Shown piece after piece: positions 1-64,000 of a DNA stretch of 64,000 nt. Origin of the DNA: Modestobacter marinus (GTDB lineage: Bacteria; Actinomycetota; Actinomycetes; Mycobacteriales; Geodermatophilaceae). The translations under genes were made by a program, and so were the position numbers. How positions within the stretch are numbered: the stretch's first letter is position 1; every line of letters begins with the position of its first letter. Under the pieces are notes generated by a model, which was not told where the DNA came from, did no database searches, and worked only from the letters and a program-made list of their open reading frames with translations. The stretch covers positions 3,100,001-3,164,000 of the forward strand of contig NZ_JAAMPA010000001.1 of the NCBI RefSeq assembly GCF_011758655.1. Reading direction: 5' to 3'.

Positions 1-300
1 GTCCGTGCCGGCGGCCGGTGCAGTGCTCATGCCGGCGGTCGGAGCCGGGACCGCGCCGGCGGCCGGAGCCGGGACCGTGCCGGACGTCGGGGCCAGCTCG
101 GCGGCCGAGGAGGGTGCGAGGGGCGGGAGGTCACCGGGGGCGGCCGGCCCGTCGGCCGCGGTCACCTCCGCGGTCGGCGGACCGGCGTCGGCGGTCGATG
201 CCGCACCGGCCATCCCGATGGCGGACGCAGCCAGGGCCAGCCCCAGGACAGAGCCGAGGACGCGGCCGCGGACGGCGCGGGGCGTGCTGCGTCGGGACAC
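1..300 (-). CDS. Secreted protein, N-terminal part only (cut by window edge)
   Basis: One hundred codons are visible from a GTG start at 300, preceded by GAGGAG six bases upstream. The N-terminus has several arginines (SRRSTPRAVRGR), then a hydrophobic stretch and an Ala-rich end (AGAAS), which reads as a Sec signal peptide of about 35-40 residues. What follows is a low-complexity Pro/Ala/Gly/Thr linker with repeats of the type PAPAAG/PAPTAG. No domain is visible before the window ends. Such linkers in actinobacteria usually lead to a cell-wall domain, but the function cannot be read from this fragment. The 223 bases upstream (301-523) hold no gene that I can support. Confidence 0.7.
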   Translation of the reverse strand, partial: MSRRSTPRAVRGRVLGSVLGLALAASAIGMAGAASTADAGPPTAEVTAADGPAAPGDLPPLAPSSAAELAPTSGTVPAPAAGAVPAPTAGMSTAPAAGTD

Positions 301-523
301 GGTTCTCCTCGGACGGGCGGACGGAGGGTTCGCGTGCTGGGCGGCGGACCCCTCGATCCTGTCATCGCCCAGCGCAAGGGTCGATCAACATCCGGTAACG
401 AAGTTCGCCCTGCTAAGCAGCCGCCGGGTGGCCGGCGATGTGCGACCGCAGCGCCCCGGCCGGGTGCTCGTACCGTGGGCGCGGCGCCGCGTCCGGTGGC
501 GCCGCCGTCCGCCGAGAGGACCC

Positions 524-982
524 ATGAGCACTCCGCAGCCCCTGGCCGACACCTGGTTCACCCGCGATCTCCCCGTGCTGCGGGCGATCGTGCGGCTGAT
601 CGACGAACCGCCGCACGGCAGTGCCCCCTACCTCGGGGCGGTCGTACCGGCCAGTGGCCTGCCCAAGCCGCAGGTCGTCTCGGCGGCCAACGCGCTGGTC
701 ACCGCCGGCTATGCCGAGGCGCTGACGAACCACGCCGGCGAGATCGTCCGGTTCACCGCCGTCTCGGGGGAGGCCCGCCGGCTCACCGGTCTCTGGCCCA
801 CGCCGCAGAGCGAGTGGGACCGCCTGCTGGAACAGGCCGACGCCCGGGCGGCCGGCGCGATGACCGACGTGGAGCGGGACCGCTGGCGGGCCTTCGCCGA
901 CGCCGCTGCGGCGATCGGGCCCGACGACGGAGCGCTGCTGATGTCCGCCCTGATCGGCGGCTACGTGCCCCGGGCGCGCTGA
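524..982 (+). CDS. Hypothetical protein, 152 aa
   Basis: The ATG at 524 follows GAGAGGA at 514-520, which fixes the start. A much longer reading frame extends upstream, but that part is antisense to the signal-peptide gene at 1-300 and is not supported. The middle of the protein (about residues 40-85) alternates short helices and a hairpin in the way of a winged helix, with a K/Q-rich 'recognition' part (KPQVVSAANAL). This is only a resemblance. There is no signal peptide or membrane segment. It converges on the cold-shock gene across a strong hairpin. I do not recognise the family. Confidence 0.65.
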   Translation: MSTPQPLADTWFTRDLPVLRAIVRLIDEPPHGSAPYLGAVVPASGLPKPQVVSAANALVTAGYAEALTNHAGEIVRFTAVSGEARRLTGLWPTPQSEWDRLLEQADARAAGAMTDVERDRWRAFADAAAAIGPDDGALLMSALIGGYVPRAR

Positions 983-1000
983 CCACCGGGGCCGGACGCG

Positions 1001-1038
1001 ACAGTGCCCCCGTCCGGTTTCCCGGGCGGGGGCACTGT
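1001..1038. terminator. Hairpin terminator between convergent genes
   Basis: Arms acagtgcccccg (1001-1012) and its exact complement (1027-1038) form a 12-bp perfect stem, with a further CCGG/CCGG pairing inside the loop. It lies 18 bases after the stop of the hypothetical gene and 42 bases before the stop of the cold-shock gene, so it can serve both strands. There is no U-tract. Confidence 0.8.
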
Positions 1039-1080
1039 CGGTGGTTCGAGAGGGCTGCGTTCAGCTCCTCGGTCTGGAGA

Positions 1081-1284
1081 TCAGACCGGGTTGACGTTCG
1101 CCGCCTGCGGGCCCTTCTGGCCCTGCTCGATGTCGAACGAGATGCGCTGGCCCTCATCGAGCGAGCGGTACCCGCTGGTCTGGATGGCCGAGTAGTGGAC
1201 GAAGACGTCCGGGCCGCCGCCGTCCGGGGTGGCGAAGCCAAACCCCTTCTCTGCGTTGAACCACTTCACTGTTCCTTCGGGCAT
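1081..1284 (-). CDS. Cold-shock protein (CspA family)
   Basis: This 67-residue protein is one cold-shock domain, a five-stranded OB-fold that binds single-stranded RNA and DNA and melts RNA structure. RNP1 is KGFGFA (residues 13-18) and RNP2 is VFVHY; the opening GTVKWFN is canonical for the family. The length matches stand-alone Csp proteins exactly. The start is set by AGGAG seven bases upstream. A likely -10 box (TAGGGT on the minus strand, 1352-1357) would give a leader of about 60 bases, which is normal for csp genes. Which of the CspA paralogues it is cannot be told. Confidence 0.97.
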
Positions 1285-1432
1285 TGCTCGCTCCTAGCTG
1301 AGGTCGTGCGTCGGGGTCCTGCCAATGCGCAGGGCCTTCCCGACGAGTACGACCCTAGCGGGTTCTGGCGCTGTGCGGGAGGCCAGGGGCAAGAAGATCC
1401 CCGGCGAGCTGCCCGGGCGGTGGTGCAGGAGG

Positions 1433-1873
1433 TCAGAGCAGGCGCCCGGAGGCGTCCCGGACGGCGTCCTCCGACCACGCCTGGCGGGCGTAGGCGTTGT
1501 CCGCGTAGGCGCTGCGGCCGGGGGTGTGGCCCGCCTGCGCGGATCGGGCAGCAGCGGGTGGGACGGCGGCGGGCAGGGCGCGCGGTTCGGGCCGCCACGC
1601 CTGCACGGTGAGCGACTCCGGGGACGTCCAGGCGTCGAGGGCCAGCCGGGCGCGTTCCAGCGCGACCGCCCGCAGGTGGCGGCGCCAGCGGTGCCCGGCG
1701 ACGTCGATCCCGACCAGCACGGCGACGAGGACGGCGACGGTGAGGAAGGCGTTGGTCAGCGCGGTGGCCACGTCCAGCGGCGTGATCTCGGGCCAGCTCA
1801 CCTGCTCCAGCTGGTACCCGACGACCTCGATGACGACGTACAGCACGCCGTACACCAGGACCGCGACCCGCAT
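1433..1873 (-). CDS. Hypothetical membrane protein, 146 aa
   Basis: Two hydrophobic segments, about residues 3-20 and 38-57, predict two transmembrane helices near the N-terminus. They are followed by an Arg-rich juxtamembrane stretch and an Ala/Arg-rich soluble tail. The ATG at 1873 has GGAGGAG eight bases upstream. No catalytic motif or known domain can be seen. Its neighbour upstream on the same strand is another small membrane protein, separated by a hairpin at 1961-1980, so it is probably transcribed on its own. Confidence 0.6.
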   Translation of the reverse strand: MRVAVLVYGVLYVVIEVVGYQLEQVSWPEITPLDVATALTNAFLTVAVLVAVLVGIDVAGHRWRRHLRAVALERARLALDAWTSPESLTVQAWRPEPRALPAAVPPAAARSAQAGHTPGRSAYADNAYARQAWSEDAVRDASGRLL

Positions 1874-1960
1874 GACCTCTGCTCCTCCGCCTGTCTGACC
1901 GTGGGACCGAACGGTTCCTCAACGACAGGAAGCGCCCCGTGCGACAGCGCTGTCTGACTC

Positions 1961-1980
1961 CCTCACCCCTGCGGGTGAGG
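1961..1980 (-). terminator. Short hairpin after the small membrane gene
   Basis: The sequence cctcaccc-ctgc-gggtgagg forms an 8-bp perfect stem with a 4-base loop, about 60 bases past the stop at 2042. It is a probable terminator for minus-strand transcription coming from 2839. Confidence 0.55.
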
Positions 1981-2041
1981 AGCCGTCGTCGCCCCACCGT
2001 GGCCCGACCGGCCGGGGGCCGCCGCCGTCGCCTGCGGCCCG

Positions 2042-2272
2042 TCAGTGCGACGGCGGCCGGTCGTCGTCCTGGCGGTCCTCCTCGCGGCCGGCCTCGGTCT
2101 GCTCCGCCCGGCGCTGCGCCCGCAGGGCGTCCTGCTCGCGCCGGCGGCGGATCTCCCGACGGGCCAGGTAGGCGGCCAGCAGGACGGGCCAGACGAACTG
2201 GGCCTTGTCGGCGATCCATCGGACCCAGGCGGGGGCCTGCCAGTCCGGCAGGTCCACGTCGGGCAGGTCCAC
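2042..2272 (-). CDS. C-terminal half of a split two-helix membrane protein, 76 aa
   Basis: It is readable from a GTG at 2272, but the open frame continues upstream without a break to a TAG at 2339-2341, and that TAG is the stop of the gene before it. The two are in the same frame. This piece starts in a Pro/Asp/Trp repeat (DLPSIPWPDV), then has one hydrophobic helix (VWPVLLAAYLA) and an Arg/Glu-rich, probably coiled C-terminus. No ribosome binding site is seen before the GTG. The likeliest reading is that it is the distal part of the protein at 2339-2839, cut off by an amber codon; independent translation by reinitiation is possible. Function unknown. Confidence 0.45.
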   Translation of the reverse strand: MDLPDVDLPDWQAPAWVRWIADKAQFVWPVLLAAYLARREIRRRREQDALRAQRRAEQTEAGREEDRQDDDRPPSH

Positions 2273-2329
2273 GTCCGGCCACGGGATCGACGGCAGGTCG
2301 ACGTCCGGCCACGGGATCGACGGCAGGTC
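2270..2329. repeat. Two tandem 30-bp units encoding a DLPSIPWPDV linker
   Basis: Units 2270-2299 and 2300-2329 differ at one base. Thirty bases is ten codons, so the repeat keeps frame on the minus strand and encodes DLPSIPWPDV twice. A shorter PDVDLPDW variant continues the pattern. It lies between the amber codon at 2339 and the last membrane helix. Confidence 0.85.
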
Positions 2330-2338
2330 CCAGTCGGG

Positions 2339-2839
2339 CTAGGGGAGTGCCACGGTCAGTCGGACGGCGAGCAGCCCGAGCAGCAGCGGCAGGACCACCT
2401 TCGCCACGCCGCCGGCCACGGCAAGCACCGCGTACCGGCGCGGGTGCTGACGGATCCGTTCCTCCCGCAGCGCGGCCGGGGACCCGGTCTCCGGTTCCAG
2501 GTCGATCCCGCCGGTGCCGAGCGCCGCACGCACGGCGGCGCCGCCTGCGGGCGGGTACCAGGTGGCCCGCTTCGGCTTCCCGAGGGCGGTGAACTGCACC
2601 GTGACCGAGCCGACGTCCGGCTCCACGGCGGCCGGCTGGTCGTCCGGGCGGACGTCGTCCTCGCCCTTGAGCCGGTCGCCCGGCTCGAGCCGCACGGTGT
2701 CCTCGCTGGACTTCGTGGCGGCCACCAGCTGCCCGTCGACGCACCACCGGACCGTCCGCGAGACGGAGCCGGTCGTCTCCACCCGGTGCCGGCGCCCCTC
2801 CGCCACCAGGTCCCACACCTGCGGCGGGTCGTCGGACAC
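2339..2839 (-). CDS. Hypothetical membrane-anchored protein, 166 aa, ends at an in-frame amber
   Basis: The GTG start at 2839 lies six bases after a TAGCGT -10 box (minus strand, 2846-2851), so a leaderless transcript is likely. Residues 1-110 look like a soluble beta-rich domain (ETTGSVSRTVRWCVDGQLVA), followed by a basic stretch (REERIRQHPRRYAV) and a hydrophobic helix (KVVLPLLLGLLAV). It stops with VALP-TAG, and the same frame then stays open for 98 more codons with a periodic linker and a second helix. A one-protein architecture (soluble domain, helix, rigid linker, helix, basic tail) seems natural, so the TAG is either a nonsense mutation, a sequencing error or a readthrough site. I do not recognise the family. 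Confidence 0.6.
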   Translation of the reverse strand: MSDDPPQVWDLVAEGRRHRVETTGSVSRTVRWCVDGQLVAATKSSEDTVRLEPGDRLKGEDDVRPDDQPAAVEPDVGSVTVQFTALGKPKRATWYPPAGGAAVRAALGTGGIDLEPETGSPAALREERIRQHPRRYAVLAVAGGVAKVVLPLLLGLLAVRLTVALP

Positions 2840-2895
2840 GCTGCGACGCTAGACCGACGGCGCCTGCCCGAGGAGCCACGGGCGCATCGGTCGGC

Positions 2896-2931
2896 GCGGG
2901 TGCCCCGCACCGGGCGGTGCGGGGCACCCGC
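2896..2931 (-). terminator. Terminator of the sulfatase gene
   Basis: The arms gcgggtgccccgcacc (2896-2911) and its exact complement (2916-2931) make a 16-bp perfect stem with a GGGC loop. It sits two bases beyond the sulfatase stop codon on the minus strand. No U-tract is present. Confidence 0.85.
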
Positions 2932-2933
2932 GG

Positions 2934-4448
2934 TCACGCGTAGCGGACTGCGCCCGGCGGGTAGTCGAGGAGACCCTCCTCGATGCGGTTCCATGCATCG
3001 CGTAGCGCCACCAGTTCAGCGGGCTGCTTCTGGGAGAGGTCGGCCTCCTCGCGCTCGTCCGCCGACAGGTCGAACAGCCTCTCCTCCACCACGTTGCGGT
3101 CGACGTCGAAGGTGACCCAGTACTTCCACTTCCCCCGCCGTAGCGCGCCCTGGTCGACGACCCGCCAGAACAGGTCGCCCTCCGGGAGTCGCCCAGAGCC
3201 CCAGAGGTGCTCACTCAGGTCGCGGCCGTCCATCGGGTACTCCGGGTGCGGGTCCACGCCCGCGGCGGCGAGCAGGGTGCGGGTCCAGTCCATGGAGACG
3301 ACAGGGAGATCGGAGACCTGCCCGCCCCGCACGACCGCCGGCCACCGCATGATCGTGGGCACGCGGATGCCGCCTTCCAGGACGTCCTGCTTGGCGCCCC
3401 GCAGTGGCCACTGGTAGGAGAACCGCTCTCCGCCGTTGTCGCTCTTGAAGACCACGATCGTGTTGCGCTCCTGCTCGCTGGTGCGCAGCGCCTTGAGCAC
3501 GGTGCCGATGGAGGCGTCCAGGTCCTGGACCATCTCCACGTACTTCGCCACGGAGCCACCGTCCGTGTGGAAGAGCACCCGGGGCTCCCCGGACTTGGCC
3601 CGCGCCGTGAGCTCGTCACTGAGGGCTTGGTCGCCGGGGCCCTCCCAGGGCCAGTGCGGAGTGGTGTAGTTCAGGTTCAGCAGCCACGGCTTGTCGTGCG
3701 GTCGCTCGATGTAGTCGACGGTGCGCTCCGTGAGGATGTCCGTGTAGTAGCGGAGGTCCTGGTACGGCACGTCGTCCTCGTACAGGTCGTACTTCCCGCT
3801 GTTGGTGACCTTCGAGAAGTAGTCCACGCCGCCGCTCAGGTTGCCCAGCCACTCGTCCCACCCGGACTTCAGCGGGCTGAACCAGGGCAGTTCGCCGCAG
3901 TGCCACTTGCCGTACATCGCGGTCGCGTACCCGGCGTCCCGGAGCAGGGACGCCAAGGTGGGGTGTTCGGGGGGCAGGCCCGCAGACTCGGAGGGTGGTC
4001 CGCTGATCGGCTCGGCCAACCCGCCGACCAGGCGACCCGGGTACCGCCCGGTGTACGTGCCGATCCGCGTCGGGGAACACGTGGAGGACCCCGCGTACCC
4101 GTCGGTGAAGCGGACGCCCCTGGCGGCCAGCCGGTCGAGGTTGGGCGTGCAGATGTGGGGGGCCCCGTAGCTGGACAGGTCGGCCCATCCCATGTCGTCC
4201 GCCATGATGAACAGGATGTTGGGACGCTGCCCCCCGTCCGGCCGCCCGGCGGCCCGGAAGGGCTGCTCGGCCGCGGCAGGCCCCGCCGTCACGGCCACCG
4301 TGGCGGCGGCCGTTGCACCGACCAGGCCCACGAAGGACCGGCGGGACACCCCGCCGGACGCCCGGGCGTCCGAGTCCCGAGCTGCGTGGCGGGTGCGGCG
4401 GCCCGTGCTCTCGGCGCCGCTGGAGGACTCGTTCGGGGTGGTGCTCAT
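2934..4448 (-). CDS. Tat-exported sulfatase (arylsulfatase-like)
   Basis: A type I sulfatase of 504 aa that hydrolyses sulfate esters outside the membrane. The N-terminus carries a twin-arginine signal (SRRSFVG, residues 35-41) followed by a hydrophobic Ala-rich segment and AAAE, so it is exported folded. The alkaline-phosphatase-like core begins with RPNILFIMADDMG (metal-binding Asp84-Asp85). The CxPxR maturation motif is CSPTR with Cys124, the residue that a formylglycine-generating enzyme must oxidise. KWH (181-183) and a later DNGG add to the active site. The start has AGAGGTG upstream. It is divergent from the PaaX-like gene. The substrate cannot be told. Confidence 0.93.
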   Translation of the reverse strand: MSTTPNESSSGAESTGRRTRHAARDSDARASGGVSRRSFVGLVGATAAATVAVTAGPAAAEQPFRAAGRPDGGQRPNILFIMADDMGWADLSSYGAPHICTPNLDRLAARGVRFTDGYAGSSTCSPTRIGTYTGRYPGRLVGGLAEPISGPPSESAGLPPEHPTLASLLRDAGYATAMYGKWHCGELPWFSPLKSGWDEWLGNLSGGVDYFSKVTNSGKYDLYEDDVPYQDLRYYTDILTERTVDYIERPHDKPWLLNLNYTTPHWPWEGPGDQALSDELTARAKSGEPRVLFHTDGGSVAKYVEMVQDLDASIGTVLKALRTSEQERNTIVVFKSDNGGERFSYQWPLRGAKQDVLEGGIRVPTIMRWPAVVRGGQVSDLPVVSMDWTRTLLAAAGVDPHPEYPMDGRDLSEHLWGSGRLPEGDLFWRVVDQGALRRGKWKYWVTFDVDRNVVEERLFDLSADEREEADLSQKQPAELVALRDAWNRIEEGLLDYPPGAVRYA

Positions 4449-4523
4449 CGGTCATCACCTCTGTCGGTAGGGATCGGCGCAGGCCGAGGACGGGGTCCGG
4501 TCAAGGGAGCGTGTCGTCGCCGA

Positions 4524-4544
4524 CGCGGGACGGTGTGTCCCGCG
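4524..4544. other. Perfect hairpin in the sulfatase/regulator divergent region
   Basis: The arms cgcgggac and gtcccgcg flank a 5-base loop. It lies between the two divergent genes, about 80 bases upstream of the sulfatase start, so an operator or leader structure is as likely as anything else. The rest of 4449-4674 holds no gene; AT-richer sequence around 4618-4672 is where promoters would be expected. Confidence 0.4.
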
Positions 4545-4674
4545 GCCTGGCCGGTGCCCTGCGCACGGCCGGCTGAGTGCAGTCGCCGAGGTCACGTGTC
4601 AGGTGATCGGCGTCACACGAAAGGTAGAGCTTGTAGAGACGGTCGTCAACCGTGTGTCGAATGATGGTTTCTTG

Positions 4675-5592
4675 GTGAGCACCAGTGAGGGGACGGGCGT
4701 CGTGGGTGTCGATGAGCTGGCAGGACATGGCGAGAGGGACGCCCGGCGGGTGGGTCCCGGCGGTGACGTCACTGCGGAGGGCCCGTCGGGCGTCCACCGT
4801 CCGCAAGCGCTGCTCTTCGCCTTCTTCGGGGGAGTGGTGCACGGCCGCGACCTGCCACCCATCCCCACCGTGGTGTTCCTGCGGCTGCTGAGCGGTCTGG
4901 GGGTGGCCGAGGCAGCTGCACGCGCCACGCTGGCGCGGATGGTCGACCGGGGGCTGCTGGAACGCACGCAAGCCGGCCGGACGGCGTACTACCGGCTCAC
5001 GCGTGACGCAGCCGCCCTGGTCCGGAGGGCCGACGAGCGGGTCTCAGCTCCAGCGCCGTTCGACCATCCGGACGGCGAGTGGACGTTGCTGACGTACTCC
5101 ATCCCGGAGAGCCGACGTGACCTGCGACAGCGGGTGCGGTCCACCTTGTCGTGGGCCGGCTTCGGTGGGCTGCGGGACGGCGTGTGGATCGCACCCGGCA
5201 CGGTCGACGTCGCCGCCGTCCTGGCCGGGGCCGGGCTCGACGAGGTGGCGGAGCTGGCGGAGTGGTTCGCCGCCTCGCCCATGTCGGGCGTTCGGGTGGC
5301 CGACGTCATCCGCCGTGCCTGGCCGGTCGACCAGATCCGCGAGCGACACGAGGAGTTCATCCGGTCCTGGGCGGCCCGCCCGAACGGTCCGGACCCGCTC
5401 GTGCAGATCACGTGTCTGGGGGCGGACTGGCTCCGGGTCCTGCGCGCTGATCCCGGCCTGCCCGTCCGCCACCTGGGAGCCGACTGGCCCTCGGCCCAGA
5501 GCGCCGCCGTCTACCGGGGCTGTTACGAGGCCCTCCTGCCGGCCGCTGAGCGGGCACTCGACGTGGCGCTCGGCGACATCGCGGGGGGATGA
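4675..5592 (+). CDS. PaaX-family transcriptional regulator
   Basis: The family acts as GntR-like repressors of catabolic genes; PaaX itself responds to phenylacetyl-CoA. Here the N-terminal winged helix runs from RPQALLFAFFGG to GRTAYYRLT, followed by the PaaX C-terminal domains ending in the typical Tyr/Ala-rich helix. The start is uncertain: the frame opens at a GTG at 4603, with other GTGs at 4675 and 4750, and no clear ribosome site decides. 4675 gives 305 residues, while 4750 would remove a poorly conserved-looking lead and still keep the HTH. There are no paa genes nearby. Its divergent position suggests that it controls the sulfatase. Confidence 0.85.
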   Translation: MSTSEGTGVVGVDELAGHGERDARRVGPGGDVTAEGPSGVHRPQALLFAFFGGVVHGRDLPPIPTVVFLRLLSGLGVAEAAARATLARMVDRGLLERTQAGRTAYYRLTRDAAALVRRADERVSAPAPFDHPDGEWTLLTYSIPESRRDLRQRVRSTLSWAGFGGLRDGVWIAPGTVDVAAVLAGAGLDEVAELAEWFAASPMSGVRVADVIRRAWPVDQIRERHEEFIRSWAARPNGPDPLVQITCLGADWLRVLRADPGLPVRHLGADWPSAQSAAVYRGCYEALLPAAERALDVALGDIAGG

Positions 5593-5629
5593 CCCGGCAG
5601 GGCTCGCGCACCGGGAGGTGCGTCACTGG

Positions 5630-6697
5630 TCAGGCCGGGTCGGCCGCCTGCTTCTTCGCGCGGCTGGGCTGCACCCGCATCGGCTCGCCGGGCATCTTCG
5701 GGTAGTCCGGCGGATAGGGCATCTCGCCCAGCCCGAGGTCGCGCTCCTGCCGGTCGGCCAGCTCGACCAGGGGCGTGAGGTCGAAGGCGTGGTCGGCCAG
5801 GCCGGCGTGCTTGTCGCCGACGGCGGCGAAGCGGGCCGGCATGGTGCGGACGTCGAAGTCGAACGGCGACACGTCGGGCAGCTCGTCCCAGTCGACGGGG
5901 GCGCTCACCGGCGCGTGCGGCTTGGCCCGGATCGAGTAGGCGCTGGCGATCGTGCGGTCCCGGGCCATCTGGTTGTAGTCGATGAAGATCTTCTCGCCGC
6001 GCTCCTCCTTCCACCAGTTCATCGTGACCCGGTCGGGGATGCGCCGTTCCAGCTCGCGACCGAACGTGATCACCGCCCGGCGCACCTCGGGGAAGGTCCA
6101 GCGCGGCTGGATCGGCACGTAGACGTGCACGCCCCGGCCGCCGGAGGTCTTCGGCCAGCCCTCCATGCCGAACTCGTGCAGCAGCTCACGCACGTGCGGG
6201 GCCACCCAGACCGCGTCCGAGAAGTCGGTGCCCGGCTGCGGGTCGAGGTCGATCCGGATCTGGTCGGGGGACTCGACGTCGCCCTTGGACACCGGCCACG
6301 GGTGGAAGGTCAGCGTCCCGAGGTTGGCGCACCACGCGACGACGGCGACGGAGTCCGGGGCGATCTCGTCCGCGGTCCGCCCGCTGGGGAAGGTGATGTG
6401 CGCCGTCGGCACCCACGCGGGGGCGTTCTTCGGCACCCGCTTCTGGTAGAACGCGTCGCCGGTGTTGTCGACCCGGGTGGAGAGCCGGGCCCCCTCGAAC
6501 ACCCCACCGGGCCAGCGCTCCAGCGTCGTCGGCCGGTCCCGGAGGGCGAAGAGGATGCCCTCACCGACGGCGACGAAGTACTCGACGACGTCGATCTTGC
6601 GGACGCCGAGGTCGCCGAAGTACGGCTTCTCCGGGTTGCTCACCCGCACCTCGTGGCCGTCGAGCTCCAGGACGACGGCGTCCTTGCTGCTGGCCAT
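5630..6697 (-). CDS. Stand-alone LigD-type polymerase/primase domain
   Basis: Homologous to the polymerase domain of bacterial LigD, an archaeo-eukaryotic-primase-fold enzyme that fills ends with ribonucleotides during non-homologous end joining. Metal-binding RIDLDP gives Asp150 and Asp152, the phosphate-contact loop KTSGGRGVH covers 183-191, and FIDYNQ (238-243) supplies the third acidic residue. At 355 aa it has a short Pro/Lys/Ala tail, but no ligase or nuclease domain, so it is a single-domain version. A GGAG box lies four bases before the ATG. A LigC-type ligase is one gene away, but I see no ku gene in this window. Confidence 0.93.
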   Translation of the reverse strand: MASSKDAVVLELDGHEVRVSNPEKPYFGDLGVRKIDVVEYFVAVGEGILFALRDRPTTLERWPGGVFEGARLSTRVDNTGDAFYQKRVPKNAPAWVPTAHITFPSGRTADEIAPDSVAVVAWCANLGTLTFHPWPVSKGDVESPDQIRIDLDPQPGTDFSDAVWVAPHVRELLHEFGMEGWPKTSGGRGVHVYVPIQPRWTFPEVRRAVITFGRELERRIPDRVTMNWWKEERGEKIFIDYNQMARDRTIASAYSIRAKPHAPVSAPVDWDELPDVSPFDFDVRTMPARFAAVGDKHAGLADHAFDLTPLVELADRQERDLGLGEMPYPPDYPKMPGEPMRVQPSRAKKQAADPA

Positions 6698-6753
6698 GGG
6701 GCTCCGTTCGGGTCAGGCAGGACCGGGTACGGGGACGATCCTGCCGGAGCCGG

Positions 6754-8325
6754 TCACGCGGGGCAGGTCAGCCCGTCCTGCGGGACGGCGAGGTCGATCA
6801 GGTACGCGTTGACGGCCGCCGTCACGCACTCGGTCTTGGGGTAGGCGGTGTGTCCGCTGCCCTGCCAGGTGAGCAGCACCCCGTTCTCCAGCTCCTCGGC
6901 GAGGTCGACCGCGCCGCTCACCGGGGTGACCGGGTCGCCCTGCGTGCCGATGACCAGGATGGGCGGGCTGCCCGCGGCGTCCCGCTCGGGCAGGGGCGTG
7001 CGCGGGGCCTCCCAGGCCGAGCAGGTGTAGAGGCTCAGCGCGGCGTCGGCGCCGAAGAGCGGGTAGCGCGCGTTCCAGTCCGCGGCCAGTGCCTGCACGT
7101 CCGAGGCGCTGAACTCCTCGTCGGTGTCGGCGCAGTTCACCGCCAGGTTGGCGTCGACCACGTTGCTGTAGGTGCCGTCGTCGTTGCGGCCGGTGTAGGT
7201 GTCGGCCAGCGTCAGGATGCCGGCGGCGTCACCGTTGCGGGCGGCGGCCAGCGACTGGGCCAGCTGCGGCCACGCCGAGGGCTGGTAGAGCGCCGAGCGG
7301 ACCCCACCCAGGATCAGGCCGGGCGTCGCCTGGCGGGTCTCGCCCTCCCGGCTGCTGGGGATCGGGGCCGCGGCGGCCTGGGTGAGCAGCTCGCCCAGGA
7401 ACGCCCGCGGGTCGGGGCCGAGCGGGCAGCCGCTGATGAGCGACAGGCAGTTGGCGGCGAAGGCGTCGTACGCGGCCTCGAAGCCCTGGGCCTGCGCCTC
7501 GGCCGCCTCCTGCTCGGTGGCGTTCGGGTCGACCGCGCCGTCGAGCACCATCGCGCGCACCTGCTCGGGGAACAGCTCGGCGTAGGTGGAGCCCAGGGTC
7601 GTGCCGTACGAGTAGCCCAGGTAATTGAGCTGGTCGTCACCGAGGGACTGGCGGACCAGGTCCATGTCGCGGGCCGCGTCGACCGTGTTGAAGGCGCCGA
7701 GCGCCTCCTGGTACTCGTCGCTGCAGCCGGCCGCCACCTCCTCGATCTCGCTGAAGAGCGCGTCCTGGGCGGCGGCGTCGATGACCCGCGGGTCGGCGGC
7801 GAACAGCTCGTCCTTCTGCTCGTCGGAGATGCACTCGACGGGCGTGGACAGGCCCGAACCGCGCGGGTCGAGGCCGACGATGTCGAACTGGTTGACGATC
7901 GCCTCGGGGAGGGTCAGCGCCGCCTGGATGGCCGCATCGGCCGCGGACTGCCCGGGACCGCCGGGGTTCACGAACAGCGAGCCGATCGGGTAGGTCTGGC
8001 CGTTCAGGCTGGCCCGCACCAGGAACAGCTGCAGGGTGCCGCCCTCGGGGTCGTCGTAGCTGACCGGCACCGTCGTCGTCCCGCAGGAGAAGGTGAGGTC
8101 GCGCTCCGAACCGGGCCGCCCGGCGATGATCGGGTCGATCTCGCTGTCGCAGTCGGTCCAGTCGATCAGCTGCGCCTCCGGCTCGGCCGGCGCCTCGGTG
8201 GTGGAGCCGGCCGCGGCCGTCTCGCCCTCGCCCTCGCCCTCGCCGGAGGAGGTGCACCCGGCGAGGGTCAGGGCGAGAGCGAGGACAGCTCCTCCGGTGG
8301 CGGTGAGGCGGTGGCGCGCGGTCAT
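6754..8325 (-). CDS. Lipoprotein alpha/beta hydrolase, tripeptidyl-aminopeptidase (TAP) type
   Basis: A 523-aa serine hydrolase related to the secreted tripeptidyl aminopeptidases of Streptomyces. The N-terminus is a lipoprotein signal with lipobox LAGC (Cys24), then a Gly/Glu/Thr spacer. The nucleophile elbow is GYSYGT, the oxyanion region is NPGGPG, and the C-terminal TAP-like domain carries IGTQGDPVTP (Asp) and GSGHTAYPK (His). The ATG at 8325 is preferred over the in-frame TTG at 8334 because a TACCCT -10 box (minus strand, 8334-8339) would place the mRNA start at or next to the ATG. It probably trims peptides outside the membrane. Substrate unknown. Confidence 0.9.
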   Translation of the reverse strand: MTARHRLTATGGAVLALALTLAGCTSSGEGEGEGETAAAGSTTEAPAEPEAQLIDWTDCDSEIDPIIAGRPGSERDLTFSCGTTTVPVSYDDPEGGTLQLFLVRASLNGQTYPIGSLFVNPGGPGQSAADAAIQAALTLPEAIVNQFDIVGLDPRGSGLSTPVECISDEQKDELFAADPRVIDAAAQDALFSEIEEVAAGCSDEYQEALGAFNTVDAARDMDLVRQSLGDDQLNYLGYSYGTTLGSTYAELFPEQVRAMVLDGAVDPNATEQEAAEAQAQGFEAAYDAFAANCLSLISGCPLGPDPRAFLGELLTQAAAAPIPSSREGETRQATPGLILGGVRSALYQPSAWPQLAQSLAAARNGDAAGILTLADTYTGRNDDGTYSNVVDANLAVNCADTDEEFSASDVQALAADWNARYPLFGADAALSLYTCSAWEAPRTPLPERDAAGSPPILVIGTQGDPVTPVSGAVDLAEELENGVLLTWQGSGHTAYPKTECVTAAVNAYLIDLAVPQDGLTCPA

Positions 8326-8434
8326 GATCGGCAAGGGTAGGAGGCGAACCTGGGAGCGGCAGCCAGCTCGGTCGTGACGATCCGCTCAGTTCCCTCGGGA
8401 ACCCGGCCACCGACGCCGTCCAGCCGGCCGCTGG

Positions 8435-9508
8435 TCATCCGCCCAGGACCTCGGCGAGGTCGTAGTGGACCGGGACCTCCAGCTGCTCGTAGGTGCACGA
8501 CCGTGCGTCCCGGTCGGGACGCCAGCGCAGGAAGTGGCCGGTGTGCCGCAGCCGGCTGCCCTCCAGCTGGTCGTACTTGATCTCCACCACCAGCTCCGGC
8601 CGCAGCGGCACCCAGGAGAGGTCCTTGCCGGCGTTCCAGCGGCTGGTCGCCCCGGGCATCCGGTGTTCGCCGTCCTCGCCCGTCTGGGCGTTGGCCCAGT
8701 CCTGCCAGGGGTGCCCGTCCAGCGCCTCGGCCCGGTAGGGGGCGAGCTCCTCGACCAGCTCGGCCCGGCGCTTCATCGAGAAGGACGCCGCGACGCCGAT
8801 GTGCTGCAGGGTGCCGGCGTCGTCGTAGAGGCCCAGCAGCAGCGAGCCGACCACCGGACCGCTCTTGTGCCAGCGGAAGCCGGCGACCACGCAGTCCGCC
8901 GTCCGGACGTGCTTGACCTTGGTCATCACCCGCTGGTCGGGGGAGTAGGGCTGGTCGCCGCGCTTGGCGATCACCCCGTCCAGGCCGGCGCCCTCGAACT
9001 CGCCGAACCAGCGCTGACCCACCTCGACGTCGGAGGTGACGGTGCTGACGTACACCGGCGCCTGCGCGCCGGCCAGCGCCTCGCGCAGCCTGGCCTGGCG
9101 CTCGGCGTACGGGGTCTCCAGGAGCGAGTCGTCCCCGAGCGCCAGCAGGTCGAAGGCGACGAAGGACGCCGGAGTCTCCGCGGCCAGCCGGGTCACCCGC
9201 GAGGCGGCCGGGTGGATCCGCTGCAGCAGCGACTCGAAGTCCAGCCGGTCACCACGCGGGACGATGATCTCGCCGTCGACGACGCACCGCTCGGGCAGCT
9301 GGGCCTTCACCGCCTCGACGACGTCGGGGAAGTAGCGGGTCAGCGGGCGCTCGTTGCGGCTGCCCAGCTCGACCTCGTCGCCGTCCCGGAAGACGATGCA
9401 CCGGAACCCGTCCCACTTCGGCTCGTAGAACCAGCCGTCGCCGGTGGGCAGCGTCGCCACCGGCTTGGCGAGCATCGGCTTGACCGGGGGGTTCACGGGC
9501 AGGTCCAT
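8435..9508 (-). CDS. ATP-dependent DNA ligase, LigC type
   Basis: A 357-aa ligase with the nucleotidyltransferase core and OB-fold only. Motif I is EPKWDGFR with the AMP-accepting Lys31; motif III-like FVAFDLLAL, motif IV DGVIAKR and motif V ELVVEIKYDQ follow in order. LigC enzymes seal nicks in a NAD-independent way and take part in base-excision repair and back-up end joining. I prefer the ATG at 9508 to the TTG four codons upstream. The start is only three bases from a long hairpin (9512-9552), which leaves little space for an ordinary promoter. Confidence 0.94.
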   Translation of the reverse strand: MDLPVNPPVKPMLAKPVATLPTGDGWFYEPKWDGFRCIVFRDGDEVELGSRNERPLTRYFPDVVEAVKAQLPERCVVDGEIIVPRGDRLDFESLLQRIHPAASRVTRLAAETPASFVAFDLLALGDDSLLETPYAERQARLREALAGAQAPVYVSTVTSDVEVGQRWFGEFEGAGLDGVIAKRGDQPYSPDQRVMTKVKHVRTADCVVAGFRWHKSGPVVGSLLLGLYDDAGTLQHIGVAASFSMKRRAELVEELAPYRAEALDGHPWQDWANAQTGEDGEHRMPGATSRWNAGKDLSWVPLRPELVVEIKYDQLEGSRLRHTGHFLRWRPDRDARSCTYEQLEVPVHYDLAEVLGG

Positions 9509-9511
9509 GGC

Positions 9512-9552
9512 CCCAGTCAAGCAGCCACTAACAAGCGCGGCTGTTGACTGGG
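9512..9552 (-). terminator. Hairpin at the end of the AIPR insert
   Basis: Left arm cccagtcaa-g-cagcc (9512-9526) pairs with ggctgttgactggg (9539-9552), giving 14 base pairs with a single bulged G and a 12-base loop. It lies 10 bases past the AIPR stop codon and directly before the ligase ATG. It is a probable terminator and marks the edge between AT-richer and GC-rich DNA. Confidence 0.7.
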
Positions 9553-9562
9553 ACCATAGGTA

Positions 9563-11293
9563 TCAGTAGTTAGAGCGTGGACGACGCGTGACCTGACGCA
9601 CGTGACCGCGCAGTTGCCTCGTAGCTTCAGCTAGCAGTGCCCGCGTCACACTTTCGCTTTTGGCTATCTGGTCGAGCAGATAAGTCCGCGTGCGCCGAGA
9701 CTCAATATCGTACTGGGTTCGCAGAATCTCATATTGCGTACCGAGCAGCGAAGTCTCGAGCGTGGTGGACTCTAGTTTTGCCAGGTCCTGCGTTGATGGC
9801 TTTTGCTTGCGCGTCGCGGCAATGACCGCCAGCATAGCGAGTTGGAAGCGAAAATCCTCGGCTCCCTCAGCGCGGACGGATCGAAGGTACTCGTCGCATT
9901 GACGCATCACCTCAATGGCTGCCGCGTACATTTGTACCTGGAACTCTGTACTGAAGGCAAAGTCGTAGATCTCCGGCTCAAAGACGCGGCTAGGTGTTGC
10001 TCTCGCAATGTGTGGCACCTGCACAAGCGTGCTGAGGAGTGCTTGACCCATGCTGTCGATAGAAACAATCCTATCCATGGGTCGCCCCTCATTGTAGTAC
10101 TGGCGGCGTCGCCTCTCATAAAAGAACCCGCGAGTCAGGAGATAGTCCTCAATCTGCCTCTGCACTTTATCTGTCGCCCGTAGAGCAGACGGGCCGAAGG
10201 ATGTCTGACTGTTGGTTGCTCGAATGATGCGCTCCCGAACAGCGGAGTCGTTCGCCTGGATGATCTTGACCAGGACGGAGCGCTCGTCTGACGGGTCGTG
10301 GGGGCTGCGACTGCGCTTATGAATCTCTGTTGATGTTTGCAGGCCGTTGACAATCTGTGGAGATTCCAGCTTTAGCAATTTGTTGGCTAGCTGAACCTCC
10401 GATGCCACGATGGTCACTCCATTGTTCAGCCACCAGAAGTCAACATCCGGATCAGAGGTCGATAGGGTTTTCTCAATGCTTTGATTGACCGCGGTTTCGC
10501 CCTCGTAGTCGCGCACGTTGGCCTCAAATAGCGAAGTGTCCAATTCCCCTGTCTTGGTGCTGATGAATGATTGATAGTCATCGAGACGAGCCACCCCGAT
10601 GTAGCCACCGGCTGTGTCGGTAGATATGGGGTTCTCGGATAGCTGCAGGTTGTGCGTGGTCACCTGCGATTCGCGCGCCAGATCGTAGAGGCTACTTGCG
10701 TCCATGAATTGAACATGTACAGGGCAGTCGCCAAAGAGGGACGTGCACACTGTCTTCAGGTGGCCCGCTTTGGCGTTCGTGTTCTCGTGCAAGTGAGTGG
10801 CTTTCAAGCTAGCGAAGGCGACATACACGTGAAGTTCTGGCATGTCCAGTTCGCGGTATGCATTCAAGAACCGTCGAGTCGATTCGATAACGCGCGAATT
10901 GGCGAAACTGAGCAGCGTTTGTTCGTTCCGATCAAACGTGAGAAGCCGTGGGAGATTGACGATCAGCTTGTCGATAGCCTCCTCGCCGAAACCCTTGGAG
11001 TCTTTCACTTGAAGAAGGGTTAACTCCAACTTCGCACGCTTGCCTAGGGCTGGCAGTGGAGTGTCATCACTCAAGCAGATGCCGTTGGCGAACACGTAGA
11101 TCGCGTCAAGGCCACAGTCCTTCTCGCCGTCCACGATACCGCTGATGGTCTCTTCAGGGCTGATACCAGTGCTCTTAAGATACTGTTCTGCCACCCAGTA
11201 GGTGTTGTGGTCGTCATCTGATAGCTGTTGTCGCGTTTGATCGCGACTCTTCGACAGAAGACCTTGTAGAAGCACAACTGCGTTCGCGTTCAC
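9563..11293 (-). CDS. AIPR family protein (abortive infection phage resistance)
   Basis: A 576-aa protein of the AIPR family, proteins linked to abortive phage defence. Visible family blocks are LFEANVRDYEG (255-265), WWLNNGVTI (287-295), IVNGLQTS (314-321) and RATNSQT (358-364). The N-terminus has GLDA (Asp63) followed by LLQVK (Gln95, Lys97), a spacing and pattern like the PD-(D/E)xK nuclease core, as in the 'IQSK' segment of other AIPR proteins. The GTG at 11293 is the first sensible start; a TTG at 11371 is an alternative and neither has a good ribosome site. Base composition is strikingly lower in GC than all neighbours, with AT-ending codons common, so it was probably acquired. No partner gene is present. 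Confidence 0.88.
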   Translation of the reverse strand: MNANAVVLLQGLLSKSRDQTRQQLSDDDHNTYWVAEQYLKSTGISPEETISGIVDGEKDCGLDAIYVFANGICLSDDTPLPALGKRAKLELTLLQVKDSKGFGEEAIDKLIVNLPRLLTFDRNEQTLLSFANSRVIESTRRFLNAYRELDMPELHVYVAFASLKATHLHENTNAKAGHLKTVCTSLFGDCPVHVQFMDASSLYDLARESQVTTHNLQLSENPISTDTAGGYIGVARLDDYQSFISTKTGELDTSLFEANVRDYEGETAVNQSIEKTLSTSDPDVDFWWLNNGVTIVASEVQLANKLLKLESPQIVNGLQTSTEIHKRSRSPHDPSDERSVLVKIIQANDSAVRERIIRATNSQTSFGPSALRATDKVQRQIEDYLLTRGFFYERRRRQYYNEGRPMDRIVSIDSMGQALLSTLVQVPHIARATPSRVFEPEIYDFAFSTEFQVQMYAAAIEVMRQCDEYLRSVRAEGAEDFRFQLAMLAVIAATRKQKPSTQDLAKLESTTLETSLLGTQYEILRTQYDIESRRTRTYLLDQIAKSESVTRALLAEATRQLRGHVRQVTRRPRSNY

Positions 11294-11427
11294 GGGGCCC
11301 CCAAGAGAAGCGAATCGACCTAACCTCGCCTGCGACGAGCGAGCACTCAGGCTAAGCGACGCCTCCGACAAGTTGCGGTAGGTCGGCGTCCAGTCGCGAA
11401 GAAGAGGGAGCGCGGTGCTCCACGAAC

Positions 11428-12150
11428 CTAAGTCTGCTGGGGTGCGAATAGCCAGCGGGTGAAGAGGGCGCCATTCTCTTCCAGCACTTGGGCCAGCTCC
11501 GCCGCCGCGGGGGTGGGCAGTGCATGTGGCAGCAGGCCGGGGCCGCCGCCGACGAGCAGCGGGGCGAGGGTCAGGTCCAGCTCGTCGACCACCCCGGCGG
11601 CGAGCGCGGCGGCGAAGAGCGCCGGCCCGCCCTCGCACAGCACCTGCTCGAGGCCACGCGCGGCCAGGGCGTCGAGCGCGGTCGGCAGGTCGACGTCGTC
11701 GTCGCCGCAGACCACCACCTCGACGCCGGCGGCGGTGAGCGCTGAACGCCGGTCGGCGTCGGCCGCGGCGCAGGTGACGAGCAGCGTCGGGGTGACCGCA
11801 CCGGTGACCAGCTGGTCGTCGGGGGCCAGCGAGGCCCGCCGGGACACGATCGCCACCGGGGCGACCGGTGGGCGGCCGAGCTCGGTGCGCAGCCGGCCGA
11901 CGGCGGAGTCGGGGAGCACCGGCCGGTAGCCCTCGGCCGCCGCCGTCCCGGCGCCCACCAGCACCGCGTCGGCCAGCGCGCGCAGCATCCGGAACACCCG
12001 CCGGTCGCCGTCCGAGCCCAGCCCGCCGCTGCGCCCGTCGACGCTGATGGCGCCGTCCAGCGCGGCGACGAAGTTCACCCGCAGGTGCCGGCCGGCCGGC
12101 GCGCGGTAGGCGTCGGCCAGGCCGGCAGGGTCCCGGGGGAGCAGCGCCAC
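11428..12150 (-). CDS. Pyrimidine reductase family protein (RibD C-terminal / DHFR fold)
   Basis: A 240-aa protein with the RibD reductase fold, which in riboflavin synthesis reduces the ribosyl-aminouracil ring with NADPH. Typical blocks are RVNFVAALDGAIS near residue 25, DAVLVGAGTA (about 61-70) and LCEGGPALFAALL-like LCEGGPALFAA near 170. There is no deaminase domain, and no rib genes are close by, so the substrate may differ. The GTG start lies two bases after the treZ stop codon, which suggests translational coupling. The stop is followed directly by low-GC DNA of the AIPR insert. Confidence 0.85.
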   Translation of the reverse strand: MALLPRDPAGLADAYRAPAGRHLRVNFVAALDGAISVDGRSGGLGSDGDRRVFRMLRALADAVLVGAGTAAAEGYRPVLPDSAVGRLRTELGRPPVAPVAIVSRRASLAPDDQLVTGAVTPTLLVTCAAADADRRSALTAAGVEVVVCGDDDVDLPTALDALAARGLEQVLCEGGPALFAAALAAGVVDELDLTLAPLLVGGGPGLLPHALPTPAAAELAQVLEENGALFTRWLFAPQQT

Positions 12151-12152
12151 GC

Positions 12153-13904
12153 TCAGCGCGTGGTGAGGACGGCGGCGCTCTCCGCCGGCATCGTCACCGT
12201 CGTCCCGTCCAGCTCGGGGAGCTCGCCACTGCTGAACAGCACCTCACGGCCCGCGACGTCCAGGTCGATCTCCCGCGGCTGGTCGGACAGGTTGGCGACC
12301 ACCCGGAGCGAGCCGCGGTGCACGACCAGCCACCGGTCGGCGTCGTCCCAGTGCACCTGCACCGCGGACAGGTCGGGGTCGACCAGCTCCGGGTGCCGGC
12401 GACGCAGCGCCAGCAGCGCCTTGTGCACCGCGAGGACGTGCGCGTGCGGCTCCTGCCCGGCCTCGGACCAGTCGAGCTTCGAGCGGGTGAAGGTCTCCGG
12501 GTCCTGCGGGTCGGGCACCACGGCGGCGTCCCAGCCGTGCTCGGCGAACTCGCCGATCCGACCTTCGGCGGTGGCCCGGCCCAGCTCCGGCTCCGGGTGG
12601 CTGGTGAAGAACTGCCACGGGGTGGAGGCGCCCCACTCCTCGCCCATGAAGAGCATCGGGGTGAACGGGCTGGTCAGCACCAGGGTGGCGCCGACGCCGA
12701 GCAGGCTGGGGGAGAGCGAGGCGGAGATCCGGTCGCCGACCGCGCGGTTGCCGATCTGGTCGTGGTCCTGCAGGTAGGCCAGGAACTTCCAGCCCGGCAG
12801 GGCCGCGGTGTCCACGGGGCGGCCGTGGTGCCGCTTGCGGAAGCTGGACCAGTCGCCGGCGTGGAAGAAGGCACCGGTGAGCACCTTCGCCAGCCCGCCG
12901 AGCCCGGCGGCCTCGAAGTCGGCGTAGTAGCCCTGCCCCTCGCCGGTCAGCTGGGTGTGCAGGGAGTGGTGGAAGTCGTCGCTCCACTGCGCGTCCAGCC
13001 CGGTGCCGCCGGCGACCCGGGGCGTGACCATCCGCGGGTCGTTGAGGTCGCTCTCCGCGATCAGCGTCAGCGGGCGGCCCTCGGCGACCGAGAGCCTGGC
13101 GACCTCACCGGCCATCTCCTCGAGGACGTGCGTGGCCCGCTCGTCGACCAGGGCGTGCACCGCGTCCAGCCGCAGACCGTCGGCGTGCATGTCGTGCAGC
13201 CACATCAGGGCGTTGTCCAGGATGTAACGGCGCACCTCGTCGGAGTCCGGGCCGGAGAGGTTGATCGAGTTGCCCCAGGTGTTCGCCCCCTCGGCGAAGA
13301 CCGGGAAGAACAGCGGGAGGTAGTTGCCCGACGGGCCCAGGTGGTTGTAGACGACGTCCTGGATGACGCCCAGGCCGCGCTGGTGGCAGGCGTCGACGAA
13401 GCGCTGGTAGCCCGCCGGCCCGCCGTAGGTCTCCTGCACCGCGTACCAGGCGACGCCGTCGTAGCCCCAGTTGTGCGTGCCGTTGAAGCCGTTCACCGGG
13501 AGCAGCTCGACGAAGTCGACGCCGAGCTCGACCAGGTGCTCCAGCCGCCCGATCGCCGCGTCGAAGGTGCCCTCGGGGGTGAACGTGCCGATGTGCAGCT
13601 CGTAGACGACGCCACCGGCCAGCGGACGCCCGGTCCAGGCGTCGTCGCCCCAGCGGTGGGCGGCCGGGTCGAAGCGCCGGGAGAGACCGTGCACGCCCTC
13701 GGGCTGACGGCGGGAGCGCGGGTCGGGGCGCGGCGTCGGGTCGTCGTCGAGCAGGTAGCCGTAGTCGGCCTCGGGGGAGGCGGCGACCGTGGCGTGCCAC
13801 CAGCCGGCGTCGTCCCGCTGCATGTCGTGCACCCCGCCGTCCACCTGCAGGCGGACCCGCTCGGGCAGCGGCGCCCAGACGGCGAAGTCGACGGGCTCGG
13901 ACAT
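12153..13904 (-). CDS. treZ: Malto-oligosyltrehalose trehalohydrolase TreZ
   Basis: Releases trehalose from maltooligosyl-trehalose, the last step of the TreX-TreY-TreZ route. The order is an N-terminal beta-sandwich (to about residue 95), the GH13 barrel with [16 protein letters not shown] (nucleophile Asp), IAESD (acid Glu) and LQDHDQIGN, and a C-terminal beta domain. At 583 aa it is of normal length. A longer frame extends upstream, but the ATG at 13904 with GGAGG seven bases before it is the clear start and opens with the usual FAVWAP block. It is encoded 4.3 kb away from treY and treX, with unrelated genes between. Confidence 0.96.
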
Positions 13905-14078
13905 GCGGGTGCCTCCAGGGCGGTGCGGGGGACGGGCAGGTCGATCATGCCCGGGCGTCCGGCGGTCAACCGTCGCCGGAGCGCACGTCTCGCACTCCGA
14001 CGGCGTCGCACCCGGGGACGACCTGCTCGCGGTGGCGTCTCCGTCGGCGGGATGACGCCGGGAGGCTCGCCGCACCGC

Positions 14079-14084
14079 TAGGTT
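14079..14084 (+). promoter_or_regulatory. Likely -10 box of the exporter operon
   Basis: TAGGTT lies 38 bases before the ATG at 14123, leaving a leader of about 30 bases with a purine-rich GAAGAGAG. It is the best -10 candidate in the 218-base region between treZ and this operon. No convincing -35 is visible. Confidence 0.45.
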
Positions 14085-14122
14085 CTGCGACGCTTCCGTT
14101 CCGCGAGACGAAGAGAGCCGAC

Positions 14123-15151
14123 ATGACGGTCGTCCGGACATGGGTCCTGCCCGTGCTGCGCATCCTGATCTGGGCGGTGATCGCGGTGGCCCTCGTCGTC
14201 CTCGCCTTCCGCGGGGGCGGGGGCGGCACCGGGCCGGGTGGCGCCACCAGCGCCCCGGGGGTGGACCTGGCCTCCCCGGAGGTCCCGGTCGGCCGCGGCA
14301 CGGTGACCAACACCGTCTCGGTGCAGGGTGCTGTCGCCGCCGACCCCGCGGTGCCGGTGAAGGCCACCGCCGCCGGGACGGTGAGCCGGCTGCACGTCGC
14401 CGCCGGGGCGCCGGTGGCGGTCGGTGACAAGCTGCTGGACGTCCGGTTCGAGGAGGAGCGGGACCCGGTCGTCGGCACGGACGCCGAGGGCAACCCGACC
14501 TCGACCCCGCGCGACCCGCTGGTGAAGGTGGTCACGGTCACCGCCACGGCGGCCGGCCGGCTGGCCACCCTCGACGTCCTCAAGGACCAGGTCGTGGCCG
14601 TGGGCGACGCCGTCGGCACCATCTCCCCGGGCACCCTCTCGGTGACCGCGTCGCTCTCCCAGGCCGACCAGTTCCGGCTGCTCAGCCCGCCGAGCACGGC
14701 CGAGGTCACCGTCACCGGCGGCCCGGCGCCGTTCACCTGCACCGGGCTGACCCTCGGTGCCCCGTCGGATGACGAGGACCAGGCGAACGCCGGCGTGGAC
14801 CCGATGACCGGCATGCCGATCACCGCGACCACGACCGCCCGGTGCGCCGTCCCGGCCGGGGTGACCGTCTTCCCCGGGATGGCCGCCACCGTCGACGTCC
14901 TGGCCGGCGAGGTCGCCGACGCGCTGGTGGTGCCGGTGACCGCTGTGCAGGGCTCGGTGCAGAACGGCCTGGTCTGGGTGCCCGGTGCCGACGGCACCCC
15001 CGAGGAGCGGCCGGTCACCCTGGGGCTCACCGACGGCCAGCAGGTGGAGATCACCGGCGGCCTCACCGAGGGCGAGTCGGTGCTGGAGTTCGTGCCGGTG
15101 CCCGACGACACGGCCGCCGACCCCTACGCCACGGGCGGGCCGTTCGGATGA
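14123..15151 (+). CDS. Membrane-fusion adaptor of an ABC exporter (MacA/HlyD-like)
   Basis: A 342-aa protein with one N-terminal membrane helix (about residues 7-28), a Gly-rich linker and then an adaptor fold: two half biotinyl-lipoyl-like repeats ([20 protein letters not shown] and [20 protein letters not shown]) and a C-terminal barrel domain (VVPVTAVQ...VWVPGADG). In Gram-positives such proteins sit outside the membrane and work with MacB-type permeases. It is the first of three genes; its stop overlaps the next start (ATGA). It has a small Cys pair (FTCTG and ARCAVP) that could form a disulfide. Confidence 0.87.
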
Positions 15152-15876
15152 GCCTGCTGGAGCTCTCCGGCGTCGGCCGGGACGTGCGGCTCCCCGACGG
15201 GAGCCTGCTGCCGGTGCTGGCCGGCGTCGACCTGAGCGTCGCGGCCGGCGAGCACGTCTCCATCGTCGGCCGGTCCGGGTCGGGGAAGTCGACGCTGCTC
15301 AACGTGCTGGGGCTGCTGGACAGCCCGACCGCCGGCAGCTACCTGCTCGACGGGCAGCCGACCGACTCCCTTGGTGGACGGCGGCGGTCCCGGCTGCGGG
15401 GGGAGACGTTCGGCTTCGTCTTCCAGCAGTTCAACCTGCTGCCGCGGCGCACCGCGGAGGAGAACGTCGCCGCGCCGCTGCTCTACGCCCGCGGCCGCGA
15501 CTTCTTCACCCGCAACCGGGCCGCCCGCGCCATGCTCGACCGGGTGGGGCTCAGCGCCCGAGCGCTGTCGGTGCCGGAGCGGCTCTCCGGTGGTGAGCAG
15601 CAGCGGGTGGCGATCGCCCGGGCCCTGGTCCGCGGGCCGCGGGTGGTGCTCGCCGACGAGCCCACCGGCGCGCTGGACGTCGAGACCGGCGCCGCCGTGA
15701 TGGCACTGCTGACCGAGGTGACCGCCGAGAACGGGGCCGCCCTGGTGACGATCACCCACGACCTCTCGGTGGCCGCGCTGGCCGGGCGCCGGTTCCGGCT
15801 GGACGCCGGCCGGCTCACCCCGGTGGCGGCGGGGGACGCCCTCGCCGCGGCGACCAGCGACCGGACCGACGCATGA
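15148..15876 (+). CDS. ABC transporter ATPase (MacB/LolD-type)
   Basis: A 242-aa ATPase of the family that drives FtsX-like permeases. Walker A is GRSGSGKST (41-49), the Q-loop is in FGFVFQQFNLLP, the signature is LSGGEQQRVAIARAL, Walker B is VVLADEPTGALD and the H-loop is ITHD. It overlaps the adaptor gene by four bases at its start and the permease gene by four bases at its end, so the three are one translationally coupled operon. Confidence 0.96.
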   Translation: MSLLELSGVGRDVRLPDGSLLPVLAGVDLSVAAGEHVSIVGRSGSGKSTLLNVLGLLDSPTAGSYLLDGQPTDSLGGRRRSRLRGETFGFVFQQFNLLPRRTAEENVAAPLLYARGRDFFTRNRAARAMLDRVGLSARALSVPERLSGGEQQRVAIARALVRGPRVVLADEPTGALDVETGAAVMALLTEVTAENGAALVTITHDLSVAALAGRRFRLDAGRLTPVAAGDALAAATSDRTDA

Positions 15877-17087
15877 CCGGGCTGCTGGGCACCTTCAGCG
15901 AGGCCTGGGGTGAGGTCCGGGTGCACAAGGCCCGGGTCCTGCTGTCCCTGGTCGGGGTCTTCCTGGCCGTGCTGGCGATGACCACCGTGACGGCGCTGGG
16001 CCAGATCGCCGCCCAGGTGCAGCAGGAGCAGGCCGAGGCCAGCGGCGGGCGGACGGCGACCATCGGCGTCTCGGCCTACGACCCGATGACCGGCGCCGTC
16101 CCGCAGGAGGAGTGGGACGCCGGGGTCGACGCGCTGGTCGCCCGCTACGGACTCCCCGAGCAGGCGGTGGCCACCCTCGCCCAGGAGAGCGGGCTCTACC
16201 GGTTCCCCGCGGGCACCCAGTCCGTCGAGACCCGCCGAGTCTCGCCGTCCTACGGGCCGCTGCACCGCGTCCAGCCGGTCGAGGGCCGCTGGTTCCGCGC
16301 CGGTGACCGGCAGAGCATGTCGCCCGCGCTGGTCGTCAACCGGGACTTCCTGACGCTGCTCGGCGTGACCGACCTCAGCACCCGCCCGACCGTGGTGATC
16401 GGCGGCCCGCAGCCGGTGCTGGCCACGATCGTCGGCGTGGTCGACTGGAACGAGGGCTGGCCGAGCACGTACCGGATCGACTCCTCCGCCGGGGACGCCG
16501 CCACGGCGGCGGGGGGCCCGGGGTACTACGGGGCGCAGCCCACGCTGGAGCTCTGGGTGCCCTCGGAGCAGGCCGACGCGGTCGTCGCGGCGGTGCAGAG
16601 CGACCTGGCCCGGCTGCTGCCCGGGGCGGAGGTGCAGGCCTACCGCCAGGACCCGGAGAACCTGGAGGACACCATCGCCAAGCTCCGGCTCGCGGTGCGC
16701 GCCGCCGGGCTGGTGGTCCTGGCCCTCGGCGGGCTCGGCGTGCTGAACATCGGGCTGGTCACGGTGCGCCAGCGGATCCGGGAGATCGGCGTCCGGCGGA
16801 GCTTCGGGGCCACCTCGTCGCGGGTCTTCTCCGCGGTCGTGCTGGAGAGCGTGGTCGCCACCGCACTGGCGGGGCTGGCCGCGGTCGCGCTGTCGGTGGC
16901 GATCGTCCGGAACCTGCCGCTGGAGCGGTGGCTGGCCGGCGGCGTACCGCTCGTGGAGGCACCCGGGTTCCCGGTCTCCGCGGCGATCGAGGGGCTGGTC
17001 GCGGCGACGGCCGTCGGCGCGCTGGCCGGGCTGGTCCCCGCGCTGATCGCCGTCCGGGTGAAGGTGATCGACGCGATCCGGTTCTGA
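15873..17087 (+). CDS. FtsX-like ABC permease (MacB core)
   Basis: A 404-aa permease with the MacB layout: an N-terminal membrane helix (about 22-42), a large extracytoplasmic domain (about 50-265) and three C-terminal helices with the family block RQRIREIGVRRSFGAT. It moves or senses cell-envelope substrates rather than importing. The cargo is unknown; in this family it may be a peptide, lipid or antibiotic. Convergent with the Rpf-like gene across a long hairpin. Confidence 0.93.
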   Translation: MTGLLGTFSEAWGEVRVHKARVLLSLVGVFLAVLAMTTVTALGQIAAQVQQEQAEASGGRTATIGVSAYDPMTGAVPQEEWDAGVDALVARYGLPEQAVATLAQESGLYRFPAGTQSVETRRVSPSYGPLHRVQPVEGRWFRAGDRQSMSPALVVNRDFLTLLGVTDLSTRPTVVIGGPQPVLATIVGVVDWNEGWPSTYRIDSSAGDAATAAGGPGYYGAQPTLELWVPSEQADAVVAAVQSDLARLLPGAEVQAYRQDPENLEDTIAKLRLAVRAAGLVVLALGGLGVLNIGLVTVRQRIREIGVRRSFGATSSRVFSAVVLESVVATALAGLAAVALSVAIVRNLPLERWLAGGVPLVEAPGFPVSAAIEGLVAATAVGALAGLVPALIAVRVKVIDAIRF

Positions 17088-17088
17088 C

Positions 17089-17130
17089 GCTCGTCCGGCC
17101 CCCACCACAGGTGGTGGAGGCCGGACGAGC
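17089..17130. terminator. Bidirectional terminator between permease and Rpf-like genes
   Basis: The outer arms gctcgtccggcc (17089-17100) and ggccggacgagc (17119-17130) pair perfectly, and inside them ccaccac (17102-17108) pairs with gtggtgg (17111-17117). Together they make a stem of about 19 pairs starting right after the permease stop codon and ending 18 bases before the Rpf-like stop. Confidence 0.85.
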
Positions 17131-17148
17131 CGCAAGGGGGCTTCCCTG

Positions 17149-17941
<793 letters not shown>

Positions 17942-18152
17942 ACGGGGTTGGGCGGTCCGGCGGTCCTCATGCCGGCCGGTGGGGCGCAGGCACGAGGCCG
18001 AAGGTAGGCACCGGCGGACGACGACGCCCGTCCAATGCGGCAATCGATGGTTCCGAGACCCCCCGGGCCCGGAAAGCCCGTCGGGTCACTGCGCAACGGA
18101 TGCGATCAGTCACGCTCCGTGCCGGAAGGGCGGCGACCGCGCGTGGCCAGGT

Positions 18153-18188
18153 CGGCGCCGCCCCCTGCGGTCGCAGGAGGCGGCGCCG
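18153..18188 (-). terminator. Terminator of the treX-treY transcript
   Basis: The arms 18153-18169 (cggcgccgccccctgcg) and 18172-18188 pair over 17 positions with one mismatch and a minimal loop. The structure ends seven bases from the treY stop codon on the minus strand. Confidence 0.7.
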
Positions 18189-18195
18189 GCCCGGC

Positions 18196-20528
18196 TCAGT
18201 CCCGGACGAGCAGGGCGACCGGCAGCTGGGCGCAGAGCTCGCTCAGCCGGATGCCGCCCGAGTCGGAGACCAGTCGCGAGCCGGTGAGCAGGTCCCGCCA
18301 GGCCCCGGTCCGCGAGCCGACGGCGGTGTCGCCCCAGCCGGTCTCGGCCAGGTGGACCGGCCGACGGGTCGCGACGGTGACGACGCCGCCCCGGTCGAAG
18401 GCGACGACCGAGTCGGCCGCCGGTCCGCGGGCCGGCACCGGGGTGTACCCCGACCACGCCTCCGGGGCGTCGCGCCGGTGCCGCAGCGTGCGGGAGACCA
18501 CCAGCAGCTTGGCCGCGCCGGTCTCGTCGACCGGCGGCACCCAGCCACCGTCCAGCCGGGCCAGCAGGTCGCGGCGCAGGGCGTAGTCGACCGGACGGCG
18601 GTTGTCCGGGTCGACCAGCGAGAAGTCCCACAGCTCGCTGCCCTGGTACACGTCCGGCACCCCGGGGATGGTCAGCTGCAGCAGCTTCTGCGACAGCGAG
18701 TTCGACCAGCCGAAGGGCGCGATCCGCGCGACGAACCGTTCGATCTCCGCGTGCGTGGTGGCGTCGTCGAACGCGGCGTCGACGAGGGCGTGCAGCTGGT
18801 CCTCGAACTCCTGCACCGGGTTGGTCCAGGTGGTCGAGGTGCCCGCCTCCCGGGCCGCCTTCTCCACGTAGGCGTGCGCCCGCTCCCGCGACAGCGGCCA
18901 GGCGCCGACGAGGTTCTGCCACACCAGGTGGGCCAGCGGGCGGTCGGCCAGCGGGTGCCGGCCGAGCCAGCCGCGGACCAGGCCGGCCCACTCGGACGGC
19001 ACCTCGGCGAGCACGGCCAGCCGGGCCCGGACGTCCTCGCTGCGCTTGGTGTCGTGCGTGGACAGCGTCGTCATCGACGCCGGCTTGACCTCCTGGCGGT
19101 GCTGCTGGGCCGCGTGGAACTGCTCGACGGTCGACCCGAACCGGGCCGGGTCACCGCCCACCTCGTTGAGCGCGACGAAGCGGGACCACCGGTAGTAGGC
19201 GCTGTCCTCGACCCCCTTGGCCATCACCGGGCCCGAGGTCTGCTCGAACCGGGTGGCCAGTTCGGTGCCGGCCGAGCCGAGCAGCGGGTGCAGGGCGTCG
19301 ACGGCGGCGGTGAGGTCGGGCCGGCGGCGCTTCACCGCGGCCACCGTGGCGTCCAGGTGCTCACGGCCGTCGGGCAGGTAGCTGCGGTAGACCGGGAAGC
19401 CGGCCAGCAGCTCGGCCAGCCCCTCGGTGACCTGCTCGTCGGGCACGCCCGGCAGGTCGCCGACGATCCGGTGCAGGCGGGCCACCTCGGATCCGAGCAT
19501 GCCGTCGGTGACCTCGCGCTTGCAGTCGTGCACGAGCTCGGCGTAGTCGACCCGGCCGCCGGCCAGCTCGGTGTCCAGCGCGGTGACGGCGCTCTCGCCG
19601 GCGGGGTCGACCAGGACGTCGTCGACCTCGGCGAGCGCGTCGTACCCCGTCGTCCCGGCGGTCTTCCAGCTCTCGGGGAGCTCCTCGCCCGGCTCGAGGA
19701 TCTTCTCCACGACGGTCCACCGGTCACCGGTGGCCTCGGCGAGCAGCTCCAGGTAGCCCTTCGGGTCGGCCAGCCCGTCGGGGTGGTCGATCCGCAGCGC
19801 GTCCACCGCGCCGTTCTCCACCAGCTGGACGACGAGCGCGTGCGTGGCCCGGAAGACGTCCCGGTCCTCGACCCGCAGCCCGGCCAGGGTGTTGATCGCG
19901 AAGAACCGCCGGTAGTTCAGCTGGTCGTCCGCCCGCCGCCAGTCGACCAGCTCGTAGTGCTGCCGGTCGTGCACCTCCTGCGGCGTGCCCGCACCGGTGC
20001 CCGGGGCGATCGGGAAGCGGTTGTCGTAGTACCGGAGCTCGCCGTCGACGACCTCCAGCTGCGCGACGTCGTCCGCGCTGCCCAGCACCGGGATGCGGAT
20101 CCGGCCGCCACCGAAGTCCCAGTCGACGTCGAAGGCGTCGGCGTGGGCCGACTCCCGCCCGTGCTGCAGCAGGTCCCACCACCAGGCGGACTCGGCCGGG
20201 TCGCTGACGCCCATGTGGTTGGGCACCAGGTCCAGGACCAGGCCGAGCCCCCGCTCGTGCAGCGCGCTGACGAACCGGTCGAGCCCGGCCCGCCCGCCGC
20301 GCGGCTCGTCGATGTGCGCGTGGTCGACCGTGTCGTAGCCGTGCGTGCTCCCCGCCGCCGAGCGCAGCAGCGGGGAGGAGTACGCGTGGGTGACGCCGAG
20401 GTCGGCCAGGTAGCCGGCCACGGCCGCCGCGTCGTCGAGGGTGAAGTCGGCGGTCACCTGCAGGCGGTAGGTGCTCGCGGGCACCTCCCGCCGCCGGCTC
20501 CCGGCCGGCTGCGCCGTGGCCGGCTGGG

Positions 20529-20532
<4 letters not shown>
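18196..20532 (-). CDS. treY: Maltooligosyl trehalose synthase TreY
   Basis: Turns the reducing-end alpha-1,4 bond of maltodextrins into alpha,alpha-1,1, making maltooligosyl-trehalose. At 778 aa it has the family's long GH13 barrel: STYRLQ opening, GYDTVDH, LDLVPNHMG, DALRIDHPDG (nucleophile region), VVEKIL (acid) and STHDTKRSED. The GTG start overlaps the treX stop by four bases (GTGA), so the two are coupled. TreX, TreY and the distant TreZ complete the glycogen-to-trehalose path. Confidence 0.97.
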
Positions 20533-22637
<2,105 letters not shown>

Positions 22638-22892
22638 GAAAGGTCGTCCTCCTGAGCTGATCGCCCCTGGGCTCGGGGCGGGGGCGCGGATCGTCACGGC
22701 TGAACCGAGGGGTCGTGGTCGGATGCCCGCTCCCGGGCCTCCGCACACCTGTGACGATCAGGACACCGGCGACGGGGGAGGACGAGCGCGGGCGGTCCTC
22801 GGAGGGAGTCTGCCAAGACCGGTCCGCCCGCCCCCACCGAGCCGACCCGCGGCGCCGCCCACGGGGCTCCGCGGCCTGCCTCCCGGGACGGC

Positions 22893-22924
22893 GACGCCCT
22901 CCGCGGCGGACCGGGGAGGGCGTC
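22893..22924. other. Hairpin in the 567-base treX/uvrB intergenic region
   Basis: Arms gacgccctcc (22893-22902) and ggagggcgtc (22915-22924) are perfectly complementary. A second, looser pair of inverted copies, atcgtcac (22690-22697) and gtgacgat (22751-22758), lies nearer the treX start. Otherwise 22638-23204 is GC-rich sequence with no gene that I can support; it must hold both promoters. Confidence 0.45.
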
Positions 22925-23191
22925 GGCGCCCGGCTGCGGCAGGGTGCGCGCCGGGCCGGGCCGGGAGCGGCAGCCCGGGCGACGCCGACCTCGCCCGGGG
23001 GACCCGGGTGGCACTGGCGGCGACCGGTGCTGCTCGCTCCTGCGGGCGCTGACGGTAGGGGTCCGTCGGCGTGTCGACAAGGCTCCACGACGACGTCGGT
23101 CACATCCGCCGTCCCACGCGTCCCGTGCGGCCCACCGGACGGCGCCACCGGCCCGCGCGGCGCTCGGGCCACTTCTGTCACAGGCCCGTCG

Positions 23192-23197
23192 TACCGT
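23192..23197 (+). promoter_or_regulatory. -10 box for leaderless uvrB
   Basis: TACCGT lies seven bases before the GTG at 23205. No Shine-Dalgarno fits between, so the mRNA probably starts at or next to the GTG. No LexA-type inverted GAAC/GTTC pair is visible nearby. Confidence 0.55.
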
Positions 23198-23204
23198 CGT
23201 CGGC

Positions 23205-25337
<2,133 letters not shown>

Positions 25338-25361
25338 CGCCTCGGCCCCTCCCGTCGCCCG

Positions 25362-25406
25362 CTCCGGCCGGGACTGCCTCCGGCCGGGACTGCCTCCGGC
25401 CGGGAC
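25362..25406. repeat. 16-bp tandem repeat (2.8 copies)
   Basis: The unit ctccggccgggactgc occurs at 25362-25377 and 25378-25393, and its first 13 bases again at 25394-25406. It lies in non-coding DNA just after uvrB. Confidence 0.9.
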
Positions 25407-25428
25407 GGGCAGGGGAGGGCACCGGGCG

Positions 25429-25468
25429 GACGACGGCGCGGGAAGGAAGACGACGGCGCGGGAAAGAA
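25429..25468. repeat. 20-bp tandem duplication
   Basis: The units 25429-25448 and 25449-25468 (gacgacggcgcgggaaggaa and a one-base variant) are adjacent. The region 25338-25569 between uvrB and the riboswitch contains only these repeats and the presumed terC promoter; I see no gene. Confidence 0.85.
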
Positions 25469-25569
25469 CTCGCCGGGGCCGGGAACTCGGCCGGGACGCG
25501 AGGCGTTACGTGCTTCGGGTCCGCCCCCGGGGGTAGCTTTCGGCTGCCCTCAGTGGCTGGTCTTGACGT

Positions 25570-25668
25570 GGAGGGGAGTATCCCGGCACGGCACCGTCGT
25601 CAACACGGGGTCCGATGACCCCCGGCGCTGCTGGCCGGCCCGTGATCGGGTCGGTGGGAGAGACCTCC
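25570..25668 (+). promoter_or_regulatory. yybP-ykoY (Mn2+) riboswitch upstream of terC
   Basis: The leader has the class's 5' block GGAGGGGAGTATCCC, the inner CGTCGTCAACAC element and the 3' block GAGACCTCC. The ends pair as P1: GGAGG (25570-25574) with CCTCC (25664-25668). It lies 34 bases before the terC start. Members of this class sense Mn2+ and are known upstream of TerC and other metal exporters; binding normally raises expression. Identified by eye. Confidence 0.83.
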
Positions 25669-25702
25669 GGTACTGACACCTGCCAGCACCGGAGGAATGT
25701 GC

Positions 25703-26827
25703 ATGGACGTCCCCTTGTGGGTCTGGGGCATCACCGTCGCCGCGATCGTCGGGATGCTCGTCTTCGACTTCTTCGGCCACGTGCGCAAGCCGCACGCGCC
25801 GACCTTGAAGGAATCCGGCACCTGGTCGGCGATCTACGTCGGCATCGCCATCGTGTTCGGGCTGATCGTGCTCGTGTTCTGGGGCGGCACGTACGCCGGT
25901 GAGTACTTCGCCGGCTGGGTCACCGAGAAGAGCCTCTCGGTCGACAACCTGTTCGTCTTCGTGCTGATCATGGCCAGCTTCGCCGTGCCGCGGGAGCTGC
26001 AGCAGAAGGTGCTGCTGTTCGGCATCGCCTTCGCGCTCGTGCTGCGGACGGTGTTCATCTTCGTCGGGGCTGCGGCCATCGAGAACTTCAGCTGGATCTT
26101 CTACGTCTTCGGCGGGTTCCTGATCTACACCGCCTGGGCGCAGGCCAAGAGCGGTGGGCACGACGAGAACGAGGAGTTCAAGGAGAACTCGGTCCTGCGG
26201 CTCACCCGCAAGGTGGTGCCGACGACCGAGGAGTACCACTCCGACCGGCTCACCGCGAAGCTGGACGGCAAGCGCCACATCACCCCGCTGGCCATCGCCC
26301 TGATCGCGATCGGCAGCGCGGACATCCTCTTCGCCGTCGACTCCATCCCGGCGATCTTCGGTCTCACCCAGGAGACCTACCTGGTCTTCACCGCCAACGC
26401 CTTCGCCCTGCTGGGCCTGCGCCAGCTCTTCTTCCTGCTCGACGGGCTGCTCGACAAGCTGGTCTACCTGGCCTACGGCCTCGCCGTGATCCTCGGCTTC
26501 ATCGGCGTCAAGCTGGTCATCCACGCGCTGCACGAGAACGAGCTGCCGTTCATCAACGGCGGTGAGCACGTCACCCTGGTGCCGGAGATCCCGACCTGGC
26601 TGTCGTTGCTGGTCATCCTGGTGACCCTGCTGGTCACGACCTGGGCGAGCCTGCGGAAGAACAAGAAGGACGCCCAGCGGCGTCAGGAGCGCGGCGCCGG
26701 CGAGCCGGCCGCCGACAGCGCAGGGCGGCACATCGGGGCGCCCGGCGACCCGGACGCCGACACGGCCGCCGCGCCGCCGGACCCGCGGGAGGCGCCGGTC
26801 GCCCGGCCGGAGTCACGCCGGGACTGA
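25703..26827 (+). CDS. TerC family integral membrane protein, riboswitch-controlled copy
   Basis: A 374-aa protein with about eight or nine hydrophobic helices and the family's two acidic signatures, SLSVDNLFVF and ILFAVDSIPAIFG, whose Asp residues lie within the membrane. TerC proteins of this type export Mn2+ or load it onto secreted proteins; tellurite resistance is the historical name. GGAGG at 25691-25695 is too close to the ATG at 25697 but seven bases before the one at 25703, so the latter is chosen. The C-terminal 55 residues are a charged, disordered-looking tail. A second TerC gene follows. Confidence 0.94.
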   Translation: MDVPLWVWGITVAAIVGMLVFDFFGHVRKPHAPTLKESGTWSAIYVGIAIVFGLIVLVFWGGTYAGEYFAGWVTEKSLSVDNLFVFVLIMASFAVPRELQQKVLLFGIAFALVLRTVFIFVGAAAIENFSWIFYVFGGFLIYTAWAQAKSGGHDENEEFKENSVLRLTRKVVPTTEEYHSDRLTAKLDGKRHITPLAIALIAIGSADILFAVDSIPAIFGLTQETYLVFTANAFALLGLRQLFFLLDGLLDKLVYLAYGLAVILGFIGVKLVIHALHENELPFINGGEHVTLVPEIPTWLSLLVILVTLLVTTWASLRKNKKDAQRRQERGAGEPAADSAGRHIGAPGDPDADTAAAPPDPREAPVARPESRRD

Positions 26828-26854
26828 GCCGGAGCCACGCAGGACCGAACGGAC

Positions 26855-26888
26855 AGGGGCCGGGGACGACGCGTCGTCCCCGGCCCCT
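26855..26888 (+). terminator. Terminator between the two terC genes
   Basis: Arms aggggccggggacgacg (26855-26871) and its exact complement (26872-26888) form one continuous 34-base palindrome, 27 bases after the first terC stop codon. The second terC must therefore have its own promoter. Confidence 0.88.
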
Positions 26889-26944
26889 GGTGTGACCCGC
26901 GGCGGACTCCGGGTCGTCGTCCGGTGCACGGGGCAACGAGCACG

Positions 26945-26950
26945 TACAGT
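26945..26950 (+). promoter_or_regulatory. -10 box for leaderless second terC
   Basis: TACAGT ends eight bases before the GTG at 26959. There is no room for a riboswitch or a Shine-Dalgarno between. Confidence 0.6.
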
Positions 26951-26958
26951 CTCGGCCC

Positions 26959-28053
26959 GTGGAGCTCCCCGTCTGGTTCGAGATCTCGACGTTCGTGGGG
27001 CTCACCGTCCTGCTGCTCGCCGACCTCGCCCTCGTCGTCCGTCGTCCGCACGAGCCCTCCGTCAAGGAGGCGACCGCCTGGGTCGTCTTCTACGTGGGCC
27101 TCGCGCTGGCCTTCGGCGGGATCGTGCTGGCGGTGACCAACGGGCAGTTCGCCACCGAGTTCTACGCCGGCTGGCTGACCGAGTACTCGCTGTCGGTCGA
27201 CAACCTCTTCGTCTTCGTGATCATCATGGCCCGCTTCCGGGTGCCCCGGAAGCTCCAGCAAGAGGTCCTGATGGTCGGGATCATCATCGCGCTGGTCCTC
27301 CGCGGTCTCTTCATCCTCGCCGGCGCCGCCGTGATCGAGCGGTTCATCTGGGTCTTCTTCCTCTTCGGCGCCTTCCTCGTCTACACCGCGATCAACCTGG
27401 TCCGGCACCGCGACGAGGACGAGGACTACGAGGAGAACGGCCTGATCCGGCGGATGCGCAAGGTCCTGCCGATGACCCAGGACTTCCACGAGAGCAAGAT
27501 CCGGGTCGTCCAGGACGGCAAGAAGCTGTGGACGCCGATGATCGTGGTGTTCCTGGCGCTGGGCACCACCGACCTGCTGTTCGCGCTGGACAGCATCCCG
27601 GCGATCTTCGGGCTGACCCGGGAGCCGTTCATCGTCTTCACTGCGAACATCTTCGCGCTGATGGGCCTGCGGCAGCTGTACTTCCTGCTCGGCGGGCTGC
27701 TCAAGCGGCTGGTGTACCTGTCGCTGGGGCTCGCCGTCATCCTGGCCTTCATCGGCGTCAAGCTGATCCTCGAGGCGCTGCACGAGAACCAGTACCCCTT
27801 CGCCGGGGAGCGCGAGCCGCTGGAGAGCATCCCGGCCATCCCCACCTGGCTGTCCCTGACGGTGATCCTGGTGGTCCTGCTGGTCGCCACCGTGGCCAGC
27901 CTGCTGAAGACGCGTGGCGAGGTGCCCGACGCCGACGGCGCCGCGGTGGACCCCGCCGCCACCGACACCGGGGAGCCCGGGCGGGCCGACGCGCTCACCG
28001 AGGACGAGCGGCGCGCCCGCAGCGCCACCGGCGAGGACCAGCACCGCAGCTGA
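26959..28053 (+). CDS. TerC family integral membrane protein, second copy
   Basis: A 364-aa paralogue of the preceding gene with the same SLSVDNLFVF and LLFALDSIPAIFG signatures and the same helix layout; tails and loops differ, so the duplication is not recent. It lacks the riboswitch and is read from its own leaderless promoter. The charged C-terminal tail is shorter in hydrophobic content than that of the first copy. Both probably handle divalent metal (Mn2+) at the membrane; a division of labour between a metal-induced and a constitutive copy is inference. Confidence 0.93.
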   Translation: MELPVWFEISTFVGLTVLLLADLALVVRRPHEPSVKEATAWVVFYVGLALAFGGIVLAVTNGQFATEFYAGWLTEYSLSVDNLFVFVIIMARFRVPRKLQQEVLMVGIIIALVLRGLFILAGAAVIERFIWVFFLFGAFLVYTAINLVRHRDEDEDYEENGLIRRMRKVLPMTQDFHESKIRVVQDGKKLWTPMIVVFLALGTTDLLFALDSIPAIFGLTREPFIVFTANIFALMGLRQLYFLLGGLLKRLVYLSLGLAVILAFIGVKLILEALHENQYPFAGEREPLESIPAIPTWLSLTVILVVLLVATVASLLKTRGEVPDADGAAVDPAATDTGEPGRADALTEDERRARSATGEDQHRS

Positions 28054-28058
28054 GCCCA

Positions 28059-28086
28059 GCGGCGGCCCGGCTTCCCGGGCCGCCGC
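28059..28086. terminator. Bidirectional terminator, terC / amidohydrolase
   Basis: Arms gcggcggcccgg (28059-28070) and ccgggccgccgc (28075-28086) pair perfectly around a CTTC loop, between the two convergent stop codons at 28053 and 28094. Confidence 0.88.
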
Positions 28087-28093
28087 GGCTCGC

Positions 28094-29338
28094 TCAGCGG
28101 GGCGGGATCGTGCCCGGCTCGACGACCTGACCACCGGCCGCGACCAGGACGCCGTCCCGCCACACCTCCCGCACCCGGCCGGCCAGGCCGGTCAGGTCGT
28201 CGGCGTCGCCGGCCAGCACCACCAGGTCGGCCCGCTTGCCGGGCTGCAGGCTGCCCAGCTCGCCGTCGACCCCCAGCAGCTCGGCGGCCGACAACGTCGC
28301 GGCGTGCCAGGCCTGCGGGGCGGTCATCCCGCAGCCGGCCATCAGGCCGAGCTCGGCGAGGTTGTCGCCGTGCGGGCCCACGCCGCTGTCGGTGCCCATC
28401 GCGACCTTCACCCCGGCCTCGACCGCGCGGCGGACGGACTCGTCGTGCACCGACTGCACCGCGCGCGCCTTCTCGATCACGGCGTCGGGGAGGGACGCCC
28501 CCGCGGCGACCGAGGCGAGCACCGCCCGCGGCGCGGCCAGCGTGGGCACCAGCCAGGTCCCGTGGGTCAGCATCAGGTCGATCGCCTCGTCGTCGAGGTA
28601 GATGCCGTGCTCGATCGAGCGGATGCCGGCCCGGACGGCGGCCTTGATCCCCTCGGCGCCCTGCGCGTGGGCCATCACGTGCACCCCGGCAGCCACCGCC
28701 TCCTCGACGAGCACGTCGAGCTCGGCGGGGCGGAAGTGCGGGTGCCGCGGGTCGTCCCGGGCCGACAGGACGCCGCCGCTGGTGGCCACCTTGAGCACGT
28801 CCGCGCCGGCGCGCAGCAGTTCGCGGACGGTGCGGCGCATCTCGTCCGCGCCGTCCACGACGGTGCCCGGCCGCCCCGGGTGCGGTCCCATCAGCGGCAC
28901 CTCGGCGCCGCAGACGTGCCAGCCGTCGCCGTGCCCGCCGGTCTGGGACAGCATGCTGATCGCGATCTGCATCCGCGGTCCGGCGATCAGCCCGTCGCGC
29001 ACCGCCTGGGCCACCCCCAGGTCGGCACCGCCGGCGTCCCGGACCGACGTGACGCCCACCGCCAGGGTGCGGCGGAGGTTGTGCACCGCCTCGTAGAAGC
29101 CGTAGCTGAACGGCGTCTGCAGCAGCCGCAGCATGTCCACGCCGCTGAGCATCACGTGCACGTGGCAGTCGAACAGGCCCGGCAGCACGGTGGCGCCGGT
29201 GCAGTCGACGACCTCGTCGCCGTCCAACCCCGGGCCGACCTCGAGGACCCGGCCGTCCTCCACGAGGACGTCGGCGATGGCTGCGGGGCCGCCCGTGCCG
29301 TCGAACACCTGACCACCGGCGAACACCTGTCGTGTCAT
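28094..29338 (-). CDS. Metal-dependent amidohydrolase
   Basis: A 414-aa member of the amidohydrolase superfamily, nearest by eye to the imidazolonepropionase/prolidase-like enzymes. Metal ligands are in DCHVHV, a Lys in DVLKVATSGG that may bridge the metals, AHAQG, SIEHG and the final Asp in MGTDSG. The small beta-sandwich at both ends is present (start ADVLVEDGRV, end LVVLAGD). The ATG at 29338 is preferred to the one at 29356, because the -10 box TAGTGT (minus strand, 29346-29351) ends seven bases before it. Substrate unknown; cyclic amides or peptides are possible. Confidence 0.88.
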   Translation of the reverse strand: MTRQVFAGGQVFDGTGGPAAIADVLVEDGRVLEVGPGLDGDEVVDCTGATVLPGLFDCHVHVMLSGVDMLRLLQTPFSYGFYEAVHNLRRTLAVGVTSVRDAGGADLGVAQAVRDGLIAGPRMQIAISMLSQTGGHGDGWHVCGAEVPLMGPHPGRPGTVVDGADEMRRTVRELLRAGADVLKVATSGGVLSARDDPRHPHFRPAELDVLVEEAVAAGVHVMAHAQGAEGIKAAVRAGIRSIEHGIYLDDEAIDLMLTHGTWLVPTLAAPRAVLASVAAGASLPDAVIEKARAVQSVHDESVRRAVEAGVKVAMGTDSGVGPHGDNLAELGLMAGCGMTAPQAWHAATLSAAELLGVDGELGSLQPGKRADLVVLAGDADDLTGLAGRVREVWRDGVLVAAGGQVVEPGTIPPR

Positions 29339-29424
29339 CCGCGTCACACTAGCCATCCGTCGGCGGGCCGCCGGACCGTGCGGCCGAGGGGAGGGCCGGG
29401 CCGGCTCGTGGTTGGCTGCCGGTC

Positions 29425-30762
29425 ATGAGCCCCCCGACCGACGCCGGTCGCATCGCCGGTCTGGTCGGGACGCTCTTCGGCCTCGCCGGCATGGGCAGTG
29501 CCGCGGTCGCGGTCACGCTGCCCGCCATCGCCGCCGACCTCGGGTTGACCACCGGCGGTGTCTCCTGGGTCATCAGCCTCTACGCGCTGATGCTGGCCGT
29601 GGCGACCGCCGTGTACGGCCGGGTCGCCGACCTGGCCGGCATCCGGCTGCCGCTGGTCGTCGGCGTTGCCCTGATGACCGCCGGGGCGGTGCTCGGCGGC
29701 CTGGCCCCCAGCTACCCGGTCCTGCTGGGCGCACGCGTCCTCCAGGGCCTGGGCGCGGCGGCGGTCCCGGTGCTCGGCATGGCGATCGTGAGCGCGCGGT
29801 ACGAGGGAGCGGTGCGCACCGCCGCGCTGGGCAAGGTCGCCGGCACCGCGGCGGCGGTCAGCGCGCTGGGGCCGCTGGTCGGTGGGCTGGTCGCCGACGT
29901 CGCCAGCTGGCGGGCGGTCGTGGTGCTGCCGGCCCTCGGGCTGCTGCTGGTGCCGGTGCTGTGGCGCGCCGTCCCCGCCGTGGGCACCGGTGCCCGGCTG
30001 GACGTGCTCGGCGCGGTCCTGGTCGCCGGCACCGCCGCCGGCCTGGTGCTGCTCGTGCAGTCCCCGGCCTCCGGGGTGGTGATCGCCGCCGTCGGTGCCG
30101 CGCTGCTGGGGCTGGGCATCCCGGCGGTCGCCGCGCAGGTGCGCCGCCGGCCGGAGGGCTTCCTGCCCACGGCGGTCCTCCGGGAGCCGGTGGTGGTCCG
30201 CAGCGCGCTGGCCGCCTCCGCCGTCCCGGCCGCCTGGTTCGCGCTGCTGATCGCCGTCCCCGCCGTGCTGGCGGGCGAGGGGTGGACGCCGCTGCACATC
30301 GGCCTGGCCCTGGTGCCCAGCGCGGTCACCGGCTTCCTCGCCCCGCGGCTGGCCGGCCCGCTGCTGGCCCGGCTCGGCCCCGCCCGGTCGCTGGCCATCT
30401 CCGGGGTCACCGCGACCGTCGCGCTGCTGGTCGCCGCTCTCGGCGCCACCGCTGGTTCGGCCCCCGGCCTGGTGACGGCGGTGGTCCTGGTGACGGTGGC
30501 CTTCGGGCTGGGCCAGCCGGCCCTGATGGCCGCGGTCGGCGGCGCCGTCCCCTCCGAGGTGCGCGGCGTCGCGCTCGGCATCGCCACCCTCGTCTTCCTG
30601 GTCGGCGGCGGGGTGGGGTCGGCGGTGGTCGGCGGTGCGGGCGAGGTGCTCGGGCTGGACCGCAGCCTGCTGCTGCTCGCCCTGCTGCCGCTGATCGGTG
30701 CGCTGGGTCTCGTCCGCGGCATCCGGGCGGAACGGCGCGACCCCGGGGCCCTCACCCCTTAG
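29425..30762 (+). CDS. MFS transporter (drug-efflux type)
   Basis: A 445-aa permease with 12-14 hydrophobic segments. The family's loop 2-3 motif is present as GRVADLAGIR, and motif C-like sequence GPLVGGLVAD follows in helix 5, which marks drug/H+ antiporters. It probably exports a small hydrophobic compound, but there is no regulator next to it to hint at the substrate. A weak -10 (TTGGCT, 29412-29417) ends seven bases before the ATG. It is divergent from the amidohydrolase with 86 bases between the starts. Confidence 0.88.
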   Translation: MSPPTDAGRIAGLVGTLFGLAGMGSAAVAVTLPAIAADLGLTTGGVSWVISLYALMLAVATAVYGRVADLAGIRLPLVVGVALMTAGAVLGGLAPSYPVLLGARVLQGLGAAAVPVLGMAIVSARYEGAVRTAALGKVAGTAAAVSALGPLVGGLVADVASWRAVVVLPALGLLLVPVLWRAVPAVGTGARLDVLGAVLVAGTAAGLVLLVQSPASGVVIAAVGAALLGLGIPAVAAQVRRRPEGFLPTAVLREPVVVRSALAASAVPAAWFALLIAVPAVLAGEGWTPLHIGLALVPSAVTGFLAPRLAGPLLARLGPARSLAISGVTATVALLVAALGATAGSAPGLVTAVVLVTVAFGLGQPALMAAVGGAVPSEVRGVALGIATLVFLVGGGVGSAVVGGAGEVLGLDRSLLLLALLPLIGALGLVRGIRAERRDPGALTP

Positions 30763-30808
30763 CAGGGCTCATCATCTGCGCCGCGGTGCGTGGGCTAGCG
30801 TGCCCGGC

Positions 30809-32860
30809 ATGCGGCCGACCGACCTCTCCCTGCTGCGCGTCCCCGGTGTGCCGACGGTGTCCCCGGACGGAGCGACCGCCGTCGTCGCCGTCAGCCGGCT
30901 GGACCTGGACGCCGACGAGTACCGCAGCCAGCTGTGGACCGTCCCGACCGACGGCTCGGCGCCGGCCCGCCCGCTCACCCACGGCCACCACGACTCGGCC
31001 CCCGTCTTCTCCCCGGACGGTCGCTGGCTGGCCTACCTGTCGGCCGAGCCGAAGGGCAAGCCGCAGCTGCACGTGCTGGCCGTCGACGGCGGCACGGCCC
31101 GGCGGCTGACCGACCACCACCTCGGCGCCGGCACACCGGTCTGGTCACCGGACTCTCGCCGGCTGGCCTACACCGCCCGGGTGCCCGAGCAGGGGCGGTA
31201 CGGCACCGACGAGGACGTGTCGCCGGGTGCGGAGCCCCCGCGGCTGATCACCACGCTGAAGTACCGGGCCGACGACCTCGGCTTCACCAACGACCGCCGG
31301 AGCCACGTCTTCGTCGTCGACCTGCCGGACGACGCCGCGGACACCGCCGAGGAGCGGCCCACGCCGTTCCAGGTCACCGGCGGCGACGTCGACGACACCG
31401 ACGTCGCCTGGCGTCCGGACGGCGCCGAGCTCGCGTTCGTCTCCGCGCGGCACGAGGGCGCCGACACCGACCTGGTCTCCGACGTCTACGTCGTCCGGCC
31501 CGACGGCGGCGGCCTGCGTCGGGTCACCGACTCCCGGGCGACGTGCGCTCACCCGGCCTACGACCCGGACGACCCGGCCGGCAGCACGATCTACCTCTCC
31601 GCCATCCCCGACCTGGGTCCGACCGGCCGGGACTTCGTCGGCCGCAACACCACGCTGGCGCAGGTCAGCGCCGCCGGCGGCCCGGTGGTGCCGCTGCTGG
31701 ACCCGGAGGAGCACGACCGCGGCGACGAGACGCCGGCGACGGTGGTGGCCGGCGGCGCGGCCCACATCGGCATCCAGCGGCGCGGCGCGGTCGAGCTGCT
31801 GCGGGTGCCGCTCGACGGCGGCGAGCCGGAGACGCTGGTCGACGGGTCCTACACGGTGCGCGGGTTCGCCGTCGGCGGCGGCGTCGTGGTCGCCACCGTC
31901 GCGCACGACCGCTCCGCGGGCGAGCTGATCGCGGTCACCCCCGGACGGCGCCGGCTGATCACCGGCTTCGGTGCGCCGCTGCAGGCCACCGGCCGGCTGC
32001 ACCGGATGCGGGAGACCACGGCGACCGCACCGGACGGCTACCCGGTGCACGGCTGGGTGACCACGCCGCCCGGGCCGGGGCCGCACCCGGTGCTGCTGAC
32101 CGTGCACGGCGGGCCGTTCAGCCAGTACGGCTGGACGCTGTTCGACGAGACCCAGGCCTACGTCGAGGCCGGCTACGCGGTGCTGATGTGCAACCCCCGC
32201 GGGTCGTCGGGCTACGGCCAGGCGCACGGCCGGGTGATCAAGGAGCACATGGGCGAGCTGGACGCCGACGACGTGCTGGCCTTCCTCGACGCGGCCCTGG
32301 CCGACCCGGGGCTGGACGCCACCCGGGTCGGGCTGATGGGCGGCTCGTACGGCGGGTTCATGACCACGCTGCTGCTCGGCCGCACCGACCGGTTCGTCGC
32401 CGGCATCAGCGAGCGGGGGTTCAACGACCCGGTGAGCTTCGTCGGCTCCTCCGACATCGGGTTCTTCTTCCCCGACGAGTACGTGGGCACCGACCCCGAG
32501 CGCGTCGCCGCGCAGTCGCCGATGGCCTCGGCGCACCGGATCACCACGCCGACGATGGTGATCCACTCGGAGGAGGACTGGCGCTGCCCGCTGGAGCAGG
32601 GCACCCGGCTCTACGTCGAGCTCAAGCGCCGCGGCGTCCCCACCGAGCTGCTGCTCTTCCCGGGAGAGGGGCACGAGCTGTCCCGGTCCGGGCGCCCGAA
32701 GCACCGCCAGGCCCGGCTGGAGCACGTGCTGCGCTGGTGGGGGCGCTGGCTGCCCACCTCGCGGAACAGCTCGGCGGTGGCCCAGTTGCCGGCCGGTGCG
32801 GCGGCGAGCGGGTCGGCCGTGGGGGAGCCGCTGACCGTCGAGGCGACCCGGCTGTCGTGA
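30809..32860 (+). CDS. S9 family peptidase (acylaminoacyl-peptidase/prolyl oligopeptidase type)
   Basis: A 683-aa serine peptidase with an N-terminal beta-propeller (WD40-like PD40 repeats such as FSPDGRWLAYLS and WSPDSRRLAY) and a C-terminal alpha/beta-hydrolase domain. The nucleophile is Ser513 in GGSYGGF; the acid is in SEEDWRCP and the base in GEGHELS. It has no signal peptide, so it acts in the cytoplasm on short or N-acylated peptides. TAGCGT (30796-30801) ends seven bases before the ATG, pointing to a leaderless mRNA. The stop overlaps the next start (GTGA). Confidence 0.94.
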   Translation: MRPTDLSLLRVPGVPTVSPDGATAVVAVSRLDLDADEYRSQLWTVPTDGSAPARPLTHGHHDSAPVFSPDGRWLAYLSAEPKGKPQLHVLAVDGGTARRLTDHHLGAGTPVWSPDSRRLAYTARVPEQGRYGTDEDVSPGAEPPRLITTLKYRADDLGFTNDRRSHVFVVDLPDDAADTAEERPTPFQVTGGDVDDTDVAWRPDGAELAFVSARHEGADTDLVSDVYVVRPDGGGLRRVTDSRATCAHPAYDPDDPAGSTIYLSAIPDLGPTGRDFVGRNTTLAQVSAAGGPVVPLLDPEEHDRGDETPATVVAGGAAHIGIQRRGAVELLRVPLDGGEPETLVDGSYTVRGFAVGGGVVVATVAHDRSAGELIAVTPGRRRLITGFGAPLQATGRLHRMRETTATAPDGYPVHGWVTTPPGPGPHPVLLTVHGGPFSQYGWTLFDETQAYVEAGYAVLMCNPRGSSGYGQAHGRVIKEHMGELDADDVLAFLDAALADPGLDATRVGLMGGSYGGFMTTLLLGRTDRFVAGISERGFNDPVSFVGSSDIGFFFPDEYVGTDPERVAAQSPMASAHRITTPTMVIHSEEDWRCPLEQGTRLYVELKRRGVPTELLLFPGEGHELSRSGRPKHRQARLEHVLRWWGRWLPTSRNSSAVAQLPAGAAASGSAVGEPLTVEATRLS

Positions 32861-33867
32861 CGACGCCGGACCTGCGCGCCGCGGCCCCGGAGCTGGCCGC
32901 GACCGCGCTGCGGACGGTGCAGGAGGAGTTCCCCAACGTCCTGCGGGTGCACTACCGGCACGCCGGCCAGGCGCCGTACCGGCCGCGGGACAGGCACCCC
33001 GCCTTCTACGGGAGCTACGACTGGCACTCGTCGGTGGAGATGCACTGGGTCCTGCTCCGGTTGCTGCGCATCGCCCCGGACGTCGTCCCGGCCGAGGAGG
33101 TCCGCACGGTGTTCGCCGCGCACTGGACGCCGGCGGCGATCAGCGCCGAGGTCGCGTACTTCGCCGGTTCGCCGGGGGACGAGCGCCCGTACGGCTGGGC
33201 GTGGGCGCTCACCCTGGCCGAGGAGGCGGCGTCCTGGGCGGCCGAGCCCGACGCGTCCGAGGAGGTGCGGGGCTGGTCGGCCACGCTGCAGCCCCTGGCC
33301 GACCACTTCCTCGGCGCACTCCGGCGATGGCTCCCGTCGGCGACCTACCCGGTGCGGTCCGGGCTGCACCCGTGCAGCGCCTTCGGGCTGCTGATGTCGC
33401 TGCCCGCAGCCCGGCGGGCGGGGGACGACGGCGTGCTGGTCGACGCCGCGATGCGCTGGTACGCCGACGACGCCGACGCCCCGGTGCGCTGGGAACCGTC
33501 CGGCTCGGACTTCCTCTCGCCGTCACTGGTGGAGGCGGTGCTGATGACCGAGGTGCTGCCCGAGCCCGGCCCGTGGCTCGACCGCTTCCTGCCCGGGCTG
33601 GCCGCCGGGCCGCTGTTCCACCCCGCGGTGGTCAGCGACGCCGGTGACGGCCAGACCGCCCACCTGCACGGGCTCAACCTCAGCCGCGCCTGGTGCCTGC
33701 GCCGGCTGGCCGCGGTGCTGCCGGACGGCGACGTCCGCCGTCCGCTGCTGGTCGACTCCGCCGCCGAGCACGCCGCGGCCGCGCTGCCGCACGTCACCGG
33801 CAGCGACTACATGGTCGAGCACTGGCTGGCCGCGTACGCGCTGCTGTTCCACGACCTCGCGTACTGA
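32857..33867 (+). CDS. DUF2891 family protein
   Basis: A 336-aa protein recognisable by FYGSYDWHSSVEMHWVL near residue 50 and by the Trp/His-rich second half (HPAVVSD, HLHGLNLSRAW). The family looks like an all-helical (alpha/alpha) barrel resembling glycoside-processing folds, but its function is not established. The start overlaps the S9 peptidase stop by four bases, so the two are co-translated, which suggests linked roles in peptide or glycopeptide breakdown; that is only inference. Confidence 0.85.
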   Translation: MTTPDLRAAAPELAATALRTVQEEFPNVLRVHYRHAGQAPYRPRDRHPAFYGSYDWHSSVEMHWVLLRLLRIAPDVVPAEEVRTVFAAHWTPAAISAEVAYFAGSPGDERPYGWAWALTLAEEAASWAAEPDASEEVRGWSATLQPLADHFLGALRRWLPSATYPVRSGLHPCSAFGLLMSLPAARRAGDDGVLVDAAMRWYADDADAPVRWEPSGSDFLSPSLVEAVLMTEVLPEPGPWLDRFLPGLAAGPLFHPAVVSDAGDGQTAHLHGLNLSRAWCLRRLAAVLPDGDVRRPLLVDSAAEHAAAALPHVTGSDYMVEHWLAAYALLFHDLAY

Positions 33868-33894
33868 GCACCGCGGGTCGCCGCGCCCGCCGGG

Positions 33895-34278
33895 TCACCC
33901 GGCAGGCGGGTGCTCCGCGAGGCAGAACAGGTTCCCCTCCGGGTCGGCGAGGGTCGACCACTGCACCCAGGGGACCTCGTCGAGCACGTCCCACCGGTGC
34001 ACCGCGCCGAGCGTGACGGCGCGCTCGACGGCAGCGGCGCGCGACCCCCACGGCACGGTCAGGTCGAGGTGCTGCACCGGCTCGAGCGGACGGTCACCGG
34101 TGCGCGTCCGGAAGGACATCGCGAAGCCGTCGGGCTCCCGGGCCGAGACGAAGACGTAGCCGTCGTGCTCGCCGGCGACCGCACCCCCGAGCAGGTCGGC
34201 CCAGAACGCGGCCAGGGCGGGCGGGTCGTCGGCCTGCACGTTGACGGCACCCAGCGTGATCCCTGTCCCTGAGGTCAT
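33895..34278 (-). CDS. VOC superfamily (glyoxalase-like) protein
   Basis: A 127-aa protein with the paired beta-alpha-beta-beta-beta units of the VOC fold: the first holds LGAVNVQADDPPALAAFW and the second starts at PVQHLDLTV; the end ADPEGNLFCL is the family's typical last strand with its metal-ligand Glu. These proteins act as small lyases, dioxygenases or antibiotic-binding proteins, and this one cannot be placed further. A TACCCT -10 (minus strand, 34286-34291) ends seven bases before the ATG, so it is probably leaderless. Confidence 0.88.
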   Translation of the reverse strand: MTSGTGITLGAVNVQADDPPALAAFWADLLGGAVAGEHDGYVFVSAREPDGFAMSFRTRTGDRPLEPVQHLDLTVPWGSRAAAVERAVTLGAVHRWDVLDEVPWVQWSTLADPEGNLFCLAEHPPAG

Positions 34279-34492
34279 GCGCGTGAGGGTAGGTCGGCCG
34301 GGTGCCGGTCCGGCGTCACCCCGCAGGCCGAACCGATCGGTCGGTCCCGCTGGTCCAGCACCGACCGCACGGACAGCCGGACGACGAGGTCGCTCCCGCC
34401 CCGCCGGGTGACGGAGGGCGCGGCGACGACCCACCTGCGGGGGCGCGGCCGCGGCCCTGACCTGGGCCTTGCCAGCCGTCCTAGGCTGCGCC

Positions 34493-35506
34493 ATGGACGT
34501 CGTCGAGGTCACCCCGTCTCCCGAGCAGTACGCCTTCACCTTCGGCGGCGTCGCGCCGCTGATGCGGGTGCGGCCCGGGACGGCGCTGCGGCTGTGGTCC
34601 GACGACGCGTTCGGCGGCAGGCTGCGGTCGGTGCACGACCTGTCCTGCGAGAAGGTCGACCTGCGTTTCGTGAACCCGCAGACCGGCCCCTTCTTCGTCG
34701 AGGGCGCCGAACCCGGCGACACCCTGGCCCTGCACCTGGTGGCGCTGGAGCCCGCCCGGGACTGGGGCGCGTCGGCCGCGATCCCGTTCTTCGGCGGCCT
34801 CACCAGCACCGACCGGGTGGCCACCCTGCAGGACCCGCTGCCGGACACCACCTGGATCTACGAGCTCGACCGGGCCCGCAACACGGTGACCTTCGTGGCC
34901 GGCTCGAGCGACTTCTCGGTCGACCTGCCGGTGGAGCCGATGCTCGGCACGGTGGGCGTCGCGCCGCCCGGGGGAGAGGCGCGCAGCTCGCTGGTGCCCG
35001 ACCGGTTCGGCGGCAACATGGACACCCCGCAGATGCGGGCCGGGACCACCTGCTTCCTCCCGGTGTTCGTCGAGGGCGCGCTGTTCTCCGTCGGGGACGG
35101 GCACTACCGGCAGGGCGAGGGCGAGGCCTGCGGCACCGCCGTCGAGGGCGCCATGACGACGACGCTGATCGTCGAGCTGGTCAAGGGCGGGGCGTCGTCC
35201 GCCACCCCGGCGTGGCCCCGGCTGGAGGACGACAGCCACTGGATGACCGTCGGCTCGTCGCGCCCGCTGGAGGACGCGTGGCGGATCGGTCAGGTGGAGC
35301 TCGTGCGCTGGTTCGGCGAGCTCTACGGCCTGGCCGCGATGGACGCCTACCAGCTGCTCTCGCAGATCACCGAGGTCCCCATCGCCAACGTCGTCGACGC
35401 GAACTACAGCGCCGTCGTGAAGGCGCGCAAGTCACTGCTGCCCAGGGCCTCGGCCTTCGGCGGCCTGCACGACGACCTGCGCGCCCGCGCAGCGACCCTC
35501 CGCTAG
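34493..35506 (+). CDS. Acetamidase/formamidase family protein
   Basis: A 337-aa protein of the FmdA/AmdA fold, which hydrolyses short amides such as formamide and acetamide to ammonia and the acid. Recognisable blocks are GDTLALHLVALEP, MLGTVGVAPPGGE, GGNMDTPQMRAGTTCFLPVFVEGALFSVGDGH and EGAMTTTLIVELV. The last two carry the Asp/His metal ligands of the family. TAGGCT (34482-34487) ends five bases before the ATG. An amidase-signature gene lies 1.5 kb further on, so amide use is a theme of this stretch. Confidence 0.9.
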   Translation: MDVVEVTPSPEQYAFTFGGVAPLMRVRPGTALRLWSDDAFGGRLRSVHDLSCEKVDLRFVNPQTGPFFVEGAEPGDTLALHLVALEPARDWGASAAIPFFGGLTSTDRVATLQDPLPDTTWIYELDRARNTVTFVAGSSDFSVDLPVEPMLGTVGVAPPGGEARSSLVPDRFGGNMDTPQMRAGTTCFLPVFVEGALFSVGDGHYRQGEGEACGTAVEGAMTTTLIVELVKGGASSATPAWPRLEDDSHWMTVGSSRPLEDAWRIGQVELVRWFGELYGLAAMDAYQLLSQITEVPIANVVDANYSAVVKARKSLLPRASAFGGLHDDLRARAATLR

Positions 35507-35518
35507 ATCGGACCGATC
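35506..35518 (+). other. 13-base palindrome directly before the SDR start
   Basis: gatcgg-a-ccgatc occupies the whole gap between the acetamidase stop and the ATG at 35519. It replaces a normal ribosome binding site and could be an operator or chance. Confidence 0.4.
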
Positions 35519-36277
35519 ATGGACCTGCAGCTGGCCGGCTCCCGCGTGCTCGTCACCGGTGGCACGCGTGGCATCGGGCGCGCGACCGTCGAGGCGTTCG
35601 CCGACGAGGGGGCGGCCGTCGAGTTCTGCGCGCGCGATGCCGGCGAGATCGAGTCGACCGAGAAGGCGCTCGCCGGTCGCGGCCCGGGTGTGCGCGGCGT
35701 GCAGCTCGACGTCCGGGACGGTGCGGCGCTGGCCGGGTGGGTGGCGGCGGCGGCCGGGCGGCTGGGCGGTCTGGACGCCGTCGTGGCCAACGTCAGCGCG
35801 CTCGCCATCCCGGACACCGAGGAGAACTGGTACACCTCCTTCGAGGTCGACCTCATGCACACCGTGCGCCTGGTGCAGGCCGCCCTGCCGCACCTGGAGG
35901 CCAGCGCCCACGGGTCCGTCGTCGCGGTCTCCAGCGTCTCGGGGCGGGAGGCCGACTTCGCCTCCGGCCCGTACGGGACGATGAAGACGGCCATCGTCGG
36001 GTACGTCTCCGGGTTGGCCCTCCAGCTGGCCGGCCGGGTGCGGGCCAACGTCGTCTCCCCGGGGAACACGTACTTCGCCGGCGGCGTCTGGCAGCAGATC
36101 GAGCAGGGCGACGCGGAGCTCTTCAGCACCGCGCTGGGCCTGAACCCGACCGGGCAGATGGGCACGCCGGAGGAGTCGGCCCGGGCGGTCGTCTTCCTGA
36201 GCAGCCCGGTCGCCAGCCGGATCTCCGGCACCAACCTGGTCGTGGACGGCGCGCTGACCCGCGGGATCCAGCTCTGA
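35519..36277 (+). CDS. Short-chain dehydrogenase/reductase
   Basis: A 252-aa Rossmann-fold oxidoreductase. The cofactor motif is VTGGTRGIGRA (13-23); the catalytic Tyr and Lys are in YGTMK, with the Ser in VSSVSG. An Arg after the second strand (FCARDAGE) suggests preference for NADP(H). The ending block SGTNLVVDGALTRG is typical of the classical family. It follows the acetamidase by 12 bases and is probably co-transcribed. Substrate unknown. Confidence 0.93.
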   Translation: MDLQLAGSRVLVTGGTRGIGRATVEAFADEGAAVEFCARDAGEIESTEKALAGRGPGVRGVQLDVRDGAALAGWVAAAAGRLGGLDAVVANVSALAIPDTEENWYTSFEVDLMHTVRLVQAALPHLEASAHGSVVAVSSVSGREADFASGPYGTMKTAIVGYVSGLALQLAGRVRANVVSPGNTYFAGGVWQQIEQGDAELFSTALGLNPTGQMGTPEESARAVVFLSSPVASRISGTNLVVDGALTRGIQL

Positions 36278-36328
36278 CCCGCGGCATCAGGCCCCGGTCA
36301 GCACGCCGGGTCGGCGGCCGAGCCGTGC

Positions 36329-36997
36329 TCACCAGCCGCGGGCGCGCCACTCCGGCAGGTTCGGTCGCTCCGCGCCGATCGTCGTGTCCGCGCCGTGGCC
36401 CGGGTAGACCCAGGTGTCGTCGGGCAGCTCGCCGAACAGCCGGCTCTCCACGTCGTCGACCAGGCTGGTGAACCGGGCCGCGTCGGACCGGGTGTTGCCG
36501 ACGCCGCCGGGGAACAGGCTGTCGCCGGTGAAGACGTGGGTGCCGGCGCCCGCGGGGCCGCGCCACACCAGCGCGATGCTGCCGGGGGTGTGCCCGCGCA
36601 GGTGCACGACCTCCAGCAGCTGGTCACCGACCGGGACGGTGTCCCCGTGCTGCACCGGGCGGGTCACCGGCACCGGCAGGTCGGCCGCGTCGGCCGGGTG
36701 GGCGACGGTGTCCGCGCCGGTCGCCCGCACCACCTCCGGGAGCGCGCGGTGGTGGTCCCAGTGCCCGTGCGTGGTCACCACCGTGCGGACGTCGGCGTCG
36801 CCGATGAGCTCGAGCAGCGCCGCCGGCTCGGCGGCCGCGTCGACGAGCAGCGACTCCCCGGTGGCGGTGCTGGTGAGCAGGTAGACGTTGTTCGCCATCT
36901 CGCTCACGGCCAGCTTGCGGATCGTCAGCCCCGGGAGCTCACGGACGTCGGCGGGGCCACCGACCTGCACGTCCCCGGTGTACGCCTGGCCGGTCAT
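36329..36997 (-). CDS. MBL-fold metallo-hydrolase (glyoxalase II-like)
   Basis: A 222-aa metallo-beta-lactamase-fold hydrolase. The dinuclear zinc site is visible as THGHWDHH, HTPGS (His), TGDSLF (Asp) and PGHGADTT (His). The layout is that of hydroxyacylglutathione-hydrolase-like proteins, which in actinobacteria often act on mycothiol or other thioesters. The ATG has GGGAG six bases upstream. Its start is only 47 bases from that of the divergent amidase gene. Confidence 0.92.
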   Translation of the reverse strand: MTGQAYTGDVQVGGPADVRELPGLTIRKLAVSEMANNVYLLTSTATGESLLVDAAAEPAALLELIGDADVRTVVTTHGHWDHHRALPEVVRATGADTVAHPADAADLPVPVTRPVQHGDTVPVGDQLLEVVHLRGHTPGSIALVWRGPAGAGTHVFTGDSLFPGGVGNTRSDAARFTSLVDDVESRLFGELPDDTWVYPGHGADTTIGAERPNLPEWRARGW

Positions 36998-37044
36998 CCC
37001 GCTCCCGTCTGAGACTGTCGGTGCCGCCGTCTAGGTTCGTCGGC

Positions 37045-38499
37045 ATGGACGCTAGTGCAGGTTCCGGGCCCTCCGGTGTGCCGGTCGGGGTGGGGTCCGG
37101 GGAGGGGATGCTCGACGGGGTCGTCGGTCTGCCGGCGACCGAGCTGGCCGCCGGGGTCCGCGCGGGTGAGCTCTCCGCGGTCGACGTCGTCCGGGCCCAT
37201 CTGCGGCACCTGGCCGCCGTCGAGGCGCGGGTCGGGGCCTTCCGGGTGGTCCGCACCGAGGCAGCACTGGCCGAGGCCGCCGCGGTCGACGCCCACCCCG
37301 ACCGGTCCCGGCTGCCCCTGGCCGGTGTCCCGATCGCGGTGAAGGACAACGTCGCGGTGGCCGGCGAGGTGGTCACCGACGGGTCACGGGCCCACCTGCC
37401 GGCGCCGGCGGCCGCCGACCACCCGGTGGTCGCCCGGCTGCGGGCGGCGGGTGCGGTCGTCGTCGGCATCACCCGGGTGCCGGAGCTCTGCCTCTACAGC
37501 GCCACCGACGGCGCGGGCACGGTCACCCGCAACCCCTGGGACACCGCACGCTCGGCCGCCGGCTCCTCCGGTGGCAGCGCTGCCGCGGTGGCCGCCGGCG
37601 TCGTCCCGCTGGCCCAGGGCAACGACGGCATGGGCTCCCTCCGTCTGCCCGCCGCCGCGTGCGGGCTGGTCACGCTCAAGCCCGGCTCCGGCGTGGTCCC
37701 GGCCCAGATCGGTGCGGACAGCTGGTCCGGCATGGCCGAGAACGGCGTGCTGGCCACCACCGTCGCCGACCTGGCCGTCGGCTTCGCGGTGCTGGCCGGC
37801 ACCGAGCCGGCCACGCCGGCAGCGCCGGTCGGCCCGCTGCGGGTCGCGGTGTCGACCCGGTCGCCCGTGCCCGGCGTCCGGCTGGACGCCGCCGGCCGTG
37901 CGGCGCTGGACGTCGTGATCGCCGAGCTGCGGGCGGCCGGGCACGTGGTGGTCGAGAAGGAACCGGTGATCACCCCGGCCGCGGCGCTGGGCACCATCAC
38001 CCGGTGGCTGGCCGGCGCCGACTCCGACGCCGAGGCCCTCGGGCTCGACCGGCAGGCGCTCGAGCCGCGCAGCCGCACCCACGCCCGGCTGGGCCGCTGG
38101 GTGCGCCGGGCCGGCCTGGTCCGGCCGCAGACGGCGGCGGCGTTCCGGGCCCGGATGGCCGGCTACTTCGCAGACGTCGACGTGCTGCTCAGCCCGGTCG
38201 TCTCCGGCCCGCCGCTGCCCGCCCGGCCGTGGCACGAGCGGGGTTTCCTGGCCAACATCACGGCCAACGCCCGCTGGGCGCCGTGGACGTCGGCGTGGAA
38301 CGTCGCCGGCCTGCCCGCGCTCGTGCTGCCGGCCGGCCCCGGCCGGGAGGGGCTCCCCAGCTCGGTCCAGTTCGTCGGCCCGGCCGGTGCCGAGACGCGG
38401 CTACTCTGGCTGGCCGGGGAGCTGGAGGGCCGGCTGCCCTGGCGCCGGCACGCGCCGGTCTTCGACCCGGCCGGAGGAGTCGGCGAACCCGCCGGCTGA
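37045..38499 (+). CDS. Amidase (amidase-signature family)
   Basis: A 484-aa hydrolase with the Ser-cisSer-Lys triad: Lys in PIAVKDNV, cis-Ser in AAGSSGGS and nucleophile Ser in the following block. The usual 'GTDxGGSIR' segment reads GNDGMGSLRLPAA here, as in many actinobacterial amidases. The frame opens at 37021, but the ATG at 37045 lies seven bases after the -10 box TAGGTT (37032-37037), so this start is chosen. The first 25 residues are Gly/Ser-rich. It is not GatA: no gatB or gatC lies beside it. Confidence 0.9.
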   Translation: MDASAGSGPSGVPVGVGSGEGMLDGVVGLPATELAAGVRAGELSAVDVVRAHLRHLAAVEARVGAFRVVRTEAALAEAAAVDAHPDRSRLPLAGVPIAVKDNVAVAGEVVTDGSRAHLPAPAAADHPVVARLRAAGAVVVGITRVPELCLYSATDGAGTVTRNPWDTARSAAGSSGGSAAAVAAGVVPLAQGNDGMGSLRLPAAACGLVTLKPGSGVVPAQIGADSWSGMAENGVLATTVADLAVGFAVLAGTEPATPAAPVGPLRVAVSTRSPVPGVRLDAAGRAALDVVIAELRAAGHVVVEKEPVITPAAALGTITRWLAGADSDAEALGLDRQALEPRSRTHARLGRWVRRAGLVRPQTAAAFRARMAGYFADVDVLLSPVVSGPPLPARPWHERGFLANITANARWAPWTSAWNVAGLPALVLPAGPGREGLPSSVQFVGPAGAETRLLWLAGELEGRLPWRRHAPVFDPAGGVGEPAG

Positions 38500-38685
38500 C
38501 CGGCCAGGGTCGCCCGGTCCGCGGTGGGGGAGACCCAGCCGACACCCGGTCCGGGAAGCCCGTCCGACGGGCCACCGTTCCACCGGGTGATGCACCGCAC
38601 CGGCCCCCAGCTCGGCCCCGCACCACTGGTCTCCGCCGCCCCGCGACCGGACCAGCACCGAACCACTGCGAATGACAGGGATCAC

Positions 38686-41580
38686 ATGGACCGGCTCGTC
38701 GTCCGCGGCGCCCGAGAGCACAACCTCAAGGACGTCCACCTCGACCTGCCCCGCGACGCGATGATCGTGTTCACGGGGCTCTCCGGCTCGGGCAAGTCCA
38801 GCCTGGCCTTCGACACGATCTTCGCCGAGGGCCAGCGCCGGTACGTCGAGTCGCTGTCGGCCTACGCCCGCCAGTTCCTCGGCCAGATGGACAAGCCGGA
38901 CGTCGACTTCATCGAGGGCCTGTCGCCGGCGGTGTCGATCGACCAGAAGTCGACCAACCGCAACCCGCGGTCGACGGTCGGCACGATCACCGAGGTCTAC
39001 GACTACCTGCGGCTGCTCTACGCCCGCGCCGGCCAGCCGCACTGTCCCAACTGCGGCAAGCCGATCTCCCGGCAGACCCCGCAGCAGATCGTCGACCAGG
39101 TGCTCGCGATGGAGGAGGGCACCCGGTTCCAGGTCCTCGCCCCGGTCGTGCGGGCGCGCAAGGGCGAGTACGTCGACCTGTTCAGCTCGCTGCAGACCCA
39201 GGGCTTCTCCCGGGTGCGGGTCGACGGCACCATCCACCCGCTGACCGAGCCGCCGACGCTCAAGAAGCAGGAGAAGCACACGATCGAGGTGATCGTCGAC
39301 CGGCTGACGGTCAAGGAGAACGCCAAGCGGCGGCTGACCGACTCGGTCGAGACGGCCCTCGGCCTCGCCGGCGGCCTCGTGGTGCTCGACTTCGTCGACC
39401 TCCCCGAGGACGACCCGCACCGCGAGCGGACCTTCTCCGAGCACCTCGCCTGCATCGACGACGGGCTCTCCTTCGAGGCGCTCGAGCCCCGGTCGTTCTC
39501 GTTCAACTCGCCCTTCGGCGCCTGCCCCGAGTGCACGGGCATCGGCACCCGCAAGGAGGTCGACCCCGACCTCGTGGTCCCCGACCCGGGCAAGAGCCTC
39601 GGTGAGGGAGCGATCGCCCCCTGGGCGGGCTCGATGAGCAACGAGTACTTCCAGCGCCTGCTCGGCGGGCTCGCCGACATGATCGGCTTCTCCATGAACA
39701 CGCCCTGGGAGGAGCTGCCGGCGAAGGTGCAGAAGGCGGTGCTGCACGGTTCCCCGGACCAGGTGCACGTCCGCTACAAGAACCGCTACGGCCGCGAGCG
39801 CAGCTACTACGCCGCCTTCGAGGGCGTGCTGCCCTTCCTCGAGCGCCGCCACGAGGACACCGACAGCGAGTTCATGAAGGACAAGTACGAGGGCTACATG
39901 CGGGACGTGCCCTGCCCCGTCTGTCACGGCACCCGGCTCAAGCCGGAGATCCTCGCCGTCAAGATGATGGGCCGGTCGATCGCCGAGGTCACCGGACTGT
40001 CCATCGGCGAGGCGTCGGAGTGGCTCAACGCCCTCGAGCTCGGCGAGCGCGAGCGGGCCATCGCCGACCGGGTGCTCCGCGAGATCCAGGCCCGGCTGTC
40101 CTTCCTCGTCGACGTCGGCCTCGACTACCTGTCCCTCGACCGGCCGGCCGCCACCCTGGCCGGTGGTGAGGCGCAGCGGATCCGGCTGGCCACCCAGATC
40201 GGCTCCGGGCTGGTCGGCGTCCTCTACGTGCTCGACGAGCCCTCGATCGGGCTGCACCAGCGCGACAACGTGCGGCTGATCGAGACGCTCGTGCGGCTGC
40301 GCGACATGGGCAACACGCTGATCGTCGTCGAGCACGACGAGGACACCATCAAGCAGGCCGACTGGATCGTCGACATCGGCCCTGGTGCCGGTGAGCACGG
40401 CGGCGAGGTCGTCGTCAGCGGCACGCTCGACGAGCTGCTGGCCAGCGAGCGTTCGGTCACCGGGGCGTACCTCTCCGGCCGCCGGGAGATCACCGTCCCG
40501 GCCATTCGCCGGGAACGGACGGCAGGGCGCGAGCTGGTCGTGAAGGGCGCCCGGGAGAACACCCTGCGTGGCATCGACGTGGCGTTCCCGCTGGGCATGC
40601 TGGTCGCCGTCACCGGTGTCTCCGGCTCGGGCAAGTCCAGCCTGGTCAACGACATCCTCTACACGACCCTGGCCAACGAGCTGAACCGCGCACGGATGGT
40701 GCCCGGCCGGCACCGCACCATCACCGGCCTGGACCAGCTGGACAAGGTCGTCGGCGTCGACCAGTCGCCGATCGGCCGCACCCCGCGGTCCAACCCGGCC
40801 ACCTACACCGGGGTCTGGGACCACGTCCGCAAGCTCTTCGCCAGCACCTCGGAGGCGAAGGTCCGCGGCTACCAGCCGGGCCGGTTCTCCTTCAACGTCA
40901 AGGGCGGGCGCTGCGAGGCGTGCTCCGGTGACGGCACGCTGAAGATCGAGATGAACTTCCTGCCCGACGTCTACGTGCCCTGCGAGGTCTGCAAGGGGGC
41001 CCGGTTCAACCGGGAGACTCTCGAGGTGCACTACAAGGGCAAGACGGTCGCCGAGGTGCTCAACATGCCGATCGAGGAGGCCGCGGACTTCTTCGCGGCC
41101 ATCCCGGCGATCGCCCGGTACATGCGCACCCTCACCGACGTCGGGCTGGGCTACGTCCGGCTCGGGCAGCCGGCCACCACGCTGTCCGGTGGTGAGGCGC
41201 AGCGGGTCAAGCTCGCCAGCGAGCTGCAGAAGCGCTCCAACGGCCGCACGATCTACGTCCTCGACGAGCCCACGACCGGGCTGCACTTCGAGGACATCAA
41301 CAAGCTGCTGCAGGTGATCCAGGGGCTGGTCGACAAGGGCAACTCGGTCATCGTCATCGAGCACAACCTCGACGTGATCAAGAGCGCCGACTGGCTCATC
41401 GACATGGGCCCCGAGGGCGGGTTCCGCGGCGGGCAGGTCGTCGCCGAGGGGACGCCGGAGCTCGTCGCCACGGTGCCGGAGAGCCACACCGGCCGGTTCC
41501 TCGCCGGGATCCTCGACCCGGAGGCCATCGCGGCGGCGGCCGCCGGTGCGAAGAAGAAGACCCGGAAGAAGGCCAGCTGA
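38686..41580 (+). CDS. uvrA: Excinuclease ABC subunit UvrA
   Basis: The damage-sensing ATPase of nucleotide excision repair, 964 aa with two ABC modules. The first Walker A is GLSGSGKSS (31-39), the second is GVSGSGKSS, with signature motifs LAGGEAQRI and LSGGEAQRV. Zinc-binding Cys pairs are seen in [21 protein letters not shown] and CEACSGDG...CEVCKG. A frame reaches further upstream, but the ATG at 38686 has AGGG six bases before it and starts the family's [14 protein letters not shown] block. The 186 bases before it show no LexA-like site. Confidence 0.98.
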
Positions 41581-41585
41581 CCGGT

Positions 41586-41613
41586 GCACGGGGCGGCTCC
41601 GGCCGCCCCGTGC
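41586..41613 (+). terminator. uvrA terminator
   Basis: Arms gcacggggcggc (41586-41597) and gccgccccgtgc (41602-41613) pair perfectly around a 4-base loop, five bases past the uvrA stop codon. Confidence 0.88.
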
Positions 41614-41636
41614 GCTCCCGACCGAGAGGACCATCC

Positions 41637-42557
41637 GTGACGACGACGTCCGGCGACCTGCCCGTGCTCCCGCGCCCCGACGGGGTGGCCGTCCCCTACC
41701 GGCGCTGGCTGCCCGCCGGCGAGGTCCGCGCGACCCTGCAGGTGGTCCACGGGGCCTCCGAGCACTCCGGTCGCTACGAGCGGCTGGCCGGCGCGCTCAC
41801 CGAGCGGGGCCTGGCCGTCTACGCCATGGACCTGCGCGGGCACGGCCGCACCGCCGAGGCCACCGGCGCCGGCCGGTTCGGGCCGGCCGGAGCCGACGGT
41901 CTCCTCGATGACGTCGAGGCCCTGCACCGGCTCGCCGCCGAGGAGCACCCGGGCCTGCCCCGGGTGCTGCTGGGCCACTCGATGGGCTCGATCGTCGCCC
42001 TGGCCAGCGCGGAGCGGGACGGCGCCGGGCTCACCGGGCTGGTGCTGTCGGGTCCGATCGGGGTCTCGCCGCAGCTGGCCGAGACGGTGGCCGCGCTGGA
42101 CGGTGTGGTGGCCGCCGGGCTGGGGGACCAGCCGCTGGACGCGCTCGGTGCCTTCAACGAGCCGTTCGAACCCGCCCGCACCCCCTACGACTGGCTGTCC
42201 CGTGACCCGGCCGAGGTCGATGCCTACCTGGCCGACCCGCTCGCCGGCGACCAGGTGCCGCTGACCCACGGCTACGCGGCCGGGGTCTTCGGCATGTCGG
42301 TCCGCGCCGCCAGCCCCGAGGGGGTCGCCGGGCTGCCCGGGTCACTGCCCGTGCTGCTGCTGTCCGGGCAGCACGACCCGGTCGGGGGCCAGGACGCCGG
42401 TCAGGTCACCGCGCTGGCCGAGCTGCTCCGGGCCCGCGGCCTGCCGGTCGACCAGCGTGTGTACCCGGAGGCGCGGCACGAGGTCTTCAACGAGACCAAC
42501 CGGGACGAGGTCGTCGCCGACCTGCTCGGCTGGCTGGACGACCGCCTGGCCGGCTGA
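41637..42557 (+). CDS. Alpha/beta hydrolase, monoacylglycerol-lipase-like
   Basis: A 306-aa serine hydrolase of the lysophospholipase/monoglyceride lipase group: VVHGASEHSGRY at the oxyanion side, MDLRGHGRT, the nucleophile Ser in GHSMGS, Asp in GQHDPV and His in ARHEVFNE. These split glycerolipids to fatty acids. The GTG start follows GAGAGGA by six bases. There is no signal peptide. It sits between uvrA and uvrC but is separated from uvrA by a terminator, so there is no sign of a repair role. Confidence 0.9.
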   Translation: MTTTSGDLPVLPRPDGVAVPYRRWLPAGEVRATLQVVHGASEHSGRYERLAGALTERGLAVYAMDLRGHGRTAEATGAGRFGPAGADGLLDDVEALHRLAAEEHPGLPRVLLGHSMGSIVALASAERDGAGLTGLVLSGPIGVSPQLAETVAALDGVVAAGLGDQPLDALGAFNEPFEPARTPYDWLSRDPAEVDAYLADPLAGDQVPLTHGYAAGVFGMSVRAASPEGVAGLPGSLPVLLLSGQHDPVGGQDAGQVTALAELLRARGLPVDQRVYPEARHEVFNETNRDEVVADLLGWLDDRLAG

Positions 42558-42561
42558 GCCC

Positions 42562-42589
42562 GCCGGGCCGTCTCCGAGGGCGGCCCGGC
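42562..42589. terminator. Terminator after the alpha/beta hydrolase
   Basis: The 9-base arms gccgggccg (42562-42570) and cggcccggc (42581-42589) pair around a 10-base loop, directly between two convergent reading frames. Confidence 0.65.
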
Positions 42590-43146
42590 TCAGCGCGGAC
42601 TGTCCCGGACGTCCAGCAGGCGCGCGCCGACCGGCTCCGGCAGTCGGCCCGCCCCCACGGCTCCGACCACGTCGGTCACCGCGGCCTCGGCGGCCTCCGG
42701 GCCGGCGACCACCCAGGTCGCCCAGCGGTCGGTGCCGTCGGCGCTGGACAGCTGCACCAGCCACGGGTGCGTGCGCTCCTGTCGTGCCGTCCGCAGCACC
42801 CGCCTGGCCCACAGCAGCGCGCCCCCGGCGGCCGGCCCACCGGCGGTCACCGCGAGCGCGTTGCGGACCGCCAGCGTCTCGTCCCGGAGCGGGTCCTCGC
42901 TCGCGCCGGGTGCCCACGGGCCCTGCCAGCGCGCCGAGCGGCCCAGCACCCAGCTGGCCCGGGGCAGCTCGGAGGCACGTCGGCCGCGGCACCGCGGGGC
43001 AGCAGCAACCGGCCGACCGCCCCGCCGTCCGGCGGCGTGGCGGGCGACGGCAGCACCCCCGCGCGGTGACAGCTGACCCGCCAGTGCCCGCCCCAGCGGT
43101 CGGCCACCAGCACGCCGTCCCGCTCGCTGCTCGTCGTCCCGCGCAT
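42590..43146 (-). pseudogene. Hypothetical gene interrupted by a frameshift
   Basis: The N-terminal 56 residues or so (MRGTTSSERDGVLVADRWGG...) read in one frame from the ATG at 43146, and the remaining 125 or so (ASELPRASWVLGR ... RLLDVRDSPR) read in the +1 frame and end at 42590. The switch lies near 42975-42990, within gccgcggccgacgtgcctcc. Either part alone continues into low-quality sequence in its own frame. It looks like a single protein of about 185 aa broken by one extra base (or two lost bases); a sequencing error is equally possible. No family is recognised and no membrane segment is seen. Confidence 0.6.
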
Positions 43147-43329
43147 GCCCACCCCGTCCGTCCTCGGTCGCTGACCCGGCCACCCTGACAGCTCCAGCCG
43201 GGGTCGGGCCGCGTCGTCCACAGGCGGGGCGGTGGGCGGCCTGACGGGCCCGTCGCAGGTCAGCGGGCCGGTGGGGGACGTGCGCCGCGGTGGGGGTGTG
43301 GCGGCCGACGGACTGTCGGTGTGCCGACC

Positions 43330-43335
43330 TAACCT
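43330..43335 (+). promoter_or_regulatory. -10 box for leaderless uvrC operon
   Basis: TAACCT ends seven bases before the uvrC ATG at 43343. It would drive the coupled uvrC-rapZ-yvcK run. Confidence 0.6.
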
Positions 43336-43342
43336 GGACGGC

Positions 43343-45397
43343 ATGCCCGACCCGTCCACGTACCGACCGGCGGTCGGCAGCATCCCGGAGAGCCCCGGGG
43401 TCTACAAGTTCCGTGACCCGGCCGGCCGGGTCATCTACGTCGGCAAGGCCAAGAGCCTCCGGCAGCGGCTGAACAGCTACTTCGCCGACGTCTGGGGCCT
43501 GCACCCGCGCACGCGGCAGATGGTCACCACCGCAGCCAGCGTCGAGTGGACCGTCGTCGGCACCGAGGTCGAGGCCCTCCAGCTCGAGTACAACTGGATC
43601 AAGGAGTTCGACCCCCGGTTCAACGTCCGGTACCGGGACGACAAGAGCTACCCCAGCCTCGCCGTGACGCTGAACGAGGAGTTCCCGCGGCTGCAGGTCA
43701 TGCGCGGCCCCAAGCGCAAGGGGGTCCGGTACTTCGGCCCCTACGCGCACGCCTGGGCGATCCGCGAGACGGTCGACACGCTCACCCGCGTCTTCCCGGC
43801 CCGTACCTGCTCCAACGGCGTCTTCAAGCGCGCCGCCCAGATCGGCCGGCCGTGCCTGCTCGGCTACATCGGCAAGTGCGCGGCCCCCTGCGTCGGCCGG
43901 GTCAGCGCCGAGGAGCACCGGGAGATCGTCGACGACTTCTGCGACTTCATGGGCGGCCGCACCGAGCAGATGATCCGCCGGCTCGAGCGGCAGATGACCG
44001 AGGCCGCCGAGGAGATGAACTACGAGCGGGCCGCCCGGCTGCGCGACGACCTCGGCGCGCTGCGCCGGGCCCTGGAGAAGCAGGCCGTCGTGCTCGGGGA
44101 CGGCACCGACGCCGACGTCGTCGCCTTCGCCCAGGACGAGCTGGAGGCCGCGGTCCAGGTGTTCCACGTCCGCGGCGGCCGGGTGCGCGGGCAGCGCGGC
44201 TGGATCATCGACAAGGTCGAGGACGTCACCACCGGCCAGCTGGTCGAGCAGTTCCTGCTGCAGGTCTACGGCGGGGTCGACGAGGAGACCGGCGTCGGTG
44301 AGGTGGGGGAGTCCGTGCCCCGCGAGGTGCTCGTGCCCGAGCTGCCCGACGACGCCGAGGTCTACGCCGAGCTGCTCACCGAGCTGCGCGGCTCCCGGGT
44401 GTCGCTGCGGGTGCCGCAGCGCGGCGACAAGCGCAGCCTGATGGAGACCGTCGAGCGCAACGCCAAGGAGTCCTTCGCCCGGCACCGGGTGAAGCGGGCC
44501 AGCGACCTCACCGCCCGCTCGTTGGCGCTGTCGGAGATCCAGGAGGCCCTCGACCTGCCCGACGCGCCGCTGCGGATCGAGTGCATCGACATCTCCCACG
44601 TGCAGGGCACCAACGTGGTCGCCAGCATGGTCGTCTTCGAGGACGGCATGGCCAAGAAGGCCGACTACCGGCGCTTCTCCGTGGCCCAGGGCACCGACGA
44701 CACCGCGGCGATGGCCGAGGTCGTGCGGCGCCGGTTCGCCCGGCACCTCAAGGAGGAGCAGGACCGCAAGGACGAGCAGGGCGTCGCCGCGGAGGAGGGC
44801 CGGCCGCGCCGGTTCGCCTACCCGCCGAACCTGCTGGTCGTCGACGGCGGCGCCCCGCAGGTGGCCGCGGCCAGCCGCTCGCTGGCCGAGCTGGGCATCG
44901 TCGACGTCGCCGTCTGCGGCCTGGCCAAGCGGATGGAGGAGGTCTGGCTGCCCGACGACCCCGACCCGGTCATCCTGCCGCGCACCTCCGAGGCCCTCTA
45001 CCTGCTGCAGCGGGTCCGCGACGAGGCGCACCGGTTCGCCATCACCTACCACCGGCAGAAGCGATCCAGCACCATGTTGGTCTCGCTCCTGGACGACGTC
45101 CCGGGGCTCGGCGACACCCGGCGGAAGGCGCTGATGAAGCAGTTCGGATCCCTCAAGCGGCTGCGTGCGGCCTCGGTGGAGGAGCTCACGGCGGTGCCCG
45201 GCATCGGCCGGCGCACGGCCGAGGCGGTGCTCGCCGCCGTCGCCGAGCCGGTGGCCGCCGGGGCGTCGCCCGACGCGGTCGCCGAGGACGCCGTCGAGCT
45301 GGAGCCGCCGGCCGCCGCGGCGCCGGTGCGCGGGCCGGACGCCGGCGGGACCGCCGAGATCGGCCGGGTCCACCCCGCCGCCGGGCAGCCGGCATGA
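43343..45397 (+). CDS. uvrC: Excinuclease ABC subunit UvrC
   Basis: The dual-incision nuclease of nucleotide excision repair, 684 aa. The N-terminal GIY-YIG domain ([25 protein letters not shown]) makes the 3' cut; a UVR motif ([18 protein letters not shown]) contacts UvrB; the central RNase-H-like endonuclease domain ([22 protein letters not shown]) makes the 5' cut; tandem helix-hairpin-helix motifs ([19 protein letters not shown]) bind DNA. An Ala/Pro-rich tail ends the protein. The start is fixed by the -10 box seven bases upstream. The stop overlaps rapZ (ATGA). Confidence 0.98.
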
Positions 45398-46329
45398 CCG
45401 CCGGTCAGGCGGCTGCGGCCGGTCCGCAGAGCGACGTCCCGCCGGCGGCCGACGGGTCGAGCACCGAGCTCGCCCCGCTGGACGTCGTGGTCGTGACGGG
45501 GCTGTCCGGCGCGGGCAAGAACAGCGCCGGCCGCGTGCTGGAGGACCTCGGCTTCTTCGTGGTCGACAACCTGCCCCCGGCCCTGCTCCAGCCGATGGTC
45601 GAGTTGGGCGCCCGCGGCGACCTGCGCAGGTTCGCCGCCGTCGTCGACGTGCGCAGCCGGGCCTTCTCCAGCGACCTGCAGGAGTCCATCCGGCAGCTCG
45701 CCGACGCCGGGCACCGCCCGCGCGTCGTGTACGTGCACGCCCGCAACGAGGTGCTGATCCGGCGCTACGAGTCGGTGCGGCGCGAGCACCCCCTGCAGGG
45801 CAGCGGCCGGCTGATCGACGGCATCGACACCGAGCGGGAGCTGCTCACCGGCATCGCCGGTGACGCCGACCTGTGGATCGACACCAGCGACCTCAACGTG
45901 CACCAGCTGCGCGCCACCCTCGAGGCGTCGTTCGTGCCGGACGGCGAGCTCCCCGAGGTGGTCGCGACCGTGCTGAGCTTCGGCTTCAAGTACGGCCTGC
46001 CGCTGGACGCCGACCTCGTCGTCGACGCCCGGTTCCTGCCCAACCCGCACTGGGTCCCGGAGCTCCGTCCGATGACCGGCCGGGACCCCGAGGTGCGCGA
46101 CTACGTGCTCGCCCAGGACGACGCCGGGGCCTTCCTCGACCGGTACAGCGAGGTGCTCCGGCTGCTGCTGCCCGGCTACCGGCGCGAGGGCAAGCGCTAC
46201 CTGACCCTGGCCGTGGGGTGCACCGGCGGGAAGCACCGCAGCGTCGCCATCGCCGAGGAGTTCGCCCGCCGGCTCAACGCCGAGGGAGTCCCGGCGACCG
46301 CCCGCCACCGCGACCTGGGGCGCGAGTAG
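45394..46329 (+). CDS. rapZ: RNase adaptor / nucleotide-binding protein RapZ (YvcJ)
   Basis: A 311-aa P-loop protein. In E. coli RapZ delivers the GlmZ small RNA to RNase E; in Gram-positives its role is less clear but it is always near yvcK and whiA. The P-loop is GLSGAGKNS (36-44), where Asn replaces the usual Ser/Thr after Lys, then [15 protein letters not shown], and the C-terminal half has the [10 protein letters not shown] block. The first 27 residues are an Ala/Pro-rich extension. It overlaps uvrC by four bases and its stop overlaps the yvcK start. Confidence 0.95.
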
Positions 46330-47282
46330 TGGAGACCCCCGGCCTGCGGGTCGTCGCCCTCGGCGGCGGCCACGGGCTGGCCGCCGCCCTGGCCGCCTGG
46401 CGACGGCTCACCGCGGAGCTGACCGCGGTGGTCACCGTCGCCGACGACGGCGGCTCCTCGGGGCTGATCCGCCGCGAGATGCCGGTGCTGCCCCCCGGCG
46501 ACCTGCGGATGGCGCTGGCCGCACTGGCCGGGGAGTCCCCGCGCACCCAGCAGATGGCCGACCTGCTCCAGCACCGCTTCGGTGGCAGCGGGGTGCTCGC
46601 CGGTCACCCGGTCGGCAACCTGATGCTGACCGGCCTGACCGAGATGCACGGCGGCGACGCCGTGCGGGCCCTCGGCGTCCTCGAGGAGCTGCTCGGGACG
46701 CAGGGCCGGGTGCTGCCGATGGCCGAGGTGCCGCTGGACCTGGTGGCCACGGTGGCCAGCGTCGACCCGGACGACCCGCAGGAGACCCGGCGGATCCGGG
46801 GCCAGGTGGCGATCGCGTCCACCCCCGGGCACGTCGAGGACATCCGGGTCTCCCCGGCCGACCCCCCGGTCCCCCCGGAGGTGCTGACGGCGATCGCGGA
46901 GGCCGACGTGGTCAGCCTCGGGCCGGGGTCCTGGTACACCTCCGTGCTGCCGCACCTGCTGGTCCCGCGGCTGCGGACGGCACTGGCGGAGACCACGGCG
47001 CGGGTGGTCGTGGTGCTCAACCTGGAGCCGCAGGCGGGCGAGACCGACGGCTTCTCGCCCGAGGAGCACCTGCGCGTCCTGCTGGCCCATCTCGGGGGCG
47101 TGTCGCTGCACACGGTGATCGCGGACACCGCTGCGGTTGTTGACCGGCGTGGTCTGCTGTCTGCTGTGCAGGCATGTGGTGCAGAACTGGTGCTCGCACC
47201 GGTGGCTGCACCCGACGGGACACCACAGCACGACCCCTCCCGGCTCGCCGCCGCGCTGGCCTCCGTGGTCGGCGCGCGGTGA
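46329..47282 (+). CDS. yvcK: YvcK family protein (gluconeogenesis factor / CofD-like)
   Basis: A 317-aa protein of the CofD/YvcK fold, which in Bacillus and mycobacteria (CuvA) links carbon source and cell-wall synthesis and binds UDP-sugars. The nucleotide-binding blocks are ALGGGHGLA (12-20), VADDGGSSG and GHPVGNLMLTGL. The GTG start shares its first base with the rapZ TAG stop. It is the third gene of the tightly coupled uvrC-rapZ-yvcK run; whiA follows 73 bases later. Confidence 0.95.
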   Translation: METPGLRVVALGGGHGLAAALAAWRRLTAELTAVVTVADDGGSSGLIRREMPVLPPGDLRMALAALAGESPRTQQMADLLQHRFGGSGVLAGHPVGNLMLTGLTEMHGGDAVRALGVLEELLGTQGRVLPMAEVPLDLVATVASVDPDDPQETRRIRGQVAIASTPGHVEDIRVSPADPPVPPEVLTAIAEADVVSLGPGSWYTSVLPHLLVPRLRTALAETTARVVVVLNLEPQAGETDGFSPEEHLRVLLAHLGGVSLHTVIADTAAVVDRRGLLSAVQACGAELVLAPVAAPDGTPQHDPSRLAAALASVVGAR

Positions 47283-47355
47283 CCGGGAGGGCAGTGGCCG
47301 GACACGGGGACGACCGTGACACCGGCCGGCACACAGGGGGAAGGGAACACCGCTG

Positions 47356-48336
47356 ATGGCGATGACGGCGATGGTGAAGGACGAGCTCTCCCGCGTGGAG
47401 TGCACGAGGACATCCGAGCGCAAGGCCGAGGTGACGGCCCTCCTGCGCTTCTCCGGGGGTCTGCACATCGTGGGTGGCCGGGTGGTCATCGAGGCCGAGT
47501 TGGACACCGGTTCGGTGGCCCGGCGACTCCGCCGGGACATCAGCGAGGTGTACGGCTACACCAGCGGCGTGAGCGTGCTGGCCGGCGGCAACATCCGCCG
47601 GGGGGTGCGCTACCTGGTCCGGATCGCCAAGCACGGCGAGGGCCTGGCCCGGCAGACCGGGCTGGTCGACCAGCGGGGCCGGCCGGTCCGGGGCCTGCCG
47701 CCGTCGGTGGTCTCCGGCGGGATCGGTGACGCCGAGGCGGCGTGGCGCGGTGCCTTCCTGGCGCACGGGTCGCTGACCGAGCCGGGGCGCTCGTCGTCCC
47801 TGGAGGTCACCTGCCCCGGGCCCGAGGCGGCGATGGCGCTGGTCGGTGCCGCCCGCCGGCTGGGCATCGCGGCCAAGGCCCGTGAGGTGCGCGGCACCGA
47901 CCGGGTGGTCGTGCGGGACGGCGACGCGATCGGCGCGCTGCTGACCCGGATGGGCGCCCACGACGCCGTCCTGGCCTGGGAGGAGCGGCGGATGCGCCGC
48001 GAGGTCCGCGCCACGGCCAACCGGCTGGCCAACTTCGACGACGCCAACCTGCGCCGCTCGGCGCGGGCGGCGGTCGCGGCGAGCGCCCGGGTCGAGCGGG
48101 CCCTGGAGATCCTGGCCGACGAGGCGCCCGAGCACCTGCTCGTCGCCGGGCGGCTGCGGCTGGAGTTCGGTCAGGCGTCGCTGGAGGAGCTCGGTCAGCG
48201 CGCCGACCCGCCGATGACCAAGGACGCCGTTGCCGGGCGCATACGGCGTCTCCTGGCGATGGCGGACAAGCGGGCCAAGGACCTCGGCATCCCGGACACC
48301 GAGTCCGTGGTCACCGACGACATGCTGGCCCAGTAG
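47356..48336 (+). CDS. whiA: DNA-binding protein WhiA
   Basis: The sporulation and cell-division regulator conserved in Gram-positives, 326 aa. The N-terminal half is a degenerate LAGLIDADG-like fold ([27 protein letters not shown]), the C-terminal part is a helix-turn-helix domain ([31 protein letters not shown]). In Streptomyces WhiA works with WhiB on division genes. The order rapZ-yvcK-whiA is almost universal, which supports the call. GGGAAGGGAA precedes the ATG. Confidence 0.97.
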
Positions 48337-48365
48337 CCCGGCCGACCCTCCGCAGCCGGCCGGCC

Positions 48366-48414
48366 ACGGGGTCCGGGCCGTTGCCGGCGGCCGGGGCGCA
48401 GGGCCGGACCCCGT
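48366..48414 (+). terminator. Possible whiA terminator
   Basis: The arms 48366-48376 (acggggtccgg) and 48404-48414 (ccggaccccgt) are perfectly complementary over 11 pairs, with a 27-base GC-rich loop. It lies 30 bases past whiA. The rest of 48337-48660 has no gene; it holds the gap promoter and leader. Confidence 0.6.
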
Positions 48415-48564
48415 CGTCCCCGGTGACGGCGGGTGGACGGGTGGCCCAACGGCCGCCGAACTGCCGGTGGCGAGCGCGCTGAGAGGCCGTGGAGACGTCC
48501 GCGACGTCTTCCGGAGCAGCGGGAACGGCCCGGACGCGCGGTCGGGCGCCGGTCCGCGGGCCGA

Positions 48565-49664
<1,100 letters not shown>

Positions 49665-49665
<1 letters not shown>

Positions 49666-50858
49666 TGCGGTCCGTCGACGAGCTCATCGCCGACGGGGTG
49701 TCGGGTCGGCGCGTGCTGCTGCGCGCCGACCTGAACGTCCCGCTCGACAAGGACAGCGGCGCGATCACCGACGACGGCCGGATCCGGGCGAGCCTGCCCA
49801 CGATCACCGCGCTCCGCGAGGCCGGTGCCCGGGTCCTCGTCGCCGCGCACCTGGGCCGCCCCAAGGGCGAGCCCGACCCGCGGTACTCCCTGGCCCCGGT
49901 CGCCGCCCGGCTCGGTGAGCTGCTCGGCACCGAGGTGCCGCTGGCCACCGACGTCGCCGGCCCCGACGCCACGGCGAAGGCCGCGGCGCTGGGCGACGGC
50001 GAGGTGCTGATGCTGGAGAACGTCCGCTTCGAGGCGGCCGAGACCAGCAGGGACGACGCCGTCCGCGGCGAGCTGGCCGACCGGCTGGCCGGGCTCGCCG
50101 AGCTCTACGTCGACGACGCGTTCGGCGCGGTGCACCGCAAGCACGCCTCGGTGTTCGACGTCGCCGAGCGTCTCCCGCACGCGGCCGGCCGGCTGGTCGC
50201 CCGCGAGCTGGAGGTGCTCACCCGGCTCACCGAGAGCCCGGAGCGGCCCTACGTCGTCGTGCTCGGCGGCTCCAAGGTCAGCGACAAGCTCGGAGTGATC
50301 GAGGCGCTGCTGCCCAAGGTCGACCGGCTGCTCATCGGTGGCGGGATGACCTACACCTTCCTGGCCGCCCAGGGCCACGAGGTCGGGACGTCGCTGCTGG
50401 AGGCCGACCAGGTCGACAGCTGCCGGCGCCTGCTCGCCGAGGCCGGCGACCGGATCGTCCTGCCGGTCGACGTCGTCGTCACCCCGGAGTTCAGCGCCGA
50501 CGTGCCCACCCGGGTGCTGCCGGCCACCGAGATCCCGGCCGACGAGATGAGCCTGGACATCGGGCCGAAGAGCGTCGAGCTCTTCACCGAGGCGCTCGCC
50601 GGTGCGCGCACCGTGTTCTGGAACGGGCCGATGGGCGTGTTCGAGCTGGCCCCCTTCCAGGGCGGCACCCGTGGGGTGGCCCAGGCCGTCGGCGCGATCG
50701 ACGGGCTCTCCGTCGTCGGCGGCGGCGACTCCGCGGCCTCCGTGCGCCAGCTCGGACTGGACGAGGCGGCCTACGGTCACATCAGCACCGGCGGCGGCGC
50801 GTCGCTGGAGTACCTCGAGGGCCGGGAGCTCCCCGGGCTCGCGGTGCTCGCGGACTGA
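49665..50858 (+). CDS. pgk: Phosphoglycerate kinase
   Basis: Transfers phosphate from 1,3-bisphosphoglycerate to ADP, 397 aa, of standard length. Substrate-binding RADLNVPLD and AHLGRPKG are in the N-domain; [19 protein letters not shown] and GGGDSAASV, which bind the nucleotide, are in the C-domain. The ATG starts on the last base of the gap stop codon; tpiA follows by ten bases. Confidence 0.98.
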
Positions 50859-50868
50859 GGGGGCGACG

Positions 50869-51678
50869 ATGGCACGCACCAAGCCCCGGCCGCCCCGGGA
50901 GGGCCGCCGTCCGCTCATCGCGGGCAACTGGAAGATGCACCTGACCCACCTCGAGGCGATCGGGCTGGTGCAGAAGCTGGCCTTCTCGCTGACCGAGCCG
51001 CAGCTGGAGGACGCCGAGGTCGTCGTCGTCCCGCCGTTCACCGCGCTGCGCAGCGTGCAGACGCTGGTGGCCGGCGACAAGCTGGAGATCGGGTACGGCG
51101 CGCAGGACGTCTCGGCGCACGACTCCGGCGCCTACACCGGTGAGGTCAGCGGGGCGATGCTCGCCGCGCTGGCCTGCCGGTACGTGCTGGTCGGCCACTC
51201 CGAGCGGCGCACGCTGCACGGTGAGGACGACGCGGTGGTCGCCGCCAAGGTGCAGGCGGCGCTGCGGCACGGCCTGGTCCCGATCCTGTGCGTGGGGGAG
51301 GGGCTGGACGTCCGCCGGGCGGGCACCCACGTCGCGCACTGCACCGACCAGCTCGACCGGGCGCTGGAGGGCATCCCCACCGAGCAGCTCCAGGAGCTGG
51401 TGGTCGCCTACGAACCGGTGTGGGCGATCGGCACCGGCGAGGTGGCGACGCCGGATGATGCGCAGGAGGTCTGTGGGGCGCTGCGGGCACGGCTCGCCGA
51501 ACGTCACGGCCCGGAGACGGCTGCCGCGATCCGTATCCTCTACGGGGGATCGGTCAAGGCCGCCAGCACCGGCGGCATCCTCGCCGGGCCGGACGTCGAC
51601 GGTGCACTCGTCGGCGGGGCCAGCCTGGACGCCGACGAGTTCGCACAGATCTGTCGTACCGCTGCCGGTGGGAGCTGA
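50869..51678 (+). CDS. tpiA: Triosephosphate isomerase
   Basis: Interconverts dihydroxyacetone phosphate and glyceraldehyde-3-phosphate, 269 aa. The TIM barrel is marked by AGNWKMH (Asn, Lys), VGHSERR (catalytic His) and [12 protein letters not shown] (catalytic Glu), with ILYGGSVK for the phosphate. The first 16 residues are an unusual basic, Pro-rich lead ([13 protein letters not shown]). GAGGGGG precedes the ATG. Third gene of the glycolysis run. Confidence 0.98.
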
Positions 51679-51729
51679 CCGCCGCCGGCACTGACCGGGC
51701 GGAGCAGCACCCACGTTGAGGCACAGCAG

Positions 51730-53502
51730 TTGAGGAACGGCACCACACGGCGACCGGCCGCCCAGCGCACCCCCCGGGGAGCAGGGCGGTCGGTCGTCGT
51801 CGTGGTCCTGACCGCGCTCCTGGCGGTGCTCACCGGGTGCGGCAGCGACAACAGCGGGGTGGCCGGCGTGCCGACCGTGGCGGCGGAGGCCGGCAGCGGC
51901 GTCGAGGGCGTGCGAGCCCCCTCGGCGGAGACCGGCGGCACCCTGCGGCTGGTCACCGGCGAGATCGACAGCCTGGACCCGCAACGCTCCTACATGCCGT
52001 CGGTGTGGAACCTGATGCGGCTGTACACCCGCACCCTGGTCACCTACTCCGCCGAGCCCGGCAGCACCGACGAACTGGTCGCCGACCTCGCCACCGACCT
52101 CGGCACCAGCACCGACGGCGGCCGCACCTGGACGTACACCCTGCGCGAGGGCGTGCGGTTCGAGAGCGGCCGGCCGATCACCTCCCGCGACGTGAAGTAC
52201 GGGATCGAGCGTTCCTTCGCCTCCGACGTGGTCGTCGGTGGGCCCACCTACGTCGTCGACCTGCTCGACGACCCGGCGGACCCCTACGCCGGCCCCTACC
52301 AGGACGAGACCGCCGACCGGCTGGGGCTGGCCTCGATCGAGACCCTCGACGACCGGACGATCGTCTTCCGGCTCACCAGCCCGGCGCCGGACTTCCCCTT
52401 CGTCATGGCGCTTCCCTCGAGCAGCCCGGTGCCGGTGGAGAGCGACACCGCCGGCGACTACGGCGCCCGCCCGGTCAGCTCCGGCCCCTACCTGATCACC
52501 TCGGTGGACCCGGTGGCCGGGATCGTGCTGTCCCGCAACCCGCAGTGGGACCCGGCCACCGACGAGGTCCGCACCGCCCTGCCGGACCAGGTGGTCGTGC
52601 GCACCGGCCTGTCCGGTGTGACCCGGGACCAGGCCCTGCTGGCCGGGTCAGCCGACGCGGACCTCTCCGGGACCGGCGTGCAGCAGGCCACCACCAGCCG
52701 GCTGGACGACGAGGACCTGGCCGGGCGGATCGACGACGTCACCACCGGCACGGTGCGGCTGCTGGCGCTGCCGATGACGGTGGCCCCGATGGACGACCCG
52801 TCCTGCCGGGCCGCGGTGACCGCCGCCGTCGACCGCTCGGCCGTGCAGCAGGCCCTGCAGGGGGCCGGCAACGCCGTGCGGACCTCGGTGCTCTGGCCGC
52901 GCGCGGTCGCCGGCGCCCCCGAGGAGTCCGACCCCCGGCCGGACCTGGCCGCGGCCCGGGCGGCGCTGGCCGCGTGCGGCCGGCCCGACGGCTTCAGCAC
53001 CGTGCTGGCCGTGCCCGACGTGCCGTCCAGCGTCGAGGTGGCCGACGCCATCGCGGCCGACCTGGCGGAGGTGCAGATCGACGTCGAGGTCCGTCCGCTG
53101 GACCCGGCCACCTACTACGCGACCGACGTCGGCAACCCCGACGCCGTGACCGCGGCGGGCTACGGGATGGTGCTGGCCACCTGGACCGCGGACTTCCCGA
53201 CCTCGGCGTCCTTCCTGCTCCCGCTGGTCGACGGGCGGTCGATCCGCCGGGTCGGCAACACGAACTACGCCCACCTGGACGACCCGGCGGTCAACGGGCT
53301 GGTGGACACCGCTCGGGCGGCGACCGACCCGGCCGCGGCCGCCGACGCCTGGCGCCAGGTCGGGTACGCGGTGCAGGAGACGTCGGCCTACGTCCCGCTG
53401 GTGGAGAACCGGGTGCAGTTGCTGGCCGGCCAGCGGCTGCGCAACGGCGTGGTCATGCAGCCCTACGGGGGCTACGACGTGGCGACGGCCGGAGTCCGCT
53501 GA
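51730..53502 (+). CDS. Lipoprotein ABC substrate-binding protein, peptide type (SBP_bac_5)
   Basis: A 590-aa extracytoplasmic solute receptor of the DppA/OppA family. The lipoprotein signal ends in LTGC (Cys37), then a Ser/Gly/Val-rich spacer. The binding fold begins at GGTLRLVTGEIDSLDPQ, with the family block ITSRDVKYGIERSF and later a long C-lobe. The start is a TTG with GAGG eight bases upstream; no ATG or GTG lies in a suitable place. No permease or ATPase gene is next to it, so it may share another transporter or do something else. It sits between tpiA and secG. Confidence 0.88.
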   Translation: MRNGTTRRPAAQRTPRGAGRSVVVVVLTALLAVLTGCGSDNSGVAGVPTVAAEAGSGVEGVRAPSAETGGTLRLVTGEIDSLDPQRSYMPSVWNLMRLYTRTLVTYSAEPGSTDELVADLATDLGTSTDGGRTWTYTLREGVRFESGRPITSRDVKYGIERSFASDVVVGGPTYVVDLLDDPADPYAGPYQDETADRLGLASIETLDDRTIVFRLTSPAPDFPFVMALPSSSPVPVESDTAGDYGARPVSSGPYLITSVDPVAGIVLSRNPQWDPATDEVRTALPDQVVVRTGLSGVTRDQALLAGSADADLSGTGVQQATTSRLDDEDLAGRIDDVTTGTVRLLALPMTVAPMDDPSCRAAVTAAVDRSAVQQALQGAGNAVRTSVLWPRAVAGAPEESDPRPDLAAARAALAACGRPDGFSTVLAVPDVPSSVEVADAIAADLAEVQIDVEVRPLDPATYYATDVGNPDAVTAAGYGMVLATWTADFPTSASFLLPLVDGRSIRRVGNTNYAHLDDPAVNGLVDTARAATDPAAAADAWRQVGYAVQETSAYVPLVENRVQLLAGQRLRNGVVMQPYGGYDVATAGVR

Positions 53503-53539
53503 CCGGCGCAGGCTGAGCCGGCCCCCGCGCCCCGTCGGT

Positions 53540-53545
53540 TAGGCT
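53540..53545 (+). promoter_or_regulatory. Likely -10 box for secG
   Basis: TAGGCT, about 75 bases before the secG ATG. It is the best candidate in the 116-base gap after the substrate-binding protein gene. Confidence 0.4.
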
Positions 53546-53618
53546 GGACCGTCGAGAGCCCCCGACCGACGGGTGCGAGCCCACCCACCCGTGTGTACGG
53601 GACAGGAGACCAAGAACG

Positions 53619-53849
53619 ATGGAGTTGTTCCTCAACGTCCTGCTGGTGCTCACCAGCCTGCTGCTGATCGTGCTCATCCTGCTGCACCGCGGCAAGGGCG
53701 GCGGCCTGTCCTCGATGTTCGGTGGCGCGGTGTCCTCCCAGCTGTCCGGGAGCTCGGTGGTGGAGAAGAACCTCAACCGGCTGACCGTCTTCGCCGGTGT
53801 GCTGTGGGCCGTCTGCATCGTGGCGCTCGGCATCCTGCTCAAGATCTGA
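53619..53849 (+). CDS. secG: Preprotein translocase subunit SecG
   Basis: A 76-aa membrane protein that assists SecYE in protein export. It has two hydrophobic helices (about 3-21 and 55-74) and the conserved loop HRGKGGGLSSMFGG between them. GGAGA precedes the ATG by 11 bases. The location just after the glycolysis genes is common in actinobacteria. Confidence 0.97.
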   Translation: MELFLNVLLVLTSLLLIVLILLHRGKGGGLSSMFGGAVSSQLSGSSVVEKNLNRLTVFAGVLWAVCIVALGILLKI

Positions 53850-54022
53850 GGCGCGTCCTCTCCCTCGTCGGCTCTGCCCGGGGAGGGGTGGTCCACCCCC
53901 GCGGGACCGGCGTGGTCCTGGTTCTCCCGGTACGCACGCATGCGAACGATCCCATCGCGGAACCGGGTCGTGTCGGAACACAGGGTGTCCACATCGTGAC
54001 CCAGAACCGGCTGGTCCGGCCC

Positions 54023-54028
54023 TAGACT
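54023..54028 (+). promoter_or_regulatory. -10 box upstream of rbpA
   Basis: TAGACT would start transcription near 54035, about 50 bases before the rbpA GTG. The 236 bases between secG and rbpA contain no gene. Confidence 0.5.
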
Positions 54029-54085
54029 GCCCCCGCGGTGATCAACTCAGTCACCGCGACGTGGCAGCGATCAGGGGGGCCGCTC

Positions 54086-54427
54086 GTGGCTGGTGGGAAC
54101 GCGATCCGGGGGAGCCGGGTCGGTGCGGGACCGATGGGTGAGGCCGAACGTGGCGAGGTGGCGCCTCGGAACAGGATCGGCTTCTGGTGCGCGAACAACC
54201 ACGAGTCGCGGATCGCGTTCGCGACGGACGTCGACGTCCCGGAGACCTGGGACTGCCCGCGGTGCGGGCTCCCGGCCGGGACCGACCAGCAGAACCCGCC
54301 GCCCGCGCCGCGGACGGAGCCGTACAAGACGCACCTGGCCTACGTCCGGGAGCGCCGGTCGGACGCCGACGGTGACGCGCTCCTGGAGGAGGCGCTGAGC
54401 CGGCTGCGCGCCCGCCGCGGCGCCTGA
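54086..54427 (+). CDS. rbpA: RNA polymerase-binding protein RbpA
   Basis: A 113-aa actinobacterial activator that binds the principal sigma factor and stabilises the open promoter complex. It begins GGNAIRGSRVGAGPMGEAERGE, the family's N-terminal tail, then the RbpA core with Cys residues in FWCANN and WDCPRCG, the basic linker and the C-terminal sigma-interaction helices. The GTG at 54086 is chosen because it gives this exact start and has GGGGGG six bases upstream; a frame from 54038 would add 16 poor residues. RbpA helps at promoters with weak -35 elements, which fits the promoters seen in this window. Confidence 0.97.
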   Translation: MAGGNAIRGSRVGAGPMGEAERGEVAPRNRIGFWCANNHESRIAFATDVDVPETWDCPRCGLPAGTDQQNPPPAPRTEPYKTHLAYVRERRSDADGDALLEEALSRLRARRGA

Positions 54428-54491
54428 CCGAGCCGCACTCCACCCGACGTCGGGGCGGTGCCGGGACCGGGCCAGGTCAGCAGGACGGGAA

Positions 54492-54533
54492 ACGGCCCGG
54501 TCACCCCATGAGCAGCTGGGGTGACCGGGCCGT
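54492..54533. terminator. Bidirectional terminator, rbpA / pgl
   Basis: The arms acggcccggtcacccc (54492-54507) and its exact complement (54518-54533) form a 16-bp perfect stem with a 10-base loop between the two convergent stop codons. Confidence 0.9.
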
Positions 54534-54559
54534 CGCCGTCTGCAGGAGCGGGACGGTCC

Positions 54560-55372
54560 TCAGGCGCGGGGGAGCCGGCTGGCCGCTGCAGCGTCCAGCA
54601 GCCACCGGGTGGCCTGCTTCCCCTGCGCCCCGGCGGCCGGGAGATCGACCGGCTCGGCGCCGCCGAGCGCCCGGGCGACGGCCTCGGCCTTGCCCTCGCC
54701 GCTGACCAGCAGCCAGACCTCCTCCGCCGCCGTGATCGCGGGGAAGCCGAGGCTCACCCGGGTCGGGGGCGGCTTCGGGCAGTCGCGCACCGCGACCACC
54801 GGACGGTCGTCGGTGGCGGCCGGGGAGTCGGGGAAGATCGAGGCGACGTGCCCCTCCGGCCCCATGCCCAGCAGCAGGACGTCGATGCGCGGCATCGTCC
54901 GGCCCTCGCCAGCAGCGGTGGCGAGCTGCTCGGCGTACCAGGCTGCGGCCTCCTCCGGCTCGTCGAAGCCGGCGTCGGAGGAGGGGATCGGGTGCACCCG
55001 CTCCGGGTCCAGCGCCACCTTGCTCAACAGCGACTCCCGGGCGCCGAGCTCGTTGCGGTCGGGGTGGTCGACCGGCACGAACCGCTCGTCGCCCCACCAG
55101 ACGTCCACGGCGCCCCAGTCGACGACGGCGTGCTCCGGCTCGGCGGCCAGGGCGGCGACCCGCTCCAGCACCGCCGTCCCGATGCCGCCGCCGGTGAGCA
55201 CGACCGACGCCGTCCCGTGCACGGCCTGCGCGGCGGCCAGCCGGGCCACCAGCGCGGAGGCCACGGCGCGGGCCAGGTGGTCGGCGTCGGGCTGCACGAC
55301 CACGTCCGGGGTCGGCCGCCCGGACTCGGACAGGGCCTGGTCGACCTGGTCACCGGGGGAGCTGTGGGTCAT
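54560..55372 (-). CDS. pgl: 6-phosphogluconolactonase
   Basis: Hydrolyses 6-phosphogluconolactone, the second step of the oxidative pentose-phosphate path, 270 aa. Blocks: VVLTGGGIG at the phosphate site, WWGDERFVP and GMGPEGHVASIFP. The start overlaps the opcA stop by four bases, making it the last gene of zwf-opcA-pgl, and a strong hairpin follows it. Confidence 0.96.
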   Translation of the reverse strand: MTHSSPGDQVDQALSESGRPTPDVVVQPDADHLARAVASALVARLAAAQAVHGTASVVLTGGGIGTAVLERVAALAAEPEHAVVDWGAVDVWWGDERFVPVDHPDRNELGARESLLSKVALDPERVHPIPSSDAGFDEPEEAAAWYAEQLATAAGEGRTMPRIDVLLLGMGPEGHVASIFPDSPAATDDRPVVAVRDCPKPPPTRVSLGFPAITAAEEVWLLVSGEGKAEAVARALGGAEPVDLPAAGAQGKQATRWLLDAAAASRLPRA

Positions 55373-56607
55373 CGGGTGCGCGCCTTCCTGGTCGGTGCAC
55401 GGCCGCCCGCCGCCGGCGGGGCGGCGGGGGACTGCACGACCGCCTGCTCGTCGGAGTCGTCGGCGGGGGAGTCGTGCTCGCCGCTCTCGGCCACCTCGTC
55501 GGCGTCGGCCGAGTCGGCGGGCACCGTGGGGGCCGGGGTGGCCGCCGACGCCGCAGGGGAGGCGCTGGGAGGTGTGCCGCCCCCGTTGCCGTTGGCCGGC
55601 TCGGAGGTCTGCTGCGGCCGCATGGGGTCGTACCAGACGTGGTCGCGGCAGGCCGGGCGATCCGACAGGCCGGCCGCGCCGGTCACCGCCTCCAGGGCCT
55701 CGCTGTAGGGCTCGTCGGAGTCCAGCCGGCGCAGCTCCTCGCCGATGAGCTCACCGAGACTGCGGTCGGGCAGCGCGACGATGGCCTCCGGGCGGAACGG
55801 CTGGTTGATCACCGCGCCGCCCTTGCGGTCGTCCTGCACCCGGACGACCTCGTCCTGGTCCAGCCGGAGCTCGACGCTGTCGATGCCGGCGGACCCGGGC
55901 ACCCGTGGGGTGGGGACGACCGGGATGTCGCAGCCGCACCGGGAGGACAGCCAGCCGGCGACCAGCTGGGCGGTCGCGCTCTCCGGGTCTCCCTCGACCT
56001 GCCCACCCCGGACGCGCACGGAGTCGCCACGGCGCCCGGACACCGAGTCCAGGGTCGAGGCCAGGGTCGCGCGCCACGGGGTGCTGCGCGTCCACGCCAG
56101 GTCGGTGTCACCTGGCGCGTAGTCGTGCGCCCGGGTCCGCAGCGCGGCGATCGGGTCGGCGGCCATGGCGGAGTCGGTGATCCGGCGGTCGGCGATCACG
56201 CCGAGGGCGTCCCGGGCGATCTGCTCCGGCGGCGCCTCGTGCCACCAGGTGACGACGGGGGCGTCGGCGGCCAGCAGCGGCAGCACGACGGACTCCGCGT
56301 GCAGCCCCAGCCGGCCGTACATCCGCATGACGACGGCCTCGCCCGGCCCCAGCCGGCCACCGATCTGCACCTCGGCGTCCAGCCGCGGCACCGGCGCCTC
56401 CACCTGGCGGCGCACCACGATCAGCAGCCGGCAGGGGTGCACCTCCGCCGCGGCGGACGCTGCCTGCTCGGCCTCGGCGACCCGGCCCTCGTCGGCGACG
56501 ACCACCAGGGTCAGCGCCACCCCGCTCATCACGGCGCCGCCGGTGCGGCGCTGGGCGGCCAGTTCCTTGACCACCGCGGATCCGGTGGTGTCCCACAGCG
56601 TGGTCAT
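55369..56607 (-). CDS. opcA: Glucose-6-phosphate dehydrogenase assembly protein OpcA
   Basis: Needed for active glucose-6-phosphate dehydrogenase in actinobacteria and cyanobacteria, 412 aa. The conserved core (about 1-315) holds HPCRLLIV, WWHEAPP and the block LAWTRSTPWRATLA. The last 95 or so residues ([20 protein letters not shown]...) are a Pro/Ala/Ser/acidic low-complexity tail ending in basic residues and are not part of the core family. It is coupled to pgl by an ATGA overlap and lies 46 bases after zwf. Confidence 0.96.
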   Translation of the reverse strand: MTTLWDTTGSAVVKELAAQRRTGGAVMSGVALTLVVVADEGRVAEAEQAASAAAEVHPCRLLIVVRRQVEAPVPRLDAEVQIGGRLGPGEAVVMRMYGRLGLHAESVVLPLLAADAPVVTWWHEAPPEQIARDALGVIADRRITDSAMAADPIAALRTRAHDYAPGDTDLAWTRSTPWRATLASTLDSVSGRRGDSVRVRGGQVEGDPESATAQLVAGWLSSRCGCDIPVVPTPRVPGSAGIDSVELRLDQDEVVRVQDDRKGGAVINQPFRPEAIVALPDRSLGELIGEELRRLDSDEPYSEALEAVTGAAGLSDRPACRDHVWYDPMRPQQTSEPANGNGGGTPPSASPAASAATPAPTVPADSADADEVAESGEHDSPADDSDEQAVVQSPAAPPAAGGRAPTRKARTR

Positions 56608-56653
56608 GAGATCCCCTCCTGAGGGGTGGCGCGGGCGGTGGGGGAGTCGCTGC

Positions 56654-58177
56654 TCACGGTCGCCGCCACTGCCGGCCGTCGGCCTCGAGCATGGCGTCGG
56701 CGGCCCGCGGGCCCCACTCGCCCGCCCGGTACGGGTGCGGCTCGGTGGACGCCCAGTAGGCCTCGAGGGGGTCGATGACGGCCCAGGAGGCCTCCACCTC
56801 GGCGTTGCGGGGGAAGAGCGTGGCGTCGCCGAGCAGCACGTCGAGCAGCAACCGCTCGTACGCCTCCGGGCTCGCCTCGGTGAACTGCTCCCCGTAGAGG
56901 AAGTCCATCGCGACGTCGCGGACCTCCATCACGCTGCCCGGGACCTTCGAGCCGAACTTCAGCGTCATGCCCTCGTCGGGCTGCACCCGGATGACGAGCT
57001 GGTTGTGCCCGAGCTCCTCGGTGTCGGTCGGGGCGAAGGGCAGGTGCGGAGCCCGCTTGAACACCAGCGCGATCTCGGTGACCCGGCGGGGCAGCCGCTT
57101 GCCGGTGCGCAGGTAGAACGGCACGCCGGCCCAGCGGCGGGTCTCCACGCCGAGCCGGACGGCGGCATAGGTCTCGGTGGTGGAGTCGCCGGCCACGCCC
57201 TCCTCCTGGCGGTAGCCGATCGCGCGCTGGCCGGCCAGCCAGCCCTGCTCGTACTGGCCGCGGATGGCGAACTGGACCATGTCCTGCTCGTCGGGGACGG
57301 AGACCGCGCGCAGCACCTTGAGCTTCTCGGTGCGGATCTCCTCCGCGGAGAACTCGACCGGCTCCTCCATGGCGGTCAGGGCCAGGAGCTGGAGCAGGTG
57401 GTTCTGCAGGACGTCGCGGGCGGCGCCGGTCTTTTCGTAGAACCCGGCCCGCCCGCCGATGCCGACGTCCTCGGCCATGGTGATCTGGACGGAGTCGACG
57501 TGGTGGCCGTTCCAGATGGGCTCGAAGAGCGAGTTGGCGAAGCGGAGGGCCAGCAGGTTCTGGACCGTCTCCTTGCCCAGGTAGTGGTCGATCCGGAAGA
57601 CGTCGTCGGCGGTGAACACCGAGTCGACCAGCTCGTTCAGCTCGCGGCTCGAGGCCAGGTCGGTGCCGAAGGGCTTCTCCACCACGACCCGGCGCCAGCG
57701 GTCCATGCTGCTCTCGGCCATCCCGGTGCGCTGCATCTGCTTCAGCACGGTGGGGAACAGCGCCGGCGGGATGGACAGGTAGAAGGCGGCGTTGCCGCCG
57801 ATGCCGTGGCTGCCCTCCAGCTCGGCCAGGTTGCTGGCCAGCTCGTCGAAGGCGTCGTCGTCGTCGAAGGAGCCCTGGACGAACCGGACGCTGTTCGCCA
57901 GCCGCTCCCACACCTCCTCGCGCCACGGGGTGCGTGCGTGCTCGCGCGCGGCCGAGCGGGCCAGCTCGGAGAACTCCACGTCGCCCCAGTCGCGGCGGGC
58001 GAAGCCCAGCAGCGCGAAGTTGGTGGGCAGCAGGCCGCGGTTGGCCAGGTCGTAGACGGCGGGGAGGAGCTTCTTGCGCGAGAGGTCCCCGGTGATCCCG
58101 AAGACGACCAGGGCGCAGGGTTCGGGGACCCGGGGCAGCCTCCGGTCCCGTGGGTCGCGCAACGGGTTGGTGGGCAT
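56654..58177 (-). CDS. zwf: Glucose-6-phosphate dehydrogenase
   Basis: Oxidises glucose-6-phosphate to the lactone with reduction of NADP+, 507 aa. The cofactor motif is GITGDLSRKK, EKPFG follows, and the active site is RIDHYLGKE with its catalytic His. It is the first gene of the zwf-opcA-pgl run; two hairpins separate it from tal, so it probably has its own promoter in 58178-58207 or reads through weakly from tal. Confidence 0.98.
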   Translation of the reverse strand: MPTNPLRDPRDRRLPRVPEPCALVVFGITGDLSRKKLLPAVYDLANRGLLPTNFALLGFARRDWGDVEFSELARSAAREHARTPWREEVWERLANSVRFVQGSFDDDDAFDELASNLAELEGSHGIGGNAAFYLSIPPALFPTVLKQMQRTGMAESSMDRWRRVVVEKPFGTDLASSRELNELVDSVFTADDVFRIDHYLGKETVQNLLALRFANSLFEPIWNGHHVDSVQITMAEDVGIGGRAGFYEKTGAARDVLQNHLLQLLALTAMEEPVEFSAEEIRTEKLKVLRAVSVPDEQDMVQFAIRGQYEQGWLAGQRAIGYRQEEGVAGDSTTETYAAVRLGVETRRWAGVPFYLRTGKRLPRRVTEIALVFKRAPHLPFAPTDTEELGHNQLVIRVQPDEGMTLKFGSKVPGSVMEVRDVAMDFLYGEQFTEASPEAYERLLLDVLLGDATLFPRNAEVEASWAVIDPLEAYWASTEPHPYRAGEWGPRAADAMLEADGRQWRRP

Positions 58178-58207
58178 CGTGTCCGTCCTCGATCAGCTCG
58201 CTGGGTG

Positions 58208-58242
58208 CCGCCGTCCGGTGCGGCGCCGGACCGGACGGCGGC
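58208..58242 (-). other. Hairpin upstream of zwf
   Basis: Arms gccgccgtccgg (58208-58219) and ccggacggcggc (58231-58242) pair perfectly around an 11-base loop, about 30 bases before the zwf start. It could be a second terminator for tal or a structure in a zwf leader. Confidence 0.6.
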
Positions 58243-58267
58243 GGTGCTCAGGTGGTGGGGTCGTGCT

Positions 58268-58299
58268 GACGGGGGGCACGGTGCGCCGTGCCCCCCGTC
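58268..58299 (-). terminator. Terminator of tal
   Basis: Arms gacggggggcacgg (58268-58281) and ccgtgccccccgtc (58286-58299) pair perfectly around a TGCG loop, 57 bases past the tal stop codon on the minus strand. Confidence 0.85.
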
Positions 58300-58356
58300 G
58301 GTCCCTGCAGGCGCCCGCCGCGAGCTGGCGAGCGGTGGGGGAGCAGGGGTCCTACC

Positions 58357-59463
58357 TCAGGCCTTGTCCTGCAACTGCTCCTGCACCGAGCCGGTCAGTT
58401 CGTCCCAGGCGTCGACGAACTTCTGCACGGCCTCGTCCTCGAGGACGCGGAACACGTCGTCGAGGTCGACGCCGGCGTCGGCCACCGACTGCATGACCTT
58501 CTCGGCATCCGCGTAGGCCGACTGCACCGGGGTGCCGGCCTGGCCGTGGTCGGCGTAGGCCTGCATCGTCTTCTCCGGCATCGTGTTCACCGTGTCCGGG
58601 GCGATGAGCTCGGACAGGTAGAGGGTGTCGGAGTACTCCGGGTTCTTCACCCCGGTGGAGGCCCACAGCGGGCGCTGCTTGCTCGCGCCCTTGGCCTCCA
58701 GGGCCTTCCAGCGGTCGGAGGAGAAGACCTCCTCGTAGGCCTGGTAGGCCAGCTGGGCGTTGGCGACGCCGGCCTTGCCCTTGAGCGAGGCGTCCGCGCC
58801 GCTGGCGTCCAGCCGCTTGTCGATCTCGGTGTCCACGCGGGACACGAAGAACGACGCCACGGACTCGATGCCCTCGAAGGAGGCGTCCGGGTCCTCGGCC
58901 AGCCGCTGCTCGAGGCCGGAGAGGTAGGCGTCCATGACGGCCTTGTAGCGCTCGAGGCTGAAGATCAGGGTCACGTTGACGCTGATGCCCTTGGCGATCG
59001 AGGTGGTGATCGCCGGGAGGCTCGCCAGCGTGGCCGGGATCTTGATGAAGAGGTTCGGCCGGTCGACGAGCCACCACAGGTGGGCGGCCTCGGCGGCGGT
59101 GGCGTCCTCGTCGTGCGCCAGGCCCGGCGCGACCTCGAGGGAGACCCGGCCGTCGCGGCCGGTCCGGGCCGCGACCGGGGCGAGCAGGTCGCAGGCGTCG
59201 CGGACGTCGGCGGCCGTGATGGTGCGCAGCGCCTCCTCGACGCTGACCTTGCGGACGGCCAGCGCGTGCAGCTGGTCGTCGTAGGACTTCGAGCCGCTGA
59301 TCGCCGCCGCGAAGATGCTCGGGTTGGTGGTGACGCCGACGACGCTCTGCTCGTCGACCAGCGACTGCAGGTTGCCGCTGCGGATGCGGTCCCGGGAGAG
59401 GTCGTCGAGCCAGACGGCGACCCCCGCCTTCGACAGCTGTGCCAGGTTCTCGTTCTGGGCCAT
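58357..59463 (-). CDS. tal: Transaldolase
   Basis: Moves a dihydroxyacetone unit between sugar phosphates in the non-oxidative pentose-phosphate path, 368 aa, the long actinobacterial type. The barrel shows [18 protein letters not shown], the Schiff-base Lys in FIKIPAT, and [11 protein letters not shown]. The ATG at 59463 has GGAGGG seven bases upstream; a nearby ATG at 59468 is out of frame. It follows tkt by 89 bases that contain a hairpin. Confidence 0.97.
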
Positions 59464-59499
59464 CTCATGCCCTCCTGTCGGTGTGTGTTCTCCGGCCCC

Positions 59500-59540
59500 G
59501 GTGCCCTCCACGACGCGCGGAGCACGTTGTGGAGGGCACC
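59500..59540 (-). other. Hairpin between tkt and tal
   Basis: Arms ggtgccctccac (59500-59511) and gtggagggcacc (59529-59540) pair perfectly around a 17-base loop, 12 bases past the tkt stop. It may partly terminate tkt transcription or mark a processing point that sets different mRNA levels for tkt and tal. Confidence 0.7.
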
Positions 59541-59552
59541 AGGGTCCTTGCG

Positions 59553-61784
59553 TCAGTGGTCGGCGGTTGCGTCGGAGCCGAAGACCCCGCCGCGGGAGAC
59601 GCCGGCGCCGCTCGGCGGGGTGGCGCCGGAGGCAGCGGCCTGGATGCTCTCCTGTGCGGCGGCCACGACGGCCTCCGCGGTCAGCCCGAACTCCTCGTAG
59701 AGCGTGGAGTAGGACGCGCTGGCGCCGTAGTGGTTGAGGCCGACGATCCGGCCGGCGTCGCCGACGAACTCGCGCCAGCCCATGGGCACCCCGGCCTCGA
59801 CGCTGACCCGCGCGCGGACCGAGGGCGGCAGCACCTGGAGGCGGTACGCCTCGTCCTGCTCGGCGAACCACTCCCAGCAGGGCAGGGAGACGACGCGGGT
59901 CGGCACGCCCTGGGCCTCGAGCTGCTCGCGGGCGGCCACCGCGATCTGCACCTCGGAGCCGGTGCCCATGAGCACCACCTCCGGCTGGCCGTTGGAGGCC
60001 TCGGCCAGCACGTAGCCGCCCTTGGCCGTGCCCTCGGCAGAGGCGAACTCGGTGCGGTCCAACACCGGCAGGTTCTGCCGGGACAGCGCCAGCCCGGCGG
60101 GCCGGTCGTTGTGCTCGAGGATCGTGCGCCAGGCGACCGCCGTCTCGTTGGCGTCGGCCGGGCGGACGAAGTCCAGCCCGGGGATGGCGCGCAGCGCGGC
60201 GTAGTGCTCGATCGGCTGGTGGGTCGGGCCGTCCTCGCCCAGGCCGATCGAGTCGTGGGTCCACACGTAGGTGACCGGCAGCTGCATGAGTGCGGCGAGC
60301 CGCACCGCACCGCGCATGTAGTCGGAGAACGTGAGGAAGGTGCCGCCGTAGACACGGGTGCCACCGTGCAGCGCGATGCCGTTCATGACCGCGCCCATGG
60401 CGTGCTCGCGGACACCGAAGTGCAGCGTGCGGCCGTAGGGGCCACCGGTCCACATCTTGGTCTGGCGGCTGGCCGGCAGGAACGACGGCTCGCCCTTGAC
60501 CGCGGTGTTGTTGCTCTCGGCCAGGTCGGCCGACCCGCCCCACAGCTCGGGGAGCTCGGGGTACAGGGCGGCGAGGACCTCACCGGAGGCCTTGCGGGTG
60601 GCGACGCCCTTGGGGTCGGCGTCCCAGGACGGGAGCTTCTCCGCCCAGCCCTCGGGGAGGGTGCGGGTGCTCATCCGCTCCAGCAGGGCGGCGCCCTCGG
60701 GGTTGGCGGAGGTCCAGGCGTCGAAGCGCTGCTGCCACTCGGTGTGCGCCTGCTGGCCCCGGGCGATCGCCTTGCGGGTGTGCTCGATGACCTCGGAGGA
60801 GACGTCGAAGGACTTCTCCGGGTCGAAGCCGAGGATCTCCTTGGTCGCCTTGACCTCGTCGTCGCCGAGCGCCGAGCCGTGCACGGCGCCGGTGTTCTGC
60901 TTGTTCGGCGACGGCCAGCCGATGACCGTGCGCAGCACGATGATCGAGGGGCGGGTCGTCTCGGCCTTGGCAGCGGCGAAGGCGGCGTCGACGGCGGCCA
61001 GGTCCTCGCCGTCGTCCACGTGCTGGACGTGCCAGCCGTAGGCGGCGTAGCGGGCGCCGACGTCCTCGGTGAAGGCGACGGTGGTGTCGTCCTCGATCGA
61101 GATCTTGTTGTCGTCGTAGACCAGGACGAGGTTGCCCAGCTCCTGGGTGCCGGCCAGCGAGGACGCCTCGCCGCTGACGCCCTCCTCCAGGTCACCGTCG
61201 GAGGCGAAGGCCCAGACGGTGTGGTCGAACAGGCTCTCGCCCTCGGGGGCGTCGGGGTCCAGCATGCCGCGCTCGCGGCGGGCGGCCATCGCCATGCCGA
61301 CCGCGTTGCCGACGCCCTGGCCCAGCGGGCCGGTGGTGGTCTCGACGCCGGCGGTGTGCCCGACCTCGGGGTGGCCCGGGGTCTTGGAGCCCCAGGTGCG
61401 CAGCGCCTGCAGGTCCTCGAGCTCCAGGCCGTAGCCGGCCAGGTAGAGCTGCACGTAGAGGGTGAGGCTGGAGTGCCCCATGGAGAGCACGAAGCGGTCG
61501 CGGGCAGCCCAGTTCGGGTCGCTGGGGTCGTGCTTGAGCCACTTCTGGAACAGCAGATAGGCGACCGGGGCCATGCTCATCGCGGTGCCGGGGTGGCCGT
61601 TGCCGACCTTCTGCACCGCGTCCATGGCCAGGACGCGCGCCGTGTCGATGGCCGCGCGGTCCAGGTCGCCGAAGCCCTCGGGGAGGGTCGGCTCGGGCTG
61701 GCGGGGCGAGCCGGTGGAGGAGTCGGTGGCAGCCTCGGCGGGGGCCTCGGCTGCGGTGCTCTTGGTTCCGTTGTCGCTGGTCAT
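59553..61784 (-). CDS. tkt: Transketolase
   Basis: Thiamine-diphosphate enzyme of the pentose-phosphate path, 743 aa. The first 40 residues are an Ala/Thr/Glu-rich extension before the core [19 protein letters not shown]. ThDP and metal binding: [26 protein letters not shown]; pyrimidine-side domain: [26 protein letters not shown]. The ATG at 61784 has GAGGGAG upstream; frames reaching further up are unsupported. It is divergent from ctaB and heads the tkt-tal run. Confidence 0.97.
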
Positions 61785-61941
61785 GTGGCGCTCGGAGCTC
61801 CCTCGGGGATCGGTCGGTGTCGGACCCGCCCGGGGGCGCGGGGGCGATCTCACCCCGGGCGGACGACGATGCACACCACGGCCGCCCCGGTCGGCGCGGT
61901 CGGAGGTCGTGAGCGTGGGCGCGCCGTCGTCCTCGACGTCC

Positions 61942-61969
61942 GCCCTACCCGCATCACGCGCAGAGTCAA
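61942..61969 (-). promoter_or_regulatory. tkt promoter
   Basis: On the minus strand TTGACT (61964-61969) is followed after 16 bases by TAGGGC (61942-61947). The TTGACT is one of the few good -35 elements in this window. It would give a leader of about 150 bases. Confidence 0.5.
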
Positions 61970-62019
61970 CGTGATCAAACCCTAGTGGTGTCCGGCAATT
62001 CCCCGTAGGTGGGCCGGGC

Positions 62020-62025
62020 TACAGT
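62020..62025 (+). promoter_or_regulatory. -10 box upstream of ctaB
   Basis: TACAGT, with a start near 62032 and a leader of about 75 bases to the GTG at 62106. The region 61785-62105 between tkt and ctaB has no gene. Confidence 0.5.
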
Positions 62026-62105
62026 GGTCGGGCTACCCCATCCCCGGCGGAGAAGGACCTCGTGGTGCCCTGCTGCCCGCGCGACGCCGCGCCTCTGGGC
62101 CCCCG

Positions 62106-63029
62106 GTGACGGCGATCGCCGACCGCGCCGTGAGCCGGCCCCGGCCACTGCGGTCCACCGGCGGGACGGTCGCCGCCTACGTGTCGCTGACCAAGCCGAA
62201 GCTCGTCGAGCTGCTGCTGGTCACCACGCTGCCGGCGATGATGCTCGCGGCCGGGGGCTGGCCGGGCACCGGCCTGGTCGTCGCCACCCTGGTCGGCGGC
62301 ATGCTCGCCGCCGGGGCCGCCAACACGATCAACTGCTGGTACGACCGGGACATCGACCGGCTGATGTCGCGCACCCGCGACCGGCCGATCCCCAGCGGGG
62401 TCATCGCGCCGCGCAACGCGCTGGTCTTCGGTGTCCTGCTGGCGTGGGTCTCGCTGATCCTGCTCGGCCTGTTCACCACGCCGCTGGCCACGGCCCTCGC
62501 GGCCGCCGCGGTGCTGGCCTACTCGGTGCTCTACACGATGGTGCTCAAGCGCCGGACCAGGCACAACACAGTCTTCGGTGGGCTGCCGGGTGCCGCGCCG
62601 GTGCTGATCGGCTGGGCCGCGGTCACCGGTTCGCTGGACTGGCCCGCCTTCGTCTTCTTCGGCATCGTCTTCTGCTGGCAGATGCCGCACTTCTGGGCGC
62701 TGGCCAGCCGGTTCCGCTTCGACTACTTCCGGGCCGGGGTGCCGATGCTCTCGGTGGTCGCCGGGCCGGTCACCGTGGGGCGCCAGTCCGTGGCCTGGGC
62801 CTGGGGCACGCTGGGCACCTCGCTGCTGATGGTGCCGGCGACGCCGCAGCTGGGCTGGGTCACCGGCCTCGCCACGCTGGGCCTGGGCGCCTGGTACGTC
62901 GCGGAGTCGCACGCTTGGCTGCGGCGGATCAAGGCCGGCGTCCCGGACCGTCCGATGCGGCTGTTCTCGGTGTCGATCACCTACATGACGCTGCTGTCGA
63001 TCGCCCTGGTGGCCGACGTCCTCGTCTGA
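62106..63029 (+). CDS. ctaB: Protoheme IX farnesyltransferase (heme O synthase)
   Basis: Adds the farnesyl tail to heme B, giving heme O for terminal oxidases, 307 aa. It is a UbiA-type prenyltransferase with about nine hydrophobic helices. The prenyl-diphosphate site is NTINCWYDRDIDRLMSRTRDRP, with the Asp-rich motif, and a second acidic site is replaced by the usual RFRFDYFRAGVPM block. The GTG at 62106 is the only start in frame after the promoter; no clear ribosome site is seen. Its last codons and stop are copied 100 bases downstream in a tandem array. ctaA faces it at the window end. Confidence 0.96.
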   Translation: MTAIADRAVSRPRPLRSTGGTVAAYVSLTKPKLVELLLVTTLPAMMLAAGGWPGTGLVVATLVGGMLAAGAANTINCWYDRDIDRLMSRTRDRPIPSGVIAPRNALVFGVLLAWVSLILLGLFTTPLATALAAAAVLAYSVLYTMVLKRRTRHNTVFGGLPGAAPVLIGWAAVTGSLDWPAFVFFGIVFCWQMPHFWALASRFRFDYFRAGVPMLSVVAGPVTVGRQSVAWAWGTLGTSLLMVPATPQLGWVTGLATLGLGAWYVAESHAWLRRIKAGVPDRPMRLFSVSITYMTLLSIALVADVLV

Positions 63030-63132
63030 CGGTCGCCCTGCCCGACGGTCGCCCTGCCTGGCGGTCGCCCTGCCTGGCGGACGCGTTGCCTGGCGGTCGC
63101 CCTGCCTGGTGGCCGACGTCCTCGTCTGACGG
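63006..63132. repeat. 27-base direct repeat copying the ctaB 3' end
   Basis: Bases 63006-63032 (the last eight codons of ctaB including the stop, plus three bases) recur without change at 63106-63132, exactly 100 bases later. Between them lie five 16-bp units of the neighbouring array. Confidence 0.92.
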
Positions 63133-63336
63133 ACGCGCTGCCTGACGGACGCGCTGCCTGACGGACGCGCTGCCTGACGGACGCGCTGCCTGACGGACGC
63201 GCTGCCTGACGGACGCGCTGCCTGACGGACGCGCTGCCTGACGGACGCGCTGCCTGACGGGTCGTGCTGCCTGACGGACGCGCTGCCTGACGGGTCGTGC
63301 TGCCTGGCGGGTCGCGCTGCCCGAGGGACGCGCTGT
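63026..63336. repeat. 16-bp tandem repeat array, about 18 units
   Basis: The first block (63026-63105) holds five degenerate units such as ctggcggtcgccctgc. The second (63126-63336) holds thirteen; units one to eight (63126-63253) are identical ctgacggacgcgctgc, then 16- and 17-base variants follow. The first unit begins one base before the ctaB stop codon. Sixteen is not a multiple of three, and no start or ribosome site supports a protein on either strand, so I take it as non-coding. Confidence 0.93.
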
Positions 63337-63485
63337 CGGTTCGGCCGTCCTCTCTGGCGGCCCGGACTGCCGCGCCACGGCTGTGCTGCGCGATCTGAGG
63401 CCCGGCCGACGGCCGCGGCCGACGCGCGAGGCCGGCCAGGACCGTGGCACGCGGCATGGGCTGGCCCACCGCGGTGCAGGTGGGG

Positions 63486-63540
63486 ACTGTGCGGCCGGTG
63501 CCCGCTTCGCCGGGTAGGTGGGCAGCAGGCGCACATCGCC
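63486..63540. repeat. Imperfect palindromic repeat, copy 1
   Basis: It starts actgtgcgg...gtgcccgcttc and ends ggtgggcag..ggcgcacat..gcc, so its two ends (tgtgcg / cgcaca) and inner parts (gtgccc / gggcag) pair. It matches the copy at 63626-63680 over most of its length. Confidence 0.65.
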
Positions 63541-63589
63541 GGGCGCTTGGCGCGTGGGAGCACGGAGCAGCGCGGGGGTGGTCGGAGCA

Positions 63590-63620
63590 GGCGGCACTGT
63601 GCGCTGGGTGTCCGGAGCAG
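63590..63620. repeat. Half copy of the palindromic repeat
   Basis: ggcactgtgcgctgggtg repeats the left end of the 63626 copy and then diverges, ending in tccggagcag. It is followed within a few bases by the full copy. Confidence 0.6.
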
Positions 63621-63625
63621 CCGGG

Positions 63626-63680
63626 CACTGTGCGCTGGGTGCCCGCTTCCCGCAGAGGTGGGCAGTGGGCGCACATTGCC
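63626..63680. repeat. Imperfect palindromic repeat, copy 2
   Basis: The left arm tgtgcgc-tgg-gtgccc and right arm gggcag-tgg-gcgcaca can fold together with a short mismatched centre. The region 63337-63822 holds only these elements; I see no gene in it. Confidence 0.65.
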
Positions 63681-63822
63681 GTGCACGCCGCGCGGGTGGC
63701 CGCGAGAGCGAACGACGCGGGGCGCCTGAGCGGCGTGCGGCGGGTGCGACGCGAACGGGGGGCGCGTCAGCGGGTGGCGCGCGGGGGGGCGCCACGCAGG
63801 AGGTGACGGCGCCGCACCCTTG

Positions 63823-64000
63823 TCAGCGGGTGGCGCGCTCGCGGGTGGGGGTGGCCGCCACGGGGAGCTCGGACGCTGGGCCGCGGACCGACCAGGCCAG
63901 CCGGGCGGTGTAGACGACGATCAGCACCGCGCCGGCCATGTGCAGCAGCACCAGCAAGGCGGGCAGGTCGGTGAAGTACTGGACGTAGCCGATGACCCCC
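63823..64000 (-). CDS. ctaA: Heme A synthase CtaA (COX15), C-terminal end only
   Basis: Fifty-eight codons are visible before the window edge. The sequence reads GVIGYVQYFTDLPALLVLLHMAGAVLIVVYTARLAW, the typical last two helices of the COX15/CtaA family with the conserved His in the LHM motif, followed by a basic, Pro/Ala-rich tail. CtaA oxidises heme O, made by CtaB, to heme A. The convergent ctaB-ctaA layout supports the call. Confidence 0.88.
   Translation of the reverse strand, partial: GVIGYVQYFTDLPALLVLLHMAGAVLIVVYTARLAWSVRGPASELPVAATPTRERATR

Follow-up and report, generated by a model that had tools for sequence, protein, structure and literature searches.

Why does a gene of markedly lower GC content stand between a ribD-like and a ligC-like gene of Modestobacter marinus, and what could its product do? 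In the 64-kb stretch of DNA analysed here (the window), the GC content drops from about 0.73 on both sides to 0.54–0.56 over positions ~9.5–11.45 kb (1-kb windows). The resulting insert has a GC content of about 0.55, 19 points under the rest of the window, and the lowest other 1734-bp segment sampled in 100-base steps has 0.668. At the three codon positions its gene has GC contents of 0.59, 0.41 and 0.64, with the third position reaching 0.94–0.98 in seven other window genes; its codon-use distance from these seven is 12.6, as against 1.7–5.5 for each of the seven. A first-pass annotation of this DNA had described a low-GC segment with deviant codon use amid GC-rich genes, and both descriptions hold. 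The features of the locus are:

9527 to 11451, no strand assigned: horizontally acquired insert of about 1.9 kb, placed by the GC profile and the ribD–ligC junctions of 18 relatives
9563 to 11296, minus strand: AbiU/AIPR-family gene with GTG start, 577 aa, identified by PADLOC AbiU and Pfam AIPR, start set from homologues
11428 to 12150, minus strand: RibD_C-domain gene (Pfam PF01872), left flank, its last 7 codons and stop supplied by the insert
8435 to 9508, minus strand: LigC-like ATP-dependent DNA ligase gene (Pfam PF01068/PF04679), right flank, which we take to be ligC
9514 to 9526, minus strand: GGCTGCTTGACTG, 5' leader element of ligC, from a comparison of ligC upstream regions
9505 to 9559, minus strand: hairpin on the right edge of the insert, with a distal arm that repeats the ligC leader and start region in inverted orientation

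The insert stands in place of the ribD end and the native ribD–ligC spacer. Its left edge lies near 11451, since comparison with the relatives shows the RibD gene to end in seven foreign codons and a foreign stop (C-terminus FTRW-LFAPQQT* here, for example FTRYALR* there), and its right edge at ~9527, since the conserved ligC leader resumes at 9526. The segment itself, previously delimited as 9511–11427, is thus real but has shifted limits. It holds a single AIPR-family gene, as had been noted, and the only further ORFs of at least 100 aa are two antisense frames of 126 and 123 aa. No other sense-strand ORF of that length was found in the insert, and no integrase was seen; a tRNA scan of the window was negative, and no direct repeat exceeded the shuffles within 500 bp of the AIPR gene. 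The ORF list, tRNA scan and repeat test agree with the earlier description of the edges, and an intact integrative element was rejected on these grounds. The DNA would have entered the ribD–ligC junction by illegitimate recombination, or within an element since eroded, integrase, tRNA and att repeats having gone undetected.

At the right edge, one arm of the hairpin is the native ligC leader. An inverted copy of this leader lies in the insert just past it and extends through the ligC start codon, and the hairpin spans the ligC ATG (9506–9508). It has a folding energy of -43.5 kcal/mol (z -7.9), and equally strong folds occur in 392 of 18,266 same-size windows (2.1%) of this GC-rich sequence. 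Since so many windows fold equally well and the hairpin is not among the T-tailed terminator-like sites predicted in the window, a terminator role is not established. An intrinsic terminator was rejected for want of such a T-tail, and a mobile-element end because one arm is the native leader. Hence, the hairpin at which the insert was said to end does exist, but it is no canonical terminator and half of it belongs to ligC. That it terminates AIPR transcripts, or hides the start of ligC on read-through RNA, is only a guess. Among 17 testable junctions the window alone has an inverted copy above shuffles (0/16 of the others with enough spacer).

In 17 of 18 relatives the 40 bases preceding ligC contain the core CTGCTTGACT, of which G006 has a variant. 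The core is kept just before the ligC ATG even where it overlaps the ribD end (G013, G005), and is possibly a leaderless promoter or another regulatory site. The 13-mer GGCTGCTTGACTG was dismissed as a repeated element, the genome containing one exact copy. Beside the insert, a LigD-type primase-polymerase gene (5630–6697) lies near the LigC-like ligase gene (8435–9508); the two are perhaps an end-joining or repair pair. Elsewhere in the window, a c-di-AMP (ydaO) riboswitch (17763–17936, minus strand; Rfam RF00379, 44.5 bits) precedes a minus-strand gene (17149–17760) labelled from its sequence as secreted, LysM-containing and resuscitation-factor-like.

The AIPR gene is rare among relatives. 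In the genus it was found in 1 of 23 genomes, or 1 of 18 when those less than 90% complete are set aside; the family yielded it in 3 of 112 genomes and a sample of the class in 12 of 394. One of the two other family carriers is, by coordinates, a Blastococcus mobilis contig. The first-pass annotation had named presence of the gene in all relatives with matching codon use as the outcome that would speak against a foreign insert, and these genus and family counts are incompatible with that outcome. The neighbours, on the other hand, are common, a RibD_C gene and a LigC-like gene each being present in 21 of the 23 genus genomes. The empty-site comparison proposed earlier was carried out on the 19 genomes, this one included, that have both neighbours on one contig among the stretches extracted. 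Near-empty sites, with a ribD–ligC gap of 4–188 bp, were found in 7 of the 19, and gaps of 0.6–5.5 kb in the other 12, among them this genome. Its gap is the sole AT-rich long one (GC 0.555), the 11 others having 0.72–0.79. The gene is horizontally acquired.

Different relatives carry different genes at this position. DUF222 genes (Pfam) are found in G019, G021, G004 and G008, the last also holding a NUDIX and a luciferase-like gene; further cargo comprises a GNAT gene in G003, an Imm5-like gene in G019 and an MMPL transporter in G009, and a DUF222-like protein of G002 had no Pfam match at 1e-4. Across the junction loci L056–L073 the cargo varies by species or amounts to almost nothing. On a LigC+RibD tree the six cargo labels, assigned by hand, partly from translations and with some ORFs lacking a Pfam scan, need 7 changes compared with a mean of 11.0 in shuffles. 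The poorly resolved group around this genome contains both empty and DUF222 sites. The differing cargo and this mixture show that the junction is variable; from this one junction, we do not call it a defence hotspot.

Does the low GC content point to a low-GC donor? For an answer, 95 loci of relatives were fetched, for which the best 80 of 408 AIPR-encoding genome stretches were kept. An uninterrupted frame in the matched stretch was present in 88 of the 95; the seven with a stop there (L117, L119, L120, L131, L147, L157, L164) were left out. Of the 88, 86 (71 genome loci and 15 viral contigs) were usable for the GC comparison, two with short flanks being dropped. All 86 AIPR genes have a lower GC content than their flanks, the mean difference being -10.5 points (range -2 to -30), and in 57 of 70 genome loci the gene lies under every same-length flank window sampled. 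Such AT-richness relative to the flanks may be general to accessory genes. AIPR proteins occur in bacteria and archaea, and the ten nearest kin among the best 80 of the 408 stretches are 45–56% identical and all from Actinomycetota, of several families. Because of this family-wide AT-richness and the actinobacterial kin, GC content does not point to a low-GC donor, and an origin in a low-GC phylum was discarded. The earlier reading as a foreign, low-GC insert thus stands as to foreign origin but not as to what the low GC signifies.

In an AIPR tree of 43 of the 87 aligned sequences, a Blastococcus and a Dactylosporangium copy pair with support of 100/100, and the gene therefore crosses family lines. 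A second Dactylosporangium copy groups with the window gene (100/98); both have long branches, and their pairing may be an artefact of these. In path length and in identity, the window gene is closest to the Blastococcus copy. The pattern fits transfer among actinobacteria.

Low GC content also invites a simpler explanation, namely a recent acquisition that is silent, the AT-rich DNA being shut by a xenogeneic silencer and without present function. The 19-point GC deficit is in keeping with this, as is the observation that the sole sigma-70-like site found (0.6 expected), in a search for sigma-70-like promoters only, lies inside the AIPR gene. However, the frame is unbroken over 577 codons and every family-invariant residue is present. 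Moreover, the GC content of AIPR genes tracks that of their flanks across phyla (r = 0.89 for the 86 relatives kept), so that these genes seem to have been resident long enough to ameliorate. We regard a silent newcomer as rather unlikely.

The family assignment itself is clear. The protein matches the PADLOC AbiU profile, which has no stated cut-off, over positions 2–535 of 537 (E 8.9e-157, 521.5 bits) and Pfam AIPR (PF10592) with 139.9 bits against a cut-off of 25 (E 1.8e-40); the 5.1-Mb genome has no other AIPR match. An ORF start at 11638 was rejected, since the homologues begin at the GTG at 11296. As an observation it is mostly ordinary, a defence family already known turning up at a new location, with phage defence as the candidate function.

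Like AbiU/AIPR systems (PADLOC AbiU, PF10592; prototype AbiU1 of Lactococcus), the window gene aligns with the full-length AbiU profile and is a single gene, these being found alone or near restriction genes. It differs in belonging to an actinobacterial clade that is 28–33% identical to plasmid-borne homologues of Lactococcus, Loigolactobacillus, Bacillus and Serratia. The lactococcal system, in a passage of PMC3985639, consists of abiU1 plus abiU2, and a second gene was not seen here; a reference there dates the description of AbiU to 2001. Part of the AIPR core also aligns to MzaE of the MZA system (NCBIfam NF041935, E 2.2e-7). The score of 29.8 bits against a cut-off of 1050, together with neighbours that are ribD- and ligC-like genes, places the window gene outside MZA. 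Passages of two further papers name AIPR among the domains of P4-satellite systems (PMC9122126) and report that in Salmonella 61% of AbiU carriers have it together with a prophage integrase (PMC9958689). A literature search of partial coverage found no experimental mechanism for AIPR proteins.

Predicted structure offers a more specific proposal. The full-length AlphaFold model has a pLDDT of 89.6 and a pTM of 0.81, and was divided into three regions:

10661 to 11296, minus strand: predicted PD-(D/E)XK nuclease domain, residues 1–212, from conservation in 87 sequences and VIA
10193 to 10660, minus strand: predicted ParB/Srx-fold nucleotide-binding module, residues 213–368, from VIA on a model of the C-terminal half
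9566 to 10192, minus strand: helical C-terminal region, residues 369–577, from the AlphaFold models, no fold assigned

Conservation was assessed in alignment A2, comprising 86 loci and the window (87 sequences), from which the partial L156 and L177, a near-copy of L176, had been excluded. Among the first 212 residues, Asp60, Asp64 and Lys98 are the sole invariant ones (87/87), and Gln96 and Glu105 are each kept in 85 of 87; the search patterns that located the loci include none of these five columns. Alignment A1 (the window and 12 homologues, mostly from other searches), which overlaps A2 in at least one gene, L045 being L097, likewise has all five invariant. The third motif position is thus Gln in 85 of 87 sequences instead of the usual Asp or Glu of (D/E)xK; Gln variants of the D...(D/E/Q)xK signature exist in the PD-(D/E)XK superfamily.

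The modelled N-terminal domain is mixed alpha/beta, and VIA matched it best to FokI (Z 9.2, rmsd 3.2, 138 residues aligned) and next to MspJI (Z 7.8), where models without a clear match typically reach a best Z of 7 to 8 according to the tool's note. With the whole model FokI alone exceeds Z 8. EcoT38I (5.5), a CdiA-type nuclease (5.2) and Card1 (5.1) weigh little, since unrelated proteins (RNA polymerase subunits, a glutaminase) are mixed in from Z 5.2 downwards. VIA shows only chains ranked high by Foldseek, so that unlisted folds (HEPN, DndB and others) are not thereby excluded. Plain Foldseek at E <= 0.001 returned no match for the whole model or the C-half model, Pfam none for the N-terminal domain alone up to E 10, and neither sequence-profile searches against solved nucleases or ParB nor PDB sequence searches gave a match. 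Both the D60/D64/K98 signature and, in the model and its VIA matches, the alpha-beta restriction-endonuclease fold were found, and residues 1–212 are predicted to form a PD-(D/E)XK nuclease domain. It shares with FokI and MspJI the resemblance of the catalytic domain and differs in the Gln of the third motif and in that no FokI- or MspJI-type recognition domain was matched.

A different activity is in the literature. HEPN RNases need an R-x4-6-H motif. If AIPR proteins were such RNases, killing or arresting the infected cell, the nuclease resemblance would be incidental. Makarova et al. (2012; PMC3506569) link AIPR to restriction systems, assign a HEPN RNase to the AIPR N-terminus and place the N-terminal domain of DndB with AIPR. 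One histidine, His170, is indeed kept in 74 of 87 homologues, but the list of conserved columns holds no Arg 5–7 residues before it, and no His occurs in any invariant or >=90% column of the 87 sequences. The modelled domain is, in addition, mixed alpha/beta with restriction nucleases as best matches. A HEPN-type RNase is therefore highly improbable to us, and the predicted PD-(D/E)XK plus ParB/Srx architecture is at odds with the published assignment. A nuclease joined to AIPR has been published for at least one protein: a passage of PMC9708380 mentions a PoNe (PD-(D/E)xK) domain in an AIPR protein. That passage concerns another gene and gives no ParB-like fold.

Residues 213–368 make up the initial portion of the region matched by Pfam AIPR. 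The C-half model has a pLDDT of 92.9, and its VIA matches include ParB-CDP (Z 6.5), Srx (5.8), PadC (5.8) and SspE (4.8). Of the 18 top rows, 17 are ParB, Noc, KorB, PadC, Srx, SspE or BrxU (Z 4.0–6.5), a BrxU row among them having an rmsd of 13.8; the 18th is an uncharacterised protein and the next row has Z 3.4. The ParB rows fall in a range where a match may reflect a common arrangement, and since neither Foldseek nor sequence profiles matched significantly, it is consistency that the ParB assignment depends on. The NNG/VNGLQTS core may, as a guess, take part in nucleotide binding. PMC12704722 surveys ParB-CTPase folds and describes a DndB-like protein that binds ATP/GTP; its main text does not use the word AIPR.

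SspE and GmrSD/BrxU carry their nuclease at the C-terminus, and it is HNH-type. These type IV restriction proteins resemble the modelled window protein in joining a ParB-type fold and a nuclease in one chain (VIA Z 4.8 for SspE, 4.0–4.7 for BrxU, the BrxU alignments having rmsd 10–14). In the window protein, the predicted nuclease would instead be an N-terminal PD-(D/E)XK domain, and no significant sequence similarity to them was found.

The ParB/Srx-type fold also suits a regulator, that is, an NTP-binding repressor like DndB with a dead nuclease site, left as the orphan of a lost modification system. Makarova's grouping of DndB with AIPR (PMC3506569) and nucleotide binding by the DndB-like protein (PMC12704722) are consistent with this. 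Against it, every residue that is invariant in the N-terminal domain is of catalytic type, which argues for an active enzyme, and no recurrent modification genes were found among the scanned neighbours of the relatives. We consider such a repressor distinctly unlikely.

Genomic context bears on whether the protein would act alone. Of the ten closest homologues (among the best 80 of 408), one is flanked by a GmrSD gene on either side and another is next to an AbiJ-type gene; one adjoins a TrwC relaxase, one a resolvase, and one is near a DUF222/HNH gene. The scanned neighbours of the remaining ones are ordinary or without family. A broader set, A3, contained 135 of 136 script-picked proteins from 73 AIPR loci; one long L154 protein was omitted, and one L094 neighbour was swapped for a GmrSD gene one step further out. 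No PADLOC family occurs in more than 2 of the 135 neighbours and no Pfam family in more than 3, and the GmrSD count of 2 stems from one locus, partly hand-chosen. Defence neighbours are sparse. With no family more frequent than this in the uncontrolled survey, there is no fixed partner, and a conserved partner gene was discarded. A single-protein scan of genome contigs, covering 57 stretches, returned no relatives.

Direct repeats flank the AIPR gene within 2.5 kb at 7 of 69 loci, compared with 4 of 124 shifted controls (Fisher p = 0.057). Two Streptomyces loci have one of their repeat copies overlapping a tRNA gene: tRNA-Gly at L123 (repeats 4474–4569 and 7109–7204), where a weak, below-cut-off phage-integrase fragment lies beside the AIPR gene, and tRNA-Pro at L127. 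In the Nocardioides zeae locus a 112-bp repeat (L096, 4688–4799 and 6746–6857) contains an inverted repeat as well as the end of the upstream gene. Lone AIPR genes between direct repeats were also seen at L149 and L097. Because of the tRNA overlaps and the upstream gene end, some lone AIPR genes look like remains of integrative elements, and the loci concerned are possibly minimal, decayed integrative defence elements. The window insert has no such repeat, tRNA or integrase trace.

We put the probability at roughly 0.55 that the window gene encodes a horizontally acquired, stand-alone AbiU/AIPR anti-phage protein whose PD-(D/E)XK nuclease is controlled via a ParB-like domain. The nuclease would be held in check, or triggered, by nucleotide binding in this domain; a DNA or protein cue at the same domain is an alternative trigger. 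Upon phage infection the protein would cut DNA, either that of the phage alone, as in type-IV-like restriction, or that of the host too, which would amount to abortive infection. It would act as a single chain, no fixed partner gene having been found.

What this locus adds is a concrete proposal for a mechanism, a corrected low-GC argument and the variability of the ribD–ligC junction. More tentatively, and with slightly less than an even chance in our estimate, AbiU/AIPR proteins would form a large unrecognised class of single-chain, NTP-gated endonucleases, with a FokI-like nuclease and a ParB-type switch arranged as a mirror image of SspE/GmrSD. The HEPN-RNase label would then be wrong for this clade, and the gene would travel on its own from one actinobacterial family to another, in part as the final cargo left in decayed integrative elements. 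With Asp64 and Lys98 proposed for cutting and the NNG/VNGLQTS core as further target, the named residues make the old AbiU/AIPR question testable by mutants.
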